DNA of 64,000 bases from Nocardioides acrostichi (GTDB lineage Bacteria > Actinomycetota > Actinomycetes > Propionibacteriales > Nocardioidaceae), in assembly GCF_015319165.1 (NCBI RefSeq), contig NZ_JADIVZ010000012.1, positions 62,001 through 126,000 on the forward strand. The letters run 5' to 3'. How positions within the stretch are numbered: position 1 is the first letter of the stretch; each line of letters begins with the position of its first letter. The notes under the pieces were generated by a model, which was not told where the DNA came from, did not search any database, and saw only the letters and a program-made list of their open reading frames with translations. Positions 1 through 64,000 of the stretch are shown in pieces. The translations under genes were made by a program, and so were the position numbers.

Positions 1-1
1 C

Positions 2-82
2 GACTCCGAGGTCGCACGGGTCGGGCACCTGACGGGCCTGGCCGCCTCGATCTACCGGGCCGACCCGTCGGCCGAGTTCTGA
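2..82 (+). CDS. C-terminal end of an unidentified protein (5' partial)
   Basis: An open frame enters from the left edge and ends at TGA 80-82, giving the last 26 residues of a protein that finishes ADPSAEF. Codon use is typical of the window, with G or C in nearly every third position, so it is probably a real gene end. The tail is too short and has no recognisable motif, so I assign no function. It converges on the reductase gene that ends at 92. Confidence 0.55.
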   Translation, partial: DSEVARVGHLTGLAASIYRADPSAEF

Positions 83-91
83 CCTCGCGTC

Positions 92-535
92 CTAGACCCG
101 TTCGAGCACGAACACCGGGATCTCCCGATCGGTCTTCTCCTGGTACTCCAGGTACGGGGCGAAGACCGCGGCCGCGCGCTGCCACCACTCCTCGCGCTCG
201 GCGCCCTCGACGATGCGCGCGCGGTACGTGTGCTTCTCGGCGCCGTCTTGGAGGTCGACCTCGGGGTGGGCGACGAAATTGTGGAACCACGTCGGGTGCT
301 CGGGCGCGCCGCCCTTCGACGCGACGGCCGCGTACGCGCCGTCCTTCTCGACCCGCATGACCGGGTTCTTGCGCAGCACGCCGGACTTCGCGCCGCGTGA
401 GGTGATGACGACGATCGGCCACTCGGGGTGATCGGGCAGGGTGTTCGCCTCCTGGCCGTCGGAGGCCTCGAACGCCTCGACCTGGTTGCGGACCCACGCT
501 TCGGGGCTGGGCTGGTATTCGCCGGTGAGAGTCAT
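92..535 (-). CDS. Nitroreductase-family F420 (deazaflavin)-dependent reductase
   Basis: A 147-residue protein of the DUF385/Ddn-like split-barrel family, common in actinobacteria, whose members bind F420 (some bind FMN or heme) and reduce diverse substrates. The family pattern is visible: the barrel segment VITSRGAKSG followed by LRKNPVMRVEKDG, then GGAPEHPTWFHNFVAHPEV, which is the usual GG.P..P.W..N..A.P.V signature. Length matches the family (about 130-150). I start at the ATG at 535 because the protein there begins MTLTGEY; the longer frame to 571 adds a non-conserved tail. It lies alone, convergent with the partial gene on its left and divergent from menB. The exact substrate cannot be read from sequence. 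Confidence 0.85.
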   Translation of the reverse strand: MTLTGEYQPSPEAWVRNQVEAFEASDGQEANTLPDHPEWPIVVITSRGAKSGVLRKNPVMRVEKDGAYAAVASKGGAPEHPTWFHNFVAHPEVDLQDGAEKHTYRARIVEGAEREEWWQRAAAVFAPYLEYQEKTDREIPVFVLERV

Positions 536-597
536 GGCGTCACAACACCACCGGCCCGCGCCGTCTTCCACCCCCGCGCGGCGATAGGTTCGCCCCT

Positions 598-1533
<936 letters not shown>

Positions 1534-1637
1534 ACCGCTTCGCCGCGGGTGAGGACAGATAGGTCGTCGATCCGGTCCGTCTGGTGGACCAGGATCGCGA
1601 CCCGGCCCATCACGCGGCGCGATCTAGGGTGAGCCGC

Positions 1638-2486
1638 ATGCGCGACGACCCGGACCAGGCCGAGCTTTTCGCCCCGCCGGTGACCATCGCGCGGGAGTCG
1701 CTGCTCGAGGAGATGCCGGAGCACCAGTTCGAGGCGATCGCCGAGATGACGCTGGGCCTGCTCAACCGGCGGCTCGACAAGGTGCAGAAGATGACCGACG
1801 TCGCGAGCAGCGATGTGAACATCAACCCCTTCCTCATGCTCGCGCTCGCCCCGGCGTACAACATCTTCTCGCCGTTCGAGGCGGCCGAGTACGCGCAGAT
1901 GGCGAAGCTGCCACACGGCGACGCGACCGCGTTCGGCCGGTTCGTGGAGGACAAGATCTTCCCGATCTTCGACGTCCGACTGCCGGCGGAGAAGACCGCC
2001 AAGCACACCAGCACGGTGTGGAGCTCGATCGACCGCGAGATCACCGTCGACGGACGACGCATCCTGATGACGCTCAAGGCCGGACCGTGGACGATGAACC
2101 AGAGCCACGCCCACGAGATGGCGCAGAACTTCCCGGCGGTGCACGAGGCCACCGGCTGCGACATCGTGATCGGCATCTACTACGGCAAGCGCACGAGCGT
2201 GAACAACAAGCCGCTCATGGTGCGCGGACGCACCGGCCCCTACGTGCACACCCTGGTCGGCAAGGATCTGTGGGAGTTCGTCACCGGGGTGCGCGACGCC
2301 CACATCGCGGTGTTCCGGGCGATCAAGGAGGCGCAGGCGCGCTTCGCCGTCGAGCACGGCGGCAAGACCTTCTACGAGCACCTCATCGAGGCACGGCTCA
2401 AATTGGCGCAGTCGTTTCGCGACGCCTTCGACCTGGTCGGTGAGGAGACCGAGATGTGGGAGGGCATCTTCAAGGGCTCCTTCTAG
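1638..2486 (+). CDS. Type II restriction endonuclease, EcoO109I/PmeII family
   Basis: Protein of 282 residues resembling EcoO109I along much of its length from memory: INPF near residue 62, ATAFGRFVEDKIFP near 96-109, SSIDREI with candidate catalytic D132, MTLKAGPWT with candidate K147, then DIVIGIYYG and MVRGRTG. These fit a PD-(D/E)xK-type nuclease core; the middle acidic residue is not obvious by eye. The gene is tail-to-tail with a C5 cytosine methyltransferase; their stops share the palindrome CTAG and overlap by 4 bp. If the family relationship is close, the target would be RGGNCCY-like, but that is inference. The ATG at 1638 is chosen; a GTG at 1629 is an in-frame alternative. No clear ribosome binding site is visible. 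Confidence 0.85.
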   Translation: MRDDPDQAELFAPPVTIARESLLEEMPEHQFEAIAEMTLGLLNRRLDKVQKMTDVASSDVNINPFLMLALAPAYNIFSPFEAAEYAQMAKLPHGDATAFGRFVEDKIFPIFDVRLPAEKTAKHTSTVWSSIDREITVDGRRILMTLKAGPWTMNQSHAHEMAQNFPAVHEATGCDIVIGIYYGKRTSVNNKPLMVRGRTGPYVHTLVGKDLWEFVTGVRDAHIAVFRAIKEAQARFAVEHGGKTFYEHLIEARLKLAQSFRDAFDLVGEETEMWEGIFKGSF

Positions 2487-3751
2487 GACGACGCAGCGGA
2501 CGGCGGCCACACGACCGCGCCCTCGCCCGACCCGTACCAGCGCCGCGTGCGCACGTGCGAGCGCAGGTAGACGCGCCGGAACGGCTCGGCGTCGGCCACC
2601 ACGTGGGCCTCGGGGGAGCGCAGCTCGGCCGCCACGAGCTCGCCCGCGACCCGGCCGAGCCGCGCAGGCACGGCATTGCCGACCTGGGCGTACTGCTCCT
2701 GGGGCGAGCCGGTGACCTGCCAGTCGGCCGGGAACTCCTGCACGGCGAGGCACTCGGCGACCGAGAGCACCCGCACCTCGTCGGGATGGCACATCGAGGT
2801 GCTGGAGTGGTTGGGCATCGTGGTGATCGTGGGGCAGGGCAGGTCGCGGCTCAGCCGACGCCACCAGCCCGACCGGCCGCCCTTGGCGTGGAACGCCCGG
2901 CCCATCGACTCCTGCGCCACCGCGGGGGGCAGGGTGCGCCAGTTCCCGCCGGGGGTGACCAGCTCGAGGTAGGCCTTCTTGCGGGGGCTGAAGTCCATGA
3001 GCACCCGCTCCGCGGGCGCCTCGACCACGCCGGCCAGCGCCTCGCCCAGGGTGCCGAAGGGTCGGTCGGTGCCGGGGCCGTGAGTCGGCTCCGGGAAGTC
3101 GACGACCTTGCCGAGCCGGTTGCCGATGACCAGGGCCCGCTCGCGCAGCTGCGGCGCGCCGTAGTTGACCGCGTTCACCTCGAAGCAGTCGGCGCGGTAG
3201 CCGCCCTCGAGCCGGGCGAGATCGTGCGCCCACAGCCGCATCACCGACCCCGGCAGCTCGGCCCGGGTCAGCGGTGGGCCGTGGGGCGGGCGTTCGGCGA
3301 TCGGGCGGTGCTGGAGCGCTGCGGAGAGGAGTCCGCGCACGTTCTCCATCACGAACATCGTGGGCTGGAGTGCCTCGACGAAGCGCAGGAAGTCCCACAC
3401 CAGCGTGCCGCGCGGGTCGGCGACCGACTTGCGGCGTCCGGCCGTGCTGAACGCCTGACACGGCGGGCCGCCCACCAGCACGTCGACCTCGCCCGGCTCG
3501 ATGCCGAGCTTCTCCATCAGTACCACCGGGTCGAGCACGGAGAGGTCGGCCTCGATGATCTCGGTGGACGGCGACCCGAAGCGCCCGGCAGCCCGGTTGA
3601 CGCGCAGGCTCTCGCAGTAGCGGCTCTCGATCTCGACGCACCCGAGCAGGTCGAACTCGCCGGTCGCGTCGAGGCCCGTGTCGAGCCCTCCGGCGCCGGT
3701 GAAGAGCGAGACCACCGTGAGTGGTCTGCGAGGTGGCGAGGCTGCGGGCAC
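2483..3751 (-). CDS. DNA (cytosine-5-)-methyltransferase of the type II R-M system
   Basis: A 422-residue C5 methyltransferase that would protect host DNA from the neighbouring nuclease. The ordered motifs are present: motif I SLFTGAGGLDTGLD near residue 15 (AdoMet binding), motif IV GGPPCQAFSTAGR with the catalytic Cys near residue 99, motif VI MENVRG, motif VIII QLRERALVIG, then a variable target-recognition region and C-terminal motifs IX-X (SVAECLAVQEFP, QVGNAVP). The GTG start at 3751 is preceded by a GGGAG-type ribosome binding site. The convergent arrangement means enzyme and methylase are transcribed from opposite ends. No controller (C) protein gene is visible between or beside them. 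Confidence 0.94.
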   Translation of the reverse strand: MPAASPPRRPLTVVSLFTGAGGLDTGLDATGEFDLLGCVEIESRYCESLRVNRAAGRFGSPSTEIIEADLSVLDPVVLMEKLGIEPGEVDVLVGGPPCQAFSTAGRRKSVADPRGTLVWDFLRFVEALQPTMFVMENVRGLLSAALQHRPIAERPPHGPPLTRAELPGSVMRLWAHDLARLEGGYRADCFEVNAVNYGAPQLRERALVIGNRLGKVVDFPEPTHGPGTDRPFGTLGEALAGVVEAPAERVLMDFSPRKKAYLELVTPGGNWRTLPPAVAQESMGRAFHAKGGRSGWWRRLSRDLPCPTITTMPNHSSTSMCHPDEVRVLSVAECLAVQEFPADWQVTGSPQEQYAQVGNAVPARLGRVAGELVAAELRSPEAHVVADAEPFRRVYLRSHVRTRRWYGSGEGAVVWPPSAASS

Positions 3752-3827
3752 GCGCGGCTCCCTTCTGACGTCGCTCGATCCTAGGTCGTGGGGCGGCTAC
3801 CTCCCGGGACCCCGCGCCGCGATCAAC

Positions 3828-4019
3828 CTAGGCGCGAGCACCGACAGTGCCGGGCGGCGTCCGATCGCGACGCCGCAGGCCGTAGACCCAGGAGTCCGAG
3901 ACGACGCCGTCGACCACGCAGTCCTCGCGCAGGGTGCCCTCGCACTCGAACCCGATCTTCTCCAGCACCCTCGCCGAGGCGGCGCTGCGGGTGTCGACCT
4001 CGGCCTGCGGGCAGGGGCA
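3828..4019 (-). pseudogene. C-terminal remnant of a GNAT (RimJ/RimL-like) N-acetyltransferase
   Basis: Read on the minus strand, codons from 4019 to the stop at 3828-3830 give about 63 residues containing AASARVLEKIGFECEGTLRE followed by DCVVDGVVSDSWVYGLRR. That is the typical last acetyl-CoA-binding helix and final strands of RimJ/RimL-type acetyltransferases (N..S..vleKlGF..eG.lR). An in-frame TGA at 4026-4028 lies just upstream, no start codon is available, and the N-terminal two thirds of the domain are absent. It fills most of the 370-bp gap between the methyltransferase and the sirtuin. I infer a gene destroyed by deletion, perhaps when the R-M system or sirtuin neighbourhood was rearranged. 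Confidence 0.7.
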
Positions 4020-4121
4020 TGCGGCTCAGGCTCGCACCGAGGTCTGCTCGAGGCGGACCGACTTCTTGGTTGTGACGACGCCCACTGCCCGGTTGTGCCG
4101 ACGGTCACTAGGGTGTGGCTC

Positions 4122-4820
4122 GTGAAGATCGTGGTGCTCACCGGAGCCGGCATCTCCGCCGAGAGTGGCGTGCCCACTTTCCGCGACGCCGACGGCTTGT
4201 GGGAGGGGCACTCGATCGAGGAGGTCGCCACCCCCGAGGGTTTCGAGAGCCAACCGAAGCTGGTGCAGGAGTTCTACGACGCCCGCCGTGAGCACCTCGT
4301 CGGCGTGCAGCCCAATGCCGCCCACATCGCCCTGGCCGGGCTCGAGGAGCAGCTGCCCGACGACCTGCTCGTCGTCACCCAGAACATCGACGACCTGCAC
4401 GAGCGCGCCGGCAGCCGCAACGTCATCCACATGCACGGCGAGCTCAACTCCGCCTGGTGCCGAGCCTGCGATCGGCGCACCCACTGGACCCGCACCCTCG
4501 TCGACTTTCCGCCCTGCCCCGGCTGCGGTGCCACCGAGCTGCGGCCGGACGTCGTGTGGTTCGGCGAGATCCCGTATCAGATGGACCGCATCCTGGCCGC
4601 CGTCGCCGAGGCCGATCTGTTCGTCTCCGTCGGAACCTCGGGTGCCGTCTACCCGGCCGCCGGGTTCGTGCAGCAGGCCCTGAGGTACGGCGCCAAGACG
4701 CTCGAGCTCAACCTCGACCCCAGCGAGGGCTCGGTGTGGTTCCACGAGTCCCGACTCGGGCCCGCCAGCGTGCTCGTGCCCTCGTGGGTCGACGACGTGC
4801 TGGCCTCACAGCACCTGTAG
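4122..4820 (+). CDS. cobB: NAD-dependent protein deacylase, class III sirtuin (CobB type)
   Basis: A 232-residue Sir2 protein that removes acetyl, and probably succinyl, groups from lysines using NAD. Visible are the NAD motif TGAGISAESGVPTFR (residues 7-21), QNIDDLHERAG, the catalytic H105 in HMHGE, two zinc Cys pairs (C113/C116 and C132/C135), and VVWFGE. Y52 and R55 in FYDAR form the Y-x-x-R pair that in SIRT5 and E. coli CobB accommodates negatively charged acyl groups. Length and colinearity match E. coli CobB. The start GTG at 4122 gives VKIVVLTG; an in-frame GTG at 4113 is also possible. It is a single-gene unit converging with the TetR gene. Confidence 0.95.
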   Translation: MKIVVLTGAGISAESGVPTFRDADGLWEGHSIEEVATPEGFESQPKLVQEFYDARREHLVGVQPNAAHIALAGLEEQLPDDLLVVTQNIDDLHERAGSRNVIHMHGELNSAWCRACDRRTHWTRTLVDFPPCPGCGATELRPDVVWFGEIPYQMDRILAAVAEADLFVSVGTSGAVYPAAGFVQQALRYGAKTLELNLDPSEGSVWFHESRLGPASVLVPSWVDDVLASQHL

Positions 4821-4829
4821 GCGCCCGGG

Positions 4830-5585
4830 TCAGCTGCGAGCCAGCTCCGCACGCATCAGAGCATCGAGTCGCTCCTGCTCGTGGTCGAGCCCGAGAAGGG
4901 GCAGGGCGCTGGTCATGACGTCGACGAACATCTCGCCGCTCTCGACGACGCGGGGGTCGAGGTGGCCGAAGACCTCGAGGGCGACCACGCCGTAGAGCCG
5001 CGACCAGCCCTGCATCATGATCCAGACCAGGCCGCGGTCCTCGGCTGCGATGTCGTCGACCTTCGCGGGGATGAGCGGGTCGAGCACGGCCGCGCGCACG
5101 GTGTCGGGGAGATCCTCCAGGCGGGGCAGTGCAAACCGCTCGCGCTCCCACAGGAGCCTGATGAGGTCGGTGAAGAAGATCCCCGAGCTGGCCAGGGTCA
5201 GCAGCTCGCGGCGCGTGCAGGGGCTCTCGGCCACCGGGTTCGCGAACACCATCCCGAACTCGCGCGGTGCGCTGAGGGCCCAGCGCCGAAAGGCGCACAC
5301 GCCCACGACCAGTCGCCCGGCGAGATCGTCGGCAGGCAGCGCGTCGGCGGCGGCCGCGAACCCCTCGGTGGCGAGTCGGTCGACCTCGAAGGCGACGAGG
5401 TCGACCAGCTCCTGGTACGACGCCACGTAGCGGTACAGCGCGGGCGCGGTCACGCCCATCCGCGCGGCGACGGCCCGCAGCGAGAGATCCTCACCCTCGC
5501 CGATGAGCGCGCGCGACGTCGTCACGATCTCGGCGAACGTCTGCTCGCGGCGCTGCTCCCGACGCGTCGGCTCGTGCAGGTGCAT
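4830..5585 (-). CDS. TetR/AcrR-family transcriptional repressor
   Basis: A 251-residue TetR regulator. The N-terminal helix-turn-helix is seen at about residues 12-60 (AEIVTTSRALIGEGEDLSLR, AVAARMGVTAPALYRYVAS, YQELVDLVAFEVDRLATEGF). The remainder is a TetR_C_33/WHG-like ligand-binding domain. The ATG at 5585 (MHLHEPTRREQR) is chosen because conserved helix 1 follows shortly after; the open frame extends 23 codons further upstream into the operator region. It is divergently transcribed from an MMPL exporter and separated by a 120-bp intergenic region rich in inverted and direct repeats, so it most likely represses both itself and the exporter until it binds an inducer. Confidence 0.9.
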   Translation of the reverse strand: MHLHEPTRREQRREQTFAEIVTTSRALIGEGEDLSLRAVAARMGVTAPALYRYVASYQELVDLVAFEVDRLATEGFAAAADALPADDLAGRLVVGVCAFRRWALSAPREFGMVFANPVAESPCTRRELLTLASSGIFFTDLIRLLWERERFALPRLEDLPDTVRAAVLDPLIPAKVDDIAAEDRGLVWIMMQGWSRLYGVVALEVFGHLDPRVVESGEMFVDVMTSALPLLGLDHEQERLDALMRAELARS

Positions 5586-5623
5586 GTGGTGCAGACCTCC
5601 GGACCAAGCCGTTGACGATGAAC

Positions 5624-5678
5624 GTTTACGCCGTTTACGGTTTACACCGTTCACAACAGTGACGTCATATTACGTCAC
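5624..5678. promoter_or_regulatory. Operator region between the TetR gene and the MMPL exporter
   Basis: Two elements are visible. First, four copies of GTTTAC or GTTCAC at 5624, 5633, 5640 and 5649, spaced 9, 7 and 9 bases. Second, a perfect inverted repeat GTGACGT-CATATT-ACGTCAC at 5659-5678 (7-bp arms, 6-bp spacer), about 30 bp before the exporter ATG. The stretch is strikingly AT-rich for this genome. A TetR dimer probably binds the inverted repeat; the GTTTAC ladder (GTAAAC on the regulator's strand) may be a second cooperative site or overlap the regulator promoter. Confidence 0.7.
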
Positions 5679-5706
5679 GGCACTCGAGAGGGTCAGGGGT
5701 CAGCGC

Positions 5707-7911
5707 ATGCTCGATCGATGGGGAGCCGTCCTGGCGCGGCGGCCGGTCCGCGTGCTCGTCGCCGCCGCCGTCGTCGTCCTGCTCGCAGGTGGGTACGGCG
5801 CCGGGGTGTTCGGGTCGCTGTCGCAGGGCGGGTTCGACGATCCGTCGTCGGAGGGCTACCAAGAGCTCGCCGCCGAGCGCGCGGCGCTGGGCAACCAGAG
5901 CATCGACGTCGTCGCGATCTACTCCTCGAAGAGGCTGGAGGCCGACGACCCCGCGTTCGAGCGGGCCGTGAAGCAGGTGGTGCGCGAGCTGCCGAAGGAC
6001 GCCGTGGCGCGGGTGTTGCCCTACTACCAGGCACCGCCGCGGGCCGGCCTGGTGAGCGCGGACGGTCACTACGCCCAGGTTCAGATCTCCCTGGCGGGCA
6101 CCAGTCAGGACGACTTCCTCACCCACTACGACGACATCGCCCCGGTGCTGCAGTCGACGACCCTCACCACCGATCTCGCCGGCCCGTACGCGATCTACGA
6201 CGACGTCAACGCCATCACCAGCAAGGACGCCGAGCACGCCGAGCTCATCTCGCTGCCCGCCGTGGTGATCCTCGCCCTCATCATCTTCGGCAGCGTCGTC
6301 GCTGCCCTCATGCCCACCCTCGTCGGTCTCGGCGCGATGCTCGGCGCCCTGGCCGTCGTCCGGCTGATCGCGGAGTTCACCGACGTCTCGATCTTCTCGG
6401 TCAACGTGATCTCCCTGCTCGGCATCGGCCTGGCCATCGACTACGCCCTCTTCGTCGTCAGTCGGTTCCGCGAGGAACTGGCCCTGCTGCCAGACGATGC
6501 TCCCGACGCCGCGGCCGTCGCCATCCGGCGCACCATGTCGACCGCCGGGCGCACCGTGTTGTTCTCCGCGCTCACCGTGGCCGGCGCGATGGCGAGCCTG
6601 CTGCTGTTCCCGCAGGCGTTCCTGCGCTCGATGGGGTACGGCGGTATCGCGGCCGTGCTCGTCGCGATGCTCGCCGCCCTCACGATCCTGCCCGCGGTGC
6701 TCCGCCTGCTCGGACGCCGCGTCGAGGCGGGTCGCCTGCCGTGGCGCCGTGGTCCGCGCGGCGGGGTCGAGGGCGAGCGGTGGGCGCGGCTCGCGCACGC
6801 CGTGATGCGGCGCCCGGTCGTCGTCGCGACCGTCACGGTGGTCCTGCTGCTGCTCGTGGCCAGCCCCTTCCTGGGTGCCCGCTTCGGCAGCGTCGACTAC
6901 CGGGTGCTGCCCGAGGACTCCGCGGCGCACCGGGCCTCGGTGCTGCTCGACACCGAGTTCGGCTCGGAGGTCTCGACCGCCAACCTGCTGCTGCAAGGCA
7001 CCAAGCCCCGTGACGTCAGCGCGTTCGCGAACGCGGCCGGCCGGGTGCGCGGCGTCGAGTCGGTCGACGAGGTGGCGGAGAAGGACGGCACCGTGCTGCT
7101 CCGAGCCGTGTGGAAGGGCGGTGGTCAGACGGAACGCTCGCAGCGCATCGTGCGCGACCTGCGCGACGTCGACCCGGCGTCCGGCAGCGTGCTCGTCGGC
7201 GGCATCTCGGCCGACACCGTCGATCTCATCGACTCGGTGGCCGACCACCTGCCGTGGATGGGCCTCGTGGTCGTCGTCGTGATGTTCGTGCTGCTCTTCG
7301 TGGCGTTCGGCTCGGTGGTGCTGCCACTCAAGGCGGTCGTGATGAACCTCTTCTCGATCACCGCCTCGTTCGGGGTCGTCACCTGGATCTTCAGCGACGG
7401 ACACCTCAGCGATCTCATCGGCTTCACGCCCCAGGGCTACCTCGATGCCACCAACCCGATCCTCATGCTCGCGATCCTCTTCGGGCTCTCGATGGACTAC
7501 GAGGTGTTCCTGCTCTCCCGGGTGCGCGAGGAGTGGGACCGCACGGGCGACAACGAGGCGGCCGTCGCGGTCGGCGTGCAGCGCACCGGCCGCATCATCA
7601 CGTCGGCCGCCCTGCTGCTCGCGGTCGTGATCGGCGCGTTCAGCACCAGCGGCATCGTGTTCATGAAGATGCTCGGCATCGGCATGCTGGTGGCACTGCT
7701 CATCGACGCCACCGTCGTCCGCGCACTGCTCGTGCCGGCCACGATGAAACTGCTCGGACGCTGGAACTGGTGGGCCCCCGCACCGATGGCGCGCTGGTGG
7801 GAGAAGTACGGCTTCCGCGAGGGCGGGGACGCCCACGCCGACACCGACATCGACGCCGACGGGGCCGGCTCAGGCGGAACCGAGGTACCCAGCACCGTCG
7901 GAGCGCGCTGA
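5707..7911 (+). CDS. MMPL-family (RND superfamily) transporter
   Basis: A 734-residue inner-membrane exporter. The architecture is two repeats, each with one TM, a large extracytoplasmic loop and about five TMs. TM1 lies near residues 17-37 (LVAAAVVVLLAGGYGAGVFG), followed by the loop with DPSSEGYQELAAER, then a TM cluster around residues 180-340 including GIGLAIDYALFVVSRFREEL, the MMPL TM4 motif. The second half repeats this with LFGLSMDYEVFLLSRVREEW. The paired Asp-Tyr residues in these motifs relay protons in RND pumps. ATG 5707 follows a purine-rich AGAGGGTCAGGGG stretch. Divergence from a TetR gene suggests an inducible efflux or lipid exporter; the substrate is unknown. Confidence 0.93.
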   Translation: MLDRWGAVLARRPVRVLVAAAVVVLLAGGYGAGVFGSLSQGGFDDPSSEGYQELAAERAALGNQSIDVVAIYSSKRLEADDPAFERAVKQVVRELPKDAVARVLPYYQAPPRAGLVSADGHYAQVQISLAGTSQDDFLTHYDDIAPVLQSTTLTTDLAGPYAIYDDVNAITSKDAEHAELISLPAVVILALIIFGSVVAALMPTLVGLGAMLGALAVVRLIAEFTDVSIFSVNVISLLGIGLAIDYALFVVSRFREELALLPDDAPDAAAVAIRRTMSTAGRTVLFSALTVAGAMASLLLFPQAFLRSMGYGGIAAVLVAMLAALTILPAVLRLLGRRVEAGRLPWRRGPRGGVEGERWARLAHAVMRRPVVVATVTVVLLLLVASPFLGARFGSVDYRVLPEDSAAHRASVLLDTEFGSEVSTANLLLQGTKPRDVSAFANAAGRVRGVESVDEVAEKDGTVLLRAVWKGGGQTERSQRIVRDLRDVDPASGSVLVGGISADTVDLIDSVADHLPWMGLVVVVVMFVLLFVAFGSVVLPLKAVVMNLFSITASFGVVTWIFSDGHLSDLIGFTPQGYLDATNPILMLAILFGLSMDYEVFLLSRVREEWDRTGDNEAAVAVGVQRTGRIITSAALLLAVVIGAFSTSGIVFMKMLGIGMLVALLIDATVVRALLVPATMKLLGRWNWWAPAPMARWWEKYGFREGGDAHADTDIDADGAGSGGTEVPSTVGAR

Positions 7912-8745
7912 GCGCCGCACCCGAGGCAGGACGAGTGAGACCACGGCGACGAGGGCGCAGACGATGAGGGCGATCACCAGCCACCAGCGCAGGTCGGCGG
8001 CCAGGGCGTCCCACACCGCGAGCGTGAAGTCGCGCTGCTCGCCCGGGTCGGCGGCGCTGCCGAGCAGCGAGCGGAAGCCGGCGAGACCGAGTAGTTCGAG
8101 ACCGCAGGTCACGAAGCCGAGCACCGCCATGAGTGCGAGTGCGCGTCGACGCAGGGGAGTCACGGCGACCGCGAGCAGGCCGACCACGAGAGTCGCGACC
8201 GGCAGCCACAGCCCGGTGTCGTCGATCGCGGCGTATGTGCTGCGGGCGCGCTCGAGCTCGGAGGAGTCGGCGACCGAGAACTGTACGGGCGGCAGTGCGT
8301 CGGTGGCGCCCTTCTTGAGCAGGTTCTTCGCGCCCAGCGCGTCGAGCGTGCTGCGCAGCACGGGTCCGAGGTCGACGGAGACGTCGGTGGGGCCGGAGTC
8401 CTGCGAGAGCACCTTCACGAGCTTGCGGTGCATGGTGCGGTTGATCTGCGCCCAGAGGTCGGGGAACTCGCGCGACGTCACGACCCGCTGGGCGGCGGCG
8501 TCGACCGCCTTCTGTGCGATCGCGGCCGGGATCTTCGAGCGCACCTGCCGCACCGCGACCGCCGTCACCTTGTCGGCCACGGCCTGCTGCACCTGGGTCT
8601 CGTCGGCCAGCGGGGTGACCGTGTCGACGTAGGCATCGGTGTCGGTCACCACCCGGTCGAGCCACGCGGACGCGATGGCGGCGGGCAGCAGCACGGCGAA
8701 GAGGAGCACGAGCAGCCCGGAGACGAAGCGGCGCAGGAGAGTCAC
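7870..8745 (-). CDS. Conserved integral membrane protein of unknown function
   Basis: A 291-residue protein with an N-terminal TM (about residues 8-28, LLVLLFAVLLPAAIASAWL), a long extracytoplasmic segment of about 150 residues (DTDAYVDTVTPLADETQVQQ onward), and three C-terminal TMs at about 182-203, 208-230 and 254-276. This resembles membrane proteins annotated as hypothetical in Streptomyces and Nocardioides; I know no function for them. Its 3' end overlaps the 3' end of the MMPL gene by 42 bp on the opposite strand. The extracytoplasmic part is rich in charged helices. Confidence 0.8.
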   Translation of the reverse strand: MTLLRRFVSGLLVLLFAVLLPAAIASAWLDRVVTDTDAYVDTVTPLADETQVQQAVADKVTAVAVRQVRSKIPAAIAQKAVDAAAQRVVTSREFPDLWAQINRTMHRKLVKVLSQDSGPTDVSVDLGPVLRSTLDALGAKNLLKKGATDALPPVQFSVADSSELERARSTYAAIDDTGLWLPVATLVVGLLAVAVTPLRRRALALMAVLGFVTCGLELLGLAGFRSLLGSAADPGEQRDFTLAVWDALAADLRWWLVIALIVCALVAVVSLVLPRVRRSARSDGAGYLGSA

Positions 8746-8773
8746 GGAGTCATCGTCGCAGGTGGGTCGGCGC

Positions 8774-9622
8774 TCAGCCCTTCACCCGCGCCCGGACGGC
8801 CTGCCCGGACTGCTGGAGCTCGACCTTCTTCGGGAAGGAGTCGGCGAAGGCGCGGAAGGAGGAGAATCCGAGCGACTTCTCCTTGAAGCCCGGGTCCATG
8901 CGCACCATCTGCTGCTTGACCGACGAGAGGTGCGCCCAGCCTTCGTCGTCCGACTTCTCAGCGACGATGCGCAGGGCGCGCACCAGCAATGCGCCGGCGT
9001 CGTCGTTGGGGTCGGTGGGGGCGTCGGCCTGCTTGGCCGCCTTGCGGGAGACCGGCTTGACGTCGGGCAGCGCGTCGTAGTCGCTGAACTCGTCGCAGGC
9101 GGCGATGAGGGCCCGCCCGGTCGAGCCGGCCACCCCGATGCCGACCACGAAGCGCCCCAGCTGCTTGCAGCGCTGTGCGAGCGCCACGTAGTCGGAGTCG
9201 CCGGCGACCAGCACCACGTGGGTCAGGTCGGGGTAGCGGATCAGATCCTCCATCACGTCGACCGAGAGCCGGATGTCGGCGCCGTTCTTGGTGCCGCCCA
9301 GCGCGAAGAGCTGCACCAGGTCGACCGCCCGGTCGACGAGCTGGCGGCGGTAGGAGGTGTTGGCCGGCACCGACCAGTCGGCATAGGCCCGGCTCTGCGC
9401 CACGGTGCCGAAGGACGACGCGTAGTCGAGGATCGCGCCCACGTCGACGCGTGCCGTGGCCAGGTTGCGGTCGATCTCGTCCTTCGACTGCTCGTGCGCC
9501 GTGTGGTCGCGGGCGTCGTCTCGCCGCCACGTGCCTGTGCCGAACACGTGGTCGTAGCGGGAGATCACGATGTTGTCGAAGTCGAGGTACACCGCCACCC
9601 GGGAGTTCTCAGCCACGGGCAC
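8774..9622 (-). CDS. NYN-domain (PIN-like) protein with C-terminal OST-HTH/LOTUS domain
   Basis: A 282-residue protein. The N-terminal 150 residues form a NYN domain, a PIN-like metal-dependent RNase fold: AVYLDFDNIVIS near residue 10 with the acidic D-F-D-N motif, a later acidic pair in DIRLSVDVMEDL, and VLVAGDSDYVAL, the typical third acidic motif. A linker follows, then residues about 200-275 (LLVRALRIVAEKSDDEGWAH, then LSSVKQQMVRMDPGF and FSSFRAFADSF), which match the LOTUS/OST-HTH winged helix that binds RNA. The combination is a known bacterial architecture implied in RNA processing. Start is GTG at 9622. It sits downstream of, and in the same direction as, treZ, 10 bp away, which may be only co-orientation. 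Confidence 0.9.
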   Translation of the reverse strand: MPVAENSRVAVYLDFDNIVISRYDHVFGTGTWRRDDARDHTAHEQSKDEIDRNLATARVDVGAILDYASSFGTVAQSRAYADWSVPANTSYRRQLVDRAVDLVQLFALGGTKNGADIRLSVDVMEDLIRYPDLTHVVLVAGDSDYVALAQRCKQLGRFVVGIGVAGSTGRALIAACDEFSDYDALPDVKPVSRKAAKQADAPTDPNDDAGALLVRALRIVAEKSDDEGWAHLSSVKQQMVRMDPGFKEKSLGFSSFRAFADSFPKKVELQQSGQAVRARVKG

Positions 9623-9632
9623 ACCCTACGGA

Positions 9633-11408
9633 TCAGCCGACGACCGCTCCGGCATGTGCTGGCAGCACGAGCGTGCCGCCGGCCAGGCTCGCCTCGGACC
9701 CCGACCCCGCACCGGTCACGGCCAGCAAGTCGCCCTGCACGTCGAGGACGCTCTGCTCCGTCTCGCCGAGGTTGAGGGCGACGAGCGTGCCGCCGCGCCA
9801 CAGGTGCACCAGGCGGGCGCCCTCGTCGACCGTGCAGCGATGGGCGGTCATGGCGGGGTCGGTGAGCTCCGTGCGCTCCCGGCGCAGCCGGGTCAGCGTG
9901 CGGTAGAGCAGCAGCATGCGCGCATGCCGCGACCCCGCGTGCTCCGGCTCGGCCCAGTCGAGCTTCGAGCGGGTGAACGTGTCGGGATCCTGCGGGTCGG
10001 GCACGACGGAGGGATCCCACCCCATCTTCGCGAACTCCTCGATGCGGCCCTCGGCGGTGGCCTCGCCGAGCTCGGGCTCGGGGTGGGAGGTGAAGAAGCA
10101 GAACGGTGTGCTGGCCGCCCACTCCTCGCCTTGGAACAGCATCGGGGTGAACGGCCCGAGCAGGGTGAGCATCGCCGCGCAGCCGAGCTGGTGCTCGTCG
10201 AGGTGGTCGGTGAGGCGGTCGCCGACGGCGCGGTTGCCGATCTGGTCGTGGTTCTGGCTGCACACCACCAGCCGCCAGGCCGGCATGTGCTCGACGTCGA
10301 TCGGTGACCCGTGGTCGCGCTCGCGGAAGGACGAGTAGATCCCGTCGTGGAAGAAGCCGTGCTCGACGACCTTCTTCAGCGCGGTCAACGGCTCGAAGTC
10401 GGCGTAGTAGCCGGTGGTCTCGCCGCTGAGCGCCACGTGCACGGCGTGGTGGTAGTCGTCGCTCCACGACGCGTCCAGCCCGTAGCCACCGGCCTCGCGC
10501 GGGGTGAAGAGGGTGGGGTCGTTGAGGTCGGACTCCGCGATGAGCGTGAGCGGTCGCCCCACGTGCGCCGAGCGGGCCGCCGTCTCGATCGCCATCTCCT
10601 CCAGCAGGTGGGTGGGCGAGGTGTCGGCCAGCGCGTGGACGGCGTCGAGCCGCAGCGCGTCGACGTGGTAGTCGTCGAACCACATCGCGAGGTTGTCGAG
10701 GATGTAGCGCCGCACCTCACTCGACCCCTCGCCGTCGAGGTTCACCAGGTCTCCCCAGGTGTTGCGGCCGGTCGTCAGGTACGGCCCGAACAGCGGCAGG
10801 TAGTTGCCCGACGGGCCGAGGTGGTTGTAGACGACGTCCTGCACGACGCCGAGGCCCCGGGCGTGGCAGGCGTCGACGAAGCGCTGGTAGGCGCGCGGAC
10901 CGCCGTAGGTCTCCTGGACCGCGAACCACGCCACGCCGTCGTAGCCCCAGTTGTGGGTGCCGTTGAACGCGTTGACCGGCAGCACCTCGACCAGGTCGAT
11001 GCCGAGGTCGACGAGATGGTCGAGTCGCTCGATCGCGGAGTCGAGGGTGCCGCCGGGCGTGAACGTGCCGACGTGCAGCTCGTAGAGGACCGCGCCGGCG
11101 AGCTGGCGGCCGGTCCACGCGTGGTCGGTCCACGCGAAACCCGAGGGGTCGAAGGTGCGGGAGAGCTCGTGGACGTCGCCGGGTTGACACCGCGAGCGGG
11201 GGTCCGGCCGCGGTTCGGGGTCGTCGTCGAGCAGGTAGCCGTAGTCGGTGAAGGGCTCTCCAGCGGCTCGAGGCAGCGGCTCGGCCGGCGTCCACCAGCC
11301 GCCGTCGTCTCGCTCCATCTCGACGACCGTGCCGCCGGCGTTGTCGCCGCAGAGCAGCCGGACCCGCTGCGGCCGCGGTGCCCACACATCGAAGCGCCGA
11401 TCGGTCAT
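9633..11408 (-). CDS. treZ: Malto-oligosyltrehalose trehalohydrolase
   Basis: GH13 enzyme of 591 residues that hydrolyses maltooligosyl-trehalose to free trehalose and a shortened glucan, the last step of the TreXYZ route. It has an N-terminal beta-sandwich ([13 protein letters not shown]), then the TIM barrel with [14 protein letters not shown], the nucleophile region [10 protein letters not shown], the acid segment LIAESDLN, and [10 protein letters not shown]. Length matches actinobacterial TreZ. The ATG at 11408 lies 1 bp after the treY stop, so the gene is translated as part of the treX-treY-treZ transcript. Confidence 0.95.
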
Positions 11409-11409
11409 G

Positions 11410-13977
11410 TCAGTCCTCCTCCACGAGCAGCGCGACCGGATGGTCGGCCAGGACGTCGGCGACGTCAGCGGGGCCGGTGTGCCCCCGCCCGGTCAGGGCA
11501 TCGCGCCACCGACCGGGCGGGAGGTCCAGGTGGGTGCCGCCCCAGCCGCCGCGGGCGTTGAGCCCCAACGGCAACCGCGTGACGACGGTGATCGCGCCGC
11601 CCCGGTCGAAGGCCACCGCATGGTCGGCGGCCTCGCCCGTCACCCCGACGGGGTCGTACCCGGTGAACAGCTCCGGGCGGTCGCGCCGCAGCCGGAGCGC
11701 GCCCGCGGTGACACGCAACTTCGCGCCGCGCACGTCGTCGGACTCCCCGGCCAGCACTCGGGCCAGGTGCTCGAAGTCGACCGGACGCCGGTTGTCGGGG
11801 TCGACCAGCGACTGCTCGACCAGCTCCGAGCCCTGGTAGACGTCGGGCACTCCGGGCATCGTCAGCGCGAGCAGCTTCGCCGACAGCGCGTTGACCCAGC
11901 CGGGTGCCGAGACCCAGCCGAGCATCGTGTCGAGCACGTCGCGCACGCCCCGGTCGTCGAACGCCGCATCGACGGCGGAGTGCACGGCGGCCTCGAAGTC
12001 CTCCTCGGGTGCGGTCCAGGTGGTGGCCTCACCGGCCTCGCGCATCGCCTTCATGGCGTACCCGTGCAGTCGCTCGCGCAGCACGTCGTCGGGGTCGGAC
12101 CCCCAGACCCCGAGCACCGCCTGCCACAGCAGGTGGGCGAACCCGGCATCCGGGATCGGGGCAGCTGTGAGCAGCTGGTCGACGGCGTCGATCCAGTGTC
12201 TCGGGGTCTCGGCCAGCACATGGATGCGAGCGCGCACGTCTTCGCCGCGCTTGGTGTCGTGCGTCGAGAGCGCGGTCATGGCGTGCGGCGTCGTGGCCTG
12301 GCGATGCGCCATCGCCGCGTGGAAGCCCGCCACGTCGAGAGCGAAGTCCGACGGGTCGCCGCCGACCTCGTTGAGCGAGGTCAGACGCGAGAAGCGGTAG
12401 AAGGAGCAGTCCTCGACACCCTTGGCCATCACCATGCCCGACGTCTGCTGGAAGCGCCGGGCAGCCGGCTGCGCGGGGTCGCCGAGCACCGGCTCGAGCG
12501 CCTCGAGGGTTGCCGCGAGGTCGGGCCGGTGGGCGCGGGCCGCGGCGAAGGCCTCGTCGAGGTGCGCGCGGCCGGCGTCGGCGTCGTCCGGGCGCAGGTA
12601 GGAGCGGTACACCGGGAAGCACGCGAGCAGCTCGGCCACGGCGTCGACGGGTTTCGACACGCTCGTCGCTGGCGCTCCTCCCGGCTCAACCACCGGGGAG
12701 GCGCTCGTCGCTGGCGCTCCTCCCGGCTCAACCACCGGGGAGACGCTCGTCGCTGGCGCTCCTCCCGGCTCAACCACCGGGGAGGCGCTCGTCGCTGGCG
12801 CTCCTCCCGGCTCAACCACCGGGGAGACGCTCGTCGCTGGCGCTCCTCCCGGCTCAACCACCGGGGAGACGCTCGTCGCTGGCGCTCCTCCCGGCTCAAC
12901 CACCGGGGAGACGCTCGTCGCTGGCGCTCCTCCCGGCTCAACCACCGGGGGTGGCAGCTCACGCACGATGCGCCGCACCTCCGAGCCCAAGATCGTGTCG
13001 GCGACGTCGCGCTTGCGATCGTGGATCATCGCGTGCCAGTCCAGCGGGGCGTCGAGGCCACGCAGCCGCGACTCCAGCTCATCGAGCGGCGCCTGGCCGG
13101 CCGGGTCGACCAGCACGCGGTCGACCAGAGCGAGGGCGTCGTACCCGGTGGTGCCCTGGGTGGCCCAGGTGGTGGGCAACTCCTCTCCGGGCTCGAGGAT
13201 CTTCTCGACCAGCACGTAGGCGCCCCCGGTGACCTCGGCGAGGTCGTCGAGATAGCCGCGCGGGTCGTGGAGCCCGTCGGGGTGGTCGACCCGCAGGCCG
13301 TCGACCAGACCGTCGTCGAACCAGCGGGCGATCTCGCTGTGGGAGTCGGCGAAGACCTCCGGCAGCTCGACCTTCACCGCAGCGAGCGTGTTGACCGCGA
13401 AGAACCGGCGGTAGTTGAGCTCGTGATCGGCGCGCTGCCAACCCACCAGCTCGTAGTGCTGCTCGGCGAGGGTGGTGGTGCCCGGAGCCAACGGGAAGAC
13501 GTGCTCGTAGTAGCGCACCTCGCCGGCGTCGACGTCGACCTCGACGTCGTCGGTGGAGTCCGACCCGAGCACGGGGATGCGGATCTTGCCGTCGCCCGCG
13601 GCCCAGTCGATGTCGAAGGCGGCGGCGCGTGCTGACCCGGGGCCCATCTCGAGCAGGGTCCACCACCAGGTGTTCTGTCGAGGTGTGGCGACGCCCATGT
13701 GGTTGGGCACGATGTCGACCAGCACGCCCATGCCCAGTTCGCGGGCCCGTGTCGACACGGCCGCGAGACCCTTCGCGCCACCCCGGTCCGGGTCGACGCG
13801 GTCGTGGGCGATGACGTCGTAGCCGTGGTCGGAGCCCGGCTCGGCCTCGAGCACGGGGGAGAGGTAGACCCAGTCGGCGCCGAGATCGTGCAGGTAGTCG
13901 AGGAGTTCGACCACGCGGAACAGATCCTGCGCCGCGGTCACCTGCACCCGGTAGGTCGAGGTGGGCACTCGGGTCAC
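11410..13977 (-). CDS. treY: Maltooligosyl trehalose synthase carrying an in-frame tandem-repeat insertion
   Basis: GH13 enzyme of 855 residues that isomerises the reducing-end alpha-1,4 bond of maltodextrins to the alpha-1,1 bond of trehalose. Seen are TSTYRVQ at the N-terminus, [28 protein letters not shown], the catalytic segment [25 protein letters not shown] and [16 protein letters not shown]. The start GTG at 13977 overlaps the treX stop (GTGA). The oddity is residues about 343-440: seven copies of a 14-residue unit [11 protein letters not shown](V/A)SP lie between RRIVRELPP and the conserved [16 protein letters not shown]. Without them the protein would be about 757 residues, near the usual length, so this is an added surface loop rather than part of the fold. 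The frame stays open, so the enzyme is probably functional. Confidence 0.95.
12659..12950. repeat. Seven-copy 42-bp tandem repeat inside treY
   Basis: Units begin at 12659, 12701, 12743, 12785, 12827, 12869 and 12911 (the last lacks two bases). They are identical except at the first base, which is A in units 1, 3, 5, 6, 7 and G in units 2 and 4; this gives Val or Ala in TreY. The unit core contains GCTCGTCGCTGGCGCTCCTC and CGGCTCAACCACCGG. The left flank, GGGTTTCGACAC, together with unit 1 resembles, from memory, the dispersed intergenic repeat (TTTCGA...CTCAACCACCGG) of Nocardioides and relatives. The period is a multiple of 3, so every frame that is open stays open. There are no spacers, so it is not a CRISPR. 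Confidence 0.97.
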
Positions 13978-16154
13978 GACTCCTGCTCCCAGGCTGCCCG
14001 AGCCGCCAACGAGGCGTCGACGGAGAGGTCGGGTGCCGGTTCGGCGTCGTGGTGCTCGACGAGCAGCAGCACCGACCGCGCCGGCAGGACGACGCCGCTG
14101 CCGGCGTCCATGGGCTTCTCGACCTCGACGGTGCCGGAGGTGTCGAGCGCGACCGTCCAGCGCTGGGCGTATTCGGCGGGCGGCAGCGTGATCGGTAGGT
14201 CGTCGCTGCCGGCGTGGGTGTAGAGCACGAAGTGGTCGTCGGTGATCTTCTCGCCGCGCAGCCCGGGACCGCGGATGCCGTCGCCGTTGAGGTACATGCC
14301 CAGCGACGACCCGCCGGCCTCCCAGTCGTCGCCCTCCATGCGGCGGCCGTCGGGGTGCAGCCACACGATGTCGTCGCTCTCGCCGGTGAAGAAGCGCTTG
14401 CGCCGGAAGGTGGGGTGCTCGGCGCGCAGGGCCGAGACGGCGGCGGTGAACTCGACCAGCGGCTCGTCGAGGCGCGACCAGTCGATCCAGGCGAGCTCGT
14501 TGTCCTGCGCGTAGGTGTTGTTGTTGCCGCCCTGACTGCGCCCGCCCTCGTCGCCGTGCAGCAGCATCGGTACGCCCTGGCTGAGCAGCAGGGTGGCCAT
14601 CAGGTTGCGCTGCATCTTCGCGCGCTCGCGCAGCACGCCCGCGTCGTCGGTCGGCCCTTCGACGCCGAAGTTCTGCGAGCGGTTGTGGCTCTCGCCGTCG
14701 TTGCCGTCCTCGCCGTTGGCGTCGTTGTGCTTGCTCTCGTAGCTGACCAGGTCGGCCAGGGTGAACCCGTCGTGGGCGGTGACGAAGTTGATGGAGGCGA
14801 ACGGGCGGCGGCCGGACTGCTCGTAGAGGTCGGAGGAGCCCGAGAGCCGCGAGGCGAACTCGCCGAGCACCGGTTCGCCGCGCCAGAAGTCGCGCACGGT
14901 GTCGCGGTACTGGCCGTTCCACTCCGACCACTGCGGCGGGAAGTTGCCGACCTGGTAGCCACCGGGGCCGACGTCCCACGGCTCGGCGATGAGCTTGACC
15001 TGGCTGACCACGGGATCTTGCTGGCACAGCTCGAAGAACGTCGCCAGCCGGTCGACCTCGTAGAACTCGCGCGCCAGCGTCGAGGCGAGGTCGAAGCGGA
15101 ACCCGTCGACGTGCATCTCGGTGACCCAGTAGCGCAGTGAGTCCATGATCAGCTGCAGTGAGTGCGGATGCCCGACGTTGAGGCTGTTGCCGGTGCCCGT
15201 GTAGTCCATGTAGTAGCGCTGGTCCTCGGCCACGAGCTGGTAGTACGCGGGGTTGTCGATGCCCTTGAACGACAGCATCGGGCCGAGGTGATTGCCCTCG
15301 GCGGTGTGGTTGTAGACGACGTCGAGGATCACCTCGATGCCGGCCTCGTGCAGTTGCTTGACCATCGCCTTGAACTCCTGCACCTGCTGGCCGCGGCCAG
15401 CCTCGGTGCGGCCGGCGGCGGAGTAGGCGGCGTGCGGGGCGAAGAAGGCCAGCGTGTTGTAGCCCCAGTAGTTGGAGAGGCCCTTGTCGAGGAGCGTGGA
15501 GTCCTGCACGAACTGGTGCACGGGCATCAGCTCGATCGCGCTGACGCCCAGCTTGGTCAGGTGCTCGACGATCGCCGGGTGGGCGAGCCCGGCGTAGGTG
15601 CCGCGCAGCTCCTCGGGCACGTCAGCGTGGGTCATCGTGAGACCCTTGACGTGCGCCTCGTAGACGACGGTGTCGTTGTAGGCCGTGCCCGGTGAGCGGT
15701 CGCCCTCCCAGTCGAAGAACGGGTTGATCACCACGCCCAGGGTCATGTGCGACGCGGAGTCGTCGTCATTGCGGGAGTCCTCGTCGCCGAAGTGGTAGCC
15801 GAAGAGGCTCTCGTCCCAGTCGATGTCGCGGGTGGTGGCCTTGGCGTAGGGGTCGAGCAGCAGTTTGTGAGGATTGCACCGCTGGCCGTGCTCGGGTGCC
15901 CACGGGCCGTGCACGCGATAGCCGTAGCGCTGGCCGGGCTGCACGTGCGGCAGATAGCAGTGCCACACGTGGGCGTCGATCTCGGTGAGCTCGACCCGGG
16001 TCTCGGTCAGGGCCTCGGAGTCGGGGGCGGCGTCCGGCTCGTCGAAGAGGCACAGCTCGACCCGCTCGGCGACCTCGCTGAACAGGGCGAAGTTGGTGCC
16101 GGTGCCGTCGAACGTCGCACCCAGCGGGTAGGCGGTGCCGGGCCAGATCTCCAT
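13974..16154 (-). CDS. treX: Glycogen debranching enzyme (isoamylase type)
   Basis: GH13 debranching enzyme (also named glgX) of 726 residues that cleaves alpha-1,6 branches to give linear glucans for TreY. Visible are the N-terminal CBM48-like domain (GTGTNFALFSEVAERVELCL), YEAHVKGLT, YNHTAEGNH, the nucleophile region HVDGFRFDLAS, LIAEPWDVGPGGYQVG and FVTAHDGFTLADLVSY. I start at ATG 16154 (MEIWPGTAYPLG), which has a good GGAGG seven bases upstream; the frame to 16199 is open but poorly supported. First gene of the treX-treY-treZ operon, overlapping treY by 4 bp; divergent from the acyl-CoA dehydrogenase. Confidence 0.95.
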   Translation of the reverse strand: MEIWPGTAYPLGATFDGTGTNFALFSEVAERVELCLFDEPDAAPDSEALTETRVELTEIDAHVWHCYLPHVQPGQRYGYRVHGPWAPEHGQRCNPHKLLLDPYAKATTRDIDWDESLFGYHFGDEDSRNDDDSASHMTLGVVINPFFDWEGDRSPGTAYNDTVVYEAHVKGLTMTHADVPEELRGTYAGLAHPAIVEHLTKLGVSAIELMPVHQFVQDSTLLDKGLSNYWGYNTLAFFAPHAAYSAAGRTEAGRGQQVQEFKAMVKQLHEAGIEVILDVVYNHTAEGNHLGPMLSFKGIDNPAYYQLVAEDQRYYMDYTGTGNSLNVGHPHSLQLIMDSLRYWVTEMHVDGFRFDLASTLAREFYEVDRLATFFELCQQDPVVSQVKLIAEPWDVGPGGYQVGNFPPQWSEWNGQYRDTVRDFWRGEPVLGEFASRLSGSSDLYEQSGRRPFASINFVTAHDGFTLADLVSYESKHNDANGEDGNDGESHNRSQNFGVEGPTDDAGVLRERAKMQRNLMATLLLSQGVPMLLHGDEGGRSQGGNNNTYAQDNELAWIDWSRLDEPLVEFTAAVSALRAEHPTFRRKRFFTGESDDIVWLHPDGRRMEGDDWEAGGSSLGMYLNGDGIRGPGLRGEKITDDHFVLYTHAGSDDLPITLPPAEYAQRWTVALDTSGTVEVEKPMDAGSGVVLPARSVLLLVEHHDAEPAPDLSVDASLAARAAWEQES

Positions 16155-16279
16155 GGGGTTCCTCCACTGCAACCGTCGAGACGCACTGGAACGATCCAAC
16201 CAGCCGTGAGCGAAGCGGCGCTCACCCGCTCGGAGGCGCTACTGGCCCCGAGCCCTACTCGTCGGTAATATCTGCCCTC

Positions 16280-17425
16280 GTGAAGCGAGAGATCTACGAC
16301 GAGGACCACGAGTCATTCCGCTCTTCGGTGCGCGAGTTCCTGGAGCGTTCGGTCATCCCGAACGTCGAGCAGCACGCTGCCGACAAGGCGATCCCGCGGG
16401 AGTTCTGGATCGAGGCCGGCAAGCAGGGCTTCCTCGGCCTGGAGATCCCCGAGGAGTACGGCGGCGCCGGGGCGGGCGACTACCGCTTCAACGCCGTCAT
16501 GTGCGAGGAGCTTTCCAAGGTCAACGCCGCGCTGGGGTCGTGCTGGGGCATCCACGCCGACATCACCGCGCCCTACATCGTGGCCTTGGGCACGCCGGCG
16601 CAGAAGCAACGCTGGCTGCCGGGCGTGGCCTCGGGCGAGATCCTGCTCGCCATCGGCATGACCGAGCCCTCGGGTGGCTCCGACCTCGCCGCGCTCAAGA
16701 CCACTGCCGTGCGCGACGGCGACGACTGGGTCATCAACGGCTCCAAGACCTTCATCACCAACGGCTACTCCGCCGACATCGTGCTCACCGCCGTGCGGAC
16801 CGACCCAGAGAAGGGGGCTCGCGGCATCACCCTCTTCGCCATCCCGAGTGACGCGCCGGGCTTCAGCCGCGGCCGCAAGCTCGACAAGGTCGGCCAGGAC
16901 GAGTCCGACACCGCCGAGCTGTTCTTCGAGAACGTCCGTCTCGGCGACGACCACGTCGTCGGCGAGCTCGGCGGCGGGTTCATCGCGATGATGCAGAAGC
17001 TGCCCCAGGAGCGCCTGGGCTGCTCGATCTCGAACGTCGCGCACGCCAAGCAGATCCTCGTCGAGACGCTCCAGTACACCAAGGACCGCAAGGCGTTCGG
17101 CCAGTCCATCGGCCAGTTCCAGCACAACAAGTTCCTGCTCGCCGAGCTGTTCACCGCCATCGAGGTCGCCGAGACCTACATCGACCGCTGCGTCGTCGCC
17201 CACGACGCCGGTGAGCTGTCCCCCGTCGAGGCCGCGAAGGCCAAGTGGTGGTCCTCGCAGGTGCAAAACGACGTGCTCGACCACTGCGTGCAGCTGCACG
17301 GCGGCTACGGCTTCATGAACGAGTACCGCGTCGCCCGGGCCTGGCGCGACGCGCGGGTCTCCAAGATCTGGGCCGGCTCGAACGAGATCATGAAGGAGCT
17401 CATCGGGCGCGAGCTCGGGCTCTGA
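16280..17425 (+). CDS. Acyl-CoA dehydrogenase
   Basis: FAD enzyme of 381 residues that introduces the alpha-beta double bond in an acyl-CoA. Conserved signatures are IGMTEPSGGSDLAALKTTA (FAD/substrate-binding), WVINGSKTFITNGYSADI, FGQSIGQFQHNKFLLAEL, and QLHGGYGFMNEYRVARAWRD, the C-terminal family signature. VSKIWAGSNEIMKELIGREL contains the usual catalytic region, although the catalytic base is placed differently between subfamilies: here I see G-S-N-E-I with E as the probable base. Length is standard. Start GTG 16280 gives VKREIYDEDHE. It stands upstream of an MFS gene by 48 bp; substrate chain length cannot be deduced. Confidence 0.93.
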   Translation: MKREIYDEDHESFRSSVREFLERSVIPNVEQHAADKAIPREFWIEAGKQGFLGLEIPEEYGGAGAGDYRFNAVMCEELSKVNAALGSCWGIHADITAPYIVALGTPAQKQRWLPGVASGEILLAIGMTEPSGGSDLAALKTTAVRDGDDWVINGSKTFITNGYSADIVLTAVRTDPEKGARGITLFAIPSDAPGFSRGRKLDKVGQDESDTAELFFENVRLGDDHVVGELGGGFIAMMQKLPQERLGCSISNVAHAKQILVETLQYTKDRKAFGQSIGQFQHNKFLLAELFTAIEVAETYIDRCVVAHDAGELSPVEAAKAKWWSSQVQNDVLDHCVQLHGGYGFMNEYRVARAWRDARVSKIWAGSNEIMKELIGRELGL

Positions 17426-17473
17426 CACCCGGCCCGGGGGAATCGTCGACCCCGGCAGGCGGTTGAGGGCCGC

Positions 17474-18907
17474 GTGACGACCGAGGCGCCCATCACCCGC
17501 CGGAGCGTCGGTCTGCGCAGCGAGCGCGGGCCGGTGCTGCTGGCGGTGATGCTGGGCACCGCCCTGGTCGCGATCGACTCCACGATCCTGGCCACCGCGG
17601 TGCCATCGATCGTGGCCGACGTCGGCGGCTTCACCCAGTTCCCGTGGCTGTTCAGCGTGTACCTGCTCGCGCAGGCGGTCACCACGCCGGTGTACGCCAA
17701 GCTCGCCGACCAGTACGGCCGCAAGCCGCTGATGCTGGTGGGCATCGGGCTCTTCGTGCTCGGCTCGGTGCTGTGCGGGCTGGCCTGGGGCATGGTGCCG
17801 CTCATCGTGTTCCGCGCCGTGCAGGGCCTCGGCGCCGGCGCGGTGCAGCCGATGGGCATGACGATCGTCGGCGACCTCTACACCGTCGCCGAGCGTGCCA
17901 AGGTTCAGGGCTACCTGGCCTCCGTCTGGGCGACCTCGTCGGTGCTCGGACCCACTCTCGGCGGGGTGTTCTCCGACTACCTCACCTGGCGTGCGATCTT
18001 CTGGGTCAACGTCCCCCTCGGTGCCGTCGCCGCGTGGTTCCTCCTGCGCGGCTTCACCGAGACCGTCGAGCACCGTGAGCGCCGGGTCGACTACGCCGGT
18101 GCCGGCCTCCTCGCGAGCGGCGGGATCCTGCTGCTGCTCGGTCTGCTCGAGGGCGGGGTCCGCTGGCATTGGACCTCACCGACCAGCCTCACGATCTTCG
18201 CGGCGTCCGCACTGCTGCTGATGGCCTTCGGATGCGTCGAGAGCCGCGCCGCCGAACCGATCCTGCCGTTCTGGGTCTTCCGCAGCCGGGTGCTGGGCTC
18301 GGCGATGCTGGCCTCGCTCGCGGCCGGTGTGCTGATGCTCGGCCTCTCCTCCTATGTGCCGCTCTACGCCCAGAGCGTCCTCGGTCACGGCGCCCTCGTC
18401 GCTGGCCTCGCCCTCGCCGCACTGACGTTGGGCTGGCCGATCGCGGCGTCCAACGCCGGGCGCCTCTATCTGGGCGTCGGGTTCCGCGCCACGATGGCGA
18501 TCGGATCCAGCGTCGCGCTGGTCGGCACCCTGCTGCTGCTCACGATCGGCCCGGACTCCTCGATCTGGCACGTGGCCGCACCGTGCTTCGTGATGGGACT
18601 CGGCTTCGGGCTCGTCGTCAGCCCGTCGGTCATCGCGGCGCAGTCGTCGGTCGACTGGTCGCGCCGCGGGGTCGCGACCGGCACCACCATGTTCGCGCGC
18701 TCGGTCGGGAGCGCGGTGGGCGTGGCTGTGTTCGGCGCCGTCGCCAACGCCGTGGTCACCTCACGTCTTGCAGCCACCGGCGGCACGCCCGCTCTGGAGG
18801 ATCTCACGCCCGGCGTGCTGGACCCGGCGATCCACGCGGTGTTCGCCGTCTCGGCCGGCGTAGCGGTGCTGCTGCTCGTGGCGGCCGCAGCGATGCGGGA
18901 GCCATGA
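17474..18907 (+). CDS. MFS drug:proton antiporter, DHA2 (EmrB/QacA) family
   Basis: A 477-residue transporter with 14 predicted TMs, the DHA2 arrangement. TM1 carries LVAIDSTILATAVPSIVADV with the Asp of motif D1; the loop after TM2 has KLADQYGRKPLMLVGIGLF (motif A, G-x-L-x-D-x-x-G-R-K); motif C is seen as SVLGPTLGGVFSDYLTWRAI followed by FWVNVPLG. It probably exports hydrophobic compounds in exchange for protons. Start GTG at 17474. No regulator is adjacent; co-direction with the acyl-CoA dehydrogenase (48 bp gap) allows but does not prove an operon. Confidence 0.92.
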   Translation: MTTEAPITRRSVGLRSERGPVLLAVMLGTALVAIDSTILATAVPSIVADVGGFTQFPWLFSVYLLAQAVTTPVYAKLADQYGRKPLMLVGIGLFVLGSVLCGLAWGMVPLIVFRAVQGLGAGAVQPMGMTIVGDLYTVAERAKVQGYLASVWATSSVLGPTLGGVFSDYLTWRAIFWVNVPLGAVAAWFLLRGFTETVEHRERRVDYAGAGLLASGGILLLLGLLEGGVRWHWTSPTSLTIFAASALLLMAFGCVESRAAEPILPFWVFRSRVLGSAMLASLAAGVLMLGLSSYVPLYAQSVLGHGALVAGLALAALTLGWPIAASNAGRLYLGVGFRATMAIGSSVALVGTLLLLTIGPDSSIWHVAAPCFVMGLGFGLVVSPSVIAAQSSVDWSRRGVATGTTMFARSVGSAVGVAVFGAVANAVVTSRLAATGGTPALEDLTPGVLDPAIHAVFAVSAGVAVLLLVAAAAMREP

Positions 18908-18975
18908 GCACCAGGACCGGTGAGCCCAGGCATACCTTCGTTGCGGGTGTCGGTGGGGGCGGCGAGGATTCGATC

Positions 18976-19725
18976 ATGACCTCCGAGCTGACCGTTGAGT
19001 CGATGTCGGGCGTGCCCGACATCGGCCTGCACGACGACGAGCCCCACGAGAGCGGCCTCAACAACAAGCTGAACTGGCTGCGCGCCGGGGTGCTGGGCGC
19101 CAACGACGGCATCGTGTCGACCGCGGGCATCGTGGTGGGCGTCGCCGGAGCCACCACCGACCGCTCGGCCATCCTCGTCGCCGGCGTGGCCGGCCTGCTG
19201 GCGGGTGCCTTCAGCATGGCGGCGGGTGAGTACGTCTCGGTCTCGACGCAGGCCGACTCCGAGCAGGCGCTGCTGGCCAAGGAGCGCCGCGAGCTCCGGG
19301 AGGAGCCCGAGCACGAGCTCGCCGAGCTGGCGCAGATCTACGTCGACAAGGGTCTCTCGCCCGACCTCGCGCGCCGGGTCGCCGTCGAGCTGACCGAGCA
19401 CGACGCGCTGGGAGCCCATGCCGAGGCCGAACTCGGCATCGACCCCGACGACATCACCAACGCCTGGCAGGCGGCCTGGGCGTCGATGCTCTCGTTCACC
19501 GTCGGAGCGCTGTTGCCGCTGCTGACCATCGTGCTGTTCGCAGCCGGAGCCCGGGTGCCGGTCACGATGGTCGCGGTCGCCATCGCGCTCGCCATCACCG
19601 GATGGGGCAGCGCGAGGTTCGGCTACGGTCCCACGCGCAAGGCCGTCGTGCGCAACGTCGCCGGGGGGCTGCTCGCCATGATCGTCACGTTCGCGGTCGG
19701 GTCGCTGCTCGGCACGCACCTCTGA
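18976..19725 (+). CDS. VIT1/CCC1-family membrane protein (iron/manganese transporter-like)
   Basis: A 249-residue membrane protein of the VIT family, whose members move Fe2+ or Mn2+ across membranes. The signature is NWLRAGVLGANDGIVSTAGI (TM1), then GAFSMAAGEYVSVSTQADSE with the metal-binding M-A-A-G-E-Y motif of TM2, a cytoplasmic helical region rich in Glu (ALLAKERRELREEPEHELAE), and three more TMs. ATG 18976 is preceded by GGCGAGGATTCGATC. Bacterial members are poorly characterised; metal export or detoxification is the usual inference. Confidence 0.9.
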   Translation: MTSELTVESMSGVPDIGLHDDEPHESGLNNKLNWLRAGVLGANDGIVSTAGIVVGVAGATTDRSAILVAGVAGLLAGAFSMAAGEYVSVSTQADSEQALLAKERRELREEPEHELAELAQIYVDKGLSPDLARRVAVELTEHDALGAHAEAELGIDPDDITNAWQAAWASMLSFTVGALLPLLTIVLFAAGARVPVTMVAVAIALAITGWGSARFGYGPTRKAVVRNVAGGLLAMIVTFAVGSLLGTHL

Positions 19726-19739
19726 CCCGCCGACGGACC

Positions 19740-19874
19740 ATGACGACGCTGCGACTCTTCGCCGCGCTCGTTCCACCCGACGGGGCCGTCGAGCACCTCG
19801 ACGACTGGCTGGCCCCACGCGGCGAGCGGTGCCCGTCGGCGTGGCCGACGCTCGGTGAGGGTGGTCACGGATAG
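19740..19874 (+). pseudogene. thpR: N-terminal remnant of thpR (RNA 2',3'-cyclic phosphodiesterase)
   Basis: ATG at 19740 opens a 44-residue frame starting MTTLRLFAALVPPDGAVEHL and then DDWLAPRGE. This is the beginning of 2H phosphoesterases of the ThpR/LigT family (M..RLF.A..PP....HL...L.P), but it stops before the first H-x-T/S-x motif at a TAG seven bases before the start of pntAA. Intact members have about 180 residues. I infer a deletion that fused the N-terminus to the pntAA leader. A small protein may still be made, but it cannot be catalytic. Confidence 0.7.
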
Positions 19875-19883
19875 GTTGCCCTC

Positions 19884-21029
19884 GTGAGGATCGCAGTCGC
19901 CCGGGAGACCCGCGAGGGTGAGCAGCGCGTCGCGATGGTGCCCGAGCTCGTCGGCAAGCTGACCGCGTTGGGCCACGAGGTCGTGGTCGAGGCGGGTGCG
20001 GGTCGCGGGGCACTCATCGCCGACGACGACTACGCCGAGGCAGGAGCCGGCGTCGCCGACGACCCCTACTTCGACGCCGACCTGGTGGTGTCGGTGCAGC
20101 CGCTGGCGCGCGACATCGCCCGCCGGCTGGCGGTCGGGGCAGTCACCGTGTCGTTCCTGCCGACCACCGTCGAGACCGACCTGGTGCGCGACCTGCGCGA
20201 CCTCTCGGTCACGAGCCTGGCGATGGAGCTGGTGCCCCGTATCTCGCGGGCGCAGTCGATGGACGCACTCTCCTCCCAGGCGCTGGTCGCCGGTTACCGC
20301 TCCGCGATCGTCGCGGCCGGTCTGCTGCGCCGGTTCTTCCCGCTCAACATGACCGCCGCGGGCACGGTGCCGCCGGCCGAGATCGTGGTGCTCGGCGCCG
20401 GGGTGGCGGGTCTCCAGGCCATCGCGACCGCCAAGCGCCTCGGCGCGGTCGTCAAGGCCTACGACGTACGCGCCGCCGCCGCGGAGGAGATCCGCTCCGT
20501 GGGCGCACAGTCGATCGAGCTCGACCTGCCGACCCTGGAGGGCTCGGGAGGCTACGCCCGCGAGGCCGGCGAGGAACGGGCCGCGCTCCAGCGTGAGTTG
20601 CTGGCTCCCCACATCGCCGCGGCCGACGGGCTCATCACCACCGCCGCCGTGCCGGGTCGCCCCGCTCCCCGGCTCGTCACGGCCGGCATGGTCGAGGCGA
20701 TGCGGCCCGGCTCGGTCGTCGTCGACCTCGCCGCCGAGACCGGCGGCAACGTCGAGGGGTCGGTGCCGGGCGAGGTCGTGCGCATCGGCCATGCCCAGGT
20801 GTGGGGCGGGCGCAATGTACCCAGCCAGATGCCGGCGCCGGCGTCCAAGCTTTACGCCCAGAACGTCGTCAACCTGGTCACGCTCATCAGCGCCGAGGGT
20901 GCCCTGCGCCTGGACTTCGACGACGAGATCGTCGCGGGCGCGTGCGTCACCCACGGTGGGGCGATCCTGCACGAGCCCACCCGCCAGCTGATCGAACCGG
21001 GCCAGCCCGGGGAGGGGGAGCAGCCATGA
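19884..21029 (+). CDS. pntAA: Proton-translocating NAD(P) transhydrogenase, alpha subunit part 1 (NAD-binding)
   Basis: A 381-residue soluble domain I of the transhydrogenase, which passes hydride between NADH and NADP+ coupled to proton movement. Markers are MRIAVARETREGEQRVAMVPE at the N-terminus (shared with alanine dehydrogenase), RISRAQSMDALSSQALVAGY (the RQD/Q-loop region of domain I), the Rossmann glycines in VVLGAGVAGLQAIATAKRLGA, VKAYDVR, and PSQMPAPASKLYAQN. Start GTG 19884. It ends with an ATGA overlap into pntAB. The three-gene split (AA-AB-B) is the actinobacterial arrangement. Confidence 0.94.
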   Translation: MRIAVARETREGEQRVAMVPELVGKLTALGHEVVVEAGAGRGALIADDDYAEAGAGVADDPYFDADLVVSVQPLARDIARRLAVGAVTVSFLPTTVETDLVRDLRDLSVTSLAMELVPRISRAQSMDALSSQALVAGYRSAIVAAGLLRRFFPLNMTAAGTVPPAEIVVLGAGVAGLQAIATAKRLGAVVKAYDVRAAAAEEIRSVGAQSIELDLPTLEGSGGYAREAGEERAALQRELLAPHIAAADGLITTAAVPGRPAPRLVTAGMVEAMRPGSVVVDLAAETGGNVEGSVPGEVVRIGHAQVWGGRNVPSQMPAPASKLYAQNVVNLVTLISAEGALRLDFDDEIVAGACVTHGGAILHEPTRQLIEPGQPGEGEQP

Positions 21030-21334
21030 GCGACGGATTCGTCTGGCTCACGATCTTCGTGCTCAGCGTCTTCGTGGGCATCGAGGTCATCTCGAAGGTG
21101 TCCTCGACGCTGCACACCCCACTCATGTCGGGCGCCAACGCGATCCACGGCATCATCCTGCTCGGTGCCGTGCTCGTCACGGGCTCGAGCGACGACACCG
21201 CGGTGCTCGTCGTCGGACTCATCGCCATCGTGCTCGCGGCGGTGAACCTGGTGGGCGGCTTCGTCGTGACCGACCGGATGCTCCAGATGTTCTCGCGCAA
21301 GAAGCCGGCCAAGCGGCAGGAGGCCGGTCGATGA
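21026..21334 (+). CDS. pntAB: NAD(P) transhydrogenase, alpha subunit part 2 (membrane)
   Basis: A 102-residue membrane subunit with three TMs: roughly residues 5-23 (FVWLTIFVLSVFVGIEVI), 37-57 (ANAIHGIILLGAVLVTG) and 62-85 (AVLVVGLIAIVLAAVNLVGG). The motif TPLMSGANAIHGI is diagnostic of this subunit. It forms part of the proton channel with PntB. Both ends overlap neighbouring genes by 4 bp (ATGA), giving strict translational coupling and fixed stoichiometry. Confidence 0.94.
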   Translation: MSDGFVWLTIFVLSVFVGIEVISKVSSTLHTPLMSGANAIHGIILLGAVLVTGSSDDTAVLVVGLIAIVLAAVNLVGGFVVTDRMLQMFSRKKPAKRQEAGR

Positions 21335-22737
21335 GCGCCCTCGACACCGGCCTCGGAGCAGACCTGACCCAGCTGGCCTACCTGCTCGCGGCCGTCGGGT
21401 TCATCCTGGCACTCAAGGGTCTCGCCGGGCCGCGGACGGCGCGGGCCGGCAACCTGGTGGGCGCCGGCGCCGCGGTGCTCGCCCTGGTGGCGACGTTCGT
21501 GTACTTCCCGCTCGATCACAAGCTGCTGATGATCGTGGCGATCGCGATCGGCACCGCGGGCGGTGTGCTCGGGGCGCAACGGGTGCAGATGACCCAGATG
21601 CCACAGATGGTCGCGCTCTTCAACGGCGTCGGCGGTGGCGCCGCGGCGCTGGTCGCGATCCTCGAGCTGAACGAGATGCAGCCCGACCCGGTCTCCTCCG
21701 TGCCGCGGTTCGTACTGGTCGCCACGGCATTCACGATCCTCGTCGGTGCCGTGTCGTTCTCGGGCTCGATCATCACCTTCGCCAAGCTCCAGGAGCTGAT
21801 GACCTCACGCCCGGTGGTCTTCCCCGGGTTGCCGGTGGTCTTCGGCGCCTCGCTGCTGGCCTCGGTGGCGGTGGCCGTGCTGATCATCCTGGGCAGTCCG
21901 ACCTGGATCGGCGTCCTGCTGGCTCTCCTGGGGCTGGCCGTCGGCGTGCTGCTGGTGCTACCGGTGGGCGGTGCCGACGTGCCGATCGTCATCTCGCTGC
22001 TCAACGCGTTCACCGGCCTCACGGTCGCGGCCGGTGGCTACGTGCTCTCCAACGTCGTGCTGCTGGTGGCCGGAACGCTGGTCGGCGCCTCCGGTACGTT
22101 CCTGACCCTGCTCATGGCGGGCGCGATGGGCCGTTCGGTGGCGAACATCCTCTTCGGCGCGCTCAAGGGTGGCTCCACCCTCGGCGCGGGGGAGGCCTCC
22201 GACCGGCCGGTGCGCTCGGCCGGCCCCGAAGACGTCGCGATCATGCTCGGGTACGCCGAGCGGGTCATCCTCGTGCCGGGCTACGGCCTCGCCGTCGCGC
22301 AGGCCCAGCACACCCTGCGCGAGTGCGTCGAGGTGCTGCAGGCGCGCGGCATCAAGACCGCCTACGCCATCCACCCCGTCGCCGGCCGGATGCCCGGCCA
22401 CATGAACGTGCTGCTCGCCGAGGCGCAGGTGCCGTACGAGCAGCTGATCGAGATGGACGACATCAACGACGAGTTCCAGCACACCGACGTGGTGCTGGTC
22501 GTCGGCGCCAACGACGTCGTCAACCCGGCCGCGCGCGACACGCCGTCCGCCCCGATCTACGGCATGCCGATCCTCAACGCCGACGCCGCCAAGCAGGTCG
22601 TGTTCCTCAAGCGCTCGATGCGCCCCGGCTTCGCGGGCATCGAGAACGAGCTGCTGTTCATGCCCGAGACCACGCTGCTGTTCGGCGACGCCAAGGACTC
22701 CCTCTCCAAGCTGCTGGCCGCGCTGAAGCAGCTGTGA
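21331..22737 (+). CDS. pntB: NAD(P) transhydrogenase, beta subunit
   Basis: A 468-residue subunit. The N-terminal 270 residues hold about nine TMs, including PQMVALFNGVGGGAAALVAI and VVFPGLPVVFG, characteristic of PntB. The C-terminal 190 residues are the NADP-binding domain III with VPGYGLAVAQAQHTLRE, YAIHPVAGRMPGHMNVLLAE, VLVVGANDVVNPAA, YGMPILNADAAKQVVFLKRS and NELLFMPETTLLFGDAK. All expected blocks are present, so the complex should be complete. Its stop overlaps the GTG start of the phosphotransferase gene. Confidence 0.95.
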   Translation: MSALDTGLGADLTQLAYLLAAVGFILALKGLAGPRTARAGNLVGAGAAVLALVATFVYFPLDHKLLMIVAIAIGTAGGVLGAQRVQMTQMPQMVALFNGVGGGAAALVAILELNEMQPDPVSSVPRFVLVATAFTILVGAVSFSGSIITFAKLQELMTSRPVVFPGLPVVFGASLLASVAVAVLIILGSPTWIGVLLALLGLAVGVLLVLPVGGADVPIVISLLNAFTGLTVAAGGYVLSNVVLLVAGTLVGASGTFLTLLMAGAMGRSVANILFGALKGGSTLGAGEASDRPVRSAGPEDVAIMLGYAERVILVPGYGLAVAQAQHTLRECVEVLQARGIKTAYAIHPVAGRMPGHMNVLLAEAQVPYEQLIEMDDINDEFQHTDVVLVVGANDVVNPAARDTPSAPIYGMPILNADAAKQVVFLKRSMRPGFAGIENELLFMPETTLLFGDAKDSLSKLLAALKQL

Positions 22738-23627
22738 GGTCGGGCCGCCGAACCACTCCGGTCGAGGGCGTACGCGACGAGGCGGTTGCTTGGGCCGAGT
22801 CCATCCTCTGCGATCCGGTCGTCGAGGTGGATGCGTTGGCTGGAGGCCTGACCTCCACGATGGTGGCGCTCTCTCACCGCTCCGGTGAACGGTCCGTTCT
22901 CCGGCTGATGACCAATGAGCCGTGGCGGACCCACGGAGCGCAGCTCACGCGCCGTGAGCGGGCTGCGCAGAACGAGTTGGTCGATACATCCGTGCCTTCC
23001 CCGGTGAGCTACGGGCTCGACGCCGAGGGAGCCGCCACCGGGGTCGCCGCGCATCTGATGTCCCGTCTGCCGGGCGTGCCTGCGGCTCGGGTCGAGGACT
23101 CTGCACCGGGAGCGATGGCCGAGATGCTGGCCCTGATCCACGACGTCCACCCGAGGGAGCCTTTCCGCGAGTACGAGTCCTGGGCGTGGGAAGCCAAGTG
23201 GGAGGTTCCCGCATGGGCACGAGACCCCGGGGCCTGGAGGCGAGCCTTCGGCCTCCTCGCGGAGGGACCGCCCTCGTACGACACGACCTTCCTCCACCGG
23301 GACTTCAGTCACCGCAACCTGCTCTGGATCGACGGCAGGATCTCCGGGGTCGTCGACTGGGTCGAGACATCAACGGGACCCGCCTGGCTCGACGCCGCCC
23401 ACGCAGCGACCAATCTGGCTGTCGCCTACGGCGCCGAGCCGGCCTTGTCGTTCCTGCGCGCGTACGGCGCGCTGACCGGCACTCGGCCCGAACCGTACTG
23501 GCTGGTCATGGATGCGGTCGGCTTCCTCCCGGCCCCGGGCAGGAGCCCGTTGTTCGGTTCGGCCGGGGAGCTCGAGCGACTGGACGCCTGGCTCGAGAGA
23601 GTGGCGACGTCTGACCCCCCACTGTGA
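22734..23627 (+). CDS. Aminoglycoside phosphotransferase/choline kinase-like protein (APH family)
   Basis: A 297-residue small-molecule kinase-like protein. Kinase features are the Brenner-type loop TFLHRDFSHRNLLWIDGRIS (catalytic D within HRDFSHRN) and GVVDWVETSTGPAWLDAAH, the APH form of the metal-binding D motif. The start GTG at 22734 overlaps the pntB stop (GTGA), so it is translationally coupled to a transhydrogenase operon, an unusual partner. The protein is a family-level assignment: it may phosphorylate an antibiotic, a sugar-like or an amino-alcohol compound. The N-terminal lobe has the segment ALAGGLTSTMVALSHRSGE in place of the usual G-loop. Confidence 0.85.
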   Translation: MRSGRRTTPVEGVRDEAVAWAESILCDPVVEVDALAGGLTSTMVALSHRSGERSVLRLMTNEPWRTHGAQLTRRERAAQNELVDTSVPSPVSYGLDAEGAATGVAAHLMSRLPGVPAARVEDSAPGAMAEMLALIHDVHPREPFREYESWAWEAKWEVPAWARDPGAWRRAFGLLAEGPPSYDTTFLHRDFSHRNLLWIDGRISGVVDWVETSTGPAWLDAAHAATNLAVAYGAEPALSFLRAYGALTGTRPEPYWLVMDAVGFLPAPGRSPLFGSAGELERLDAWLERVATSDPPL

Positions 23628-23671
23628 GCTCCGCGGCGCAAGCAGACTCGCGGGGGTGCTCCTGGTGAGGG

Positions 23672-23977
23672 TCAGGGGTCGGAGCGCCAGCGGCGCGCGG
23701 CAGCCGTCGTTCGGCGTGCGTCGGACCACGCCACCATCGCCGTGCGCAGGCGCGGCGACCTCACGGCCCTCCCGTCGCGTCGCGCACGGAGATCGTCGCG
23801 CAGCCAAGGGGGCGCGTGCACAGCATCGATGGCCGACGTCTTCGTCATGAGGCCACCGGTGGCGAGGGAGTGGCGCGCACGGGCCATGGATGTGAGTCCG
23901 AGGTCGGCGATCGACGGGTCGAGCCACCACCACGGGTGATGCACGGCCCGTGACCAGTCGCCTGACGAGCATTGCAA
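23672..23977 (-). pseudogene. Probable C-terminal fragment of a nucleotidyltransferase-type protein (AadA C-terminal-like)
   Basis: The minus-strand frame gives 101 residues including HPWWWLDPSIADLGLTSMAR, ARHSLATGGLMTKTSAIDAV and APPWLRDDLRARRDG. From memory this resembles the helical C-terminal domain that follows the nucleotidyltransferase fold in AadA-like and related proteins (A.y.L.TG...SK). The frame begins only at a TTG at 23977, and further upstream meets a TGA; the preceding sequence is the AT-rich promoter of the ArsR gene. So the nucleotidyltransferase domain itself is missing. Alternative: a short independent protein. Occupies most of the 379-bp interval between the phosphotransferase and ArsR genes. 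Confidence 0.45.
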
Positions 23978-24000
23978 GATATCTTTCGAAACACTACTTT
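23972..24000 (+). promoter_or_regulatory. Sigma-A-type promoter for a leaderless ArsR transcript
   Basis: TTGCAA at 23972-23977 and TACTTT at 23995-24000 are separated by exactly 17 bp. The ATG at 24007 starts 7 bases after the -10 end, where transcription would begin, so the mRNA should be leaderless; no ribosome binding site is present. The spacer contains the palindrome AAGATATCTT (23976-23985), a good candidate for autorepressor binding. The segment is markedly AT-rich against the surrounding DNA. Confidence 0.6.
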
Positions 24001-24006
24001 CAATTC

Positions 24007-24582
24007 ATGCCACGTCGCCGTCTCACCCAACCGCGCGAGCTGCGGGCCCTCGCGCACCCCGTGCGCATCGCCATCATCGAGCAGCTCAGTCTCGACGGCC
24101 CGTTGACGGCCACCGAGCTCGCCGACCGTCTCGACGAGACCCCGGCCAACTGCTCCTGGCACCTGCGCAAGCTCGCCGAGCACGAGCTGGTGGAGGAGGC
24201 GCCGTCCGAGGGAGGACGTCGACGGCCCTGGCGGCTCCCGGTCATCGGCCTGGAGTTCCAGGACGCCGACGACGAGCCGGAGACGCACCGAGCGGCCACG
24301 GCCTTCTCTGAGATGGTCGTCGGGCGGGCGGTAGAACGGCTGAGGGAGTCGCACGAACGGGCCCCGCGAGAACCCCACGCCTGGCGACGGGCGGCCACGA
24401 CCTCGCAGAGCATGGCCTGGCTGACGGCTGAGGAGCTGGAGGAGGTCAACGAGGCCATCCGGCAGGTGCTCCTCCGGCACTCGGAGCGGATCGAGGATCC
24501 GTCCGCCCGCCCCGAGGGCGCGCGGCTGTGCGAGATGGTCGCCTGGGGCGTGCCGGTCTACCTGATGGAGCGCGAGCGGTGA
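24007..24582 (+). CDS. ArsR-family (HTH_20) transcriptional regulator
   Basis: A 191-residue protein. The winged helix occupies residues 8-75: LRALAHPVRIAIIEQLSLDG, then PLTATELADRLDETPANCSW with recognition helix, HLRKLAEHELVEEAPSEGGR. No metal-binding Cys cluster is seen, so it is not a classic arsenic sensor; members of this kind often regulate an adjacent exporter. The C-terminal 100 residues (helical, with LTAEELEEVNEAIRQVLLRH) probably dimerise or bind a ligand. The stop overlaps the GTG of an MFS gene by 4 bp, so regulator and transporter are a coupled operon, likely autoregulated from the palindromic promoter upstream. Confidence 0.9.
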   Translation: MPRRRLTQPRELRALAHPVRIAIIEQLSLDGPLTATELADRLDETPANCSWHLRKLAEHELVEEAPSEGGRRRPWRLPVIGLEFQDADDEPETHRAATAFSEMVVGRAVERLRESHERAPREPHAWRRAATTSQSMAWLTAEELEEVNEAIRQVLLRHSERIEDPSARPEGARLCEMVAWGVPVYLMERER

Positions 24583-25820
24583 GGGCCGTGTTCGCGCAGC
24601 CGGGGTTCGCGCGCCTCTTCGGGGGGCTCGCCACCTCGATGCTCGGGGACTCCGTCATGCTGCTCGTGCTCAGCATGTGGGTGAAGACCCTCACCGGGTC
24701 GAACGCCCTGGCCGGGCTGACCTTCCTGTTCATGGTGCTGCCGGCCGTCCTCGCCCCGCTGGTGGGCGTCTGCGTCGACCGGCTCCCGCGGAAGGCCGTC
24801 CTGGTGTGGGGCAACGTGGCCTCCGCCCTCGTCGTCCTGCCGCTCGTGCTGGTGCGCGACGCCTCGCACACGTGGATCGTGTGGGCGGTGGCGTTCGGCT
24901 ACGGCGTCAGCTTCGTCGTCCTGCCGGCCGCGCTGAACGGACTGCTCAAGGAACTGCTGCCGGACGAAGCCCTGGTCGACGCGAACGCGAGCATCCAGAC
25001 GACCAAGGAGGGGTTCCGGCTCTTCGGGCCGTTGGTCGGCGCCGCCCTCTTCGCGGCCGTGGGAGGGTGGGCCGTGGCGTTGGTCGACGCCGCCAGCTTC
25101 GGGGTCGCCGCCGCGCTCATCGCGAGCATCGAGGTCCGGGAGGAGCCCGTGAAGCGGGACACGCGCGGACTCTGGCCGCAGCTCACCGCCGGAGCGAGAT
25201 ACATCGCGACCGAGCGGATCCTGCGTCACGTGCTGATCGGCTTCGGGCTGACGATCCTCGTCATCGGCTTCTTCGAGGCCTCGATCTACGCGCTGCTGGA
25301 CGCCTTCGACCGCGAGCCCACCTATGCCGGCTTCCTCGTGACGGTGCAAGGCGTCGGCGCCGTCATGGGCGGCGTGCTCAGCGCCCGGCTGGTGCGCGGA
25401 CTGGGTGAGGTGGGCTCACTGGTGCTGGGCCTGGCGCTGATCGCCGTCGCCACCGCTGTCGCGGCGTCGGCTCCGACCATGCTCGTGGTGCTGGGCGCCC
25501 TGGCCGTCATGGGGTTCGGGCTGCCGTGCACCTTCGTGCCGTTCACGACCCTGGTGCAACGGCGCAGCCCGCGCCGGCTCATGGGGCGTGTCAGTGCCGC
25601 GGTCGAGATCCTGATGGCGACTCCGCAGGCCGTCTCGCTCGCGGTCGGCTCGGTCCTGGTGAGCGTCCTGGACTACCGGGCCATCTTCTGGGTCATCGCG
25701 GCCACGGTCGCCCTGGGGGCGGGCTACATCGCGGCGGCCCTGCGAGGTGAGTTGGGGCGCGAGGTCGTGCGGGTGATGGAGCCGGAGCCCGTGCGCGGGA
25801 CTCAGCCCGCCAGGCCGTAG
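24579..25820 (+). CDS. MFS efflux transporter (MFS_3/enterobactin exporter-like)
   Basis: A 413-residue, 12-TM major facilitator. The N-terminus [20 protein letters not shown] and [18 protein letters not shown], the loop [20 protein letters not shown] (motif A-like D-R-x-x-R-K) and [20 protein letters not shown] followed by [10 protein letters not shown] are typical of the MFS_3 subfamily of exporters controlled by ArsR- or TetR-type regulators. GTG 24579 overlaps the ArsR stop; a GTG at 24588 is an alternative. Its 3' end overlaps upp (opposite strand) by 19 bp. Confidence 0.9.
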
Positions 25821-26443
25821 AGCCGGTCGCCGGCGTCGCCGAGGCCGGGCACGATGTAGCCCTTCTCGTTGAGCCGCTCGTCCATCGCGGCGGTCACGAC
25901 GGTGACGGGCACGTCGAGGTCGGCGAGTTCCTGCTCGAGCCGCGCGCACCCCTCGGGGGCGGTGAGCAGGCAGATCGCGGTGATGTGGTCGGCGCCGCGG
26001 TCGACGAGGAACCGGATGGCGGCGGCGAGGGTGCCGCCGGTGGCGAGCATGGGGTCGAGCACGTAGCACTGCCGTCCGGAGAGGTCGTCGGGCAGCCGCT
26101 CGGCGTAGGTCGACGCCTCGAGGGTCTGCTCGTTGCGCACCATGCCGAGGAATCCGACCTCGGCGGTCGGCAGCAGTCGCATCATGCCGTCGAGCATGCC
26201 CAGCCCGGCCCGCAGGATCGGCACGACCAGGGGTTTCGGTGAGGCCAGCCTCACGCCCGTCGTGGGCGCCACCGGGGTGGTGATCTCGACCGGCGCCACC
26301 CGCACGTCGCGCGTCGCCTCGTAGGCCAGCAGGGCGACCAGTTCGTCGGTGAGCGCCCGGAAGGTGGGGCTGTCGGTGCGCTCGTCGCGCAGCGTGGTCA
26401 GCTTGTGGGTCACCAGCGGGTGGTCGACGACGTGGGTGCGCAT
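25802..26443 (-). CDS. upp: Uracil phosphoribosyltransferase
   Basis: A 213-residue salvage enzyme making UMP from uracil and PRPP. Conserved parts are [20 protein letters not shown] at the N-terminus, [39 protein letters not shown], the PRPP loop [18 protein letters not shown], and the uracil-binding C-terminus [21 protein letters not shown] 26443 (MRTHVVDHP) is the normal start and gives the standard family length. It is divergent from the tRNA-deaminase-associated gene, a common actinobacterial neighbourhood. Confidence 0.97.
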
Positions 26444-26515
26444 GACAGGTGAGCCTAGAGGTCGCCGATGGCGAAAGGGCTTGCCGCGGGGCGTCGAACC
26501 GGTCACGCTTGTGGC

Positions 26516-27025
26516 ATGGCTCCCGTCGAGGACCGCGCCGCCCAGCTCGAGGACGACCTCGACCTGGCGGTGGCCGCCTACGCAGACGAGGACGACGACT
26601 GGTCGGTCGTCGAGCTCGAGGCCTCGGTCACGGGCGATCTCGACGATCTGCTCGCCGCGCTGCGGTCCCTGCCCGGTGACCTCGGCGTGATCGCCATGGT
26701 GGCCGTCGACGAGGACTTCTTCGTGATCGTGCGCGTGGAGGGTCCGCGGGTGAGCGTGATGCTCTCCGACGTCACCGCGGCCGACGACTGGGATCTCGCG
26801 GCGTCCGTCGTCGACTTCCTCGGCCTGCCCGAGCCCGATGACGACGACGACTCCGAGCCGGTGGGCGAGCTCGACCTGCTCGACGACCTCGGCGTCACCG
26901 AGGGCGACCTGCTCGATCTGCTCGACGACGACGAGGCCTACCCCGACGAGGTGCTCGCCGATGTCGCCCGCGAGCTGGGCTTCGGCGAGCTGTTCGACGA
27001 GGTCGTCGGCCTCTCGCCCGCCTGA
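26516..27025 (+). CDS. tRNA adenosine deaminase-associated protein
   Basis: A 169-residue, very acidic protein of the actinobacterial family found next to tadA. The N-terminal part ([20 protein letters not shown], then [35 protein letters not shown]) is the conserved domain; the C-terminal third is Asp/Glu-rich ([20 protein letters not shown]) and ends in a short helical segment. ATG 26516 is chosen at the first conserved residue run. Function is unproven; genomic linkage to tadA, 8 bp downstream here, is the basis for the name. Confidence 0.9.
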
Positions 27026-27032
27026 GCCGCCC

Positions 27033-27521
27033 GTGCCACCCGCCGACCCCTGGGTTTCCGCGATGCGCGCCGCGCTCGACGAGGCGCGCCTGGCCCTGGC
27101 CGAGGGCGACGTGCCCATCGGCGCCGTCGTCGTCGACGAGTCCGGCGAGGTGGTCGGCCGCGGCCGCAACGTGCGCGAGGCGGACGCCGACCCCACCGGC
27201 CACGCCGAGGTGGTGGCCCTCCGCGAGGCCGGACGCCGCCGCGGCGAGTGGCGGCTCACCGGCTGCACGCTCGTGGTCACCCTCGAGCCCTGCACCATGT
27301 GCGCCGGTGCGGCCGTGCTGGCCCGGGTCGACCGGGTCGTCTTCGGCGCCTTCGACGAGAAGGCCGGCGCCGTCGGCAGCCTGTGGGACGTCGTCCGCGA
27401 CCGGCGCCTGAACCACCGGCCCGAGGTGCTGGCCGGTGTCGAGGAGGCGGCCTCCGCAGCCCTGCTCGAGGAGTTCTTCGCCGGGCGTCGCGAGGCCGGT
27501 CTGCCACGATGGCGAGCATGA
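27033..27521 (+). CDS. tadA: tRNA-specific adenosine deaminase
   Basis: A 162-residue zinc deaminase that converts A34 to inosine in the tRNA-Arg(ACG) anticodon. The catalytic H57 and E59 are in GHAEV, and zinc ligands C87 and C90 in [31 protein letters not shown] contains the D-x-K-x-G-A pattern typical of TadA. The N-terminal GTG at 27033 is chosen; an ATG at 27063 ([10 protein letters not shown]) is possible and would also keep the whole domain. The stop overlaps the ATG of lutA. Confidence 0.95.
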
Positions 27522-28282
27522 GGGTCGCGCTGTTGGTCACCTGCGTGAACGACGCGATGTTCCCCGAGGTCGGCAAGGCGACCGTGCGGCTCCTGCGGCG
27601 CCTCGGTGTGGACGTCGCGTTTCCGGAGGCGCAGACCTGCTGCGGGCAGCCGATGGTGAACACCGGCTACCTCGACGAGGCCGTGCCGGTGGTGCGCGCG
27701 TTCGCCGCCGCCTTCGCGGGCTACGACGCCGTGGTGACGCCGTCCGGCTCGTGCGCCGGGTCGGCGCGGCACCAGCACGGGCTCGTGGGCCGGCGCGGTG
27801 CCGAGAACGGCTCCGACCCGGGCCTCGCGGACGACGTGGCGGCCCTACCGCCGACCTACGAGCTCACCGAGTTCCTCGTCGACGTCCTGGGCGTGAGCGA
27901 CCTCGGCGAGCACGGCGCGTACTTCCCGCACACGGTGACCTACCACCCGACCTGCCACTCCCTGCGCATGCTCGGGGTGGGTGACCGGCCCCGCGGGCTG
28001 CTCGAGAGCGTGCGAGGGCTGCGGCTGCGCGAGCTGCCCGCCGCCGAGCAGTGCTGCGGGTTCGGTGGCACCTTCGCGGTCAAGAACGCGGAGGTCTCGG
28101 TGGCCATGGGCTCCGACAAGGCCCGGCACGTGCGCGCGACCGGCGCCGAGGTGCTGGTGGCGGGCGACTCCTCGTGCCTCATGCACATCGGCGGCGTGCT
28201 GAGCCGCCAGCGCTCCGGGGTGCGCGCCGTGCACCTCGCCGAGATCCTCGCCAGCACCGAAGCCGATGCGGAGAGCGCATGA
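27518..28282 (+). CDS. lutA: L-lactate utilisation protein LutA (Fe-S, cysteine-rich)
   Basis: A 254-residue protein with two CCG domains: [40 protein letters not shown], then [24 protein letters not shown] and [10 protein letters not shown]. These CX30-40CCGX35CxxC-like motifs bind Fe-S clusters in LutA/LldE/YkgE and heterodisulfide reductase-type subunits. It works with LutB and LutC to oxidise L-lactate to pyruvate. ATG 27518 overlaps the tadA stop (ATGA); an in-frame ATG at 27509 is also present. It overlaps lutB by 4 bp. Confidence 0.93.
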
Positions 28283-29769
28283 GTCGCACGTTCGTCGGCA
28301 TGCCGCCGTTCCCGACCGCCGCGCGCGAGGCGCTGGCCGACACTCAGCTGCGCCACAACCTCGCCCACGCGACCGGGGTCATCCGGGCCAAGCGTGCGGC
28401 GCTCGTCGAGGAGCAGGGCGAGGTGTGGGAGCCGCTGCGCCTGGCCGGCGCGGCGGTCAAGCAGCGGGCCCTCGACGACCTGGCCACCCACCTGCTGACT
28501 CTCGAGGAGCAGCTGACGTCGGCCGGGGCCACGGTGCACTGGGCTCGGGACGCCGCCGAGGCCAGCCAGGTGGTACTCGACGTCGCTCGCGCCCACGATG
28601 TCGACGAGGTCGTGAAGGTCAAGTCGATGGTGACGGCCGAGATCGGGCTCAACGAGCACCTCGAGGCGCACGGGGTCGCGGCGTGGGAGACCGACCTCGC
28701 CGAGCTGATCGTGCAGCTGGCCGGGGATCTGCCCAGTCACATCCTGGTGCCGGCGATCCATCGCAACCGCGCCGAGGTGCGCGAAATCTTCCTGCGTGAG
28801 ATGGCCTCCGCCGGCCGCCCGGCGCCGGCTGACCTGACCGACGAGCCGGCCGTGCTGGCCGCCGCCGCTCGCGAGCACCTGCGCGAGAAGTTCCTGCGCG
28901 CCAAGGTCGGCGTCTCGGGGGCGAACTTCGCCATCGCCGAGACCGGCTCGCTCGTGGTGGTCGAGTCCGAGGGCAACGGCCGCATGTGCCTGACCCTGCC
29001 CGAGGTGCTGGTGAGCGTCGTGGGCATCGAGAAGGTGGTGCCCACCTGGGCCGAGCTCGACCCCCTGATGCGGTTGCTGCCGCGCTCCTCGACCGGCGAG
29101 CGGATGAACCCCTACACCTCGGTGTGGTCCGGCGTCCGCGAGGGCGACGGACCCCAGGAGGTGCACGTGGTGCTGCTCGACAACGGCCGCACCCGCGCGC
29201 TGGCCGACCAGGTCGGACGGCAGGCGCTGCGCTGCATCCGCTGCTCGGCCTGCCTCAACGTGTGCCCGGTCTACGAGCGGACCGGCGGGCATGCCTACGG
29301 GTCGGTCTACCCCGGCCCGATCGGGGCGATCCTCAACCCCCTGCTGCACGGTCAGGGAGACCCACAGACCGACTCCTTGCCCTACGCCTCCTCGCTGTGT
29401 GGGGCGTGCTTCGAGGCCTGCCCCGTGCGCATCGACATCCCCGAGGTGCTGGTGCACCTGCGCACCCAGGTGGTCGACGCCCACCGCTCCGACCGCGTGC
29501 CCAAGGCGGAGGCCGCTGCGATGCGGGCCACCGCCTGGGCCTTCTCCGACGCCTCGCGCCTGGGTCTGGTGGAGCGGGCGGCGGGTCTCTCGGGCCGGGT
29601 GCTCGGGCGGCTGACGCGTTCCACGCTGCCCGGCGGACGTGCGGCACTGGGCCGGTTGCCCGGCCCCGGTGCCGCCTGGACGACCGCGCGCGACCTGCCC
29701 GCCCCACCGCCGGAGTCCTTCCGCGCGTGGTGGGCCCGCACCGACGGTGGGCGGGAGGACGGCTCGTGA
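28279..29769 (+). CDS. lutB: L-lactate utilisation iron-sulfur protein LutB
   Basis: A 496-residue protein. The N-terminal LUD domain contains VVKVKSMVTAEIGLNEHLEA, HILVPAIHRNRAEVREIF, VSGANFAIAETGSLVVVESE and GNGRMCLTLP. It is followed by a bacterioferredoxin-type 2x[4Fe-4S] segment with CIRCSACLNVCPVY and SLCGACFEACPVRIDIPEVL. The C-terminal 110 residues are less conserved and rich in Arg and Pro. Length and order match LutB/YkgF. Overlaps lutA and lutC by 4 bp each, so the three subunits are translationally coupled. Confidence 0.95.
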   Translation: MSRTFVGMPPFPTAAREALADTQLRHNLAHATGVIRAKRAALVEEQGEVWEPLRLAGAAVKQRALDDLATHLLTLEEQLTSAGATVHWARDAAEASQVVLDVARAHDVDEVVKVKSMVTAEIGLNEHLEAHGVAAWETDLAELIVQLAGDLPSHILVPAIHRNRAEVREIFLREMASAGRPAPADLTDEPAVLAAAAREHLREKFLRAKVGVSGANFAIAETGSLVVVESEGNGRMCLTLPEVLVSVVGIEKVVPTWAELDPLMRLLPRSSTGERMNPYTSVWSGVREGDGPQEVHVVLLDNGRTRALADQVGRQALRCIRCSACLNVCPVYERTGGHAYGSVYPGPIGAILNPLLHGQGDPQTDSLPYASSLCGACFEACPVRIDIPEVLVHLRTQVVDAHRSDRVPKAEAAAMRATAWAFSDASRLGLVERAAGLSGRVLGRLTRSTLPGGRAALGRLPGPGAAWTTARDLPAPPPESFRAWWARTDGGREDGS

Positions 29770-30383
29770 GCGCACGGGAGGAGATCCTCGGGCGCGTGCG
29801 CGCGGCCCTCGCCGACGTCGCGCCGGCGACCGAGCCGGTGGTCGGGCCCCTCGCGGTCGAACCGACCGACGCCGAGCGGCTCGATCTCTTCGTCGAGCGG
29901 GTGGCCGACTACCGCGCCGTCGTCGAGCGGGTCGCCGAGGCCGACCTCGCGGCGCACGTGGCCTCGCTCTTCGCGCCGGGCGACCGGGTCGTCGTCCCGC
30001 CGGGGCTGCCGGAGGATCTCGTGGCGGCCCTCGCGCATCCCGTGGCGGACAACGCCCTCGGGGCCGCCGACCTCGACGCCGCCGACGCCGTCGTGACCAC
30101 GGCGGCCGTGGGCATCGCCGAGACCGGCACGATCGTGCTCGACCACGGCCCGGGCCAGGGGCGCCGCGCGCTCACCCTGGTGCCGGACCGCCACGTGTGC
30201 GTCGTCCGAGCCGAGCAGGTCGTGGCCGACGTACCCCAGGCGGTGACCCGGCTCGCCGCCGCGGTGCGCTCCGGGCAACCGCTGACGTGGATCAGCGGCC
30301 CCTCGGCCACCAGCGACATCGAGCTCGACCGGGTCGAGGGCGTGCACGGTCCACGGGCCCTCCACGTCGTGCTGGTGGACTGA
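29766..30383 (+). CDS. lutC: L-lactate utilisation protein LutC
   Basis: A 205-residue LUD-domain protein: SAREEILGRVRAALADV at the N-terminus, GIAETGTIVLDHGPGQGRRA, LTLVPDRHVCVVRAEQVVAD, and WISGPSATSDIELDRVEGVH followed by GPRALHVVLVD, the usual LutC C-terminal block. Start GTG at 29766 overlaps the lutB stop. Together lutABC form a complete lactate-oxidising complex. No lactate permease or GntR/LutR regulator is adjacent, so regulation is not evident from context. Confidence 0.93.
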   Translation: MSAREEILGRVRAALADVAPATEPVVGPLAVEPTDAERLDLFVERVADYRAVVERVAEADLAAHVASLFAPGDRVVVPPGLPEDLVAALAHPVADNALGAADLDAADAVVTTAAVGIAETGTIVLDHGPGQGRRALTLVPDRHVCVVRAEQVVADVPQAVTRLAAAVRSGQPLTWISGPSATSDIELDRVEGVHGPRALHVVLVD

Positions 30384-30409
30384 CCGAACGGTCCGAATCC
30401 GGGCAGTAG

Positions 30410-30490
30410 CAGGTCGCTATCGGGCACCAGATCGGGCACGGCATGCCGTCGTGGCCGCTCACTAGCTGAGAAACGGGCAACAACCGGGCA
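30410..30490. promoter_or_regulatory. Cluster of five CGGGCA repeats upstream of the DeoR gene
   Basis: CGGGCA occurs at 30410, 30421, 30433, 30474 and 30485, with similar flanks (ATCGGGCAC or ACCGGGCAAC), in two groups spaced by 11-12 bp, about one helical turn. Same-face spacing suggests a multi-site operator in the 222-bp lutC-DeoR interval. I infer binding by the downstream DeoR protein, but the lut operon end is equally close. Confidence 0.4.
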
Positions 30491-30605
30491 ACCAGAACCC
30501 CCCGGTCGGGCTGGGTGCACCGGGCCCGTCCGGGCCATACTCGGTTCGTGACCGGGGTCACACCCCACGCGGCACGGTATCGGCGCCCACGACCGAGGAG
30601 GTGGC

Positions 30606-31367
30606 ATGCAGGCGATGCAGCGTCAACGCGAGATCCTCGCCCGCGCCCGCCACGACGGTCGCGTCGACGTCGTCGGTCTCGCCACCGACCTGGGCGTGGC
30701 GCCCGAGACGGTGCGCCGCGACCTGCGCCTGCTCGCCGACCGCGGCGTGGTCCAGCGGGTGCACGGCGGGGCCTACCCCGTCGAGAGCGCTGGCTTCGAG
30801 ACCGAGCTCTCCCAGCGCGAGAGCTCCTTCGTGGGCGAGAAGCGCCGCATCGCGCACGCCGCCGCCGGCCTGCTCGACGGTGCCGAGACCGTGTACGTCG
30901 ACGAGGGCGTCACGCCGCAGCTGGTCGCCGAGGCGCTCGAGCCCGAGGGCCCGGTCACCGTGGTCACCTCGTCGCTGCAGACCGGCGTCTCGCTGGCCCA
31001 GCGCCCCGATGTCACCGTGCTGCTGCTCGGCGGCCGCGTGCGCGGTCGCACCCTGGCCACCGTCGACCACTGGGCCACCTCGATGCTCGGCGACCTCGTC
31101 ATCGACCTGGCCATCCTCGGCGCCAACGGCGTCTCCCGCCAGCACGGGCTCACCACCCCCGACCCGGCCGTCGCCGCGGTCAAGGGGCTCGTGGTCGAGC
31201 GCAGTCGCCGGCGCATCTTCGTCGGCCTCTCGAAGAAGTTCGGCGTCTCGAGCTTCTGCCGGTTCGCCCAGATCTCCGACTTCGAGGCGCTGGTGACCGA
31301 CACCGGCCTCTCGACCAACGACGCGCACCGCTATGCAGCCCTGGGTCCGCAGGTGATGCGGGCCTAG
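30606..31367 (+). CDS. DeoR/GlpR-family transcriptional regulator
   Basis: A 253-residue repressor. The N-terminal HTH (MQRQREILARARHDGRVDVV, GLATDLGVAPETVRRDLRLL with the E-T-V-R-R-D-L recognition helix) is followed by the DeoRC sugar-phosphate sensor (VYVDEGVTPQLVAEALE, VVTSSLQTGVSLAQRP, LAILGANGVSRQHGLTTPDP, VGLSKKFGVSSFCRFA). The ATG at 30606 has a strong AGGAGG eight bases upstream. It precedes, in the same direction, a polyol ABC transporter, dehydrogenase and kinase, so it very probably represses this operon and is released by a phosphorylated intermediate such as xylulose 5-phosphate. Confidence 0.92.
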   Translation: MQAMQRQREILARARHDGRVDVVGLATDLGVAPETVRRDLRLLADRGVVQRVHGGAYPVESAGFETELSQRESSFVGEKRRIAHAAAGLLDGAETVYVDEGVTPQLVAEALEPEGPVTVVTSSLQTGVSLAQRPDVTVLLLGGRVRGRTLATVDHWATSMLGDLVIDLAILGANGVSRQHGLTTPDPAVAAVKGLVVERSRRRIFVGLSKKFGVSSFCRFAQISDFEALVTDTGLSTNDAHRYAALGPQVMRA

Positions 31368-31475
31368 CGCCGCCCCGTCTCGACAGAGCACCAGAAACAC
31401 CGGTCGTCCTCGACGCCCGGCTCGACCGTCACGCCCGTGACCGGTCACCTCGCCCGACACTGCATGGAGGTTGAA

Positions 31476-32840
31476 GTGGGCAGCTACAACAAGAAGATCG
31501 CGATGACCGCGGTCGTCGGAGTCGCGGGCCTCGCCCTGGCCGGCTGCGCCGGCGCCGGCGGCGGCGGTGGAGGGAGCAGCTCGGACGGCGGCGGTGGCGC
31601 CGTCACCGTGCTCATGGTGGGCAACCCGCAGATGGAGGACATCGAGAAGCTGACCAAGGACACCTTCACCAAGGACACCGGCATCGAGGTCGACTACACG
31701 ATCCTTCCGGAGAACGAGCTGCGCGACAAGGTGACCCAGGACGTCGCCACCGGTGCCGGCCAGTACGACGTCGTCTCCGTGGGCGCCTACGAGGTGCCGA
31801 TCTGGGCCAAGAACGACTGGCTCCAGCCGCTCGACGACTACGTGGACGACGACGCCGACTACGACGCCGCCGACCTGCTGGACCCGATGAAGGAGTCCCT
31901 CTCCTCCGACGGTCAGCTCTACGCCCTGCCGTTCTACGGCGAGTCGTCCTTCCTCATGTACCGCAAGGACGTGCTGAAGCAGGAGGGCCTCACCATGCCG
32001 GAGAAGCCCACCTGGGACGAGGTCGCCGACATCGCGGCCAAGGTCGACGGCGCCGAGCCGGGCATGAAGGGCATCTGCCTGCGCGGCCTGCCGGGCTGGG
32101 GCGAGATGTTCGCCCCGCTCACGACGGTGGTCAACACCTTCGGCGGCACCTGGTTCGACGAGGACTGGACCCCCGAGGTCGACAGCCCCGAGTTCACCGA
32201 CGCGGTCGACTTCTACGTGAACCTGATCAAGCAGCACGGTGAGCCCGGCGCCTCGCAGGCCGGCTTCACGGAGTGCCTGAACGCCATGAGCCAGGGCAAG
32301 GTCGCCATGTGGTACGACGCCACATCGGCCGCCGGCTCGCTCGAGGACTCCTCGGTCTCCAAGGTGGCCGGCAAGGTGGGCTACGCCTACGCACCGGTCA
32401 AGGAGACCGACTCCTCGGGCTGGCTGTGGACCTGGTCGTGGGCCATGCCCGCCGACACCGACAACAAGGACAACGCCGCCGAGTTCATGAAGTGGGCGAC
32501 CTCGAAGCAGTACGAGCAGACCGTGGGCGAGCAGTTGGGCTGGTCGCGCGTGCCGGCCGGGAAGCGGGCCAGCACCTACGAGATCCCCGAGTACGAGAAG
32601 GCGGCCGGCGACTTCGGCCCGCTGACCCTCGCCTCCATCGAGGCGGCCGACCCGACCGACCCGGGCGTCCAGCCCCGGCCGACCGTGGGCGTGCAGTTCG
32701 TCGGCATCCCCGAGTTCGCCGACCTGGGCACCAAGGTCTCGCAGTCCATCGCCGCGGTGATCGCCGGCAAGGGCTCGGTCGAGGACGCCCTGGCCCAGGG
32801 CCAGAGCGAGGCCGAGGACGTCGCCAAGAACTACCAGTGA
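31476..32840 (+). CDS. Polyol/sugar ABC transporter substrate-binding lipoprotein
   Basis: A 454-residue family-1 extracellular solute-binding protein. The signal peptide ends in a lipobox (GLALAGC), so it is anchored to the outer face of the membrane, followed by a Gly/Ser linker. The mature part has VLMVGNPQMEDIEKLTKDTF, VVSVGAYEVPIWAKNDWLQP, LYALPFYGESSFLMYRKDVL, and a C-terminal WSRVPAGKR. Similar proteins bind mannitol or sorbitol (SmoE-like). Start GTG 31476 is chosen because GGAGG lies six bases upstream; an ATG at 31464 lacks such a site. A GC-rich hairpin follows the stop and may reduce expression of the permeases relative to the binding protein. Confidence 0.92.
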   Translation: MGSYNKKIAMTAVVGVAGLALAGCAGAGGGGGGSSSDGGGGAVTVLMVGNPQMEDIEKLTKDTFTKDTGIEVDYTILPENELRDKVTQDVATGAGQYDVVSVGAYEVPIWAKNDWLQPLDDYVDDDADYDAADLLDPMKESLSSDGQLYALPFYGESSFLMYRKDVLKQEGLTMPEKPTWDEVADIAAKVDGAEPGMKGICLRGLPGWGEMFAPLTTVVNTFGGTWFDEDWTPEVDSPEFTDAVDFYVNLIKQHGEPGASQAGFTECLNAMSQGKVAMWYDATSAAGSLEDSSVSKVAGKVGYAYAPVKETDSSGWLWTWSWAMPADTDNKDNAAEFMKWATSKQYEQTVGEQLGWSRVPAGKRASTYEIPEYEKAAGDFGPLTLASIEAADPTDPGVQPRPTVGVQFVGIPEFADLGTKVSQSIAAVIAGKGSVEDALAQGQSEAEDVAKNYQ

Positions 32841-32857
32841 CGCTCCACCCCTGAGCG

Positions 32858-32893
32858 GCCCGGGCGCGGCGGTCCAGCCGACCGCGCCCGGGC
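32858..32893 (+). terminator. GC-rich hairpin between binding-protein and permease genes
   Basis: Perfect 12-bp arms GCCCGGGCGCGG and CCGCGCCCGGGC at 32858-32869 and 32882-32893, with a 12-base loop. No U-run follows. In ABC operons such a hairpin after the binding-protein gene typically stabilises the upstream mRNA or partially terminates transcription, giving an excess of binding protein over permease. That role is inferred. Confidence 0.75.
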
Positions 32894-32900
32894 ATTCCAA

Positions 32901-32955
32901 CCCAGCACGACCCCAGCACGAACCCCAGCACGACCCCAGCACGAACTCCAGCACC
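32901..32955 (+). repeat. Short direct repeats CCCAGCACGA ahead of the permease gene
   Basis: CCCAGCACGA occurs at 32901, 32912, 32924 and 32935, plus a degenerate fifth copy near 32946 (CTCCAGCACC), with period 11-12. They fill the leader between the hairpin and the first permease ribosome-binding region (GGGAGG). They are on one face of the helix and could be a protein site, or simply slippage-derived. Confidence 0.6.
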
Positions 32956-32998
32956 ACCGGCGGGGCCGATCGGCGGCCCCGTGCCTTCGGGAGGCCCC

Positions 32999-34000
32999 AT
33001 GAGCACCACCACCGCACCGCCGTCGGCGGGAACGAGGCAGGCACCGACGCCGGTCCCTCCCGCCCGCAAGCTCGCCTCCGGCGAGCGCTGGCGCCGTCGC
33101 GGGCCGCTGCTGCCCGCCCTGGTCTTCACGATCGTCCTCACGCAGATCCCGTTCCTGGTCACCATCGGCATCTCGTTCCTGAACTGGAACGTGCTGCGGC
33201 CCGGCGACAAGGACTTCATCGGTCTCGGCACGTTCAACTCCTTCGCCGGCTTCTCGAACTACGCCACGGTGTTCACCGACACCCGGCTGCGGCACGCGGT
33301 CGTCAACACCGTCGTGCTCACCGCCTCGGTCGTGGTGGTCAGCATGCTCTTGGGCCTGCTGCTCGCGGTGCTGCTGGACAAGAAGTTCCCCGGGCGCGGC
33401 GTGGCCCGCACGCTGCTCATCGCGCCGTTCCTCGTCATGCCGGTCGCCTCGGCGCTGCTGTGGAAACACGCGCTCTACAACCCGGACTACGGCCTGCTCA
33501 ACGGCGTCCTCAACTGGGTCTGGCAGCTGTTCGGCGCCGACCAGGGCCCGGTCGTCGACTACGTCTCGGGCACGCCGATGACCGCGGTCGTCGCCGCCCT
33601 GGTCTGGCAGTGGACGCCGTTCATGATGCTGATCCTGCTGGCCGGGCTGCAGTCCCAGCCGGCCGACGTGCTCGAGGCCGCGCGTCTCGACCGGGCCAGC
33701 GGCTTCCAGATCTTCCGCTTCATCACGCTGCCGCACCTGCGCCGCTACATCGAGCTGTCGGTGCTGCTCGGCTCGATCTACGTGCTGCAGACCTTCGACG
33801 CCATCTTCACGATCACGCAGGGCGGGCCCGGGTCGGCCACGACGAACCTGCCCTACGAGATCTACCTGACCATGTTCCGCAAGTACGAGTACGGCGAGGC
33901 GGCGGCGGCCGGCGTCGTGGTCGTCGTCGGATCCATCGTCGTGGCGACCTTCGCGCTGCGCACCATCTCGTCCCTCTTCACCGAGGAGCACACCCGATGA
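32999..34000 (+). CDS. Polyol/sugar ABC transporter permease 1
   Basis: A 333-residue MalF-type permease with six TMs: RRGPLLPALVFTIVLTQIPF near residue 35, then NTVVLTASVVVVSMLLGLLL, RTLLIAPFLVMPVASALLW, VVAALVWQWTPFMMLILLAG, and a final TM near 305. The cytoplasmic EAA loop is seen as ADVLEAARLDRASGFQIFRF, TLPHLRRY. Start ATG 32999 has GGGAGG six bases upstream. It ends with an ATGA overlap to permease 2. Confidence 0.92.
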   Translation: MSTTTAPPSAGTRQAPTPVPPARKLASGERWRRRGPLLPALVFTIVLTQIPFLVTIGISFLNWNVLRPGDKDFIGLGTFNSFAGFSNYATVFTDTRLRHAVVNTVVLTASVVVVSMLLGLLLAVLLDKKFPGRGVARTLLIAPFLVMPVASALLWKHALYNPDYGLLNGVLNWVWQLFGADQGPVVDYVSGTPMTAVVAALVWQWTPFMMLILLAGLQSQPADVLEAARLDRASGFQIFRFITLPHLRRYIELSVLLGSIYVLQTFDAIFTITQGGPGSATTNLPYEIYLTMFRKYEYGEAAAAGVVVVVGSIVVATFALRTISSLFTEEHTR

Positions 34001-34920
34001 CGACCACGCCCACCGACACCTCCACCGTCCCCGCCACCACCCCGGACACCGCGCCCAGCCCGACGTCCGCCCCGCCGCGACGCCGGCGCGCCCGGTTGCG
34101 CGGCGCCGACCAGGAGCGTGCTTCCTGGCGCTGGGCCCTGACGGCCTGGGTGCTCACCCTGGTCTTCGTCGCCCCCGTGGTCTGGATGGTCCTGACCTCG
34201 CTGCACACCGAGGCCGACGCCGCCACCAACCCGCCGTCCCCGTTCGCGCCGGTCACCTTCGACAACTACCTGCAGGTCTTCGACCGCGGTGCCGGCGTCT
34301 TCCTCACCAATTCCGCGATCGCCAGCGGCGTCTCGACCCTGCTGGTGCTGCTGCTCGCGGTGCCGGCGGCCTACGCGCTGTCGATCAAGCCCGTGGAGAA
34401 GTGGACCGACGCGATGTTCTTCTTCCTCTCCACCAAGTTCCTGCCGCCCATCGCGGCGCTGCTGCCCATCTACCTCATCGTCAAGCGGGTGGGCATGCTC
34501 GACAACGTCTACACGCTGGTCATCCTCTACACGGCCATGAACATGCCGATCGCGATCTGGATGATGCAGTCGTTCCTGGCCGAGATCCCCAAGGAGATCC
34601 TCGAGGCCGCCCAGGTCGACGGCGCCGGCTTCCTGCGCACCATGTGGAGCATCGTCACGCCGATGATCAGCCCCGGCCTGGCCGCGACCGCGCTCATCTG
34701 CTTCATCTTCAGCTGGAACGAGTTCATGTTCGCGGTCAACCTGACCGCGACGGTGTCGTCGACAGCGCCGATCTTCCTGGTCGGGTTCATCTCCAGCCAG
34801 GGACTCTTCCTGGCCAAGCTGTGCGCCGCCTCCACCCTGGTCTCCCTGCCCGTGCTGATCGCCGGCTTCGCCGCCCAGGACAAGCTGGTGCGCGGTCTGT
34901 CGCTGGGAGCGGTCAAGTGA
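33997..34920 (+). CDS. Polyol/sugar ABC transporter permease 2
   Basis: A 307-residue MalG-type permease with a Pro/Thr-rich cytoplasmic N-terminus (about 40 residues) and six TMs; the EAA motif is EIPKEILEAAQVDGAGFLRT. The C-terminal [15 protein letters not shown] is typical of MalG-like subunits (KLVRGLTAGAVK). It overlaps the upstream permease and the downstream dehydrogenase by 4 bp. There is no ATP-binding subunit gene in the operon, so the system probably uses a shared ATPase of the MsiK/MsmX type encoded elsewhere. Confidence 0.93.
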   Translation: MTTTPTDTSTVPATTPDTAPSPTSAPPRRRRARLRGADQERASWRWALTAWVLTLVFVAPVVWMVLTSLHTEADAATNPPSPFAPVTFDNYLQVFDRGAGVFLTNSAIASGVSTLLVLLLAVPAAYALSIKPVEKWTDAMFFFLSTKFLPPIAALLPIYLIVKRVGMLDNVYTLVILYTAMNMPIAIWMMQSFLAEIPKEILEAAQVDGAGFLRTMWSIVTPMISPGLAATALICFIFSWNEFMFAVNLTATVSSTAPIFLVGFISSQGLFLAKLCAASTLVSLPVLIAGFAAQDKLVRGLSLGAVK

Positions 34921-36449
34921 GCCAGCAGACTCTCCAGCGCCTCGCCCCGGAGACACTGGAGGACATCGGCGACCGGGTGCCGGTGCCCGCCTACGACCGA
35001 TCCCGGGTGCGCACGGGCATCGTGCACCTGGGGGTGGGCGGCTTCCACCGCGCCCACCAGGCGATGTACGTCGATGCGCTCATGAACGCCTCGCCCGGCG
35101 ACGACGAGGTGCTCGGCTGGGGCATCACCGGCGTCGGGGTTCTGCCGGGGGATGCCCGGATGGCCGAGGTGATGCGCGCGCAGGGCGGCCTCTACACGCT
35201 CGTGGTCAAGCACCCCGACGGCCACCTCGAGCCACGCGTCATCGGCTCGATCGTCGACTACCTGCACGCGCCCGCGCAGGGCGAGGAGGTTCTCGACCTG
35301 ATGGCCGCCCCGGCGACACGCATCGTGTCGCTGACGGTCACCGAGGGCGGGTATCACGTCAACCAGGTCACCGGAGACTTCGATCCGGACGACGCCGGCA
35401 TCCAGCACGACCTGGGCCTCGGGGCGGGCGAGCTGCCCACCACCGCGTTCGGCTTCGTGGTCGAGGCCCTGGCGCGGCGCCGCGAGGCCGGTGTCCCGGC
35501 GTTCACGGTGATGTCGTGCGACAACATCCAGGGCAACGGGCACGTGGCGCACCAGATGATCGGTGCGTTCGCGCGGCTGCGCGACGAGCGGCAGGGCACC
35601 GACCTGGCCGACTGGATCGAGCGCGAGGTCGTCTTCGCGAACTCGATGGTCGACCGCATCACGCCGGTCACGACGGACGACGACCGCGCGGCGCTGGCCG
35701 ACCGGTTCGGCGTCGAGGATGCCTGGCCGGTGGTGTGCGAGCCGTTCACGCAGTGGGCGCTGGAGGACGCCTTCCCGACCGGGCGTCCCGCCTTCGAGGA
35801 GGTCGGCGTGCAGGTGGTACCCGACGTCGTCCCGTACGAGCTGATGAAGCTACGGCTGCTCAACGCCAGCCACCAGGCGTTGTGCTACCCGGGCTATCTG
35901 GCCGGCCACCGGTACGCGCACGAGGTGTGTCACGACCCGCTGTTCGTCGACTTCCTGCTCGGGTACATGGAGCACGAGGGCACGCCGACGCTGAGCGAGG
36001 TGCCGGGCGTCGACCTGGCGCAGTACCGCCGGCAGCTCATCGAGCGGTTCGCCAACCCCGAGGTGCGCGACACGCTCGCCCGGCTGTGCGCGGAGAGCTC
36101 GGACCGGATCCCGAAGTGGCTGGTGCCGGTCATCACCGAACGTCTCGCAGCCGGGGGGTCTGTCGACCGCGCCGCACTGGTGGTGGCCTCGTGGGCGCGG
36201 TACGCCGAGGGCATCGACGAGCAGGGTGAGGAGATCGACGTCGTCGACCGTCGGCGCGACGTCGTGATGCAGCGTGCCGCCGCCCAGCTCGGCGAGGGTG
36301 CCGACGAGCTGGCGTTCCTGCGTGACCCCGCGCTGTTCGGCGACCTCGTGGACACGCCGGCCTTCACCGGCCCCTATCTCGCGGCACTGCGGTCGCTGCA
36401 CGAGGTCGGTGCCCGGGCGACGCTGGAGGCATGGGCAGCGCGCGGGTGA
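34917..36449 (+). CDS. Mannitol/polyol 2-dehydrogenase (long-chain, fructuronate reductase family)
   Basis: A 510-residue zinc-independent NAD dehydrogenase that oxidises a polyol (mannitol to fructose, or arabitol to xylulose). The nucleotide-binding region is [20 protein letters not shown]; further signatures are [69 protein letters not shown] and [20 protein letters not shown], with the catalytic Lys in M-K-L-R. GTG 34917 overlaps the permease stop. Genetic linkage with xylulokinase favours D-arabitol or xylitol-type substrates over mannitol alone; the sequence cannot decide. Confidence 0.92.
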
Positions 36450-36486
36450 CGCCTGGGGGTGTGTGTCGCGGCCTAGGCTGGAGTCG

Positions 36487-37905
36487 ATGACCAGACCCAC
36501 GCTCGTCGCCGGCGTCGACTCCTCGACGCAGTCCACCAAGGTGCTGGTGGTCGACGCGGCCACGGGTGTCGTCGTCCGTGAGGGGCGGGCCGCGCACCCC
36601 GACGGCACCGAGGTCGACCCCGAGCACTGGTGGGCGGCGTTCTCCTCAGCGACCGCCGGAGGGCTCCTCGACGACGTCGCGGCCATCTCGGTGTCGGCGC
36701 AGCAGCACGGCATGGTGGCACTCGACGACGACGGCGCCGTGGTCCGGCCGGCGCTGCTGTGGAACGACACCCGCTCGGCGGATGCGGCCGCCGCACTGGT
36801 CGAGGAGTGCGGCGGGCCGGCGGCGTGGGCCGACGAGGTCGGCACCGTGCCGCTCGCGGCGATCACCGTCTCGAAGCTGCGCTGGTTCGCCGAGCACGAG
36901 TCGGATGCCGCTGCGCGCACGGCTCAGGTGGTGCTGCCACACGACTGGGTGACTGCGCGCATCCTCGGGCACGACCGGATGCGGCCCGGCGAGGTCACGA
37001 CCGACCGGGGAGACGCGTCGGGCACCGGCTACTGGTCGCCCGAGAGCGGCTCCTACCGCGAGGACCTGCTGGTGCGGGCGTTCGGTCGCGCCGTCGCGGT
37101 GCCACGCGTGCTCGGCCCGACCGAGGCCGCTGGCGAGACTCCCTTCGGCATGCTCGTCGCGGCTGGCACCGGCGACAACATGGGCGCGGCGCTGGGACTC
37201 GGGCTGCGGCCGGGCGACGTCGTGGTCTCGCTCGGCACGTCGGGCACGGTGTTCTCGGTGCACGACCGCGCCACGCACGACCCGTCGGGCTTCGTGGCGG
37301 GCTTCGCGGACGCGAGCGGTGCGTTCTTGCCGTTGGTCTGCACGTTGAACGCGGCCCGGGTGCTCGGCGCGACAGCCGACCTGCTCGGCACCGACCTGGC
37401 CGGGCTCTCGGACCTCGCCCTCGCCGCCGCTCCGGGCGCGGGCGGGTTGACCCTGCTGCCCTATCTGGACGGTGAGCGTACGCCCGACCTGCCCGACTCC
37501 ACCGGCACGCTGGGTGGGCTCACCCGTGACTCCATGACACCGGCCAATCTCGCGCGTGCGAGTGTCGAGGGCATGCTGTGCGGTCTCGCCGAAGGTCTCG
37601 ACGCGCTGGTGCGTCAGGGAGTCAGCGCGGAGCGCGTGGTGCTCATCGGCGGCGCGGCGCGTTCGCCCGCCGTCCAGGCCGTGGCACCGGAGGTGTTCGG
37701 CGTGCCGGTGGTGGTGCCGCCGGCGGCGGAGTACGTCGCTCTCGGGGCGGCTCGGCAGGCGGCCGAGGCACTGGCGGCGGCTGGCGGACCGGCTCCGGGT
37801 GAGTGGAGCCAGGGGGGCGCCGAGGTCGTCGAGCCGCACGGCGGGGCGGCCGGCGCGCGGGTGCGTGCGGCCCACGCAGATCTGCGCACACGGATGCATC
37901 CTTAA
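36487..37905 (+). CDS. xylB: Xylulokinase (FGGY family)
   Basis: A 472-residue sugar kinase that makes xylulose 5-phosphate. The FGGY features are [19 protein letters not shown] (phosphate 1), [17 protein letters not shown] (the xylulokinase-type Q-Q-H-G-M), [57 protein letters not shown] and [20 protein letters not shown] for the adenosine site. ATG 36487. Last gene of the polyol operon, 37 bp after the dehydrogenase; it feeds the product into the pentose phosphate pathway. Confidence 0.94.
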
Positions 37906-37937
37906 CGTCCGAACGCGCAGGCACGGTGCACTCGTGA

Positions 37938-39230
37938 TCAGGCGGCGGTGAAGTAGAACTCGAACCGGGGCCATTGGTGGCGGTGACGTTGGGGGCGGGG
38001 CTGCCCGGGTGGGGCGTTGGATGACCTGATCTGGGCGAGCAGGGCTCGGTAGGAGGTCTCCTGGCGGGCGTGGTTGCAGGCTTCGCAGAGTCCGTCGGCG
38101 TTGTCGACCGAGGTGGGCCCGCCTTCTGCGTGGGGTCGGCGGTGATCGATGTGCCGGATGGGCGCGTCGCAGTAGGGGGTGCGGCAGGTGCGGTCGCGGT
38201 GGGTGATGAACGTCGCGAGCCCGGCGGGGAAGCAGCGGGCGCGAGACTCCATGGCGACGAGTTCGCCGGTGTCGGGGGCGGCGTAGAGGCGGCGCAGGCT
38301 CGCGAGCCCGCGTTCCTGGGCGCGGTCGATGAGGTCGCGGACGGTGTCGGCGGGTAGCGGGACGCCGTCGATCCAGCCGGGTTGGTCGCCGTCCTCTCCG
38401 AGGACGTCGAGCAGGGCGGCGTCGGAGACGACGACGTTCACGCTCATCGGGATCACGGGCTCGGCAGGCGCGAGATCTGCTGCCGGCTGGGTGGCGCGCG
38501 AGACGAGGGCGTCGACCATGACCTGCCCGCGGGTGCGGGGGTCGCCGGTTGTTCGGGCGGTGTCGGCGATGCGGCCGAGGGTGGCGATGACCGAGACGCC
38601 TTGTTCGAGGGGGAGGAGTGCGGAGAGGCGGGTCATGCCGACGCCGGCTGCTCCGGGGACGGGGCGCAGGGACACGTGCCGTTCGGCGACGGCTGCTTCT
38701 CGGCGCTTCAGGGTGGCGTGGGGGTCGAGCCGGTAGGCGAGGGCGTCGGCTTCGGCGTGGAGGCGGCGGTCGCCCCAGCCGCTGGTGGTGTCGGGGTCGG
38801 CCATGAGTTCGGTGTCGATGCGTCGCCGGTCGGCCAGGGAGAGGCAGGCGGTGGCTTGGGCGAGGATGGTCGCTCGCCATTCGGTGCACCGTCCTGCCTC
38901 CATGGCGGCCATGGTGTGGGGCATCTCCTCGACCAGCACGTGCGCGAGGCCGAGGTGACGTTGGCCTCGGTGGGGTGACTCGGCGCGGGCGAGGGCGATC
39001 TCGTGGCCGATGCCGCGGGTGCGTCGTGCGGCCGGCTGATGCTCGCGCTCGGCGATGCGGCACTGCTTGACGTGGTGGGCGAGTCGGGCTTGGGCGGCGG
39101 CGATGGTGTTCGTCAGCGCCTCGAGCTCGCCGAGGGCCTCGAGCGCGTCGCCTGGCTCGTGGGAGGTGGTAGCGGTGGTGACGCGCTGGTGCACCTGCTC
39201 GCGCAGTGTGGCGGTGCTCGGAGGCGTCAT
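37938..39230 (-). CDS. DUF222/HNH endonuclease, SOS-controlled
   Basis: A 430-residue protein typical of the large DUF222-HNH family of actinobacteria (the 13E12 repeat type). Residues 1-300 are the DUF222 region (LEALGELEALTNTIAAAQAR, AIAEREH-type helices, LPADTVRDLIDRAQERG); the HNH nuclease is at about 345-395 with CRTPYCDAPIRHIDHRRPHA, EGGPTSVDNADGLCEACNHA, in which the Cys pairs bind zinc. The start ATG at 39230 is 14 bp from a perfect LexA operator, so DNA damage should induce it. The family's biological role is unproven; some members are treated as homing-like mobile genes. Confidence 0.92.
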   Translation of the reverse strand: MTPPSTATLREQVHQRVTTATTSHEPGDALEALGELEALTNTIAAAQARLAHHVKQCRIAEREHQPAARRTRGIGHEIALARAESPHRGQRHLGLAHVLVEEMPHTMAAMEAGRCTEWRATILAQATACLSLADRRRIDTELMADPDTTSGWGDRRLHAEADALAYRLDPHATLKRREAAVAERHVSLRPVPGAAGVGMTRLSALLPLEQGVSVIATLGRIADTARTTGDPRTRGQVMVDALVSRATQPAADLAPAEPVIPMSVNVVVSDAALLDVLGEDGDQPGWIDGVPLPADTVRDLIDRAQERGLASLRRLYAAPDTGELVAMESRARCFPAGLATFITHRDRTCRTPYCDAPIRHIDHRRPHAEGGPTSVDNADGLCEACNHARQETSYRALLAQIRSSNAPPGQPRPQRHRHQWPRFEFYFTAA

Positions 39231-39243
39231 GTCCCCAGCCTAA

Positions 39244-39259
39244 TCGAACAGATGTTCGA
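39244..39259. promoter_or_regulatory. LexA (SOS) box
   Basis: TCGAACAGATGTTCGA is a perfect 16-bp palindrome TCGAAC-N4-GTTCGA, the actinobacterial LexA consensus. It lies 14 bp upstream of the DUF222-HNH start and overlaps the likely -10 region of that gene. On the other side tRNA-Ser is about 60 bp away. Confidence 0.92.
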
Positions 39260-39320
39260 TCACAAGGGTCCAGATCGACTGATTTCGCCGACCCAACCGG
39301 CCTCCGGTAACCTCTCCGGC

Positions 39321-39410
39321 GGTGGCGTGTCCGAGCGGCCGAAGGTGCATCACTCGAAATGATGTGTGGGGTCAAACCCACCGTGGGTTCAAATCCCACC
39401 GCCACCGCCA
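39321..39410 (+). tRNA. serU: tRNA-Ser (anticodon CGA)
   Basis: Class II tRNA of 90 nt including encoded CCA. The acceptor stem GGTGGCG (39321-39327) pairs with CGCCACC (39400-39406); discriminator G at 39407; CCA at 39408-39410. The anticodon stem CATCA/TGATG encloses loop CTCGAAA, giving anticodon CGA for UCG. A long variable arm (GTGGGGTCAAACCCAC) and T-arm GTGGG-TTCAAAT-CCCAC are present. It is the junction between core DNA on the left and the accessory island on the right. The symbol follows E. coli usage for CGA serine tRNA. Confidence 0.97.
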
Positions 39411-39425
39411 AGTGATTCACGTTTG

Positions 39426-39457
39426 AACCCCCGTCGAGCTTGCGCTCGGTGGGGGTT
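39426..39457 (+). terminator. Terminator after tRNA-Ser
   Basis: AACCCCCGTCGAGC and GCTCGGTGGGGGTT pair with two mismatches around a TTGC loop; the tail is CCTTCGTTG, weakly U-containing. It lies 15 bp after the tRNA CCA and should stop tRNA transcription. The recombinase frame on the opposite strand reads straight through it. Confidence 0.75.
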
Positions 39458-39479
39458 CCTTCGTTGTCCGGCCTGGTGG

Positions 39480-41022
39480 CTGTCACCACGGCAGCCACGA
39501 CCGGCGCAAGGAGCGCCTCGGCGACGCCGGGAGCGGGTCCGCAGCCGTCGGTGCGGCTGTCGACGTAGAAGGCTTCGAACACGGCGCCATTGAGGATCTG
39601 GCGAGAGTGCGGGCCGCAGGAGGCGTAGAGCTCGTGAGCGCAGCGCAACAGTGAGATGACCTGCTCCAGCCGGGCGAAGACCTCGTCGCTTTCGGTCTGA
39701 GCGTGCTGGATGAGGCGCCTGGCGTCCGCAATCTCCGCGCCGACTTTCGACTGTCTTTCCTTCAGCACATCGACCGGCAGCGCGTCAGCCATGTAGGCAT
39801 CGACGAGTTTCTGCTTGTGTCGTTCGAGCTCGGCCAGGCGACGTCGCTGGTCGGCAATGAGGCGACCACCTGACTCTGCGGAGCGGCGGAGGTCGCTGCG
39901 GGCTCTGCTGCTGAACTTCTCAACCTCGTCGTCGGTAAACCGCACGACGTCCCACTGGCGCTGGACAACGTCTTCGACCTCCGGGACCGGAAGGTAGGGA
40001 AGTTCACAGTCGTACCGCCCGCTGCGAGAGCCGATGCAGAAGAAGTAGTCGTAGTCGCCGCCACGACCCTTGGCGGTGGCAAATCCGATGCGACCCTTGC
40101 AGCGCGCACATCGCAGCGCGCCCTTGAGGTAGTGAGTGTGCCGCCAGGAGCGGTCGCCGGCGATGCGCCGACCAGCGAGGATGTCTTGTACCTGTTGCCA
40201 CAAGACCTCGTCGATGATCGGCTCGTGCGTGCCGTCGTGGATCACGCCGTTGAAGACGATCTGACCCTTGTAGTACGGGTGGCTCAGCATCCGATGGACC
40301 TGGCTCGTGTTGATCGGCTTCCCGACGACCTTTCGCGTCGTGCGGCTCTTGAAGCCGCGCTCCTCGAGTGCGTCGCGCAACCCGGAGATTGACCAGTCGC
40401 CGGTGGCGTACTGCTCGAAAGCCCACTGCACATGCGGGGCGCGGTCGGGGTCGATCGAGACGGTCCGCACTTCGACCCCGTTGAGGCGCTCGACGGTGTT
40501 GAGGTAGCCGAGCGGAGCGACCCCGTTCGTGCCGCCACGCCGGACCTTTTCGGCCATGCCCTTCTTGGCTTCGTGAGACAAGTTCTTCGAGTAGTGCTCA
40601 GCGATTGCCGCCATGATGCCGTGGAGCAGGGTGCCGGAAGGGCTGTCGTCGATCTGCTCGCTCGCAGACACCAACGTGGTGCCCGCTAGGTGAAAGACTG
40701 TGGCAATCTCGGCGTCATCGATTCGCGAGCGCGCTAGCCGGTCCAACTTGTGCACGATGACGTAGGCGATGTTGCCTTGGCGTATTCGTTCAAGCATGGC
40801 CTGCAAGCCGACGCGATCTGCCGACCGGGCTGACGCGCCAGCGTCGACGAACTCGTCGACGACTTCGGCGCCGAGCTCACGAGCCTTGCGGAGGCAGGCC
40901 TCACGTTGCGCGGGGATCGAGTAGCCCTCCGCCTCGCCGTTCTTGGTCGCCTGGCGTGCGGTCGAGACTCGCAGGTAAATGAGGGCCTCGACTGCTGCGG
41001 TCTCGGGAGAGCTTCTCGGCAT
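39480..41022 (-). CDS. Large serine recombinase (site-specific integrase), without a stop at its natural end
   Basis: Starts MPRSSPETAA; the catalytic Ser is S20 in ALIYLRVSTARQ, with VIVHKLDRLARSRIDDAEIA supplying the Arg/Asp region. The Recombinase domain follows (GYLNTVERLNGVEV...SQVHRMLSHPYYKGQIVFNG), then a zinc ribbon (CARCKGRIGFATAKGRG ... CIGSRSGRYDC) and a coiled-coil (LIADQRRRLAELERHKQKLV). Family proteins end about 500-550 residues in, which here is near 39480 (VVAAVVTATRPDNE). No stop occurs there: the frame continues antisense through the tRNA and into the HNH and xylB genes, to 36646. I therefore give an approximate 3' end. It is 8 bp downstream of the RHH gene. Confidence 0.88.
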
Positions 41023-41030
41023 GAGCGTTC

Positions 41031-41408
41031 CTACTCGCTTCGTGCCTCGGACTGGCGTCGGGCGCGCGGTGGTTTGGCTGCGGTCTTGGCGGCGGGAGGG
41101 CTGGTCACCGTCTGGCCGATGAAGCCAGCGATGGCGGCCGTGCGGGCGGCTGCTTCGCGTTCAATCTCTTGGCGTGCTTCTTGAGCGCGGGCGATGAGAT
41201 CAGCGTCGTCCTGCGCCGCATTGATCCGGTCCTCGATGGACCGTCGGATCTCGTCGGCAATGCTGTTGCCTCTGAGCTGCGCAATGAACCGCAGCTGCGC
41301 GTGGGCGCCCTCGTCGAGGCGGACGGCCAGTGTCTTGAAGTGCTGCTGTTCTTGATCGGTTGCGCCTTCTGGCGCGGCGTTCTTCGGCTGATGTGGTTGT
41401 TCTTGCAT
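41031..41408 (-). CDS. Ribbon-helix-helix-like accessory protein of the element
   Basis: A 125-residue protein. Residues 25-70 (LAVRLDEGAHAQLRFIAQLR, GNSIADEIRRSIEDRI) match a CopG/Arc-type ribbon-helix-helix: a short strand, then two helices with the turn at GNSIAD. The remainder is an Ala/Glu-rich helix and a basic tail (KTAAKPPRARRQ). Start ATG 41408 with GGAG 11 bases upstream. Such proteins in integrative elements often regulate the recombinase or help relaxosome assembly. The recombinase ATG lies 8 bp after its stop, so the two are probably co-translated. Confidence 0.75.
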   Translation of the reverse strand: MQEQPHQPKNAAPEGATDQEQQHFKTLAVRLDEGAHAQLRFIAQLRGNSIADEIRRSIEDRINAAQDDADLIARAQEARQEIEREAAARTAAIAGFIGQTVTSPPAAKTAAKPPRARRQSEARSE

Positions 41409-41545
41409 AGGCGTAGTACTCCTTTCGGTTAGTTGTTCGAGTTTCTGCCCGCCGGGGTCAGAACCTCGTGGGCTCGTCGGACATTGACGCTCGATTCGAG
41501 TGACCTGTCCAGTCGAAAATGCGGTCTGACCTGAGCAAACAGGGG

Positions 41546-42409
41546 TCATTTGGCAGATGAGCCTGGGCCTGTCGTCAATGGCGGCGGGCGGCCTGTGACG
41601 GCCTGGAGGTAGTCGGCCGGGCTGGCAACGTGGCACAGGCCGGTAGGCAAGCGCGGTGTCGCGGCCACAGCGGCCCGCAGGGCGGCGCGGCGGGCCGGAT
41701 CGGGGCTTACCCACACCACGGCCGGGAAGATGCCGTGTTTGGCCTGGTACGCGCCCGTGGCGGCGTACGCCGCATAGGCTAGGCACTTAGTCTGGATGCG
41801 GGGCAGGTGCTCGGTGCCGAGGTCGACTTCCACGAAGGCGTGCTCCTCATAGGCGCTATCGAAATCCGCCCTCCCCGGCAACGGCGCGTACGTCGTAACG
41901 ACGTGGAGGTCTGGCTTGAGCCATTTCGTCTCCCCGGCCTGGCCGAGAAAGCGACGCCAGTTGCGCGGCTCGACGCCGAGCTAATTCAGGGTGAAACCAG
42001 GCAGGTCGCGGTTGGCTTCCGCCAGCGATACCGCGAGATCGTTGACCGCCAAGGTGTGGGTTACAAACTGTGCACCGGGCTCAAGGTAGCGCTTGCGTCG
42101 AGCGCGGCCGTGGACAGCGCGGAGGTAGCGCTCCCCGAGGGAAGCGAGCTGCCAGACGTAGCTGGCAGACCCGCGTCTTACACCGCCAATACGTCGCTCG
42201 AGGCTGGTGATGACGCCGAGGTCGTCGAGTCGCCGCAGCGTGCGGTTGCAGGCCCGAGCGGCCGCGAGCGTCGTTGCGTGAGCGTTGGCGAAATGCAGTC
42301 GTTGGAGCTGATGCGTATCGAGGAGCCTGAAGCGCTCCAAGCTCGTCAGGATCTGCTCGTCCCGTGCTCCTAAAGCCTCGCTGAGTTGGTGGATGCGTCG
42401 TGTGTTCAC
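41546..42409 (-). pseudogene. Replication-relaxation family protein interrupted by an in-frame TAG
   Basis: The reading frame from GTG 42409 (VNTRRIHQLSEALG) to the stop at 41546 would give 287 residues of the Replic_Relax family found in actinobacterial plasmids and integrative elements. The N-terminal winged helix is EQILTSLERFRLLDTHQLQR, LHFANAHATTLAAARACNRT, LRRLDDLGVITSLERRIGG. After FTLN there is a TAG at 41983-41981, and the same frame then continues with LGVEPRNWRRFLGQAG, WLKPDLHVVTTYAPLP and EEHAFVEVDLGTEHLPRIQT, the conserved C-terminal half. Only one codon is altered (CAG to TAG by one transition would do it). It is either pseudogenised or read through. Confidence 0.8.
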
Positions 42410-42624
42410 TCACCTCTCCAATCGCGCGGTCTGCGGCCGTCCCGCTCGCCGCTCGCCGCGTCGTTGTGTCCCCGCACTGCGGGGTCAGTCCCTTCCCGGA
42501 GCGGCGAGTGAATCGGGGTTGAGCTGCGGGAACGGCTGGAAGTCAGCAACGCGGTTCGTCGATCGGTTCGTCTGTCGTTCTTCGCGTTGAGTGCGCGGAT
42601 GTTGCGGTGGTTGTCTTCGCTCAC
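42406..42624 (-). CDS. Small basic protein between the ATPase and replication-relaxation genes
   Basis: A 72-residue, hydrophilic, Arg-rich protein (SEDNHRNIRALNAKNDRRTD). Both ends overlap neighbours by 4 bp: GTG 42624 overlaps the ATPase stop (GTGA), and its TGA overlaps the replication-relaxation GTG. This double coupling is the best evidence that it is translated. I recognise no domain. Confidence 0.5.
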   Translation of the reverse strand: MSEDNHRNIRALNAKNDRRTDRRTALLTSSRSRSSTPIHSPLREGTDPAVRGHNDAASGERDGRRPRDWRGE

Positions 42625-43781
42625 GGAGTCGTCTCCTCACCCGTGCTAGGCACGTTGTCGCGGCAGTGCTCACTCCCCGTCGGAAGCGGCTTGCGACCGA
42701 TTCGTAGATCGGCTGCGGGGGAAGGAACGGCTTCGCCTTCGACGACCCGCTCGTGGACCTGCATTGCTGCGCCATAGCGATCGCGGGAGGCCCGGCGGAT
42801 GCGCTCGCCGAGGCCGGTCGCGGTCGGTGGCGGGAGCGTCACGAGCGAGCACCAGGGCTGGGACGCCCCGCCGACCACGAGCGTCGCGTAGGCGTGGAAG
42901 CGATCGAGGCTCAGGAAGTCGACATCGGCCAGGTTGGGCGCTTGCCGGGCTGTGGCGGCGGCGTCGCGGGGGTCGAGGGCACGGAAGACGATCTTGTTGC
43001 GTGCGTTCGAGTCGACGGCGGCAGCCATCTGGGCTGGCAACTGCGCCTTGAACTGGTGGGCGAGATGCCAGCCGACGCCCATCGAACGGCTGGCATTCAA
43101 GGCTGAGTCGAAGGAGGTCGGGAGGTGCAGGTAGTTCTGGACCTCATCGATCCAGACGCTCGCGGGCCGACTCGTTGGGTCGAGCTCAGACGCCCGCTCC
43201 AGCGTTGCGGACCATGTCTCTGCGACGACGAGGCCCCCAAGCAGCTGGGCCGTCAGGGGACCGATCAGCGACTCATTGAGCGGAACGAGCACGACCTTGG
43301 TGTCTCGGAAGACGTCACGAAATCGGAAGATGGGTTTTGGCTGTCCGAGGACTCGTCGCAGGCTGGGCCGAAGCAGGTATTGACGCAGCTTGTTAAGAGG
43401 TGCGGCGAGGGCCTGGGCCTGCGCTTGCACTGTCTGTCCTTCGTACCAGGACCAGAACTGCCCCAGCCCCGGATCGCTTGCGACATGCCCGATGACCGAG
43501 CGGCGGAAGCTGGCGTCGGTGAACAGTCTCGGCAGGTCAAGCAACGTGTAGGGCAGCTCGCCGTGGCGCTGCTTCTGCGTACCGACACGTGCGAGTGTAA
43601 GCAGTCCCGAGTGGAGTATGTCCTGAGTCCGCCGGCAGCCGATTTTCCATGTAGGCAGCGCGAAATTGGGAACCCGGGCACGCGTGTTGGCGCCGGACGT
43701 AATCCGACTTACTTTGAACGGTCCCTTACCGCTCCGCGTGCTTGATCGAGGCTTGCTCCGAGATCCGGGACGACGGCGCAT
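42621..43781 (-). pseudogene. C-terminal part of a TraD/TraG/VirD4-like conjugation ATPase
   Basis: The frame gives up to 386 residues. From about residue 47 (RTQDILHSGLLTLARV) it follows the C-terminal half of conjugative DNA-transfer ATPases: FRRSVIGHVASDPGLGQFWS, KVVLVPLNESLIGPLTAQLL, SVWIDEVQNYLHLPTSFDSA with the Walker B D-E, GVGWHLAHQFKAQLP (TraM-recognition region), RNKIVFRALDPRDAAATARQ. The Walker A domain and the membrane anchor are missing; full-length proteins are 550 or more residues. The first 40 or so residues are non-homologous and overlap the selB remnant on the other strand. Truncation therefore occurred at about 43.65-43.70 kb. Conjugation cannot be driven by this protein. 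Confidence 0.82.
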
Positions 43782-44514
43782 TTGGGGCGTGACTGTGCTG
43801 GATCCTTGCCCGCCCGGTCACAAGCGAGACATTTCGACCCACGACGGCTCTTTGGCTGCCGAGCTCCGACTTCGAGGCGTCATCTCTCGCGATCACGCGC
43901 GGCGAATTGGAGTGTCACTTGAAGAAATCTCCGGGGATACGGTTAAAGCTGGTGGTTGGCTCATGGACGGCGATTGTGCGCGTGTAAAACTGACGGGCTT
44001 GAAGGGTCTTGTGAGAGTCCGAGCATTGACACCAAAGGAAGCAGCTCGTGAACTTCGAATTCCGGACCCTGCATTAGTGTTCGCTTTGATGGACCATTCG
44101 TTGTTGCTTGAGCAAGGGTTTATCAGACCTGCTCTTGCTCGAGACCTAGATAGCGAACTGCTTAGTGCGCGCGATTCAGCATTTTTCGGCAGGGGAAAGT
44201 TCGAAACTCCTGCCGAAAAACCTAACTCGTATCTACTTGCACACCCGCGTCTTCTTCGAGACATGCGGGTGTCCGGACTGATTCTTCAGTTGCCGGGGAA
44301 CATCATTTTGCGGGGTGATGCTGCCACGAAAGCTTTAAGAATCGTCACGGGGCTCTCTCAGCCATTCTCTGTGAGTGAAGCGCGAATAGCTTTACGAACG
44401 AATCGCCGCGTTTGCTTGGCTTTGCTTCAGCGACTAGATGAGCTTGGCGGGACAAAGAAGCTTCCTGACGGGAGGCGCATAGTGATCGGAAGTGGGCAGC
44501 CCCCCATTGATTAG
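43666..44514 (+). pseudogene. selB: C-terminal fragment of selenocysteine elongation factor SelB
   Basis: The frame of 282 residues matches the C-terminal half of actinobacterial SelB: RLTLNGPLPLRVLDRGLLRD and GRRRIWGVTVLDPCPP (end of domain III), SLAAELRLRGVISRDHARRI, GVSLEEI, GGWLMD (winged helices), and at the end GLSQPFSVSEARIALRTNRR, VCLALLQRLDELG with KLPDGRR, where the intact family reads LPQPFT.SEARQALGT.RRV. The GTPase domain, domain II and most of domain III are absent; intact SelB is about 580-600 residues. Base composition falls steadily AT-rich through the gene. No selA, selD or tRNA-Sec is visible in the window. A possible start at 43666 is only the first available ATG and is not supported. 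Confidence 0.8.
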
Positions 44515-45057
44515 CCGAGTTCGAGCACGTGATTCTCACGCGTTACCGGCTGCTACTAGGGCGCATTCAATATTGTTCTCGGGGGCTAGATCTAGGCCAT
44601 GGGGGCTCTCGAAAGCTGCGGGTGCCGTTGATGTGAGGCGGATCTAGGTGGTCGCATCGAGTACTGTGAGCTGAAGCAGTCACTGATCACAAGTGGATCC
44701 GGATGCAGGACAAGTGCGGTCATCTGAATCGGGGCGCAAGGGCAACTCGCGCTCAGGTGTCACGCGGGGGGCCGGAGTCTGGCGCGAGATCGCCAAGGAG
44801 ATCGCGCGCAGCGCACCGTTGGGCTGGCATCATAGCCCGCTGTGGTAGGCACCTCGACGCCAGGCCCTTCGGCCGGAAGCCACGCCAGGGACGGCGGAGG
44901 ATCGATGGGCGCGGGCACATCTTGCTGGGCCTCATCTGCCGCCACACTTTCACCACCATTGCCCAGAACCTGGGTCAGGCTGGGCGACCAATGCCCCCGG
45001 CACGGTGATGCGCCTTGAGCGATCCGACAAACCCGACGATCGAGACGAGCCGAGCCA

Positions 45058-45330
45058 CTAGGCGACCGTGTCCTCGGCGAGGGAAGCCACAGCGCAGTCG
45101 GAATACTCGTTGACGGTCGACCAGGACGACCCTTTGATCTTGTACCTCCCGCACCGCAGCATCGAGTGCACCAACGGTGTGTTGGCGAGGACCAGCACCT
45201 GTCTAAGGGCAGCGATCTGAGCGTCGTGAGCGCGAAAACTCGACTCGATCCTGGCAGCCTGACGGGCGGTCGCGCCAGACACTGGGCCATCTACACCGTG
45301 AGAGAAGCTCCCAGAGTTCCCTGCGTCCAC
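45058..45330 (-). CDS. Hypothetical protein, possibly a gene fragment
   Basis: A 90-residue frame starting GTG 45330. Its sequence looks protein-like: ARIESSFRAHDAQIAALRQV, LVLANTPLVHSMLRCGRYKI, SSWSTVNEYSDCAVASLAED, with helical heptads and no low-complexity runs. I do not recognise the family. It stands alone with no ribosome binding site I can point to, in a decaying island, so it may be the tail of a longer lost gene. Confidence 0.35.
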   Translation of the reverse strand: MDAGNSGSFSHGVDGPVSGATARQAARIESSFRAHDAQIAALRQVLVLANTPLVHSMLRCGRYKIKGSSWSTVNEYSDCAVASLAEDTVA

Positions 45331-45384
45331 CGCTCTAGTCTGCCCTCGATCCAGCGTTGCATGCCCGCCACGTCACATAGAAAC

Positions 45385-45450
45385 CGGTCTAGACCGACAT
45401 AGCAACCCAGATCCGCCCCTTGACACGAGCTTGCCGCTCCCTCGTACTAG
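45385..45450 (+). promoter_or_regulatory. Palindrome and promoter upstream of the MauE-like gene
   Basis: CGGTCTAGACCG at 45385-45396 is a perfect 12-bp palindrome. TTGACA at 45420-45425 and TACTAG at 45445-45450 form a promoter-like pair with a 19-bp spacer; the ATG at 45487 has GGGAG six bases upstream. The palindrome is 24 bp upstream of the -35 and may be an activator site. Confidence 0.5.
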
Positions 45451-45486
45451 TTCATACTTAGGAAACCTTCAGCTCGGGAGCACCAG

Positions 45487-45780
45487 ATGAAGTTGGTCGC
45501 ACAAGGGGCTTTAGTCTGTTCCTGTGCACTCTCCTTCACGATGTTGTTAGTAGCGGGAAGCAGCCACGTGCGAGGGCTAGCCAAGTTTCGTGCCTCAATC
45601 GTGGCTCATGGTGTGGTGCCGTTCCGCCTTCATCGACCCGCAACCCTTGTGTTTGCTTGGGCTGAGGTGGGTGTGGGGATTGCGGGCATAGTAGGTATTG
45701 GCGCTTTCAGAACCGGGCCCTCGGTAGTATCACAGAAAGGACGTCGTCCCGCAGAGTTCAACACTTGCCTACAATTATAA
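45487..45780 (+). CDS. MauE/DoxX-like membrane protein, probably truncated
   Basis: A 97-residue protein. The first 75 residues look like the N-terminus of the MauE family (four-TM proteins that help form or deliver reducing power for disulfide-containing partners): a TM with CSCALSFTMLLVAGSSHVRG, then FRASIVAHGVVPFRLHRPAT, and LVFAWAEVGVGIAGIVGIG. Full-length members have about 150-180 residues and two further TMs; here the sequence changes to unrelated polar residues (GPSVVSQKGRRPAEFN) and stops. I infer truncation by deletion or frameshift after the second TM. Confidence 0.55.
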   Translation: MKLVAQGALVCSCALSFTMLLVAGSSHVRGLAKFRASIVAHGVVPFRLHRPATLVFAWAEVGVGIAGIVGIGAFRTGPSVVSQKGRRPAEFNTCLQL

Positions 45781-46002
45781 CCGGCGGGCATCGAGCTGCG
45801 CTGGCAAAAATGCGTGGTCATGGAAAGTCGACCTGTCTCCCGCCTGGCAGAACAAGAAGTCGAGGCGCTGCTCAGATGGACAGAGAATTACTCTTCGCGA
45901 CGGTGACGAGGTAGCCCGCGTGAACACCGCATGTCGCCAAATGCTTGGTGGACACGACCCCGCTGCAAGTAGTCTCCCATATAACCAATTTACACCTGAC
46001 GG

Positions 46003-47187
46003 ATGCGATCCGGGTGCGGGGAGCCCTGCTGGATGTTGAGCTGCCGGCCTGCCGTGTTCTTGATGCTTTGTATCGTCTGGGCGTCAGCTGGTTGTTCTGC
46101 GACTACTGATGACCGCCCTCATGTTCCGGCGAGCAACTCGCCCTCTCACTCCACAAGTGAAGACCCCTGCGACGCGACGGAAAATCCGAAGTACGTCAAT
46201 TCCGAGTCGACAGCGTCTCGCAAGACTGATTCGCTGCCTTTTCAGCTGGGTTTTGCAGGAGATATAGTGGCAGATGCCCTGCCATTGATGCGGAATCTGC
46301 CCGGGCACGTCGTCATGATCGCCTTTTGGGGTGAACCGGGAGCGGTCGAGCCCACCGTTGACACTCCACTGACGTTCTTGGGAGTGGACGGGGTATGGAG
46401 GAGTCTATCTGGGCGCGACATGGGAGGTACTTCGCAGTATCTGCAGCTGAGAAGCGGTTCCTTGAGTCCAGACGGTTCGCGGTGGCTTGTCACTTACGGC
46501 GATCGGACGCGTCTGCTGAACTTTCAGTCGGGTGAGCTGTCGCCCCCGCTGGTTCCGCCCACCGGCCGTTCCGTCGTGTCCTGGGCGCCGGATGGTCTGT
46601 CGTTTCTAATTCAGGTTCCTGGAGCTCGCCCAAGGCTCTTCGACCGGGACGGGAACAGACTCCCAGTCACGTTGCCGTTAGCGCGGAAAGAGCAGGGTGT
46701 CTTCGCCGCTAATGAGCAAACTGCGTTGTACGTAAGCGAGCGATCGAAAGATTCGGGAATGCAGTTCCTGATCAAAAGCTTTGATGTTTCGTCTACGGTT
46801 ACAGTCACTAAATCGTGCGTCGCGCGTTTAGGGATCGACCGCGGAAAGACGGGTGTTTTGGCAGTCAATAGAAGTGAGTTGCTACTTAGCGGCCCGCAGA
46901 GAACCGGTAGTCGTCCCACCTTTGAGTTTGTTCTCTTGAGCCTACATAACGGCACCGTCTTGCACGATATCGCGGTCAAGGGCTACGTACCTTTCTATGA
47001 TCAGCCCCTAGCGCCTACACTTATTGCCGCCGGTGTCCAGGGTGGCCCTACCAGGCTAAGTGTGCTGGATCTTAAGTCATCAAATGTTGTTGATATCGCG
47101 CGGCTGCTCAGTTATAAGCAGTCCGGTTACGAGAATCACGCTTCGAGTGTTTTCGCCTCTCAACTGTTACGGCGATCGCTGCGATGA
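46003..47187 (+). CDS. Secreted lipoprotein with predicted beta-propeller-like body
   Basis: A 394-residue protein; the first ATG is at 46003 but an ATG at 46036 (MLSCRPAVFLMLCIV) gives a cleaner signal peptide ending in WASAGC, a lipobox, followed by a Ser/Thr-rich linker. The body has repeated blade-like phrases: LQLRSGSLSPDGSRWLVTYG, SVVSWAPDGLSFLIQVPGAR, PRLFDRDGNRLP, in the style of WD40/TolB propellers (S-P-D-G). No enzyme motif. The gene is AT-richer than the window average, with codons such as TTA and AAT rare elsewhere, which suggests transfer. It overlaps the next membrane-protein gene by 4 bp. Confidence 0.75.
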   Translation: MRSGCGEPCWMLSCRPAVFLMLCIVWASAGCSATTDDRPHVPASNSPSHSTSEDPCDATENPKYVNSESTASRKTDSLPFQLGFAGDIVADALPLMRNLPGHVVMIAFWGEPGAVEPTVDTPLTFLGVDGVWRSLSGRDMGGTSQYLQLRSGSLSPDGSRWLVTYGDRTRLLNFQSGELSPPLVPPTGRSVVSWAPDGLSFLIQVPGARPRLFDRDGNRLPVTLPLARKEQGVFAANEQTALYVSERSKDSGMQFLIKSFDVSSTVTVTKSCVARLGIDRGKTGVLAVNRSELLLSGPQRTGSRPTFEFVLLSLHNGTVLHDIAVKGYVPFYDQPLAPTLIAAGVQGGPTRLSVLDLKSSNVVDIARLLSYKQSGYENHASSVFASQLLRRSLR

Positions 47188-47951
47188 GCTTAAGCCCAGT
47201 AAGTAGCGTCCCATGGCACAGGCACCCCACTGTTTATGCGATTCTGATATTGTCATTGCTTCTGTTTGTCCCTGCATCGCTCGTTATGTCTGGACATACT
47301 GCGGTTGCCGGCGCAACATGGTGGGTGCTGTTTGCACTTGCGGCAGCGTACTCATTGTCAGGGTCTGTTTGAAGTCACAACTCAGCTATGCTGATCTCGT
47401 CGGTCTGGCGAGGCCTCGGTCGCTCGTACTTCATAGCCGGTCTGCTGGTCGGCGGTGCAACAATGGCGTTTGCGCTGTGGTTGCTCGGTGCCAGCACGCT
47501 GCGCTGGTGGTTGAACTGGGATCCCCAGATTCAAACTTTTGTCCTGGCTGCGCTTCTATTGGGCAGTCTGGGAGTGGGACGACCTCCGATGTCTCGGAGA
47601 TTGTCCCAGAATCGAAGGCAGGTACCCCAGGCAGTTTCGCGGCGTGGGCCGCGGCTGGGGGGTTTGCAGTTTGGCTTTGAGATGGGGACAGGTGCAAGGA
47701 CATTCATGCCAACCGTTTTGCCTCATCTGTTGGTATTGGGTGTTGTGCTATTTCTTTCTGTCGGTACTTCGCTTTTAGTGGGCCTCGGTTTCGGCATTGG
47801 TCGATCCCTGGTTCCACTCCTTCGCTCGTATGATGATTTTGACCTAGAGTGGTCAGAGGCATTCACTCGGGTGGAGACATGGTTTTGGAGGGCCGTCTTA
47901 CTTGTTGCCGTAGCAGGTCTGACATTCCGCACTGTGTATTTGCACCAGTGA
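47184..47951 (+). pseudogene. Membrane protein gene split by an in-frame TGA
   Basis: ATG 47184 overlaps the lipoprotein stop (ATGA) and encodes 62 residues with two TMs (TVYAILILSLLLFVPASLVM; TWWVLFALAAAYSLSGSV), stopped by TGA 47370-47372. The same frame continues after it and restarts at ATG 47388 for 187 residues with about four TMs (SYFIAGLLVGGATMAFALWL; FVLAALLLGSLGVG; PTVLPHLLVLGVVLFLSVGT; AVLLVAVAGLTFRTVYL) and GFEMGTGARTF, GFGIGRS. The joined 255-codon product resembles actinobacterial six-TM proteins with a central G-x-G-x-x-T and G-F-G-I-G-R. So this is one gene with a nonsense codon, or two translated pieces. Confidence 0.6.
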
Positions 47952-48019
47952 GTCCTTAAACGTGTCGATGTTAGCGGAATGCGGTTTATGCGAATCGAGG
48001 GTGTAGGAGCTGGGGTATA

Positions 48020-48135
48020 AAGCCGCCTCTTTCGAGAGCAGGCAGCGGTCGATGTAGTCCGTGAGCTTCCCGACTTTGAGCGCGGATCCGCGCAAGTGTT
48101 CGAGGCGCCCATCGCTAGCCTCTTGGGGGCGTTTC
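48020..48135 (-). pseudogene. C-terminal scrap of an ISL3-like transposase
   Basis: On the minus strand the frame gives EASDGRLEHLRGSALKVGKL followed by TDYIDRCLLSKEA. From memory this resembles the end of ISL3-type transposases (EA-NGRLEHLRGSALGFRNLT-YIARSLL). Only about 38 residues match; upstream sequence in this frame (48140-48494) is not transposase-like and no terminal repeats are seen. The 610-bp interval 47952-48562 holds nothing else I can support. Confidence 0.5.
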
Positions 48136-48537
48136 TGGTGTCGGCCTGTCGAAGCGGGAAGGCCGATGGACTGCAAGTGATCCGGGTGACCGGCGGTTTC
48201 AGCCGCCGAGATATTCCGCGTGTTGAGGCGCGAATGAGGAGGAGCCGGATAAGTGAAAGTTCTACTTAGCTGCGAGCTGGACGGTGCGAACGACCTGAAG
48301 CATATTGGGGCGTAAAGAAGATGATTGTGCAACATGCAATCAGTTGCGAGAAACCTCTCCGCTCCCCGTGGTTCATCGAGACCGAGGAGAAGGTCCAGAC
48401 TTGGCACGGACGGGTGAAATTGGTAACCGACAAGAACAATCACTGATTCATGATGAAAATCTCCAATCCATATCGGTGCTGGTTGGAAAGACAATCTGAA
48501 CCTGGCTCAAAGAGCGACTCTAGGTTCTTGATTTCGC

Positions 48538-48548
48538 GGGGGGGGGGG
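48538..48548 (+). repeat. Run of eleven G residues
   Basis: An uninterrupted G11 tract directly upstream (14 bp) of the ATG at 48563. It is the longest homopolymer in the window. It could vary in length by slippage and alter expression of the next gene, or could mark an assembly or sequencing uncertainty. Confidence 0.9.
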
Positions 48549-48562
48549 ATTGTAGATAGAGA

Positions 48563-48973
48563 ATGCCCCGACTTGCCGCCTACAAATGTTTCCTGCAGCG
48601 TAAATGGTTGGTGGAGCTGTGGGTAGAGCAGCACCCGGTGTTCGGGCTCCTTCGTCCACGGGATCAGTCGCACCTGCATGAGTACTTTGTGCCGAGCTGG
48701 ACAGTCCTAACGGATGCTGAGCTACTCGCGCATCGCCAACAGGTGACTACCGAGCAACCGAGCCTGCCGCAGTGTGCCGGTCGTGCGCTGCGGAAGCTGC
48801 AGCGCCAGTGGGCGATCGTCATACCGAGCCGAGCAGCATCGGCTCCGCCCCGGAAGCGGAGAGCAGTTGTCACGATCGCCGTGGTGCGGCCAGAGATCGA
48901 TGTCGATGGCATGGCGCGAGCACTCCTCAAAGCAGCTGAGGAGCTTGGCAAGCAGGGCGACGTCACGAGCTGA
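48563..48973 (+). CDS. Hypothetical protein of the island's right border
   Basis: A 136-residue protein of unknown function. Visible pattern: HLHEYFVPSWTVLTDAELLA, HRQQVTTEQPSLPQCAGRAL, RKLQRQWAIV, then a basic PRKRRAVV and a C-terminal helix (DVDGMARALLKAAEELGKQG). GC content returns to the level of the surrounding chromosome. It is convergent with the HTH gene and overlaps it by 11 bp. Similar small proteins occur next to HTH/recombinase genes in actinobacterial elements as far as I recall, without known role. Confidence 0.6.
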   Translation: MPRLAAYKCFLQRKWLVELWVEQHPVFGLLRPRDQSHLHEYFVPSWTVLTDAELLAHRQQVTTEQPSLPQCAGRALRKLQRQWAIVIPSRAASAPPRKRRAVVTIAVVRPEIDVDGMARALLKAAEELGKQGDVTS

Positions 48974-49379
48974 GCGATGACCGTGCAGCGCGACGTAGCG
49001 CTCGTTGAACCGAGCTTCGACTACAGCCGAAGTGCTCACCGATGTCCGCCGTGTTGAGTCCCTGGGCTTTGAGCTGAAGGAGTTCGGCCTGCCGAGATTC
49101 GGGGATGCGGTAGTGGTTGGGGCTCTTGATGCCACGTCGGTTCAGGTGGCGCGTCGCGGTCTGGGTGTTGATGTTGAACTCCTTTGCCACCTCGTTGACC
49201 GACAGGCCGGATTGATAGCGCTCGACCAGGTTGTCGACCTGCTCGCGTTGCAGGCGGACCTGGTGCTGGCGGGGCCTGCCTGGGCGGTCAACGGGGGTGT
49301 CGAAGGGGCCGTCGGCCACAAGGGTGGCAGCCTGACCCCAGACACTTTGGGTCCAACGTTGCGTCAGTTGGCCCGCCAT
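48963..49379 (-). CDS. Two-HTH DNA-binding protein, resolvase C-terminal-like
   Basis: A 138-residue protein. After a non-conserved N-terminus and a GRPRQHQ linker there are two helix-turn-helix units: QVDNLVERYQSGLSVNEVAK, EFNINTQTATRHLNRRGIKS, and RQAELLQLKAQGLNTADIGE, HFGCSRSSVQRALRRA. The arrangement resembles the DNA-binding tail of small serine resolvases without the catalytic domain. It may be an orphan regulator or a recombinase remnant. Start ATG 49379 directly follows an inverted repeat that could be its own operator. Confidence 0.7.
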   Translation of the reverse strand: MAGQLTQRWTQSVWGQAATLVADGPFDTPVDRPGRPRQHQVRLQREQVDNLVERYQSGLSVNEVAKEFNINTQTATRHLNRRGIKSPNHYRIPESRQAELLQLKAQGLNTADIGEHFGCSRSSVQRALRRAARSSLSS

Positions 49380-49380
49380 G

Positions 49381-49404
49381 GGCTACAGACGAAAATCTGT
49401 AACC
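49381..49404. promoter_or_regulatory. Inverted repeat at the start of the HTH gene (right border)
   Basis: GGCTACAGA-CGAAAA-TCTGTAACC: 9-bp arms with one mismatch and a 6-bp spacer, beginning one base before the HTH start codon. It fits an operator for autoregulation, or a recombination site at the island's right edge. Confidence 0.6.
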
Positions 49405-49511
49405 CGAGAGACGAAAGTCCCAGCGAAGCCGTCTGGTGGCCCGGAAGCGGGTCCACGGGGCGGCATCGCTGCTTCCCGACCCGATTCCGCCTACGGGCCA
49501 GGGTCGCGAGC

Positions 49512-50234
49512 ATGACGACCGGCGCGTGGAGCCTCGCCACCGACCTCGCGCCCATGGGTGTTCTTCGCGCGTCGATCAACCTGGGTAATCCCGTGCTGGC
49601 ACGGGGCAGCGCGCAGGATCCCGGTGGCGTCACCGTCGACCTCGCGCGAGAGGTGGGCGGGCGGCTCGGCCTGCCGGTCGAACTGGTCTGCTTCGACGCG
49701 GCTCGCAAGTCCTTGGAGGCCATGACGGCGGGCGACGCTGACATCTGCTTCCTCGCCATCGATCCCGCCCGCGAGGCGGAGGTCGCATTCACGGCGCCGT
49801 ACGTCGTGATCGAAGGCGTGTTCGTGGTTCCTGCGGACTCGGCCGTCCAGACGCTTGCCGACATCGACCGGTCCGGCGTCCGGATCGGGGTGAAGCGCGG
49901 CTCGGCCTACGACCTCTACCTCACTCGCACCCTCCAGCACGCCGACGTGGTGCGGGGCGAAGAGGGCGTCGACGTGTTCCTCGACGAGGAACTGGACGTG
50001 GCGGCGGGAATCCGTCAGCCGATGACGGCCTTCGTGCAGGAGCGGGCAGACGTGCGCCTGTTCGACGAGCGGTTCATGCAGATCCAGCAGGCGGTGGGCA
50101 CCACGAAGTCGCGTCGACCGGAAACCGTGGCGTTCTTGCGTGCGACCGTCGAAAACCTCAAGGTCAATGGCTTCGTGTCCGAGGCGCTACGTCGGTCGGG
50201 ACAGGCTGACGCGGCCGTCGCTGCACCCGCCTGA
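49512..50234 (+). CDS. Periplasmic-binding-fold protein (SBP_bac_3) lacking a signal peptide
   Basis: A 240-residue protein of the amino-acid-binding (family 3) fold: LRASINLGNPVLARGSAQDP, GGVTVDLAREVGGRLGLPVE, AGDADICFLAIDPAREAEVA, FTAPYVVIEGVFVVPADSAV, DRSGVRIGVKRGSAYDLYLT. This covers both lobes. It starts MTTGAWSLATDLAPMG with no signal sequence or lipobox, so it is presumably cytoplasmic or a sensor/enzyme-like derivative. No ABC permease is adjacent. It is the first core-like gene after the island. Confidence 0.85.
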   Translation: MTTGAWSLATDLAPMGVLRASINLGNPVLARGSAQDPGGVTVDLAREVGGRLGLPVELVCFDAARKSLEAMTAGDADICFLAIDPAREAEVAFTAPYVVIEGVFVVPADSAVQTLADIDRSGVRIGVKRGSAYDLYLTRTLQHADVVRGEEGVDVFLDEELDVAAGIRQPMTAFVQERADVRLFDERFMQIQQAVGTTKSRRPETVAFLRATVENLKVNGFVSEALRRSGQADAAVAAPA

Positions 50235-50282
50235 GTACTGCTGCTCAGGTCGCCGCGCGTCGGCGCTCGCTAGCGTCCGGCC

Positions 50283-50483
50283 ATGCCCAGCAGGCCCGAC
50301 GACGGCATCCTCTCGGCGATCCTCGACGGCGAGGATCGGTCGCGGCCTCCGACGAGGAGCAGCCTTCGCGCGGTCTGGGCAGCGAGTGGCCTTCTCGTGG
50401 TGTGCGTGCTCCTCGTCGCCCTGAGCCTGGCGCACGGTCTGTCCCGGATTCTCGACTGGATATCGCAGTTCCCCTACGGCTGA
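50283..50483 (+). CDS. Small single-pass membrane protein
   Basis: A 66-residue protein: a polar N-terminus (PSRPDDGILSAILDGEDRSR), one TM at about residues 31-52 (WAASGLLVVCVLLVALSLAH), and a short tail. ATG 50283. No family recognised. It lies 15 bp before the NERD gene in the same direction. Confidence 0.6.
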   Translation: MPSRPDDGILSAILDGEDRSRPPTRSSLRAVWAASGLLVVCVLLVALSLAHGLSRILDWISQFPYG

Positions 50484-50497
50484 ACAAGCGCGGGCCC

Positions 50498-51292
50498 GTG
50501 CCTGTGATCGAGCGGTCGGGCTTCGGTGGAACGCCCCGCTCGCTTCGGTGCCGTGGGCTAGACCCGGGACACCTCACGATCGACGAGCCGCACCCGGAGG
50601 GCCCCGAACTCCTGACCTCACTGACGCAAGCCGTCACGGCGTGGCGCGAGCAGGAGGAGCCCGCCCGCCCCTGGGTCGACCTCGCGACGAAGGCGGCCGG
50701 AGCCGAGGCGCGAGATCGCGCCCGGTCGGCTCACGCCGCAGCGCCGTTGCGCTCGACCCTGGCGCGGGTGGTCGGCGTCCACACCGAGGAGCGGGCCTGG
50801 CGGATCGGTGCTGACGGCGAGGAACTCGTGGCGGCGCGACTCGAGAAGGTCGTCCGGAAGGATCCGCGCTGGCGGGTGCTGCACGCGATCCCGGTCGGCA
50901 CCCGCGGTTCCGACATCGACCACCTCGTGCTCGGGCCCGGCGGCGTGTTCACCATCAACACCAAGCACCATCCGCGGGCCAAGGTCTGGGTCTCGGGCGA
51001 CACGTTCATGGTCGATGGCCACAAGCAGCCCTATATCCGCAACAGTCGGCACGAAGCGAAGCGCGCCTCGGCTCTGCTCGAGGCCGCGAGTGGGGTTCCG
51101 GTGCGCGTGGAGGGTCTGGTCGTGACGGTCAACGCGACCGATCTGGTGGTCAAGAACCAGCCGAAGGGCGTACACGTCACCTGGCGGAGGAATCTCAGCA
51201 GTTGGCTCCTTGCCCTGGGTGACATCCTCGACGAGCCCACCGTCACCGCTTTGTACGACGCCGCTCGCCGCTCGACCACCTGGCGGCCCTGA
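50498..51292 (+). CDS. NERD (nuclease-related domain) protein
   Basis: A 264-residue protein. The NERD core lies at about residues 100-210: RIGADGEELVAARLEKVVRK, RVLHAIPVGTRGSDIDHLVL, GPGGVFTINTKHHPRAKVWV. The conserved D-I-D-H-L and N-T-K are the NERD form of the PD-(D/E)xK nuclease signature. The upstream part is helical (TAWREQEEPARPWVDLATKA). GTG 50498 is chosen because it follows the preceding gene; the long open frame to 50402 overlaps it. NERD proteins are linked to DNA processing; substrate unknown. Confidence 0.88.
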   Translation: MPVIERSGFGGTPRSLRCRGLDPGHLTIDEPHPEGPELLTSLTQAVTAWREQEEPARPWVDLATKAAGAEARDRARSAHAAAPLRSTLARVVGVHTEERAWRIGADGEELVAARLEKVVRKDPRWRVLHAIPVGTRGSDIDHLVLGPGGVFTINTKHHPRAKVWVSGDTFMVDGHKQPYIRNSRHEAKRASALLEAASGVPVRVEGLVVTVNATDLVVKNQPKGVHVTWRRNLSSWLLALGDILDEPTVTALYDAARRSTTWRP

Positions 51293-51361
51293 AGCTCGCG
51301 GGCCGGCAGGCACCTCCAAGGCGGTGGCGCAGCCCACGGTGAGCGAGGCATCCTTGGCCCG

Positions 51362-52039
51362 ATGTCTCGGATCCGAGCCTGGTACGCCGCGCACCCCCAG
51401 CCCGTCTGGGCGGGGGCAGGCCTCGTGGTGCTTGCGGTGATGGTGCTGTTCGCGGCGTCCGGTGCCCGGGAGGCCGCACCTGAGCAGGCGACGCCGGCCC
51501 GCGCGGTGGCGCCGCCCCAGCGGGTGCAACCCGGCGTGGTGCTGACGCCGCCGGCGCCCTCGCCCAGCGTCGACACGACGGCCGCCGCGAGCGTCGTCTA
51601 CGAGCCCGGCGTGACGCGGCGGCTGATCGTGCCACGTCTCGGCGTCGACGCCCCGGTGCTGAGCATCGAGGCCCCCGGTGGCGTGCTCACCCCGCCATCA
51701 GACCCGCAGACCATCGGCGTGTGGGCGGCCGGCGCGCAACCCGGCGACGCGACCGGCAGTGCGCTCGTGGTCGGTCACACGGTGCACACCGGCGGCGGAG
51801 CGCTCGACGACCTCGAGACCATGCGGGCCGGTGACCCGGTGCGGTTCGAGGACGGCGGCAGCACGCTCGCCTACCGGGTCAGCGACGTGCAGGTCTACAG
51901 CAAGGGCACCATCGCCAGCGACGCCCAGCAGCTGTTCAGTCAGAGTGTGCCCGGCCGCCTGGTCATCTTGACCTGCGAGGACTGGGACGGCACCGGCTAC
52001 CTCTCCAACGTCGTGGTGACGGCCGATCCGGTGGGCTAG
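51362..52039 (+). CDS. Class F sortase-like protein
   Basis: A 225-residue membrane-anchored transpeptidase-like protein: TM at residues 14-34 (VWAGAGLVVLAVMVLFAAS), Pro/Ala linker, and sortase barrel with RRLIVPRLGVDAPVLSIE, catalytic H139 in VVGHTVH and C205 in ILTCEDW. The usual class F segment after the Cys is Y-R-D-N; here it reads GYLSNVVVT, so the expected catalytic Arg position is Leu. This is seen in a subset of actinobacterial relatives as far as I recall, but activity cannot be assumed. No LPXTG-type substrate gene is adjacent. Confidence 0.85.
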   Translation: MSRIRAWYAAHPQPVWAGAGLVVLAVMVLFAASGAREAAPEQATPARAVAPPQRVQPGVVLTPPAPSPSVDTTAAASVVYEPGVTRRLIVPRLGVDAPVLSIEAPGGVLTPPSDPQTIGVWAAGAQPGDATGSALVVGHTVHTGGGALDDLETMRAGDPVRFEDGGSTLAYRVSDVQVYSKGTIASDAQQLFSQSVPGRLVILTCEDWDGTGYLSNVVVTADPVG

Positions 52040-52054
52040 GGGTTACCAGATCCT

Positions 52055-52432
52055 CTAACCCTGCGAGGTCGGCCGGTCGAGGCACACGGCCACGAGCTCG
52101 CCGGGCGCGTCGCCGTTCTGGGCGGCCCAGCCGCGATCGAACGACACCAGCTCGAGGTGACCCTCCGGGGTGCGCAGCAGCGCGGACGCCGGGATAGCGG
52201 TGTCGCCGAACCCGCTGGTGGAGCATTGGTGCTGCCCCATGAGGCGCACCAACGCCGGATCCACCTTCTGCACCGGGGTGGGTGTCGCGCTGGGGGCGGC
52301 GGTGGTCGTGCCACCGAGGGCGTTGAACGAGGCCGTGACGGCGACGACGGCGAACACGGCGCCGACGATGAACGCCTTGACCAGGCCGAGGATCCGCAGC
52401 GACTGCCGGCGGTCGGGGAGGGTGACGTCCAT
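52055..52432 (-). CDS. Membrane-anchored hypothetical protein
   Basis: A 125-residue protein with a short cytoplasmic N-terminus (MDVTLPDRRQSLRIL), one TM at about 17-38 (LVKAFIVGAVFAVVAVTASF), a Thr/Pro/Ala linker, and a small extracytoplasmic domain (VRLMGQHQCSTSGFGDTAIP, ELVSFDRGWAAQNGDAPGEL, VAVCLDR) with two Cys that could form a disulfide. ATG 52432. No known family; convergent with the sortase gene and divergent from the MoxR gene. Confidence 0.6.
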   Translation of the reverse strand: MDVTLPDRRQSLRILGLVKAFIVGAVFAVVAVTASFNALGGTTTAAPSATPTPVQKVDPALVRLMGQHQCSTSGFGDTAIPASALLRTPEGHLELVSFDRGWAAQNGDAPGELVAVCLDRPTSQG

Positions 52433-52534
52433 GCCTGGGCAACGAGCCCCGGCCCGCACGGGTCACGCTGGTGTAGACCATCGTGAGCAACCCCACAGAC
52501 CCTGCCGCCCCCGGTCGTGGGCGAGGATGAGGCC

Positions 52535-53409
<875 letters not shown>

Positions 53410-53413
<4 letters not shown>

Positions 53414-54828
53414 GCCCCGCCCAGGACGGCGGCGTGAGCGAGTCGGGTCTGCTGGCTCGCCACCTCGCGTTCCTCGAGGCGCTGCGGTCGGCCGGCCTGC
53501 CGGTCTCGCTCGTCGAGGGCCTGGACGCCGTGACCGCCGTGGGCGCGCTGGACTGGGCCGACCGCGACATCGTGCGTGCGGGTTACGCCGCCGCGACGGT
53601 CAAGCGGCACGCCCAGCGCACGACCTTCGACGCGCTCTTCGACCTCTACTTCCCGCCGCTGGTGGGCGACGGCGGCAGCTCGCTGACCGGCGACGAGGCC
53701 GGGACGAACGAGGCGGGAGCAGAGCGCCCCCGCGACGACGGGGCTGCCCTCCAGGCGTTCCGCGAGGAGCTGCTCGCCGCCCTGCTCGAGGGTGACGAGC
53801 GCCGCCTCGAGCTGCTGGCCCGCGAGGCGATCGCCCGTTTCGGCGCGATGCCGGGCCGGGGCCCGGGCCTCTCGTCGTGGTCGGCGTACACCGCGCTACG
53901 CCGGGTCGCGCCGCAGGAGCTGGTCGACCAGATCGTGCAGGGGCTCATCGACGCCGGCATCGACGACGAGCGCGCGGAGCGCACCGCCGCCCGGCGCATC
54001 GGCGGCTTCACCCGCGGCGTCGAGGACGACGCTCGTCGCCGCATCGGCGAGGAGAAGGGCGCCGAACACGTGGCCGCGGTCGCCACCAAGCCCACCATCG
54101 ACACCCTCGACTTCCTCTCGATGCGCCGCACCGACCTCGAGCAGATGCGCCGCGAGGTCTACCCGCTCGCCCGGCGGCTCGCGACCCGGCTCACCCGGGA
54201 GCACCACGCCCGTGGGCGCGGGCCCCTCGACTTCCGCCGCACCGTGCGAGCGTCGGTGTCGACCGGCGGCGTGCCACTCACCACCCACCACAAGCCGAAG
54301 CGACCTCACCGCAACGAGCTCGTCGTGCTGTGCGACGTCAGCGGGTCGGTGGCCAACTTCGCCCAGTTCACCCTGATGCTGGTCTTCGCCCTGCGCGAGT
54401 CGTTCCAGCGGGTGCGCGCGTTCACCTTCATCGACCACGTGCACGAGGTGACCCATCACTTCCGTCCCGGTGCCGATCTCGTCGACGTGATGACCGAGCT
54501 CGCCGCCAGCACCGCGCAGGCGGCGCTGTGGGGCCGCACCAACTACGGCCGCGCCATCGAGAAGTTCGCCGAGGAGCACCGCGACGCCCTCGGCCCCAAG
54601 ACCGCGCTGCTGGTGCTCGGCGACGCCCGGTCGAACTACTCCGACCTCGCTCTCGACACCCTGCGCGAGGTCGCCGAAGAGTGCCGGCACGCGTGGTGGC
54701 TCAACCCGGAGCACCGCCGCCACTGGGACACCGGAGACTCCGCGGCCACCCGCTACGGCGAGGTCGTGCCGATGGTCGAGTGCCGCAACCTGACCCAGCT
54801 CAGCGAGTTCGTGCACCGCCTCGTGTGA
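53410..54828 (+). CDS. VWA domain (CoxE-like) protein, MoxR partner
   Basis: A 472-residue protein. The N-terminal helical part (HLAFLEALRSAGLPVSLVEG, VKRHAQRTTFDALFDLYFPP) precedes a charged central section and a C-terminal VWA domain with the MIDAS motif LCDVSGSVANF, then TLMLVFALRESFQRVRAFTF, and LLVLGDARSNYSDLALDTLR. The CoxE-like D-x-S-x-S metal site is intact. MoxR/VWA pairs insert metals or remodel oxidoreductases in characterised systems, but no client enzyme is obvious here. Confidence 0.92.
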
Positions 54829-54843
54829 CTCCTAGCCCGGGCC

Positions 54844-56064
54844 TCACCCGCCGAGCACCTGCCACACCTGGTGCTCGACCGGACCCTGGTGCCCGAGGAA
54901 CCCCGCCGCGTGCAGGCTCGACACCTGCTCGGCGACCGACGGGTCGCCGGAGTCGTCGACCGCCGCGGCCCCGTGCGCGTACGCCTCGTAGGAGTGGTGT
55001 CCGAGCACCTGGCTGCCGAAGCCGGTGACGGGGTGCCCGCCGGTGCCGCCGGCGAACGTGACCGTCGTGTGCTGGGGCGAGTCGGCGTTCGCGGAGCCCT
55101 CGAGGTGGGGCACGACATCGCCCGCGTTCTCCAGGCTCAGCACGTGGCTCCCGGCCGGGAGGCCGCCGAGTTGCCCGACCGGTGCCCCGAACGTCACCAC
55201 GTGGCTCACGTGATAGGGCGAGCCATGGGCCAGCGCGCCGGCCGCCACCATGCCGCCCTGCGAGTGCCCCACCATGAGCACGGGCTCGCCCGGCTGCACC
55301 CCGATCTGTGCCAAGACGTCGAGCACCCCCTGGGTGTACCGGTCGGGCTGCTCGCCGACGAGGTCGAGGTTCGCGCCGAGGTCGCGGACGTCGTCGTCGG
55401 CCGTCCACGGCAGCGTGGTCATGTCGTCGGTGCCCGGCAGGTACACGATGTGGCGCACCACGCCGTCGGGCCCGGTGAACGACTGCACCTCGATGGTGCC
55501 GTTGTCGGGTGAGTCCCCGGGCGAGAGGGCGCTGAGCTGGCCGAGGTGCTCGAGCAGGTCGTAGATGCTGGACGGCGCGCGCCCCGAGGCGCCGGCCAGG
55601 AGGTCACCGCGCGGCACGACGCGCACCGGGGTGGCGGGGTAGAGACCGCCGAGCACCCCGGCGGCGGACGGGAGGAGTACCAGCGCGCCGAGCAGGCTGT
55701 GCAGCAGCAGGTGGGCGGCCTCGTCGGCTGCGCGCAGCAGCCCCACGGCTCGGCGCACGGACGTCGCTGCGCTCGGTGCGCTCTCGGCGACACGGCCCAA
55801 AGACTCGCCGGCCGAGACGAGGGCGAGCACGGCCAGGGAGTGGGTCGGCGGACACCACGTACGGCTGGCCGCGAACGCCGGTGTGGCGCGCGCCTCGCGC
55901 ACCGCGGCGGCCTGCCGCTCGGCGAGCTCGCCCAGCTGGTCGAAGGTGCCCGCCAGGGACTCCGCTCCGGCCCAGCTGGCGCTCACGCCGGCCACACCGC
56001 CCACCACGGAGACGACCGGGGCCGCGCTCGCGCGGGCGCCGCCGCCGGCGTCGGCGCGGCTCAC
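54844..56064 (-). CDS. Alpha/beta-hydrolase (esterase/lipase-like), coupled to a WXG100-like gene
   Basis: A 406-residue protein. N-terminal 170 residues are helical and Ala-rich with a hydrophobic segment (LLLHSLLGALVLLPSAAGVL), similar to the N-terminal parts of type VII-linked effectors. The C-terminal part is an alpha/beta hydrolase with nucleophile elbow VGHSQGGMVAAG, FGAPVGQLGGLPAG, an acid candidate in LENAGDVVP, and a His in GHHSYEAYAHG. GTG/ATG 56064 overlaps the upstream WXG100-like gene by 4 bp. With no signal peptide, export by ESX together with its partner is plausible. Confidence 0.8.
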   Translation of the reverse strand: MSRADAGGGARASAAPVVSVVGGVAGVSASWAGAESLAGTFDQLGELAERQAAAVREARATPAFAASRTWCPPTHSLAVLALVSAGESLGRVAESAPSAATSVRRAVGLLRAADEAAHLLLHSLLGALVLLPSAAGVLGGLYPATPVRVVPRGDLLAGASGRAPSSIYDLLEHLGQLSALSPGDSPDNGTIEVQSFTGPDGVVRHIVYLPGTDDMTTLPWTADDDVRDLGANLDLVGEQPDRYTQGVLDVLAQIGVQPGEPVLMVGHSQGGMVAAGALAHGSPYHVSHVVTFGAPVGQLGGLPAGSHVLSLENAGDVVPHLEGSANADSPQHTTVTFAGGTGGHPVTGFGSQVLGHHSYEAYAHGAAAVDDSGDPSVAEQVSSLHAAGFLGHQGPVEHQVWQVLGG

Positions 56065-56348
56065 GCGGCGGCCTCCGCGGCGGCGGCGCCCACAGCCAGC
56101 GCGTGCACCTCCAACGCCGCCGCTGCCGCGAGGTGCGCGTCGGCCGCTCCGGCCAGTTGCGCCGCGAGCCGACGCCCCTCACCCCGTGCCGCGTCGGCCG
56201 CTCGACCCTGCCACGGCACGGTGTCGACCATGTGGCGCAGCGCATGCGCCTCGTCGTCCAAGGAGGCGGCGGTGCGGCGCAGCGCCTGCGCCCACGCGTG
56301 CAGCAAGTCGGTATCGGGTGGGGGTGGGGCGGTCGTGTCGGGTCGCAT
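56061..56348 (-). CDS. WXG100-like small helical protein
   Basis: A 95-residue protein with two amphipathic helices separated by a turn containing W46-Q-G48 (TVPWQGRAAD), the WXG motif of type VII secretion substrates; helix 1 is LLHAWAQALRRTAASLDDEA and helix 2 GRRLAAQLAGAADAHLAAAA. ATG 56348. Upstream is the hydrolase in the order WXG then effector, as in many ESX effector modules. The pair is separated by 6 kb from the EccC gene at the window edge. Confidence 0.75.
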   Translation of the reverse strand: MRPDTTAPPPPDTDLLHAWAQALRRTAASLDDEAHALRHMVDTVPWQGRAADAARGEGRRLAAQLAGAADAHLAAAAALEVHALAVGAAAAEAAA

Positions 56349-56493
56349 GGTGGCCTCCGGGTGGGTTCGTACCCGGAGCGTGCGAGAGGGCGGGAGGCGT
56401 GTCAACGGCCGCGCTCCGTTCCTGTGGACGACCGCCTGCGTCGACTGCGCCGTCGGGTCAGCCGTCGGGCCAGTCGTCGGGTCAGCCGTCGGG

Positions 56494-57705
56494 TCAGCCG
56501 GTGAGCAGCGGGGCCATCCGGGCGAGCCCGGTGGCCACGTCGTCGAGGGAGCCGGCGAAGCTGAACCGCAGGAACCGGCCGCCGTCGAGGGTGTCGAAGT
56601 CGATGCCCGGGGCGGTGGCGACCCCGGTCTCGGCGAGCAGCCGGTGTGCGAGGGCCATGGTGTCGGGAGCGACGCCGGCGTCGATGACGTGACCGACGTC
56701 GGCGTAGGCGTAGAAGGCGCCGTCGGCCGGTGCCAGTCGAGTCAGGCCGAGCTCGCCGAGGCCCTCGAGCAGCAGCCGCCGATTCGCGGCGTACCGCACC
56801 ACGTGGGAGTCCAGCTCGGCATAGGTCTCGTCGTCGAACGCGGCCAGGCAGGCGCGCTGGGCGAGCACCGGCGGGCAGATCGTGAAGTTGCCGGTGAGTA
56901 CGTCGACGGCCCGGCGCAGCCTCGCCGGCACCAGCATCCAGCCGATCCGCCAGCCGGTCATCGAGAAGTACTTGCTGAACGAGGCGAACACGACCGCCTC
57001 GCGGCTGGTCTCCCAGGCCGAGCGGGCCAGCCGTGGCTCGCCGTCGAGCGGCGCGAACTCGATGCCGTGGTAGATCTCGTCGCTGATCAGCTGCACGTCG
57101 TGCTGCTCGCACCAGCGCGCCAGACCCGCGAGCTCTTGGGGCATGAGCATGGTGCCGGTCGGGTTGGCCGGGCTCGCCACCACCAGGCCTCGGATGCCTC
57201 CGGTGGCCGCATGCACCTCGTCGAGCTGCTCGAGCGTGGGCTGGAACCGGTTCTCCGGACCCGTGGGGATCTCCACCACCTCGCACCCGAGCGCCGTGAG
57301 CACGTTGCGGTAGCAGGGATAGCCGGGCCGGGCGATGGCGACCCGGTCGCCCACCTCGAAGGCCGCGAGGAACGCGAGCAGGAAGCCGCCGCTGCTGCCG
57401 GTGGTGACGACCACGTCGTCGGCGTCGACCTCGATGCCGTAGGTGCGCCGATGGTGGCCCGCGATCTGCTCGCGCAGCTCGACGATGCCGGTGGCCGGGG
57501 TGTACCCGAGCGGGTCGCCGGAACGGAGCAGTCGTACCGCCTCGGCCGCCACCGGTGCGGGAGCGCCCGTGCTCGGCTGACCCGCGACGAGGTTGACCAG
57601 GTCGCCGTGGGTGCGCTGGCGCCGTCCGGCCGCTTCGAGGATGTCCATCACGTGGAACGGCGGCACGTTCGCGCGGCTGGCCGCGAGCCAGCGGGGGTCG
57701 GTCAT
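56494..57705 (-). CDS. Pyridoxal-phosphate-dependent aminotransferase (class I/II)
   Basis: A 403-residue fold type I aminotransferase. Seen are HVMDILEAAGRRQRTHGDLV, NLVAGQPSTGAP, PLGYTPATGIVELREQIAGH, TTGSSGGFLLAFLAAFEVGD (phosphate cup), SPANPTGTMLMPQEL (Asn contacting PLP), LISDEIYHGIEF (Asp), and FSKYFSMTGWRIGWMLVP with the Schiff-base Lys in S-F-S-K. Substrate not predictable, aspartate/aromatic or alanine type; actinobacterial homologues are common. Start ATG 57705. It is downstream of the FAD dehydrogenase in the same direction (25 bp). Confidence 0.93.
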   Translation of the reverse strand: MTDPRWLAASRANVPPFHVMDILEAAGRRQRTHGDLVNLVAGQPSTGAPAPVAAEAVRLLRSGDPLGYTPATGIVELREQIAGHHRRTYGIEVDADDVVVTTGSSGGFLLAFLAAFEVGDRVAIARPGYPCYRNVLTALGCEVVEIPTGPENRFQPTLEQLDEVHAATGGIRGLVVASPANPTGTMLMPQELAGLARWCEQHDVQLISDEIYHGIEFAPLDGEPRLARSAWETSREAVVFASFSKYFSMTGWRIGWMLVPARLRRAVDVLTGNFTICPPVLAQRACLAAFDDETYAELDSHVVRYAANRRLLLEGLGELGLTRLAPADGAFYAYADVGHVIDAGVAPDTMALAHRLLAETGVATAPGIDFDTLDGGRFLRFSFAGSLDDVATGLARMAPLLTG

Positions 57706-57729
57706 GGGTCCGACGCTACAAAGGCCGGT

Positions 57730-59223
57730 TCACGAGGCGGACGCCGCCGCTCCCGCCGCTGCTCGGGCCGCGGCGTGCGAGCCGGCGCGGCGTCCGAAGA
57801 AGGAGCCCTCGCCGAGCTGGGTGCCCGAGCAATAGCTCTGACCGTCGACGGCGATGTTGGCCGCGCAGGCGCCCGCGGCGTAGAGACCGCGCACCACCGA
57901 GCCGTCGGCGCGCAGCGCCTCGCCGTCGACCGAGCAGGCCATGCCACCCAGGGTGAAGCCGGCGTACATCGCCTCACCGAGGGTCAGCGAGTACACGCCC
58001 CACGGGCCGGTGCTCTGCGGGGCCAGCCAGTCGGGGTGCTTGTGGAAGTCGGGATCCTCGCCCTGCGCCGCGTATTCGTTGTAGCGCTCGATCGTGGCGA
58101 CGAGCTTGCCCTCGGGCATGCCGAGCGCGGCCTCCATCTCCTCCAGCGTCTCGTAGCCGTCGACGAACTTCACCAGGGGCATCGTCTGCTCCTCCATGTG
58201 CTCGGAGTCGGCGATGAGGTAGGCGGCGGAGTCGCGCTGCTGCATGACGTAGTAGGAGGTGCGCGCGTGGTAGGAGTCCTCGGCGACGAACCGCTCGGCG
58301 TCCTTATTGACCACCAGGGCTTTGACGAAGGACGACGGCGGGTAGAACGGCGCGGTGATGAACGGCTCGCTCATGTGCTTGAGCTCGACCCCGACCGACT
58401 CGCCCAGGCGCAGGCCCAGCCCGTCGTCGTAGGTGGAGCCGAGGGTGAAGAGGTTCTGCGCCAGCGCCGGGGTGTACTCGGCGACCATGTCGGGGTTCAT
58501 GACGAACCCACCGGCCGCGACCACCACCGCCGGGGTGGCCACGACGCCCGTCTCGCCGAACCTCTTCCAGGCCACGCCCACGACATCGCCGTTCTCGTCG
58601 GTGACGAGGTTGGTGGCGCCGGTCTCGTAGCGCACCTCGACGCCGGCCTCCTCGCAGCGGTCGCGCAGCAGGTCCATCACCATCGAGGCGCCCTGGGTGT
58701 CGCCGGGCACCGGCACCTTGTGACCGCGCGGCGCGGGCACGGCCTGGTCGCGGTAGGGGTGCACCTTCTCGTTGCCGGTGAACATCAGCCCCTGGGTCTG
58801 TGGCTGGATCACGGCCTTGCCGGGGAAGTAGGAGCGCTCGAACTCGAACCCGAGGCTCTCGACCCACTCGAAGTGCTCGACGCTGCCCTCGCAGTAGGCC
58901 CGGATCTTGTCGTGCTCGGGGTAGCGGGAGTTGGCGACGATGTACTTGTACATCTCCTCGGCGCTGTCGTCGTGACCGGTCGCCCGCTGCACCGCGGTGC
59001 CGCCGCCGAGGTAGAAGTGGCCGCCGGCCATGCACGTGGTACCGCCGTGCACGGCCGCCCGCTCGAGCAGCAGCGTGCGGGCACCCGCCCGGGCCGCCTC
59101 CAGAGCCGCGCAGCCGCCGGCGATGCCGAAACCGACGACGACGACGTCGTAGGACTCGGCCCCGTCGAGGGCGGTGGCGGGCAGGACGTCGGGCAGCACG
59201 AGGCCGGCGGGGGTGTCGCTCAT
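57730..59223 (-). CDS. FAD-dependent dehydrogenase, ketosteroid dehydrogenase/fumarate reductase-like
   Basis: A 497-residue flavoprotein. The FAD site is YDVVVVGFGIAGGCAALEAA (G-x-G-x-x-G), LLLERAAVHGGTTCMAGGHF, with the late FAD block GLYAAGACAANIAVDGQSYC. The middle domain has YEQ-like capping residues (PFYPPSSFVKALVVNKDAER). It belongs with 3-ketosteroid and related dehydrogenases. A KstR-type operator lies 11 bp before the start ATG at 59223, which links it to steroid (cholesterol) degradation; this regulation is the main reason for favouring a steroid substrate. It is not a proven KstD, since I see no full Tyr-x-Tyr pair with certainty. Confidence 0.85.
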   Translation of the reverse strand: MSDTPAGLVLPDVLPATALDGAESYDVVVVGFGIAGGCAALEAARAGARTLLLERAAVHGGTTCMAGGHFYLGGGTAVQRATGHDDSAEEMYKYIVANSRYPEHDKIRAYCEGSVEHFEWVESLGFEFERSYFPGKAVIQPQTQGLMFTGNEKVHPYRDQAVPAPRGHKVPVPGDTQGASMVMDLLRDRCEEAGVEVRYETGATNLVTDENGDVVGVAWKRFGETGVVATPAVVVAAGGFVMNPDMVAEYTPALAQNLFTLGSTYDDGLGLRLGESVGVELKHMSEPFITAPFYPPSSFVKALVVNKDAERFVAEDSYHARTSYYVMQQRDSAAYLIADSEHMEEQTMPLVKFVDGYETLEEMEAALGMPEGKLVATIERYNEYAAQGEDPDFHKHPDWLAPQSTGPWGVYSLTLGEAMYAGFTLGGMACSVDGEALRADGSVVRGLYAAGACAANIAVDGQSYCSGTQLGEGSFFGRRAGSHAAARAAAGAAASAS

Positions 59224-59233
59224 GCTCCCAATC

Positions 59234-59247
59234 TAGAACACGTTCCA
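59234..59247. promoter_or_regulatory. KstR-type operator
   Basis: TAGAACACGTTCCA matches the KstR motif TnnAACnnGTTnnA exactly. With flanks it reads CTAGAACACGTTCCAG, a palindrome with one mismatch. It lies 11 bp upstream of the FAD dehydrogenase start. KstR is the TetR-family repressor of sterol catabolism genes in actinobacteria. Confidence 0.7.
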
Positions 59248-59321
59248 GTCTCACGAAACGTGCTCGTCTCAGGAGACCGATAGACTCACCACTCGGCTGA
59301 AAACAGCGCGCCAGGGGTGAG

Positions 59322-60863
59322 ATGACCTTCGACGTGGAACAGCTCGACCAGTTCGTGCTGGTCGGGTCTCTCGTCACGCTCCTGGCCATCCTCGCGGTGC
59401 GCGTCTCCTCGCGCGCGGGCCTGCCCTCGCTGCTGGTCTACCTGCTCATGGGCGTGGTGCTCGGCGACGCCGGGCTGGGCATCGGGTTCGAGGACGCCGA
59501 GCTCGCACACGCGCTCGGGTTCGCCGCCCTCGCGATCATCCTGGCCGAGGGCGGTCTGACCACGTCGTGGCGCGAGGCGAAGCCCTCGATGCGGCTGGGG
59601 TTGTCGTTGGCCACCGTCGGCATCGCGGTCTCGGTGAGCGTCGTGGCCGTGGGCGGCCACTATCTGCTCGGGCTGGAGTGGCAGATCGCCGTGCTGCTGG
59701 GTGCCGTGTGCTCACCCACCGACGCCGCGGCCGTGTTCTCGGTGCTGCGGGTCGTGCCCCTGCCACGACGGCTGCTGGGTGCGCTCGAGGCGGAGTCGGG
59801 TCTCAACGACGCGCCCACGGTGGTGCTCGTGACGCTCGTCTCGGCGGGCGCCGTGGGCGACCACCCCTGGTGGCTGATCGGCGGCATCATCGTGGGCGAG
59901 TTGCTCGCCGGTGTCGCGTTCGGCCTGCTGGCCGGCTTCGGCGGCGCGTGGCTGATGCGTCGCGCGGCGCTGCCGACGGCCGGCCTCTATCCACTGGCCG
60001 TGCTCTGCCTGACCTTCGTGGGGTACGGCGGCGCCGCGGCCGTGCACGGCAGCGGATTCGCCGCCGTCTACGTGGCCGCGCTGGTGCTCGGCAACTCCGA
60101 GCTGCCGCACCGCGGGGCCACCCGATCCTTCGCCGAGGGCGTCGCGTGGCTGGCCCAGATCGGGCTGTTCGTCATGCTCGGACTGCTGCTCTCACCCGGG
60201 CGCATCACCGCCTCGACCGTTGGTCTGGCCCTGGCGGCCGGTTTCCTGCTCACCGTCGTGGCCCGCCCGGTGTCGGTCGCAGTGAGCGCGATCGTGCAGC
60301 CGATGCCCTGGCGCGAGCTGACCTTCCTCTCCTGGGCCGGCCTGCGCGGCGCCGTCCCGATCGTGCTCACGACCATCCCGCTGGCGGAGGGCATCGACGG
60401 TGCCACCAAGCTCTTCGACATCGTGTTCGTGATGGTCGTGGTCTACACGATCGTCACCGGCCCGACCCTTCCGTTCGCTGCGCGCGTGCTCAAGGTGGCC
60501 CGGCGCTCCGAGCCTCGCGACATCGACGTCGAGGCCGCGCCGCTGGAGCGGGTGGCCGCCGACCTGCTCCAGGTCACCATCAGCCCCCGCTCACGCATGC
60601 ACGGCGTCGAGGTCGGCGAGCTCCGACTCCCGCAGGGCGCATCGGTGTCGCTGGTGATCCGCGGCGACGCGACGTTCGTGCCGGAGTACCGCACCGTGCT
60701 GCGGCACGGTGACCACCTGCTGCTGGTCACGCCGCGGGCGGTGCGCGAGCGCACCGAGACCAGGTTGCGTGAGGTCAGTCGCGGGGGCCGGCTGGCGCGT
60801 TGGCTCGGCCCGGACGCGACCGGGGTGCCGTCGTCCCGTTCCGGACGACGCCGCGGTCACTGA
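59322..60863 (+). CDS. CPA1-type potassium/proton antiporter
   Basis: A 513-residue protein. The N-terminal 390 residues contain about 12 TMs: VGSLVTLLAILAVRVSSRAG, VYLLMGVVLGDAGLGI, LAIILAEGGLTTSWREAKPS, and the ion-binding signature GAVCSPTDAAAVFSVL with ESGLNDAPTVVLVTL (N-D pair). The C-terminal 120 residues include a TrkA_C (RCK_C)-like domain (RSRMHGVEVGELRLPQGASV, LRHGDHLLLVTP). This combination is the KhtU/NhaP2/CvrA-like potassium/proton antiporter. Start ATG 59322 with AGGGGTGAG upstream. Confidence 0.93.
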   Translation: MTFDVEQLDQFVLVGSLVTLLAILAVRVSSRAGLPSLLVYLLMGVVLGDAGLGIGFEDAELAHALGFAALAIILAEGGLTTSWREAKPSMRLGLSLATVGIAVSVSVVAVGGHYLLGLEWQIAVLLGAVCSPTDAAAVFSVLRVVPLPRRLLGALEAESGLNDAPTVVLVTLVSAGAVGDHPWWLIGGIIVGELLAGVAFGLLAGFGGAWLMRRAALPTAGLYPLAVLCLTFVGYGGAAAVHGSGFAAVYVAALVLGNSELPHRGATRSFAEGVAWLAQIGLFVMLGLLLSPGRITASTVGLALAAGFLLTVVARPVSVAVSAIVQPMPWRELTFLSWAGLRGAVPIVLTTIPLAEGIDGATKLFDIVFVMVVVYTIVTGPTLPFAARVLKVARRSEPRDIDVEAAPLERVAADLLQVTISPRSRMHGVEVGELRLPQGASVSLVIRGDATFVPEYRTVLRHGDHLLLVTPRAVRERTETRLREVSRGGRLARWLGPDATGVPSSRSGRRRGH

Positions 60864-61408
60864 GCGCTCGGGCCCTTCGTGCTCTTCGCCACGGGCTGGC
60901 AGAGGGTGGCGCCCGTCTTCGCCGTGACCTTGGCTGTCACGTCACCCAACTGGCCGAAGGCGTCGCCGACCACGAGCACGACACCGGTGCCGCCGACATC
61001 TGCGGCGCGGTCGGTGATGGGGGCGGGGCCGGCGATCTGACGGCGCAGCAACTGCACGGCCGGATCCGACTTGTCGTCGGCCCAGATCTGGATCTTCGCG
61101 ACGTCCGCGTCGTCGGGAGCGTCGCCCACGTTGCCCTCGACGAAGCCTCGCTCGACGAGGGCGTCCATGACGTCGCCGGCCAGGCCGTTGCGGGTGCCGG
61201 CGTTGTAGACGCTGACCTGCACCATGCCGGGCCTCACGACATCGCCCTTCGCGACGTCGAGGGGGGAGCAGGCATCACTGCTGCCCGAGGAGAGGCCGGG
61301 CAGCGGGGCGGTGACCTTGGAGAGACCCCAGACCAGACCGATGACGACGAGCAGGGCCAGCACGGCCAGCGTCAGGGCCGAACGTGCCGCCGGCGAGAGG
61401 TCGTCCAC
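60857..61408 (-). CDS. LytR C-terminal domain (LytR_C) protein
   Basis: A 183-residue protein: N-terminal TM (about 11-31, LTLAVLALLVVIGLVWGLSK), linker, and LytR_C domain (VQVSVYNAGTRNGLAGDVMD, ALVERGFVEGNVGDAP, KIQIWADDKSDPAVQLLRRQ, VLVVGDAFGQLG). The domain occurs at the C-terminus of LytR-CpsA-Psr phosphotransferases, here on its own. Probably extracytoplasmic, in cell-wall assembly. GTG 61408. It ends 7 bp inside the 3' end of the antiporter gene on the opposite strand. Confidence 0.88.
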   Translation of the reverse strand: MDDLSPAARSALTLAVLALLVVIGLVWGLSKVTAPLPGLSSGSSDACSPLDVAKGDVVRPGMVQVSVYNAGTRNGLAGDVMDALVERGFVEGNVGDAPDDADVAKIQIWADDKSDPAVQLLRRQIAGPAPITDRAADVGGTGVVLVVGDAFGQLGDVTAKVTAKTGATLCQPVAKSTKGPSAQ

Positions 61409-61489
61409 GCGTCGGATTCTAAAGGAGGTACGCGTGGCCGGCCTCGCGCCGGTGGGTGGGCCCGGGGAACGTCTCCGGGGTGACCTGGG

Positions 61490-61705
61490 TCAGGCGGTCC
61501 AGCGGACGGCGTCGACGACGATGTCGGCGAGCGCGGAGACGCCGCGCAGGTCGTCGCGCTGCGACATCAGGCTCGAGATCTGGCTGCTGTGGCGCAGCCG
61601 CAGGGCACGGCGCTGGTCCTGGCGCGGGTCCAGGCTCTCTTCGGCGCGGGCGATCGTGGGGGGCACCTGGGTGAGGTGCCGGGTGGCCGGGGTGCGGTTG
61701 CTCAT
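61490..61705 (-). CDS. Small conserved hypothetical protein
   Basis: A 71-residue hydrophilic protein starting MSNRTPATRHLTQVPP, with a charged helix (DPRQDQRRALRLRHSSQISS, LMSQRDDLRGVSALADIVVD). ATG 61705 is preceded by CAGGAG at good spacing. No known domain. It is 81 bp upstream of the LytR_C gene in the same direction. Confidence 0.55.
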   Translation of the reverse strand: MSNRTPATRHLTQVPPTIARAEESLDPRQDQRRALRLRHSSQISSLMSQRDDLRGVSALADIVVDAVRWTA

Positions 61706-61914
61706 GGCTGCTCCTGGGGGCGGGAGGGGCACGGGGTGGTGACCGATGGTGGCGGCGCCGGATCAGCGCCTTGGTTTAGCGGTAACACCATCATCGGCGG
61801 GGGGTGTGGCCAGTTGATTGATGACGCGTTACGGACAGTTTTCCGATGCCCCGGGGCGCATGTGATCTAGGCGACTGCCGTGGCGCTCGTCACAGCGGGC
61901 GCTACGGTGCCGAG

Positions 61915-62394
61915 ATGGACGAACTGACTCCTGCCCTCCTCGTCGACCTCGAGGCGATCAAGCAGCTGAAGTACCGCTACCTGCGCACCCTCGACACCAA
62001 GGACTGGGACGCCTTCGAGGCGTGCTTCACCCCCGACGTCACCGCCGACTACGCCGGGCTGGACTTCGCCGACCGGGCCGCGCTCGTCGACTACATGCGC
62101 ACGAACCTCGGGGCCGGTCTCATCACCGAGCACCAGGTGCACCACCCCGAGATCACGATCGACGGCGCCCGCGCGCACGGTCGCTGGTACCTGCGCGACC
62201 GGGTGCTGGTGCCGGCGATGAACTACCTGCTCGAGGGCGCGGCCTTCTACGAGGACGACTACGTGCGCACCGACGACGGCTGGCGGGTCTCCCACACCGG
62301 CTACCGGCGCACCTACGAGCTCACGCTCGACCTCGCCGACTGGCCGTCGGCGAAGGTGGCGGACACCTGGGGCGCTTCGTCCTCCGAGGGCTGA
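61915..62394 (+). CDS. NTF2-like (SnoaL_4) protein
   Basis: A 159-residue NTF2-like cone-shaped protein: LVDLEAIKQLKYRYLRTLDT, KDWDAFEACFTPDVTADYAG at the start, HQVHHPEITIDGARAHGRWY, LRDRVLVPAMNYLLEGAAFY and YVRTDDGWRVSHTGYRRTYE. This is the SnoaL-like polyketide cyclase/dehydratase group, often acting on steroid or aromatic substrates or with unknown role. ATG 61915. Its 3' end overlaps the EccC gene by 82 bp tail to tail. Confidence 0.9.
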   Translation: MDELTPALLVDLEAIKQLKYRYLRTLDTKDWDAFEACFTPDVTADYAGLDFADRAALVDYMRTNLGAGLITEHQVHHPEITIDGARAHGRWYLRDRVLVPAMNYLLEGAAFYEDDYVRTDDGWRVSHTGYRRTYELTLDLADWPSAKVADTWGASSSEG

Positions 62395-64000
62395 TCGGTC
62401 CACGCGAGCTGGACGACGCCCGAGCCGTCCCGCGTCACGAGCCGGGCTCGGCCGGGCGGCATCCGCTCGGCGCGCACGGCGCCCGCGAGCGGGCCCTCCT
62501 GCGGGTCGCCGGAGAGCAGGAGGGTGGGCGAGCCCAGATCACGCACGGTCTGGAGCAGCGGGTCGTGCAGCGCCCGCGCCGCACCGGCACTACGCCGGGC
62601 GACCACCACATGCAGGCCCACGTCGCGTCCATGGGCGAGCAGCGGCACGAGCGGCGCCAGCGGTGACGGTGCGTGTGCCCCGGCCGCGACCAGGTCGTGG
62701 TCGTCGACCAGCACGTACACCTCGGCGCCGCGCCACCACGAGCGCCGCTTCAGCTCAACGGGCGTGACCTCGGGGCCGGGGAGCCTGGCCTCGAGGTAGC
62801 CGGCCAGGTCGGTGAGCGCTGCGCTCGCCCGCTGCGCGGTCGAGAGGTGGTGCAGCACCTGGGTCTGCGGCAGATCGCCCAGCAGGGTGCGACGCGGGTC
62901 GATCACGACGAGCCGCGCGGAGTCGGGTCGAGTGCGGGCCACCTCGTGCGCGAGCGTGCGCAGCAGGTTCGTCTTGCCCGCGCCGGAGTCGCCGAGCACC
63001 AGCAGGTGGCCGTCGCGGTCGGGATCGAGCTCGACCGGTGCGAGGTGCTGCTCGTCGACGCCGAGCAGCAGCCCCCGGCTCCGCGGGGTCTGGGCCCGGA
63101 CCTCTGCGAGGGAGACGCGGGCGGGCAGTAGGCGCAGCGGCGGTGCGGGCTCGCCCGGCCAGGACGCCGCCACGGCCTCGGCCAGATCCGAGCCGTCAGG
63201 TGCCGAGGGCCGGGCGATGAGCAGGTGGTGGCCCTCGTGGGTGATGCCGCGGCCGGGCGCGTCGGCGGGCACCTTCTCGGCCGAGCGCCGGTCGCACTCG
63301 GAGGTGAGGGGGTCGCCCAGTCGCAGCTCGACGGTGCTGCCGACCAGGTCGCGGGTCTGGGGTCGCAGGTCCGCCCAGCGGCGGGCTCCGATGAGCACGT
63401 GCACGCCGCAGCGCAGGCCGCGGGCGGCGAGGTCGGTGAGGGGCTCCTCGAGGTCGGTCAGCTCGGTGCGCAGCACTCCCCAGCCGTCGACCACGACGAC
63501 GACACGGTCGGACCGTGGGTCGGCGCCGCGCTCGCGACGTTCGAGCAGGGCGGTGACCTCGGCGACGACGCGGCGTGCGACGTCCGGCTCGGAGCGGGTG
63601 GCGACCCCCGAGACGTGCGGCAGGTGCGCGAGGCCGCCGAGGTCGCCGCCGAGATCGAGCACGTAGCAGCGCAGCCGTTGCGGGGTGTGGGTGAGCGCGA
63701 GTCCGGTGAGCACGGTGCGCAGAGCGGTGCTGACGCCGCTGCGTGGGCCGCCGACGACCGCGAGGTGCCCGTTCGCGCCGCGCAGGTCGACCGTGAGGGT
63801 GTCGCGACGCTGCTCCCGCGGCCGGTCGACGACGCCGATCGGCACCACGAGGGCGTCGTCCGGACTCGTGGGGGTGTGCAGACCGCGGTCGGGCGTGCTG
63901 ACGGGCGCGAGCAGGTCGGCGAGGGCGGGGGAGCGTTGCAGGGGCGGCAGCCAGATGCGGTGGGCGGGTCTGCCGTGGCCACGCATCCGCGCGACGGCGG
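62313..64000 (-). CDS. eccC: Type VII secretion ATPase EccC, C-terminal part (5' partial)
   Basis: The frame ends at 62313 and is still open at the right edge (preceding residues AVAR before MRGHGRPAHRIWLPPL), so the N-terminal part lies outside. The visible 560 residues hold two FtsK/SpoIIIE-type ATPase domains: one with GGPRSGVSTALRTVL (a degenerate Walker A, with S-G-V-S-T for G-K-S/T) and VVVVVDGWGV, and the next with LGDSGAGKTNLLRTL (intact Walker A) and YVLVDDHDLVAAG. EccC is the motor of the ESX secretion complex and uses its C-terminal domain to recognise WXG100 substrates. This agrees with a WXG100-like gene 6 kb away. Confidence 0.9.
   Translation of the reverse strand, partial: AVARMRGHGRPAHRIWLPPLQRSPALADLLAPVSTPDRGLHTPTSPDDALVVPIGVVDRPREQRRDTLTVDLRGANGHLAVVGGPRSGVSTALRTVLTGLALTHTPQRLRCYVLDLGGDLGGLAHLPHVSGVATRSEPDVARRVVAEVTALLERRERGADPRSDRVVVVVDGWGVLRTELTDLEEPLTDLAARGLRCGVHVLIGARRWADLRPQTRDLVGSTVELRLGDPLTSECDRRSAEKVPADAPGRGITHEGHHLLIARPSAPDGSDLAEAVAASWPGEPAPPLRLLPARVSLAEVRAQTPRSRGLLLGVDEQHLAPVELDPDRDGHLLVLGDSGAGKTNLLRTLAHEVARTRPDSARLVVIDPRRTLLGDLPQTQVLHHLSTAQRASAALTDLAGYLEARLPGPEVTPVELKRRSWWRGAEVYVLVDDHDLVAAGAHAPSPLAPLVPLLAHGRDVGLHVVVARRSAGAARALHDPLLQTVRDLGSPTLLLSGDPQEGPLAGAVRAERMPPGRARLVTRDGSGVVQLAWTDQPSEDEAPQVSATFADGQSARSSVSS

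Follow-up and report, generated by a model that had tools for sequence, protein, structure and literature searches.

Dispersed repeats that lie in frame within proteins are already known from Rickettsia and other Gram-negative bacteria. The Rickettsia palindromic elements (RPEs) are longer than the 27-43 bp units described below. In REPtrons, a RAYT gene is flanked by GTAG REPs. RPEs, REPs within open reading frames and REPtrons are treated in PMC3733652; its passages on them describe two Xanthomonas with REPs in recB, at roughly corresponding positions, and do not mention actinobacteria. According to Delihas (2007; PMC2759123), the enterobacterial small mobile sequences RU-1, RU-2 and RU-3 supply amino-acid sequence to annotated genes. 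In Mycobacterium tuberculosis, members of the 13E12 family are placed in the LexA regulon and ascribed characteristics of mobile elements (excerpt of PMC5005354), and REP13E12/HNH/DUF222 sequences are treated as repetitive DNA (excerpt of PMC10589994).

The window, a stretch of 64,000 nucleotides of Nocardioides acrostichi, contains an intact glgX-treY-treZ row. The gene treY carries an in-frame tandem array. The features of the locus are (positions in the window):

11410..13977, minus strand: treY, maltooligosyl trehalose synthase, 855 aa, GTG start, translated without internal stop, TIGR02401
12659..12950, minus strand: in-frame tandem array in treY, 7.0 units of 42 bp (14 codons), residues 344-441
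12650..12696, plus strand: complete two-ended element of the array, GGTTTCGA...TCAACCACCGG on the plus strand, the last unit in coding order
12697..12950, minus strand: six truncated 42-bp units without the TCGAAACC end, read on the coding strand
13974..16199, minus strand: glgX, upstream neighbour, overlapping the treY start, TIGR02100 (980.8 bits)
9633..11408, minus strand: treZ, downstream neighbour, TIGR02402 (716 bits)

The treY frame matches the TIGR02401 profile with 813.6 bits (cut-off 498.65). Tandem Repeats Finder reports a period of 42, 7.0 copies and 98% matches at 12659-12950. In the treY frame the array reads as seven 14-residue units ending in (V/A)S, 98 residues in all, and judging from the open frame it is presumably translated. 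The repeat search, the translation and the profile match bear out the seven near-identical in-frame units of the preliminary description, and its figure of about 757 residues for the protein without repeats is exact (855 - 98 = 757). The array had been placed at residues 343-440; it is indeed there, but the range is 344-441. The unit count comes from a draft assembly of 32 contigs, several of whose ends lie within about 0.3 kb of these repeats, and "seven" may be approximate.

The complete element of the array is also found by a pattern search, at C4:74652-74694 in the contig coordinates of the genome. On the coding strand it reads GGTGGTTGAG...GTGTCGAAACC and comes after the six truncated units. 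The units differ from each other at defined sites. With the TCGAAACC end missing from six units and a complete final unit, the arrangement suggests the arrival of a single element followed by one-sided duplication. The complete unit is probably the founding copy and the truncated ones would be its tandem duplications; growth of this kind from one complete copy seems likely.

The AlphaFold2 model of this TreY (alignment of 38 rows) has a mean pLDDT of 84.3 and a pTM of 0.86. The sole segment with pLDDT below 50 is formed by residues 350-438, between the helices 343-346 and 442-453. This predicted disorder agrees with the earlier suggestion that the array could be tolerated as a flexible loop. 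Foldseek matches the model to 6lcu/6lcv at a target TM of 0.95, and the phmmer alignment to the Arthrobacter ramosus MTSase (6lcv) is interrupted at query positions 342/444. Residues D231, E258 and D574, which we take to be catalytic, are invariant in the TreY alignment. In the model the fold is kept despite the array, and the enzyme looks intact.

The repeat is dispersed through the genome. A 401-bp query yields 144 matches at E <= 1e-3, and the pattern TTTCGACACN{5,30}CTCAACCACC yields 124, the reversed pattern none; these counts exclude chance as the source of the treY repeat. The looser pattern TTTCGAN{4,34}TCAACCA finds 279 two-ended copies in the 4.33-Mb genome (reversed control 0), the second highest count among 157 genomes of the genus, after 327 in G080. 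Matches to the same pattern occur in 133 of the 157 genomes. It is practically certain that the family is dispersed and that an array of it lies inside an open frame. The ends of the family are conserved (GGTT-TC-GA ... TC-AACC), the interiors are variable and differ between species, and the two-ended units are 27-43 bp long.

Hairpin potential was scored against core-shuffled versions for 93 of 94 distinct elements. The 39 elements from other species have a mean folding z of -1.32 (67% below -1) and often contain an interior stem, with the outer stem interrupted by a TC bulge of two bases. The 54 elements of N. acrostichi have a mean z of +0.19, on average no better than their core-shuffled versions. 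The treY copy has z -0.7 and its class is among the poorest-folding, so this class was rejected as a strong hairpin. A known RNA family was likewise rejected as the identity of the repeat, since five repeat-bearing loci (L012, L014, L041, L027, L204) have no Rfam match at the gathering score. The 42-bp unit is open in five of six frames. However, a set of 100 distinct elements has 4.26 of 6 frames open, no more than the 4.67 of shuffled versions, and an element shaped for openness in all frames was thus rejected. The frame is therefore kept by the host protein and is not built into the element.

The TreY loop was read in 140 treY loci, 80 from named records and 60 from genus-set genomes (out of about 110 such genomes with a strong TreY match). 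The 112 distinct loops are 2-95 residues long, with a mode of 11; in one of them (L120) the frame is lost around an N. Thus relatives have a loop of variable length at the site, which the array has replaced or lengthened. For the strict seeds GGTTGAG, CTCAACC, GTTTCGA and TCGAAAC the count is 15 in 5383 nt of loop sequence, versus 2 in 241773 nt of treY sequence flanking the loop. The enrichment is still about 190-fold if L048, the locus with the largest array, is removed. Strict seeds are present in six of the 112 distinct loops (L048, L080, L081, L092, L107, L119) and absent from 106. Complete two-ended elements were found in the loops of L048, L080, L092 and L107, and partial ones in L081, L119 and, by a looser reading, L047. 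The loops of the distant relatives L049, L051 and L052 are long and without strict seeds. No second copy of the L048 or L092 loop repeats was found in the flanking sequence of those loci.

On a tree of 81 TreY proteins (loop removed, quick search, LG+G4) the seven strict carriers, namely the window and the six loops above, require seven changes, or eight with L047, and the starred branches force at least seven of the eight. The starred tree partner of the window TreY, L088, has a loop without strict seeds; the nearest TreY found is 72-73% identical to that of the window. Changes on the tree do not distinguish gain from loss, but the repeat sequences differ between carriers, which argues for gains. 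The treY array is lineage-specific, and the TreY loop is a recurrent landing place. As regards the preliminary description, the genome-wide matches confirm its dispersed repeat, widespread in the genus, to which the unit is related; copies of the core are present elsewhere in the genome, so that the dispersed origin stands. An ancestral domain, the alternative named there, is not what distant TreY homologues show, as they share no one common copy number. There is support for the proposal of a dispersed element that moved into a housekeeping gene and expanded there with the frame intact.

Twelve N. acrostichi genes contain in-frame arrays: treY, ten DUF222-HNH genes and an APS kinase-LMWPTP gene. 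The preliminary description mentioned neither the corresponding events in these two further linkers and in other species, nor a connection with DUF222-HNH genes. In the APS kinase-LMWPTP protein (L041) the kinase domain occupies residues 224-377, the LMW phosphatase domain residues 499-609, and the repeats lie in frame in the linker. A search of 39 genomes gave eight loci for comparison, six of them with both domains in one locus. All six linkers have lengths that keep the frame. Five (L267, which is the N. acrostichi locus, L268, L270, L272 and L273) contain the repeat vocabulary, and that of L269 contains GGTCGAG seeds only. Reading frame and orientation differ (L272, L273), and hence no particular linker peptide is kept.

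The DUF222-HNH genes form a set of 13 close paralogues in N. acrostichi (89-100% identity to a query of up to 284 residues), in which a DUF222-like part at the N-terminus is followed by an HNH-like part at the C-terminus. Ten of the 13 have an in-frame array of two to eight two-ended elements in the DUF222|HNH linker; L018 and L128 are array-less, and L129 (contig C31) is cut by the contig end. The linker is predicted to be disordered even in an array-less copy (residues 265-290 below pLDDT 50). In five other species the linkers were read by eye, with GGTCGAG/TCGAGACC variants counted. In-frame linker elements were seen in G123 (5/5), G147 (5/5) and G073 (3/3), and none in G107 (0/5) and G155 (0/2). 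The linker elements of L258/L259 and L260 have opposite orientations. With the strict pattern, none was found in ten copies each of G095 and G058.

Successive repeat anchors on the same strand lie a multiple of three nucleotides apart in all 38 spacings within genes, versus 56 of 198 between genes (Fisher p 2e-18, a value that overstates independence because the paralogues share ancestry). Two spacings in L127, counted as intergenic, are really in a DUF222-HNH gene; the corrected values are 40/40 vs 54/196. As frames and orientations differ between sites, the peptides read as tolerated passengers. The independence of the entries is strongly supported, and the entries into the TreY loop and two other linkers mean that the genus has a recurrent route from repeat to protein linker.

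We give a rough probability of 0.82 to the following account of treY as a whole. A permissive loop between two helices of TreY would have received, in the N. acrostichi lineage, an in-frame insertion of a dispersed repeat with conserved ends, and the 42-bp unit would then have been duplicated to seven copies. The frame would be maintained by selection for a working TreY. The peptide itself would be an unstructured passenger whose sequence is not selected; that it is neutral seems quite likely. The same family would have entered the TreY loop in other species, and the APS kinase-LMW phosphatase and DUF222|HNH linkers as well.

An ordinary coding minisatellite, arisen by slippage of a local run of proline, glycine and alanine codons with no mobile element, is an improbable source of the array. 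Some such process must be involved in the tandem growth, the site is a loop of variable length (2-95 residues in 112 loops), and the long loops of L049, L051 and L052 lack strict seeds. However, copies of the unit with both of its ends are scattered over the genome, which largely refutes this explanation. The treY loops of L048, L080, L092 and L107 also contain two-ended elements built from the same vocabulary. It is similarly improbable that selection acts on the array as a functional peptide (one possibility being a flexible linker that tunes TreY or binds TreZ) and that the number of units is adaptive. The 98% identity between units could reflect selection, or else recent growth, and the array does lie within a row of genes for trehalose synthesis. 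But at comparable sites of other species the sequence, the frame and the orientation are not the same, 106 of 112 loops of relatives have no strict seed, and the array is predicted to be disordered. Finally, the array or its copy number could have been made by collapsing or joining of repeats in a 32-contig draft with contig ends so close to the repeats. This is very improbable, as treY continues in frame on both sides of the array, the units differ at defined sites, and in-frame arrays of the same type are found in other assemblies.

The assignment of the DUF222-HNH genes rests on several profiles. PF02720 (DUF222) has E 0.0028 in L026 and no match in L014, L029, L044 and L018; it is clear in a second DUF222 subfamily (2.4e-33) and in the homologue L212 (3.7e-8). 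PF01844 (HNH) is above the cut-off in the homologues L207 and L212 (25.3 and 25.9 bits) and below it in L204 and L012; the N. acrostichi copy L018 has no match. Positions C386, C391, H402, C427 and H431 are invariant over 22 members. The model of the protein (mean pLDDT 70.6) matches no PDB entry at E <= 0.001 and thus gives no structural support for a nuclease. Within the genus, DUF222 occurs in 153 of 157 genomes. The PF02720 copy count was uninformative when set against repeat number, given this distribution and a score of 13 candidates per genome nearly throughout.

Repeats are also found at the borders of these genes. In 12 of 13 N. acrostichi copies the distance from the end of an upstream repeat to the start codon is 81 bp (L128 has none), one copy (L031) has a repeat within 400 bp downstream, and the nine copies compared lose similarity at the stop codon. 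All ten G095 copies have a repeat 118-121 bp upstream and a second one, in the opposite orientation, 48-77 bp downstream. In G058 the upstream repeat is at 106-108 bp in eight of ten copies and at 186 and 242 bp in the others, with no downstream repeat within the stretch examined. The number expected by density within any 250 bp is 0.008 for G095 and 0.002 for G058. With a looser pattern, upstream repeats were found in G073 (3/3, 60-70 bp), G147 (4/5, 319-321 bp) and G155 (2/2, 64 and 93 bp with starts as set; also downstream at 72-73 bp in both). In G123 two of five copies have an upstream repeat, at unlike distances (256 and 276 bp), and in G107 none of five; the G107 copies are preceded by a different repeated sequence. 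The looser border pattern has 41 matches in L243-L262 (57,320 bases) and none in the same sequence read backwards. A fixed upstream distance is therefore seen in six of the eight species examined, and borders on both sides in two (G095, G155). As copies within a genome are related, the evidence consists of six species of eight, not of some forty events. Among the one-per-species homologues L204-L222 there is mostly no strict repeat nearby. The second DUF222 subfamily was a weak candidate for a bordered gene, with a repeat beside two of six N. acrostichi copies.

A GAAC-N4-GTTC box, which we take to resemble the actinobacterial SOS box consensus, lies 27 bp upstream of the start in all 13 N. 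acrostichi copies. It is present in G147 (5/5) and G123 (4/5, the fifth at 6 bp of a mis-set start), in none of the ten copies of G107, G073 and G155, and in 7 of 39 rows of the border survey that took in G095 and G058. Among genomes without a DUF222-HNH relative, 8/10 have at most one strict repeat, versus 39/147 of the others (p 0.001). Many DUF222-rich genomes also have few repeats. The Y1 (RAYT-type) transposase profile PF01797 has no match in the N. acrostichi genome and matches 5 of 14 control genomes, and RAYT was rejected as the partner of the repeat.

One tentative possibility is that the family is spread by the DUF222-HNH (13E12-type) genes with SOS-box-like promoters, at whose borders the repeats lie. 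A broader and still doubtful version is that these genes and palindrome-ended border repeats form one two-part mobile system of Actinobacteria. In such a system a putative SOS-induced HNH nuclease would cut or bind the repeat, gene and repeat copies would spread by repair at repeat sites, and repeats landing in protein linkers, TreY being one case, would be kept as new coding sequence. There is about an even chance, on the other hand, that an unrelated enzyme moves the repeats and that the DUF222-HNH genes gather next to them, either since both are placed in tolerant intergenic DNA or since the genes home into repeats of other origin. The 279 repeats far outnumber the genes, and in most species only the upstream border is occupied. 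Repeats of this family are lacking beside the gene in G107 (0/5), L128 and four of six subfamily-2 copies, and have no fixed distance in G123 (2/5). An unrelated enzyme leaves unexplained the fixed upstream distances (12/13 in N. acrostichi, 10/10 in G095, 8/10 in G058, 3/3 in G073, 4/5 in G147) and the borders on both sides in G155 (2/2). It also has to contend with the lack of a Y1 transposase in the N. acrostichi genome and with the scarcity of strict repeats in most genomes without a DUF222-HNH relative (8/10 vs 39/147, as above).

The repeats differ from the described systems in several respects. Like RPEs, they are dispersed and occur in frame in unrelated, probably functional proteins. 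They belong to other bacteria and presumably have another sequence; moreover, the two-ended Nocardioides units, at 27-43 bp, form tandem arrays within a gene and adjoin DUF222-HNH genes. Like REPs, they are short, present in many copies and often palindromic, and some lie in loops or linkers of open reading frames; as in REPtrons, a multi-copy gene has such repeats at its border. However, GGTTTCGA and TCAACCACC bound the complete treY element, which on inspection shows no GTAG/CGTC tag, and the partner would be a DUF222-HNH gene with no Y1 transposase and with both-sided borders in only two of eight species. Given the absence of such end tags and of RAYT, the family is not a member of the REP/REPtron group. 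RU-1/2/3 are likewise small repeats giving protein sequence to annotated genes, but are MITE-like units of 103-168 bp, and the abstract mentions neither tandem arrays nor a partner gene. With the 13E12/REP13E12 genes the partner candidates appear to share DUF222 and HNH-like parts, many copies and, in some species, an SOS-box-like promoter. Among the matches listed in the open-licence literature there was no description of this repeat family or its link with DUF222-HNH genes, and none of such repeats at 13E12/DUF222-HNH borders or in frame in the linker, nor was there any experiment on a DUF222-HNH protein. In Nocardioides, repeats have entered sites of three kinds, in proteins unrelated to each other, again and again within a single genus. 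The species-specific repeats, differing frames, both orientations, and array-less beside array-bearing paralogues make up a replicated natural experiment, which bears on how dispersed DNA becomes protein. For DUF222-HNH genes, to which the cited passages assign no proven function, the testable hypothesis is that they spread these repeats. Should the two-part system exist, it would amount to a REPtron based on an HNH enzyme and would continually supply material for the evolution of protein linkers. By analogy, the repeat works like RPE and REP insertions in open reading frames and, in part, like a REPtron as regards its partner gene; the Gram-positive counterpart of the Rickettsia elements envisaged in the preliminary description is thus upheld as a likeness in mode of action, not as membership.

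The genome of N. acrostichi contains a second subfamily of DUF222-HNH genes, encoding proteins of 422-426 aa (L012:1235-2503, L023:1245-2513 and loci L263-L266). A repeat of the same family as the treY unit lies 35-36 bp past the stop codon in two of the six copies examined. The DUF222-HNH copies of another genome of the genus, G107 (loci L243-L247), are preceded by a different repeated sequence, whose units contain GTCGAGKTGGGT and GGCGCGG; this is perhaps a repeat of that species' own.

Members of the treY repeat family were also seen within DUF222-HNH genes. Three paralogues of genome G073 (L258, L259, L260) carry the repeat at one and the same linker between the DUF222 and HNH domains, in opposite orientations and in frame every time. 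The corresponding linker of L249 (genome G123) contains, in addition to a captured element, a small ATEAE minirepeat that is in frame.

In the N. acrostichi draft assembly, several contigs end within approximately 0.3 kb of treY-family repeats:

Contigs with ends near repeats: C2, C3, C8, C12, C15, C23, C28, C29, C31
Loci of these ends: L135, L013, L019, L022, L023, L033, L040, L043, and L129 (C31)

The end of C31 cuts one DUF222-HNH copy.

The TreY proteins of other families at loci L049, L050, L051 and L052 have long loops of 30-60 residues at the spot occupied by the array, without the strict seeds (GGTTGAG, CTCAACC, GTTTCGA, TCGAAAC).

Outside treY, the window contains one further match to a looser two-ended repeat pattern, at position 464. 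Other short tandem repeats found there by TRF have units unlike that of treY:

31832-31874, short tandem repeat
32651-32696, short tandem repeat
32901-32958, short tandem repeat
39366-39401, short tandem repeat
52338-52373, short tandem repeat
56449-56500, short tandem repeat
57888-57928, short tandem repeat

Intergenic clusters of the repeat occur at loci L009, L024, L027, L037, L043 and L046, the L027 cluster comprising 12 copies in the order -+-+. The alternation of plus and minus copies in all these clusters is analogous to the situation in BIME-type mosaics.
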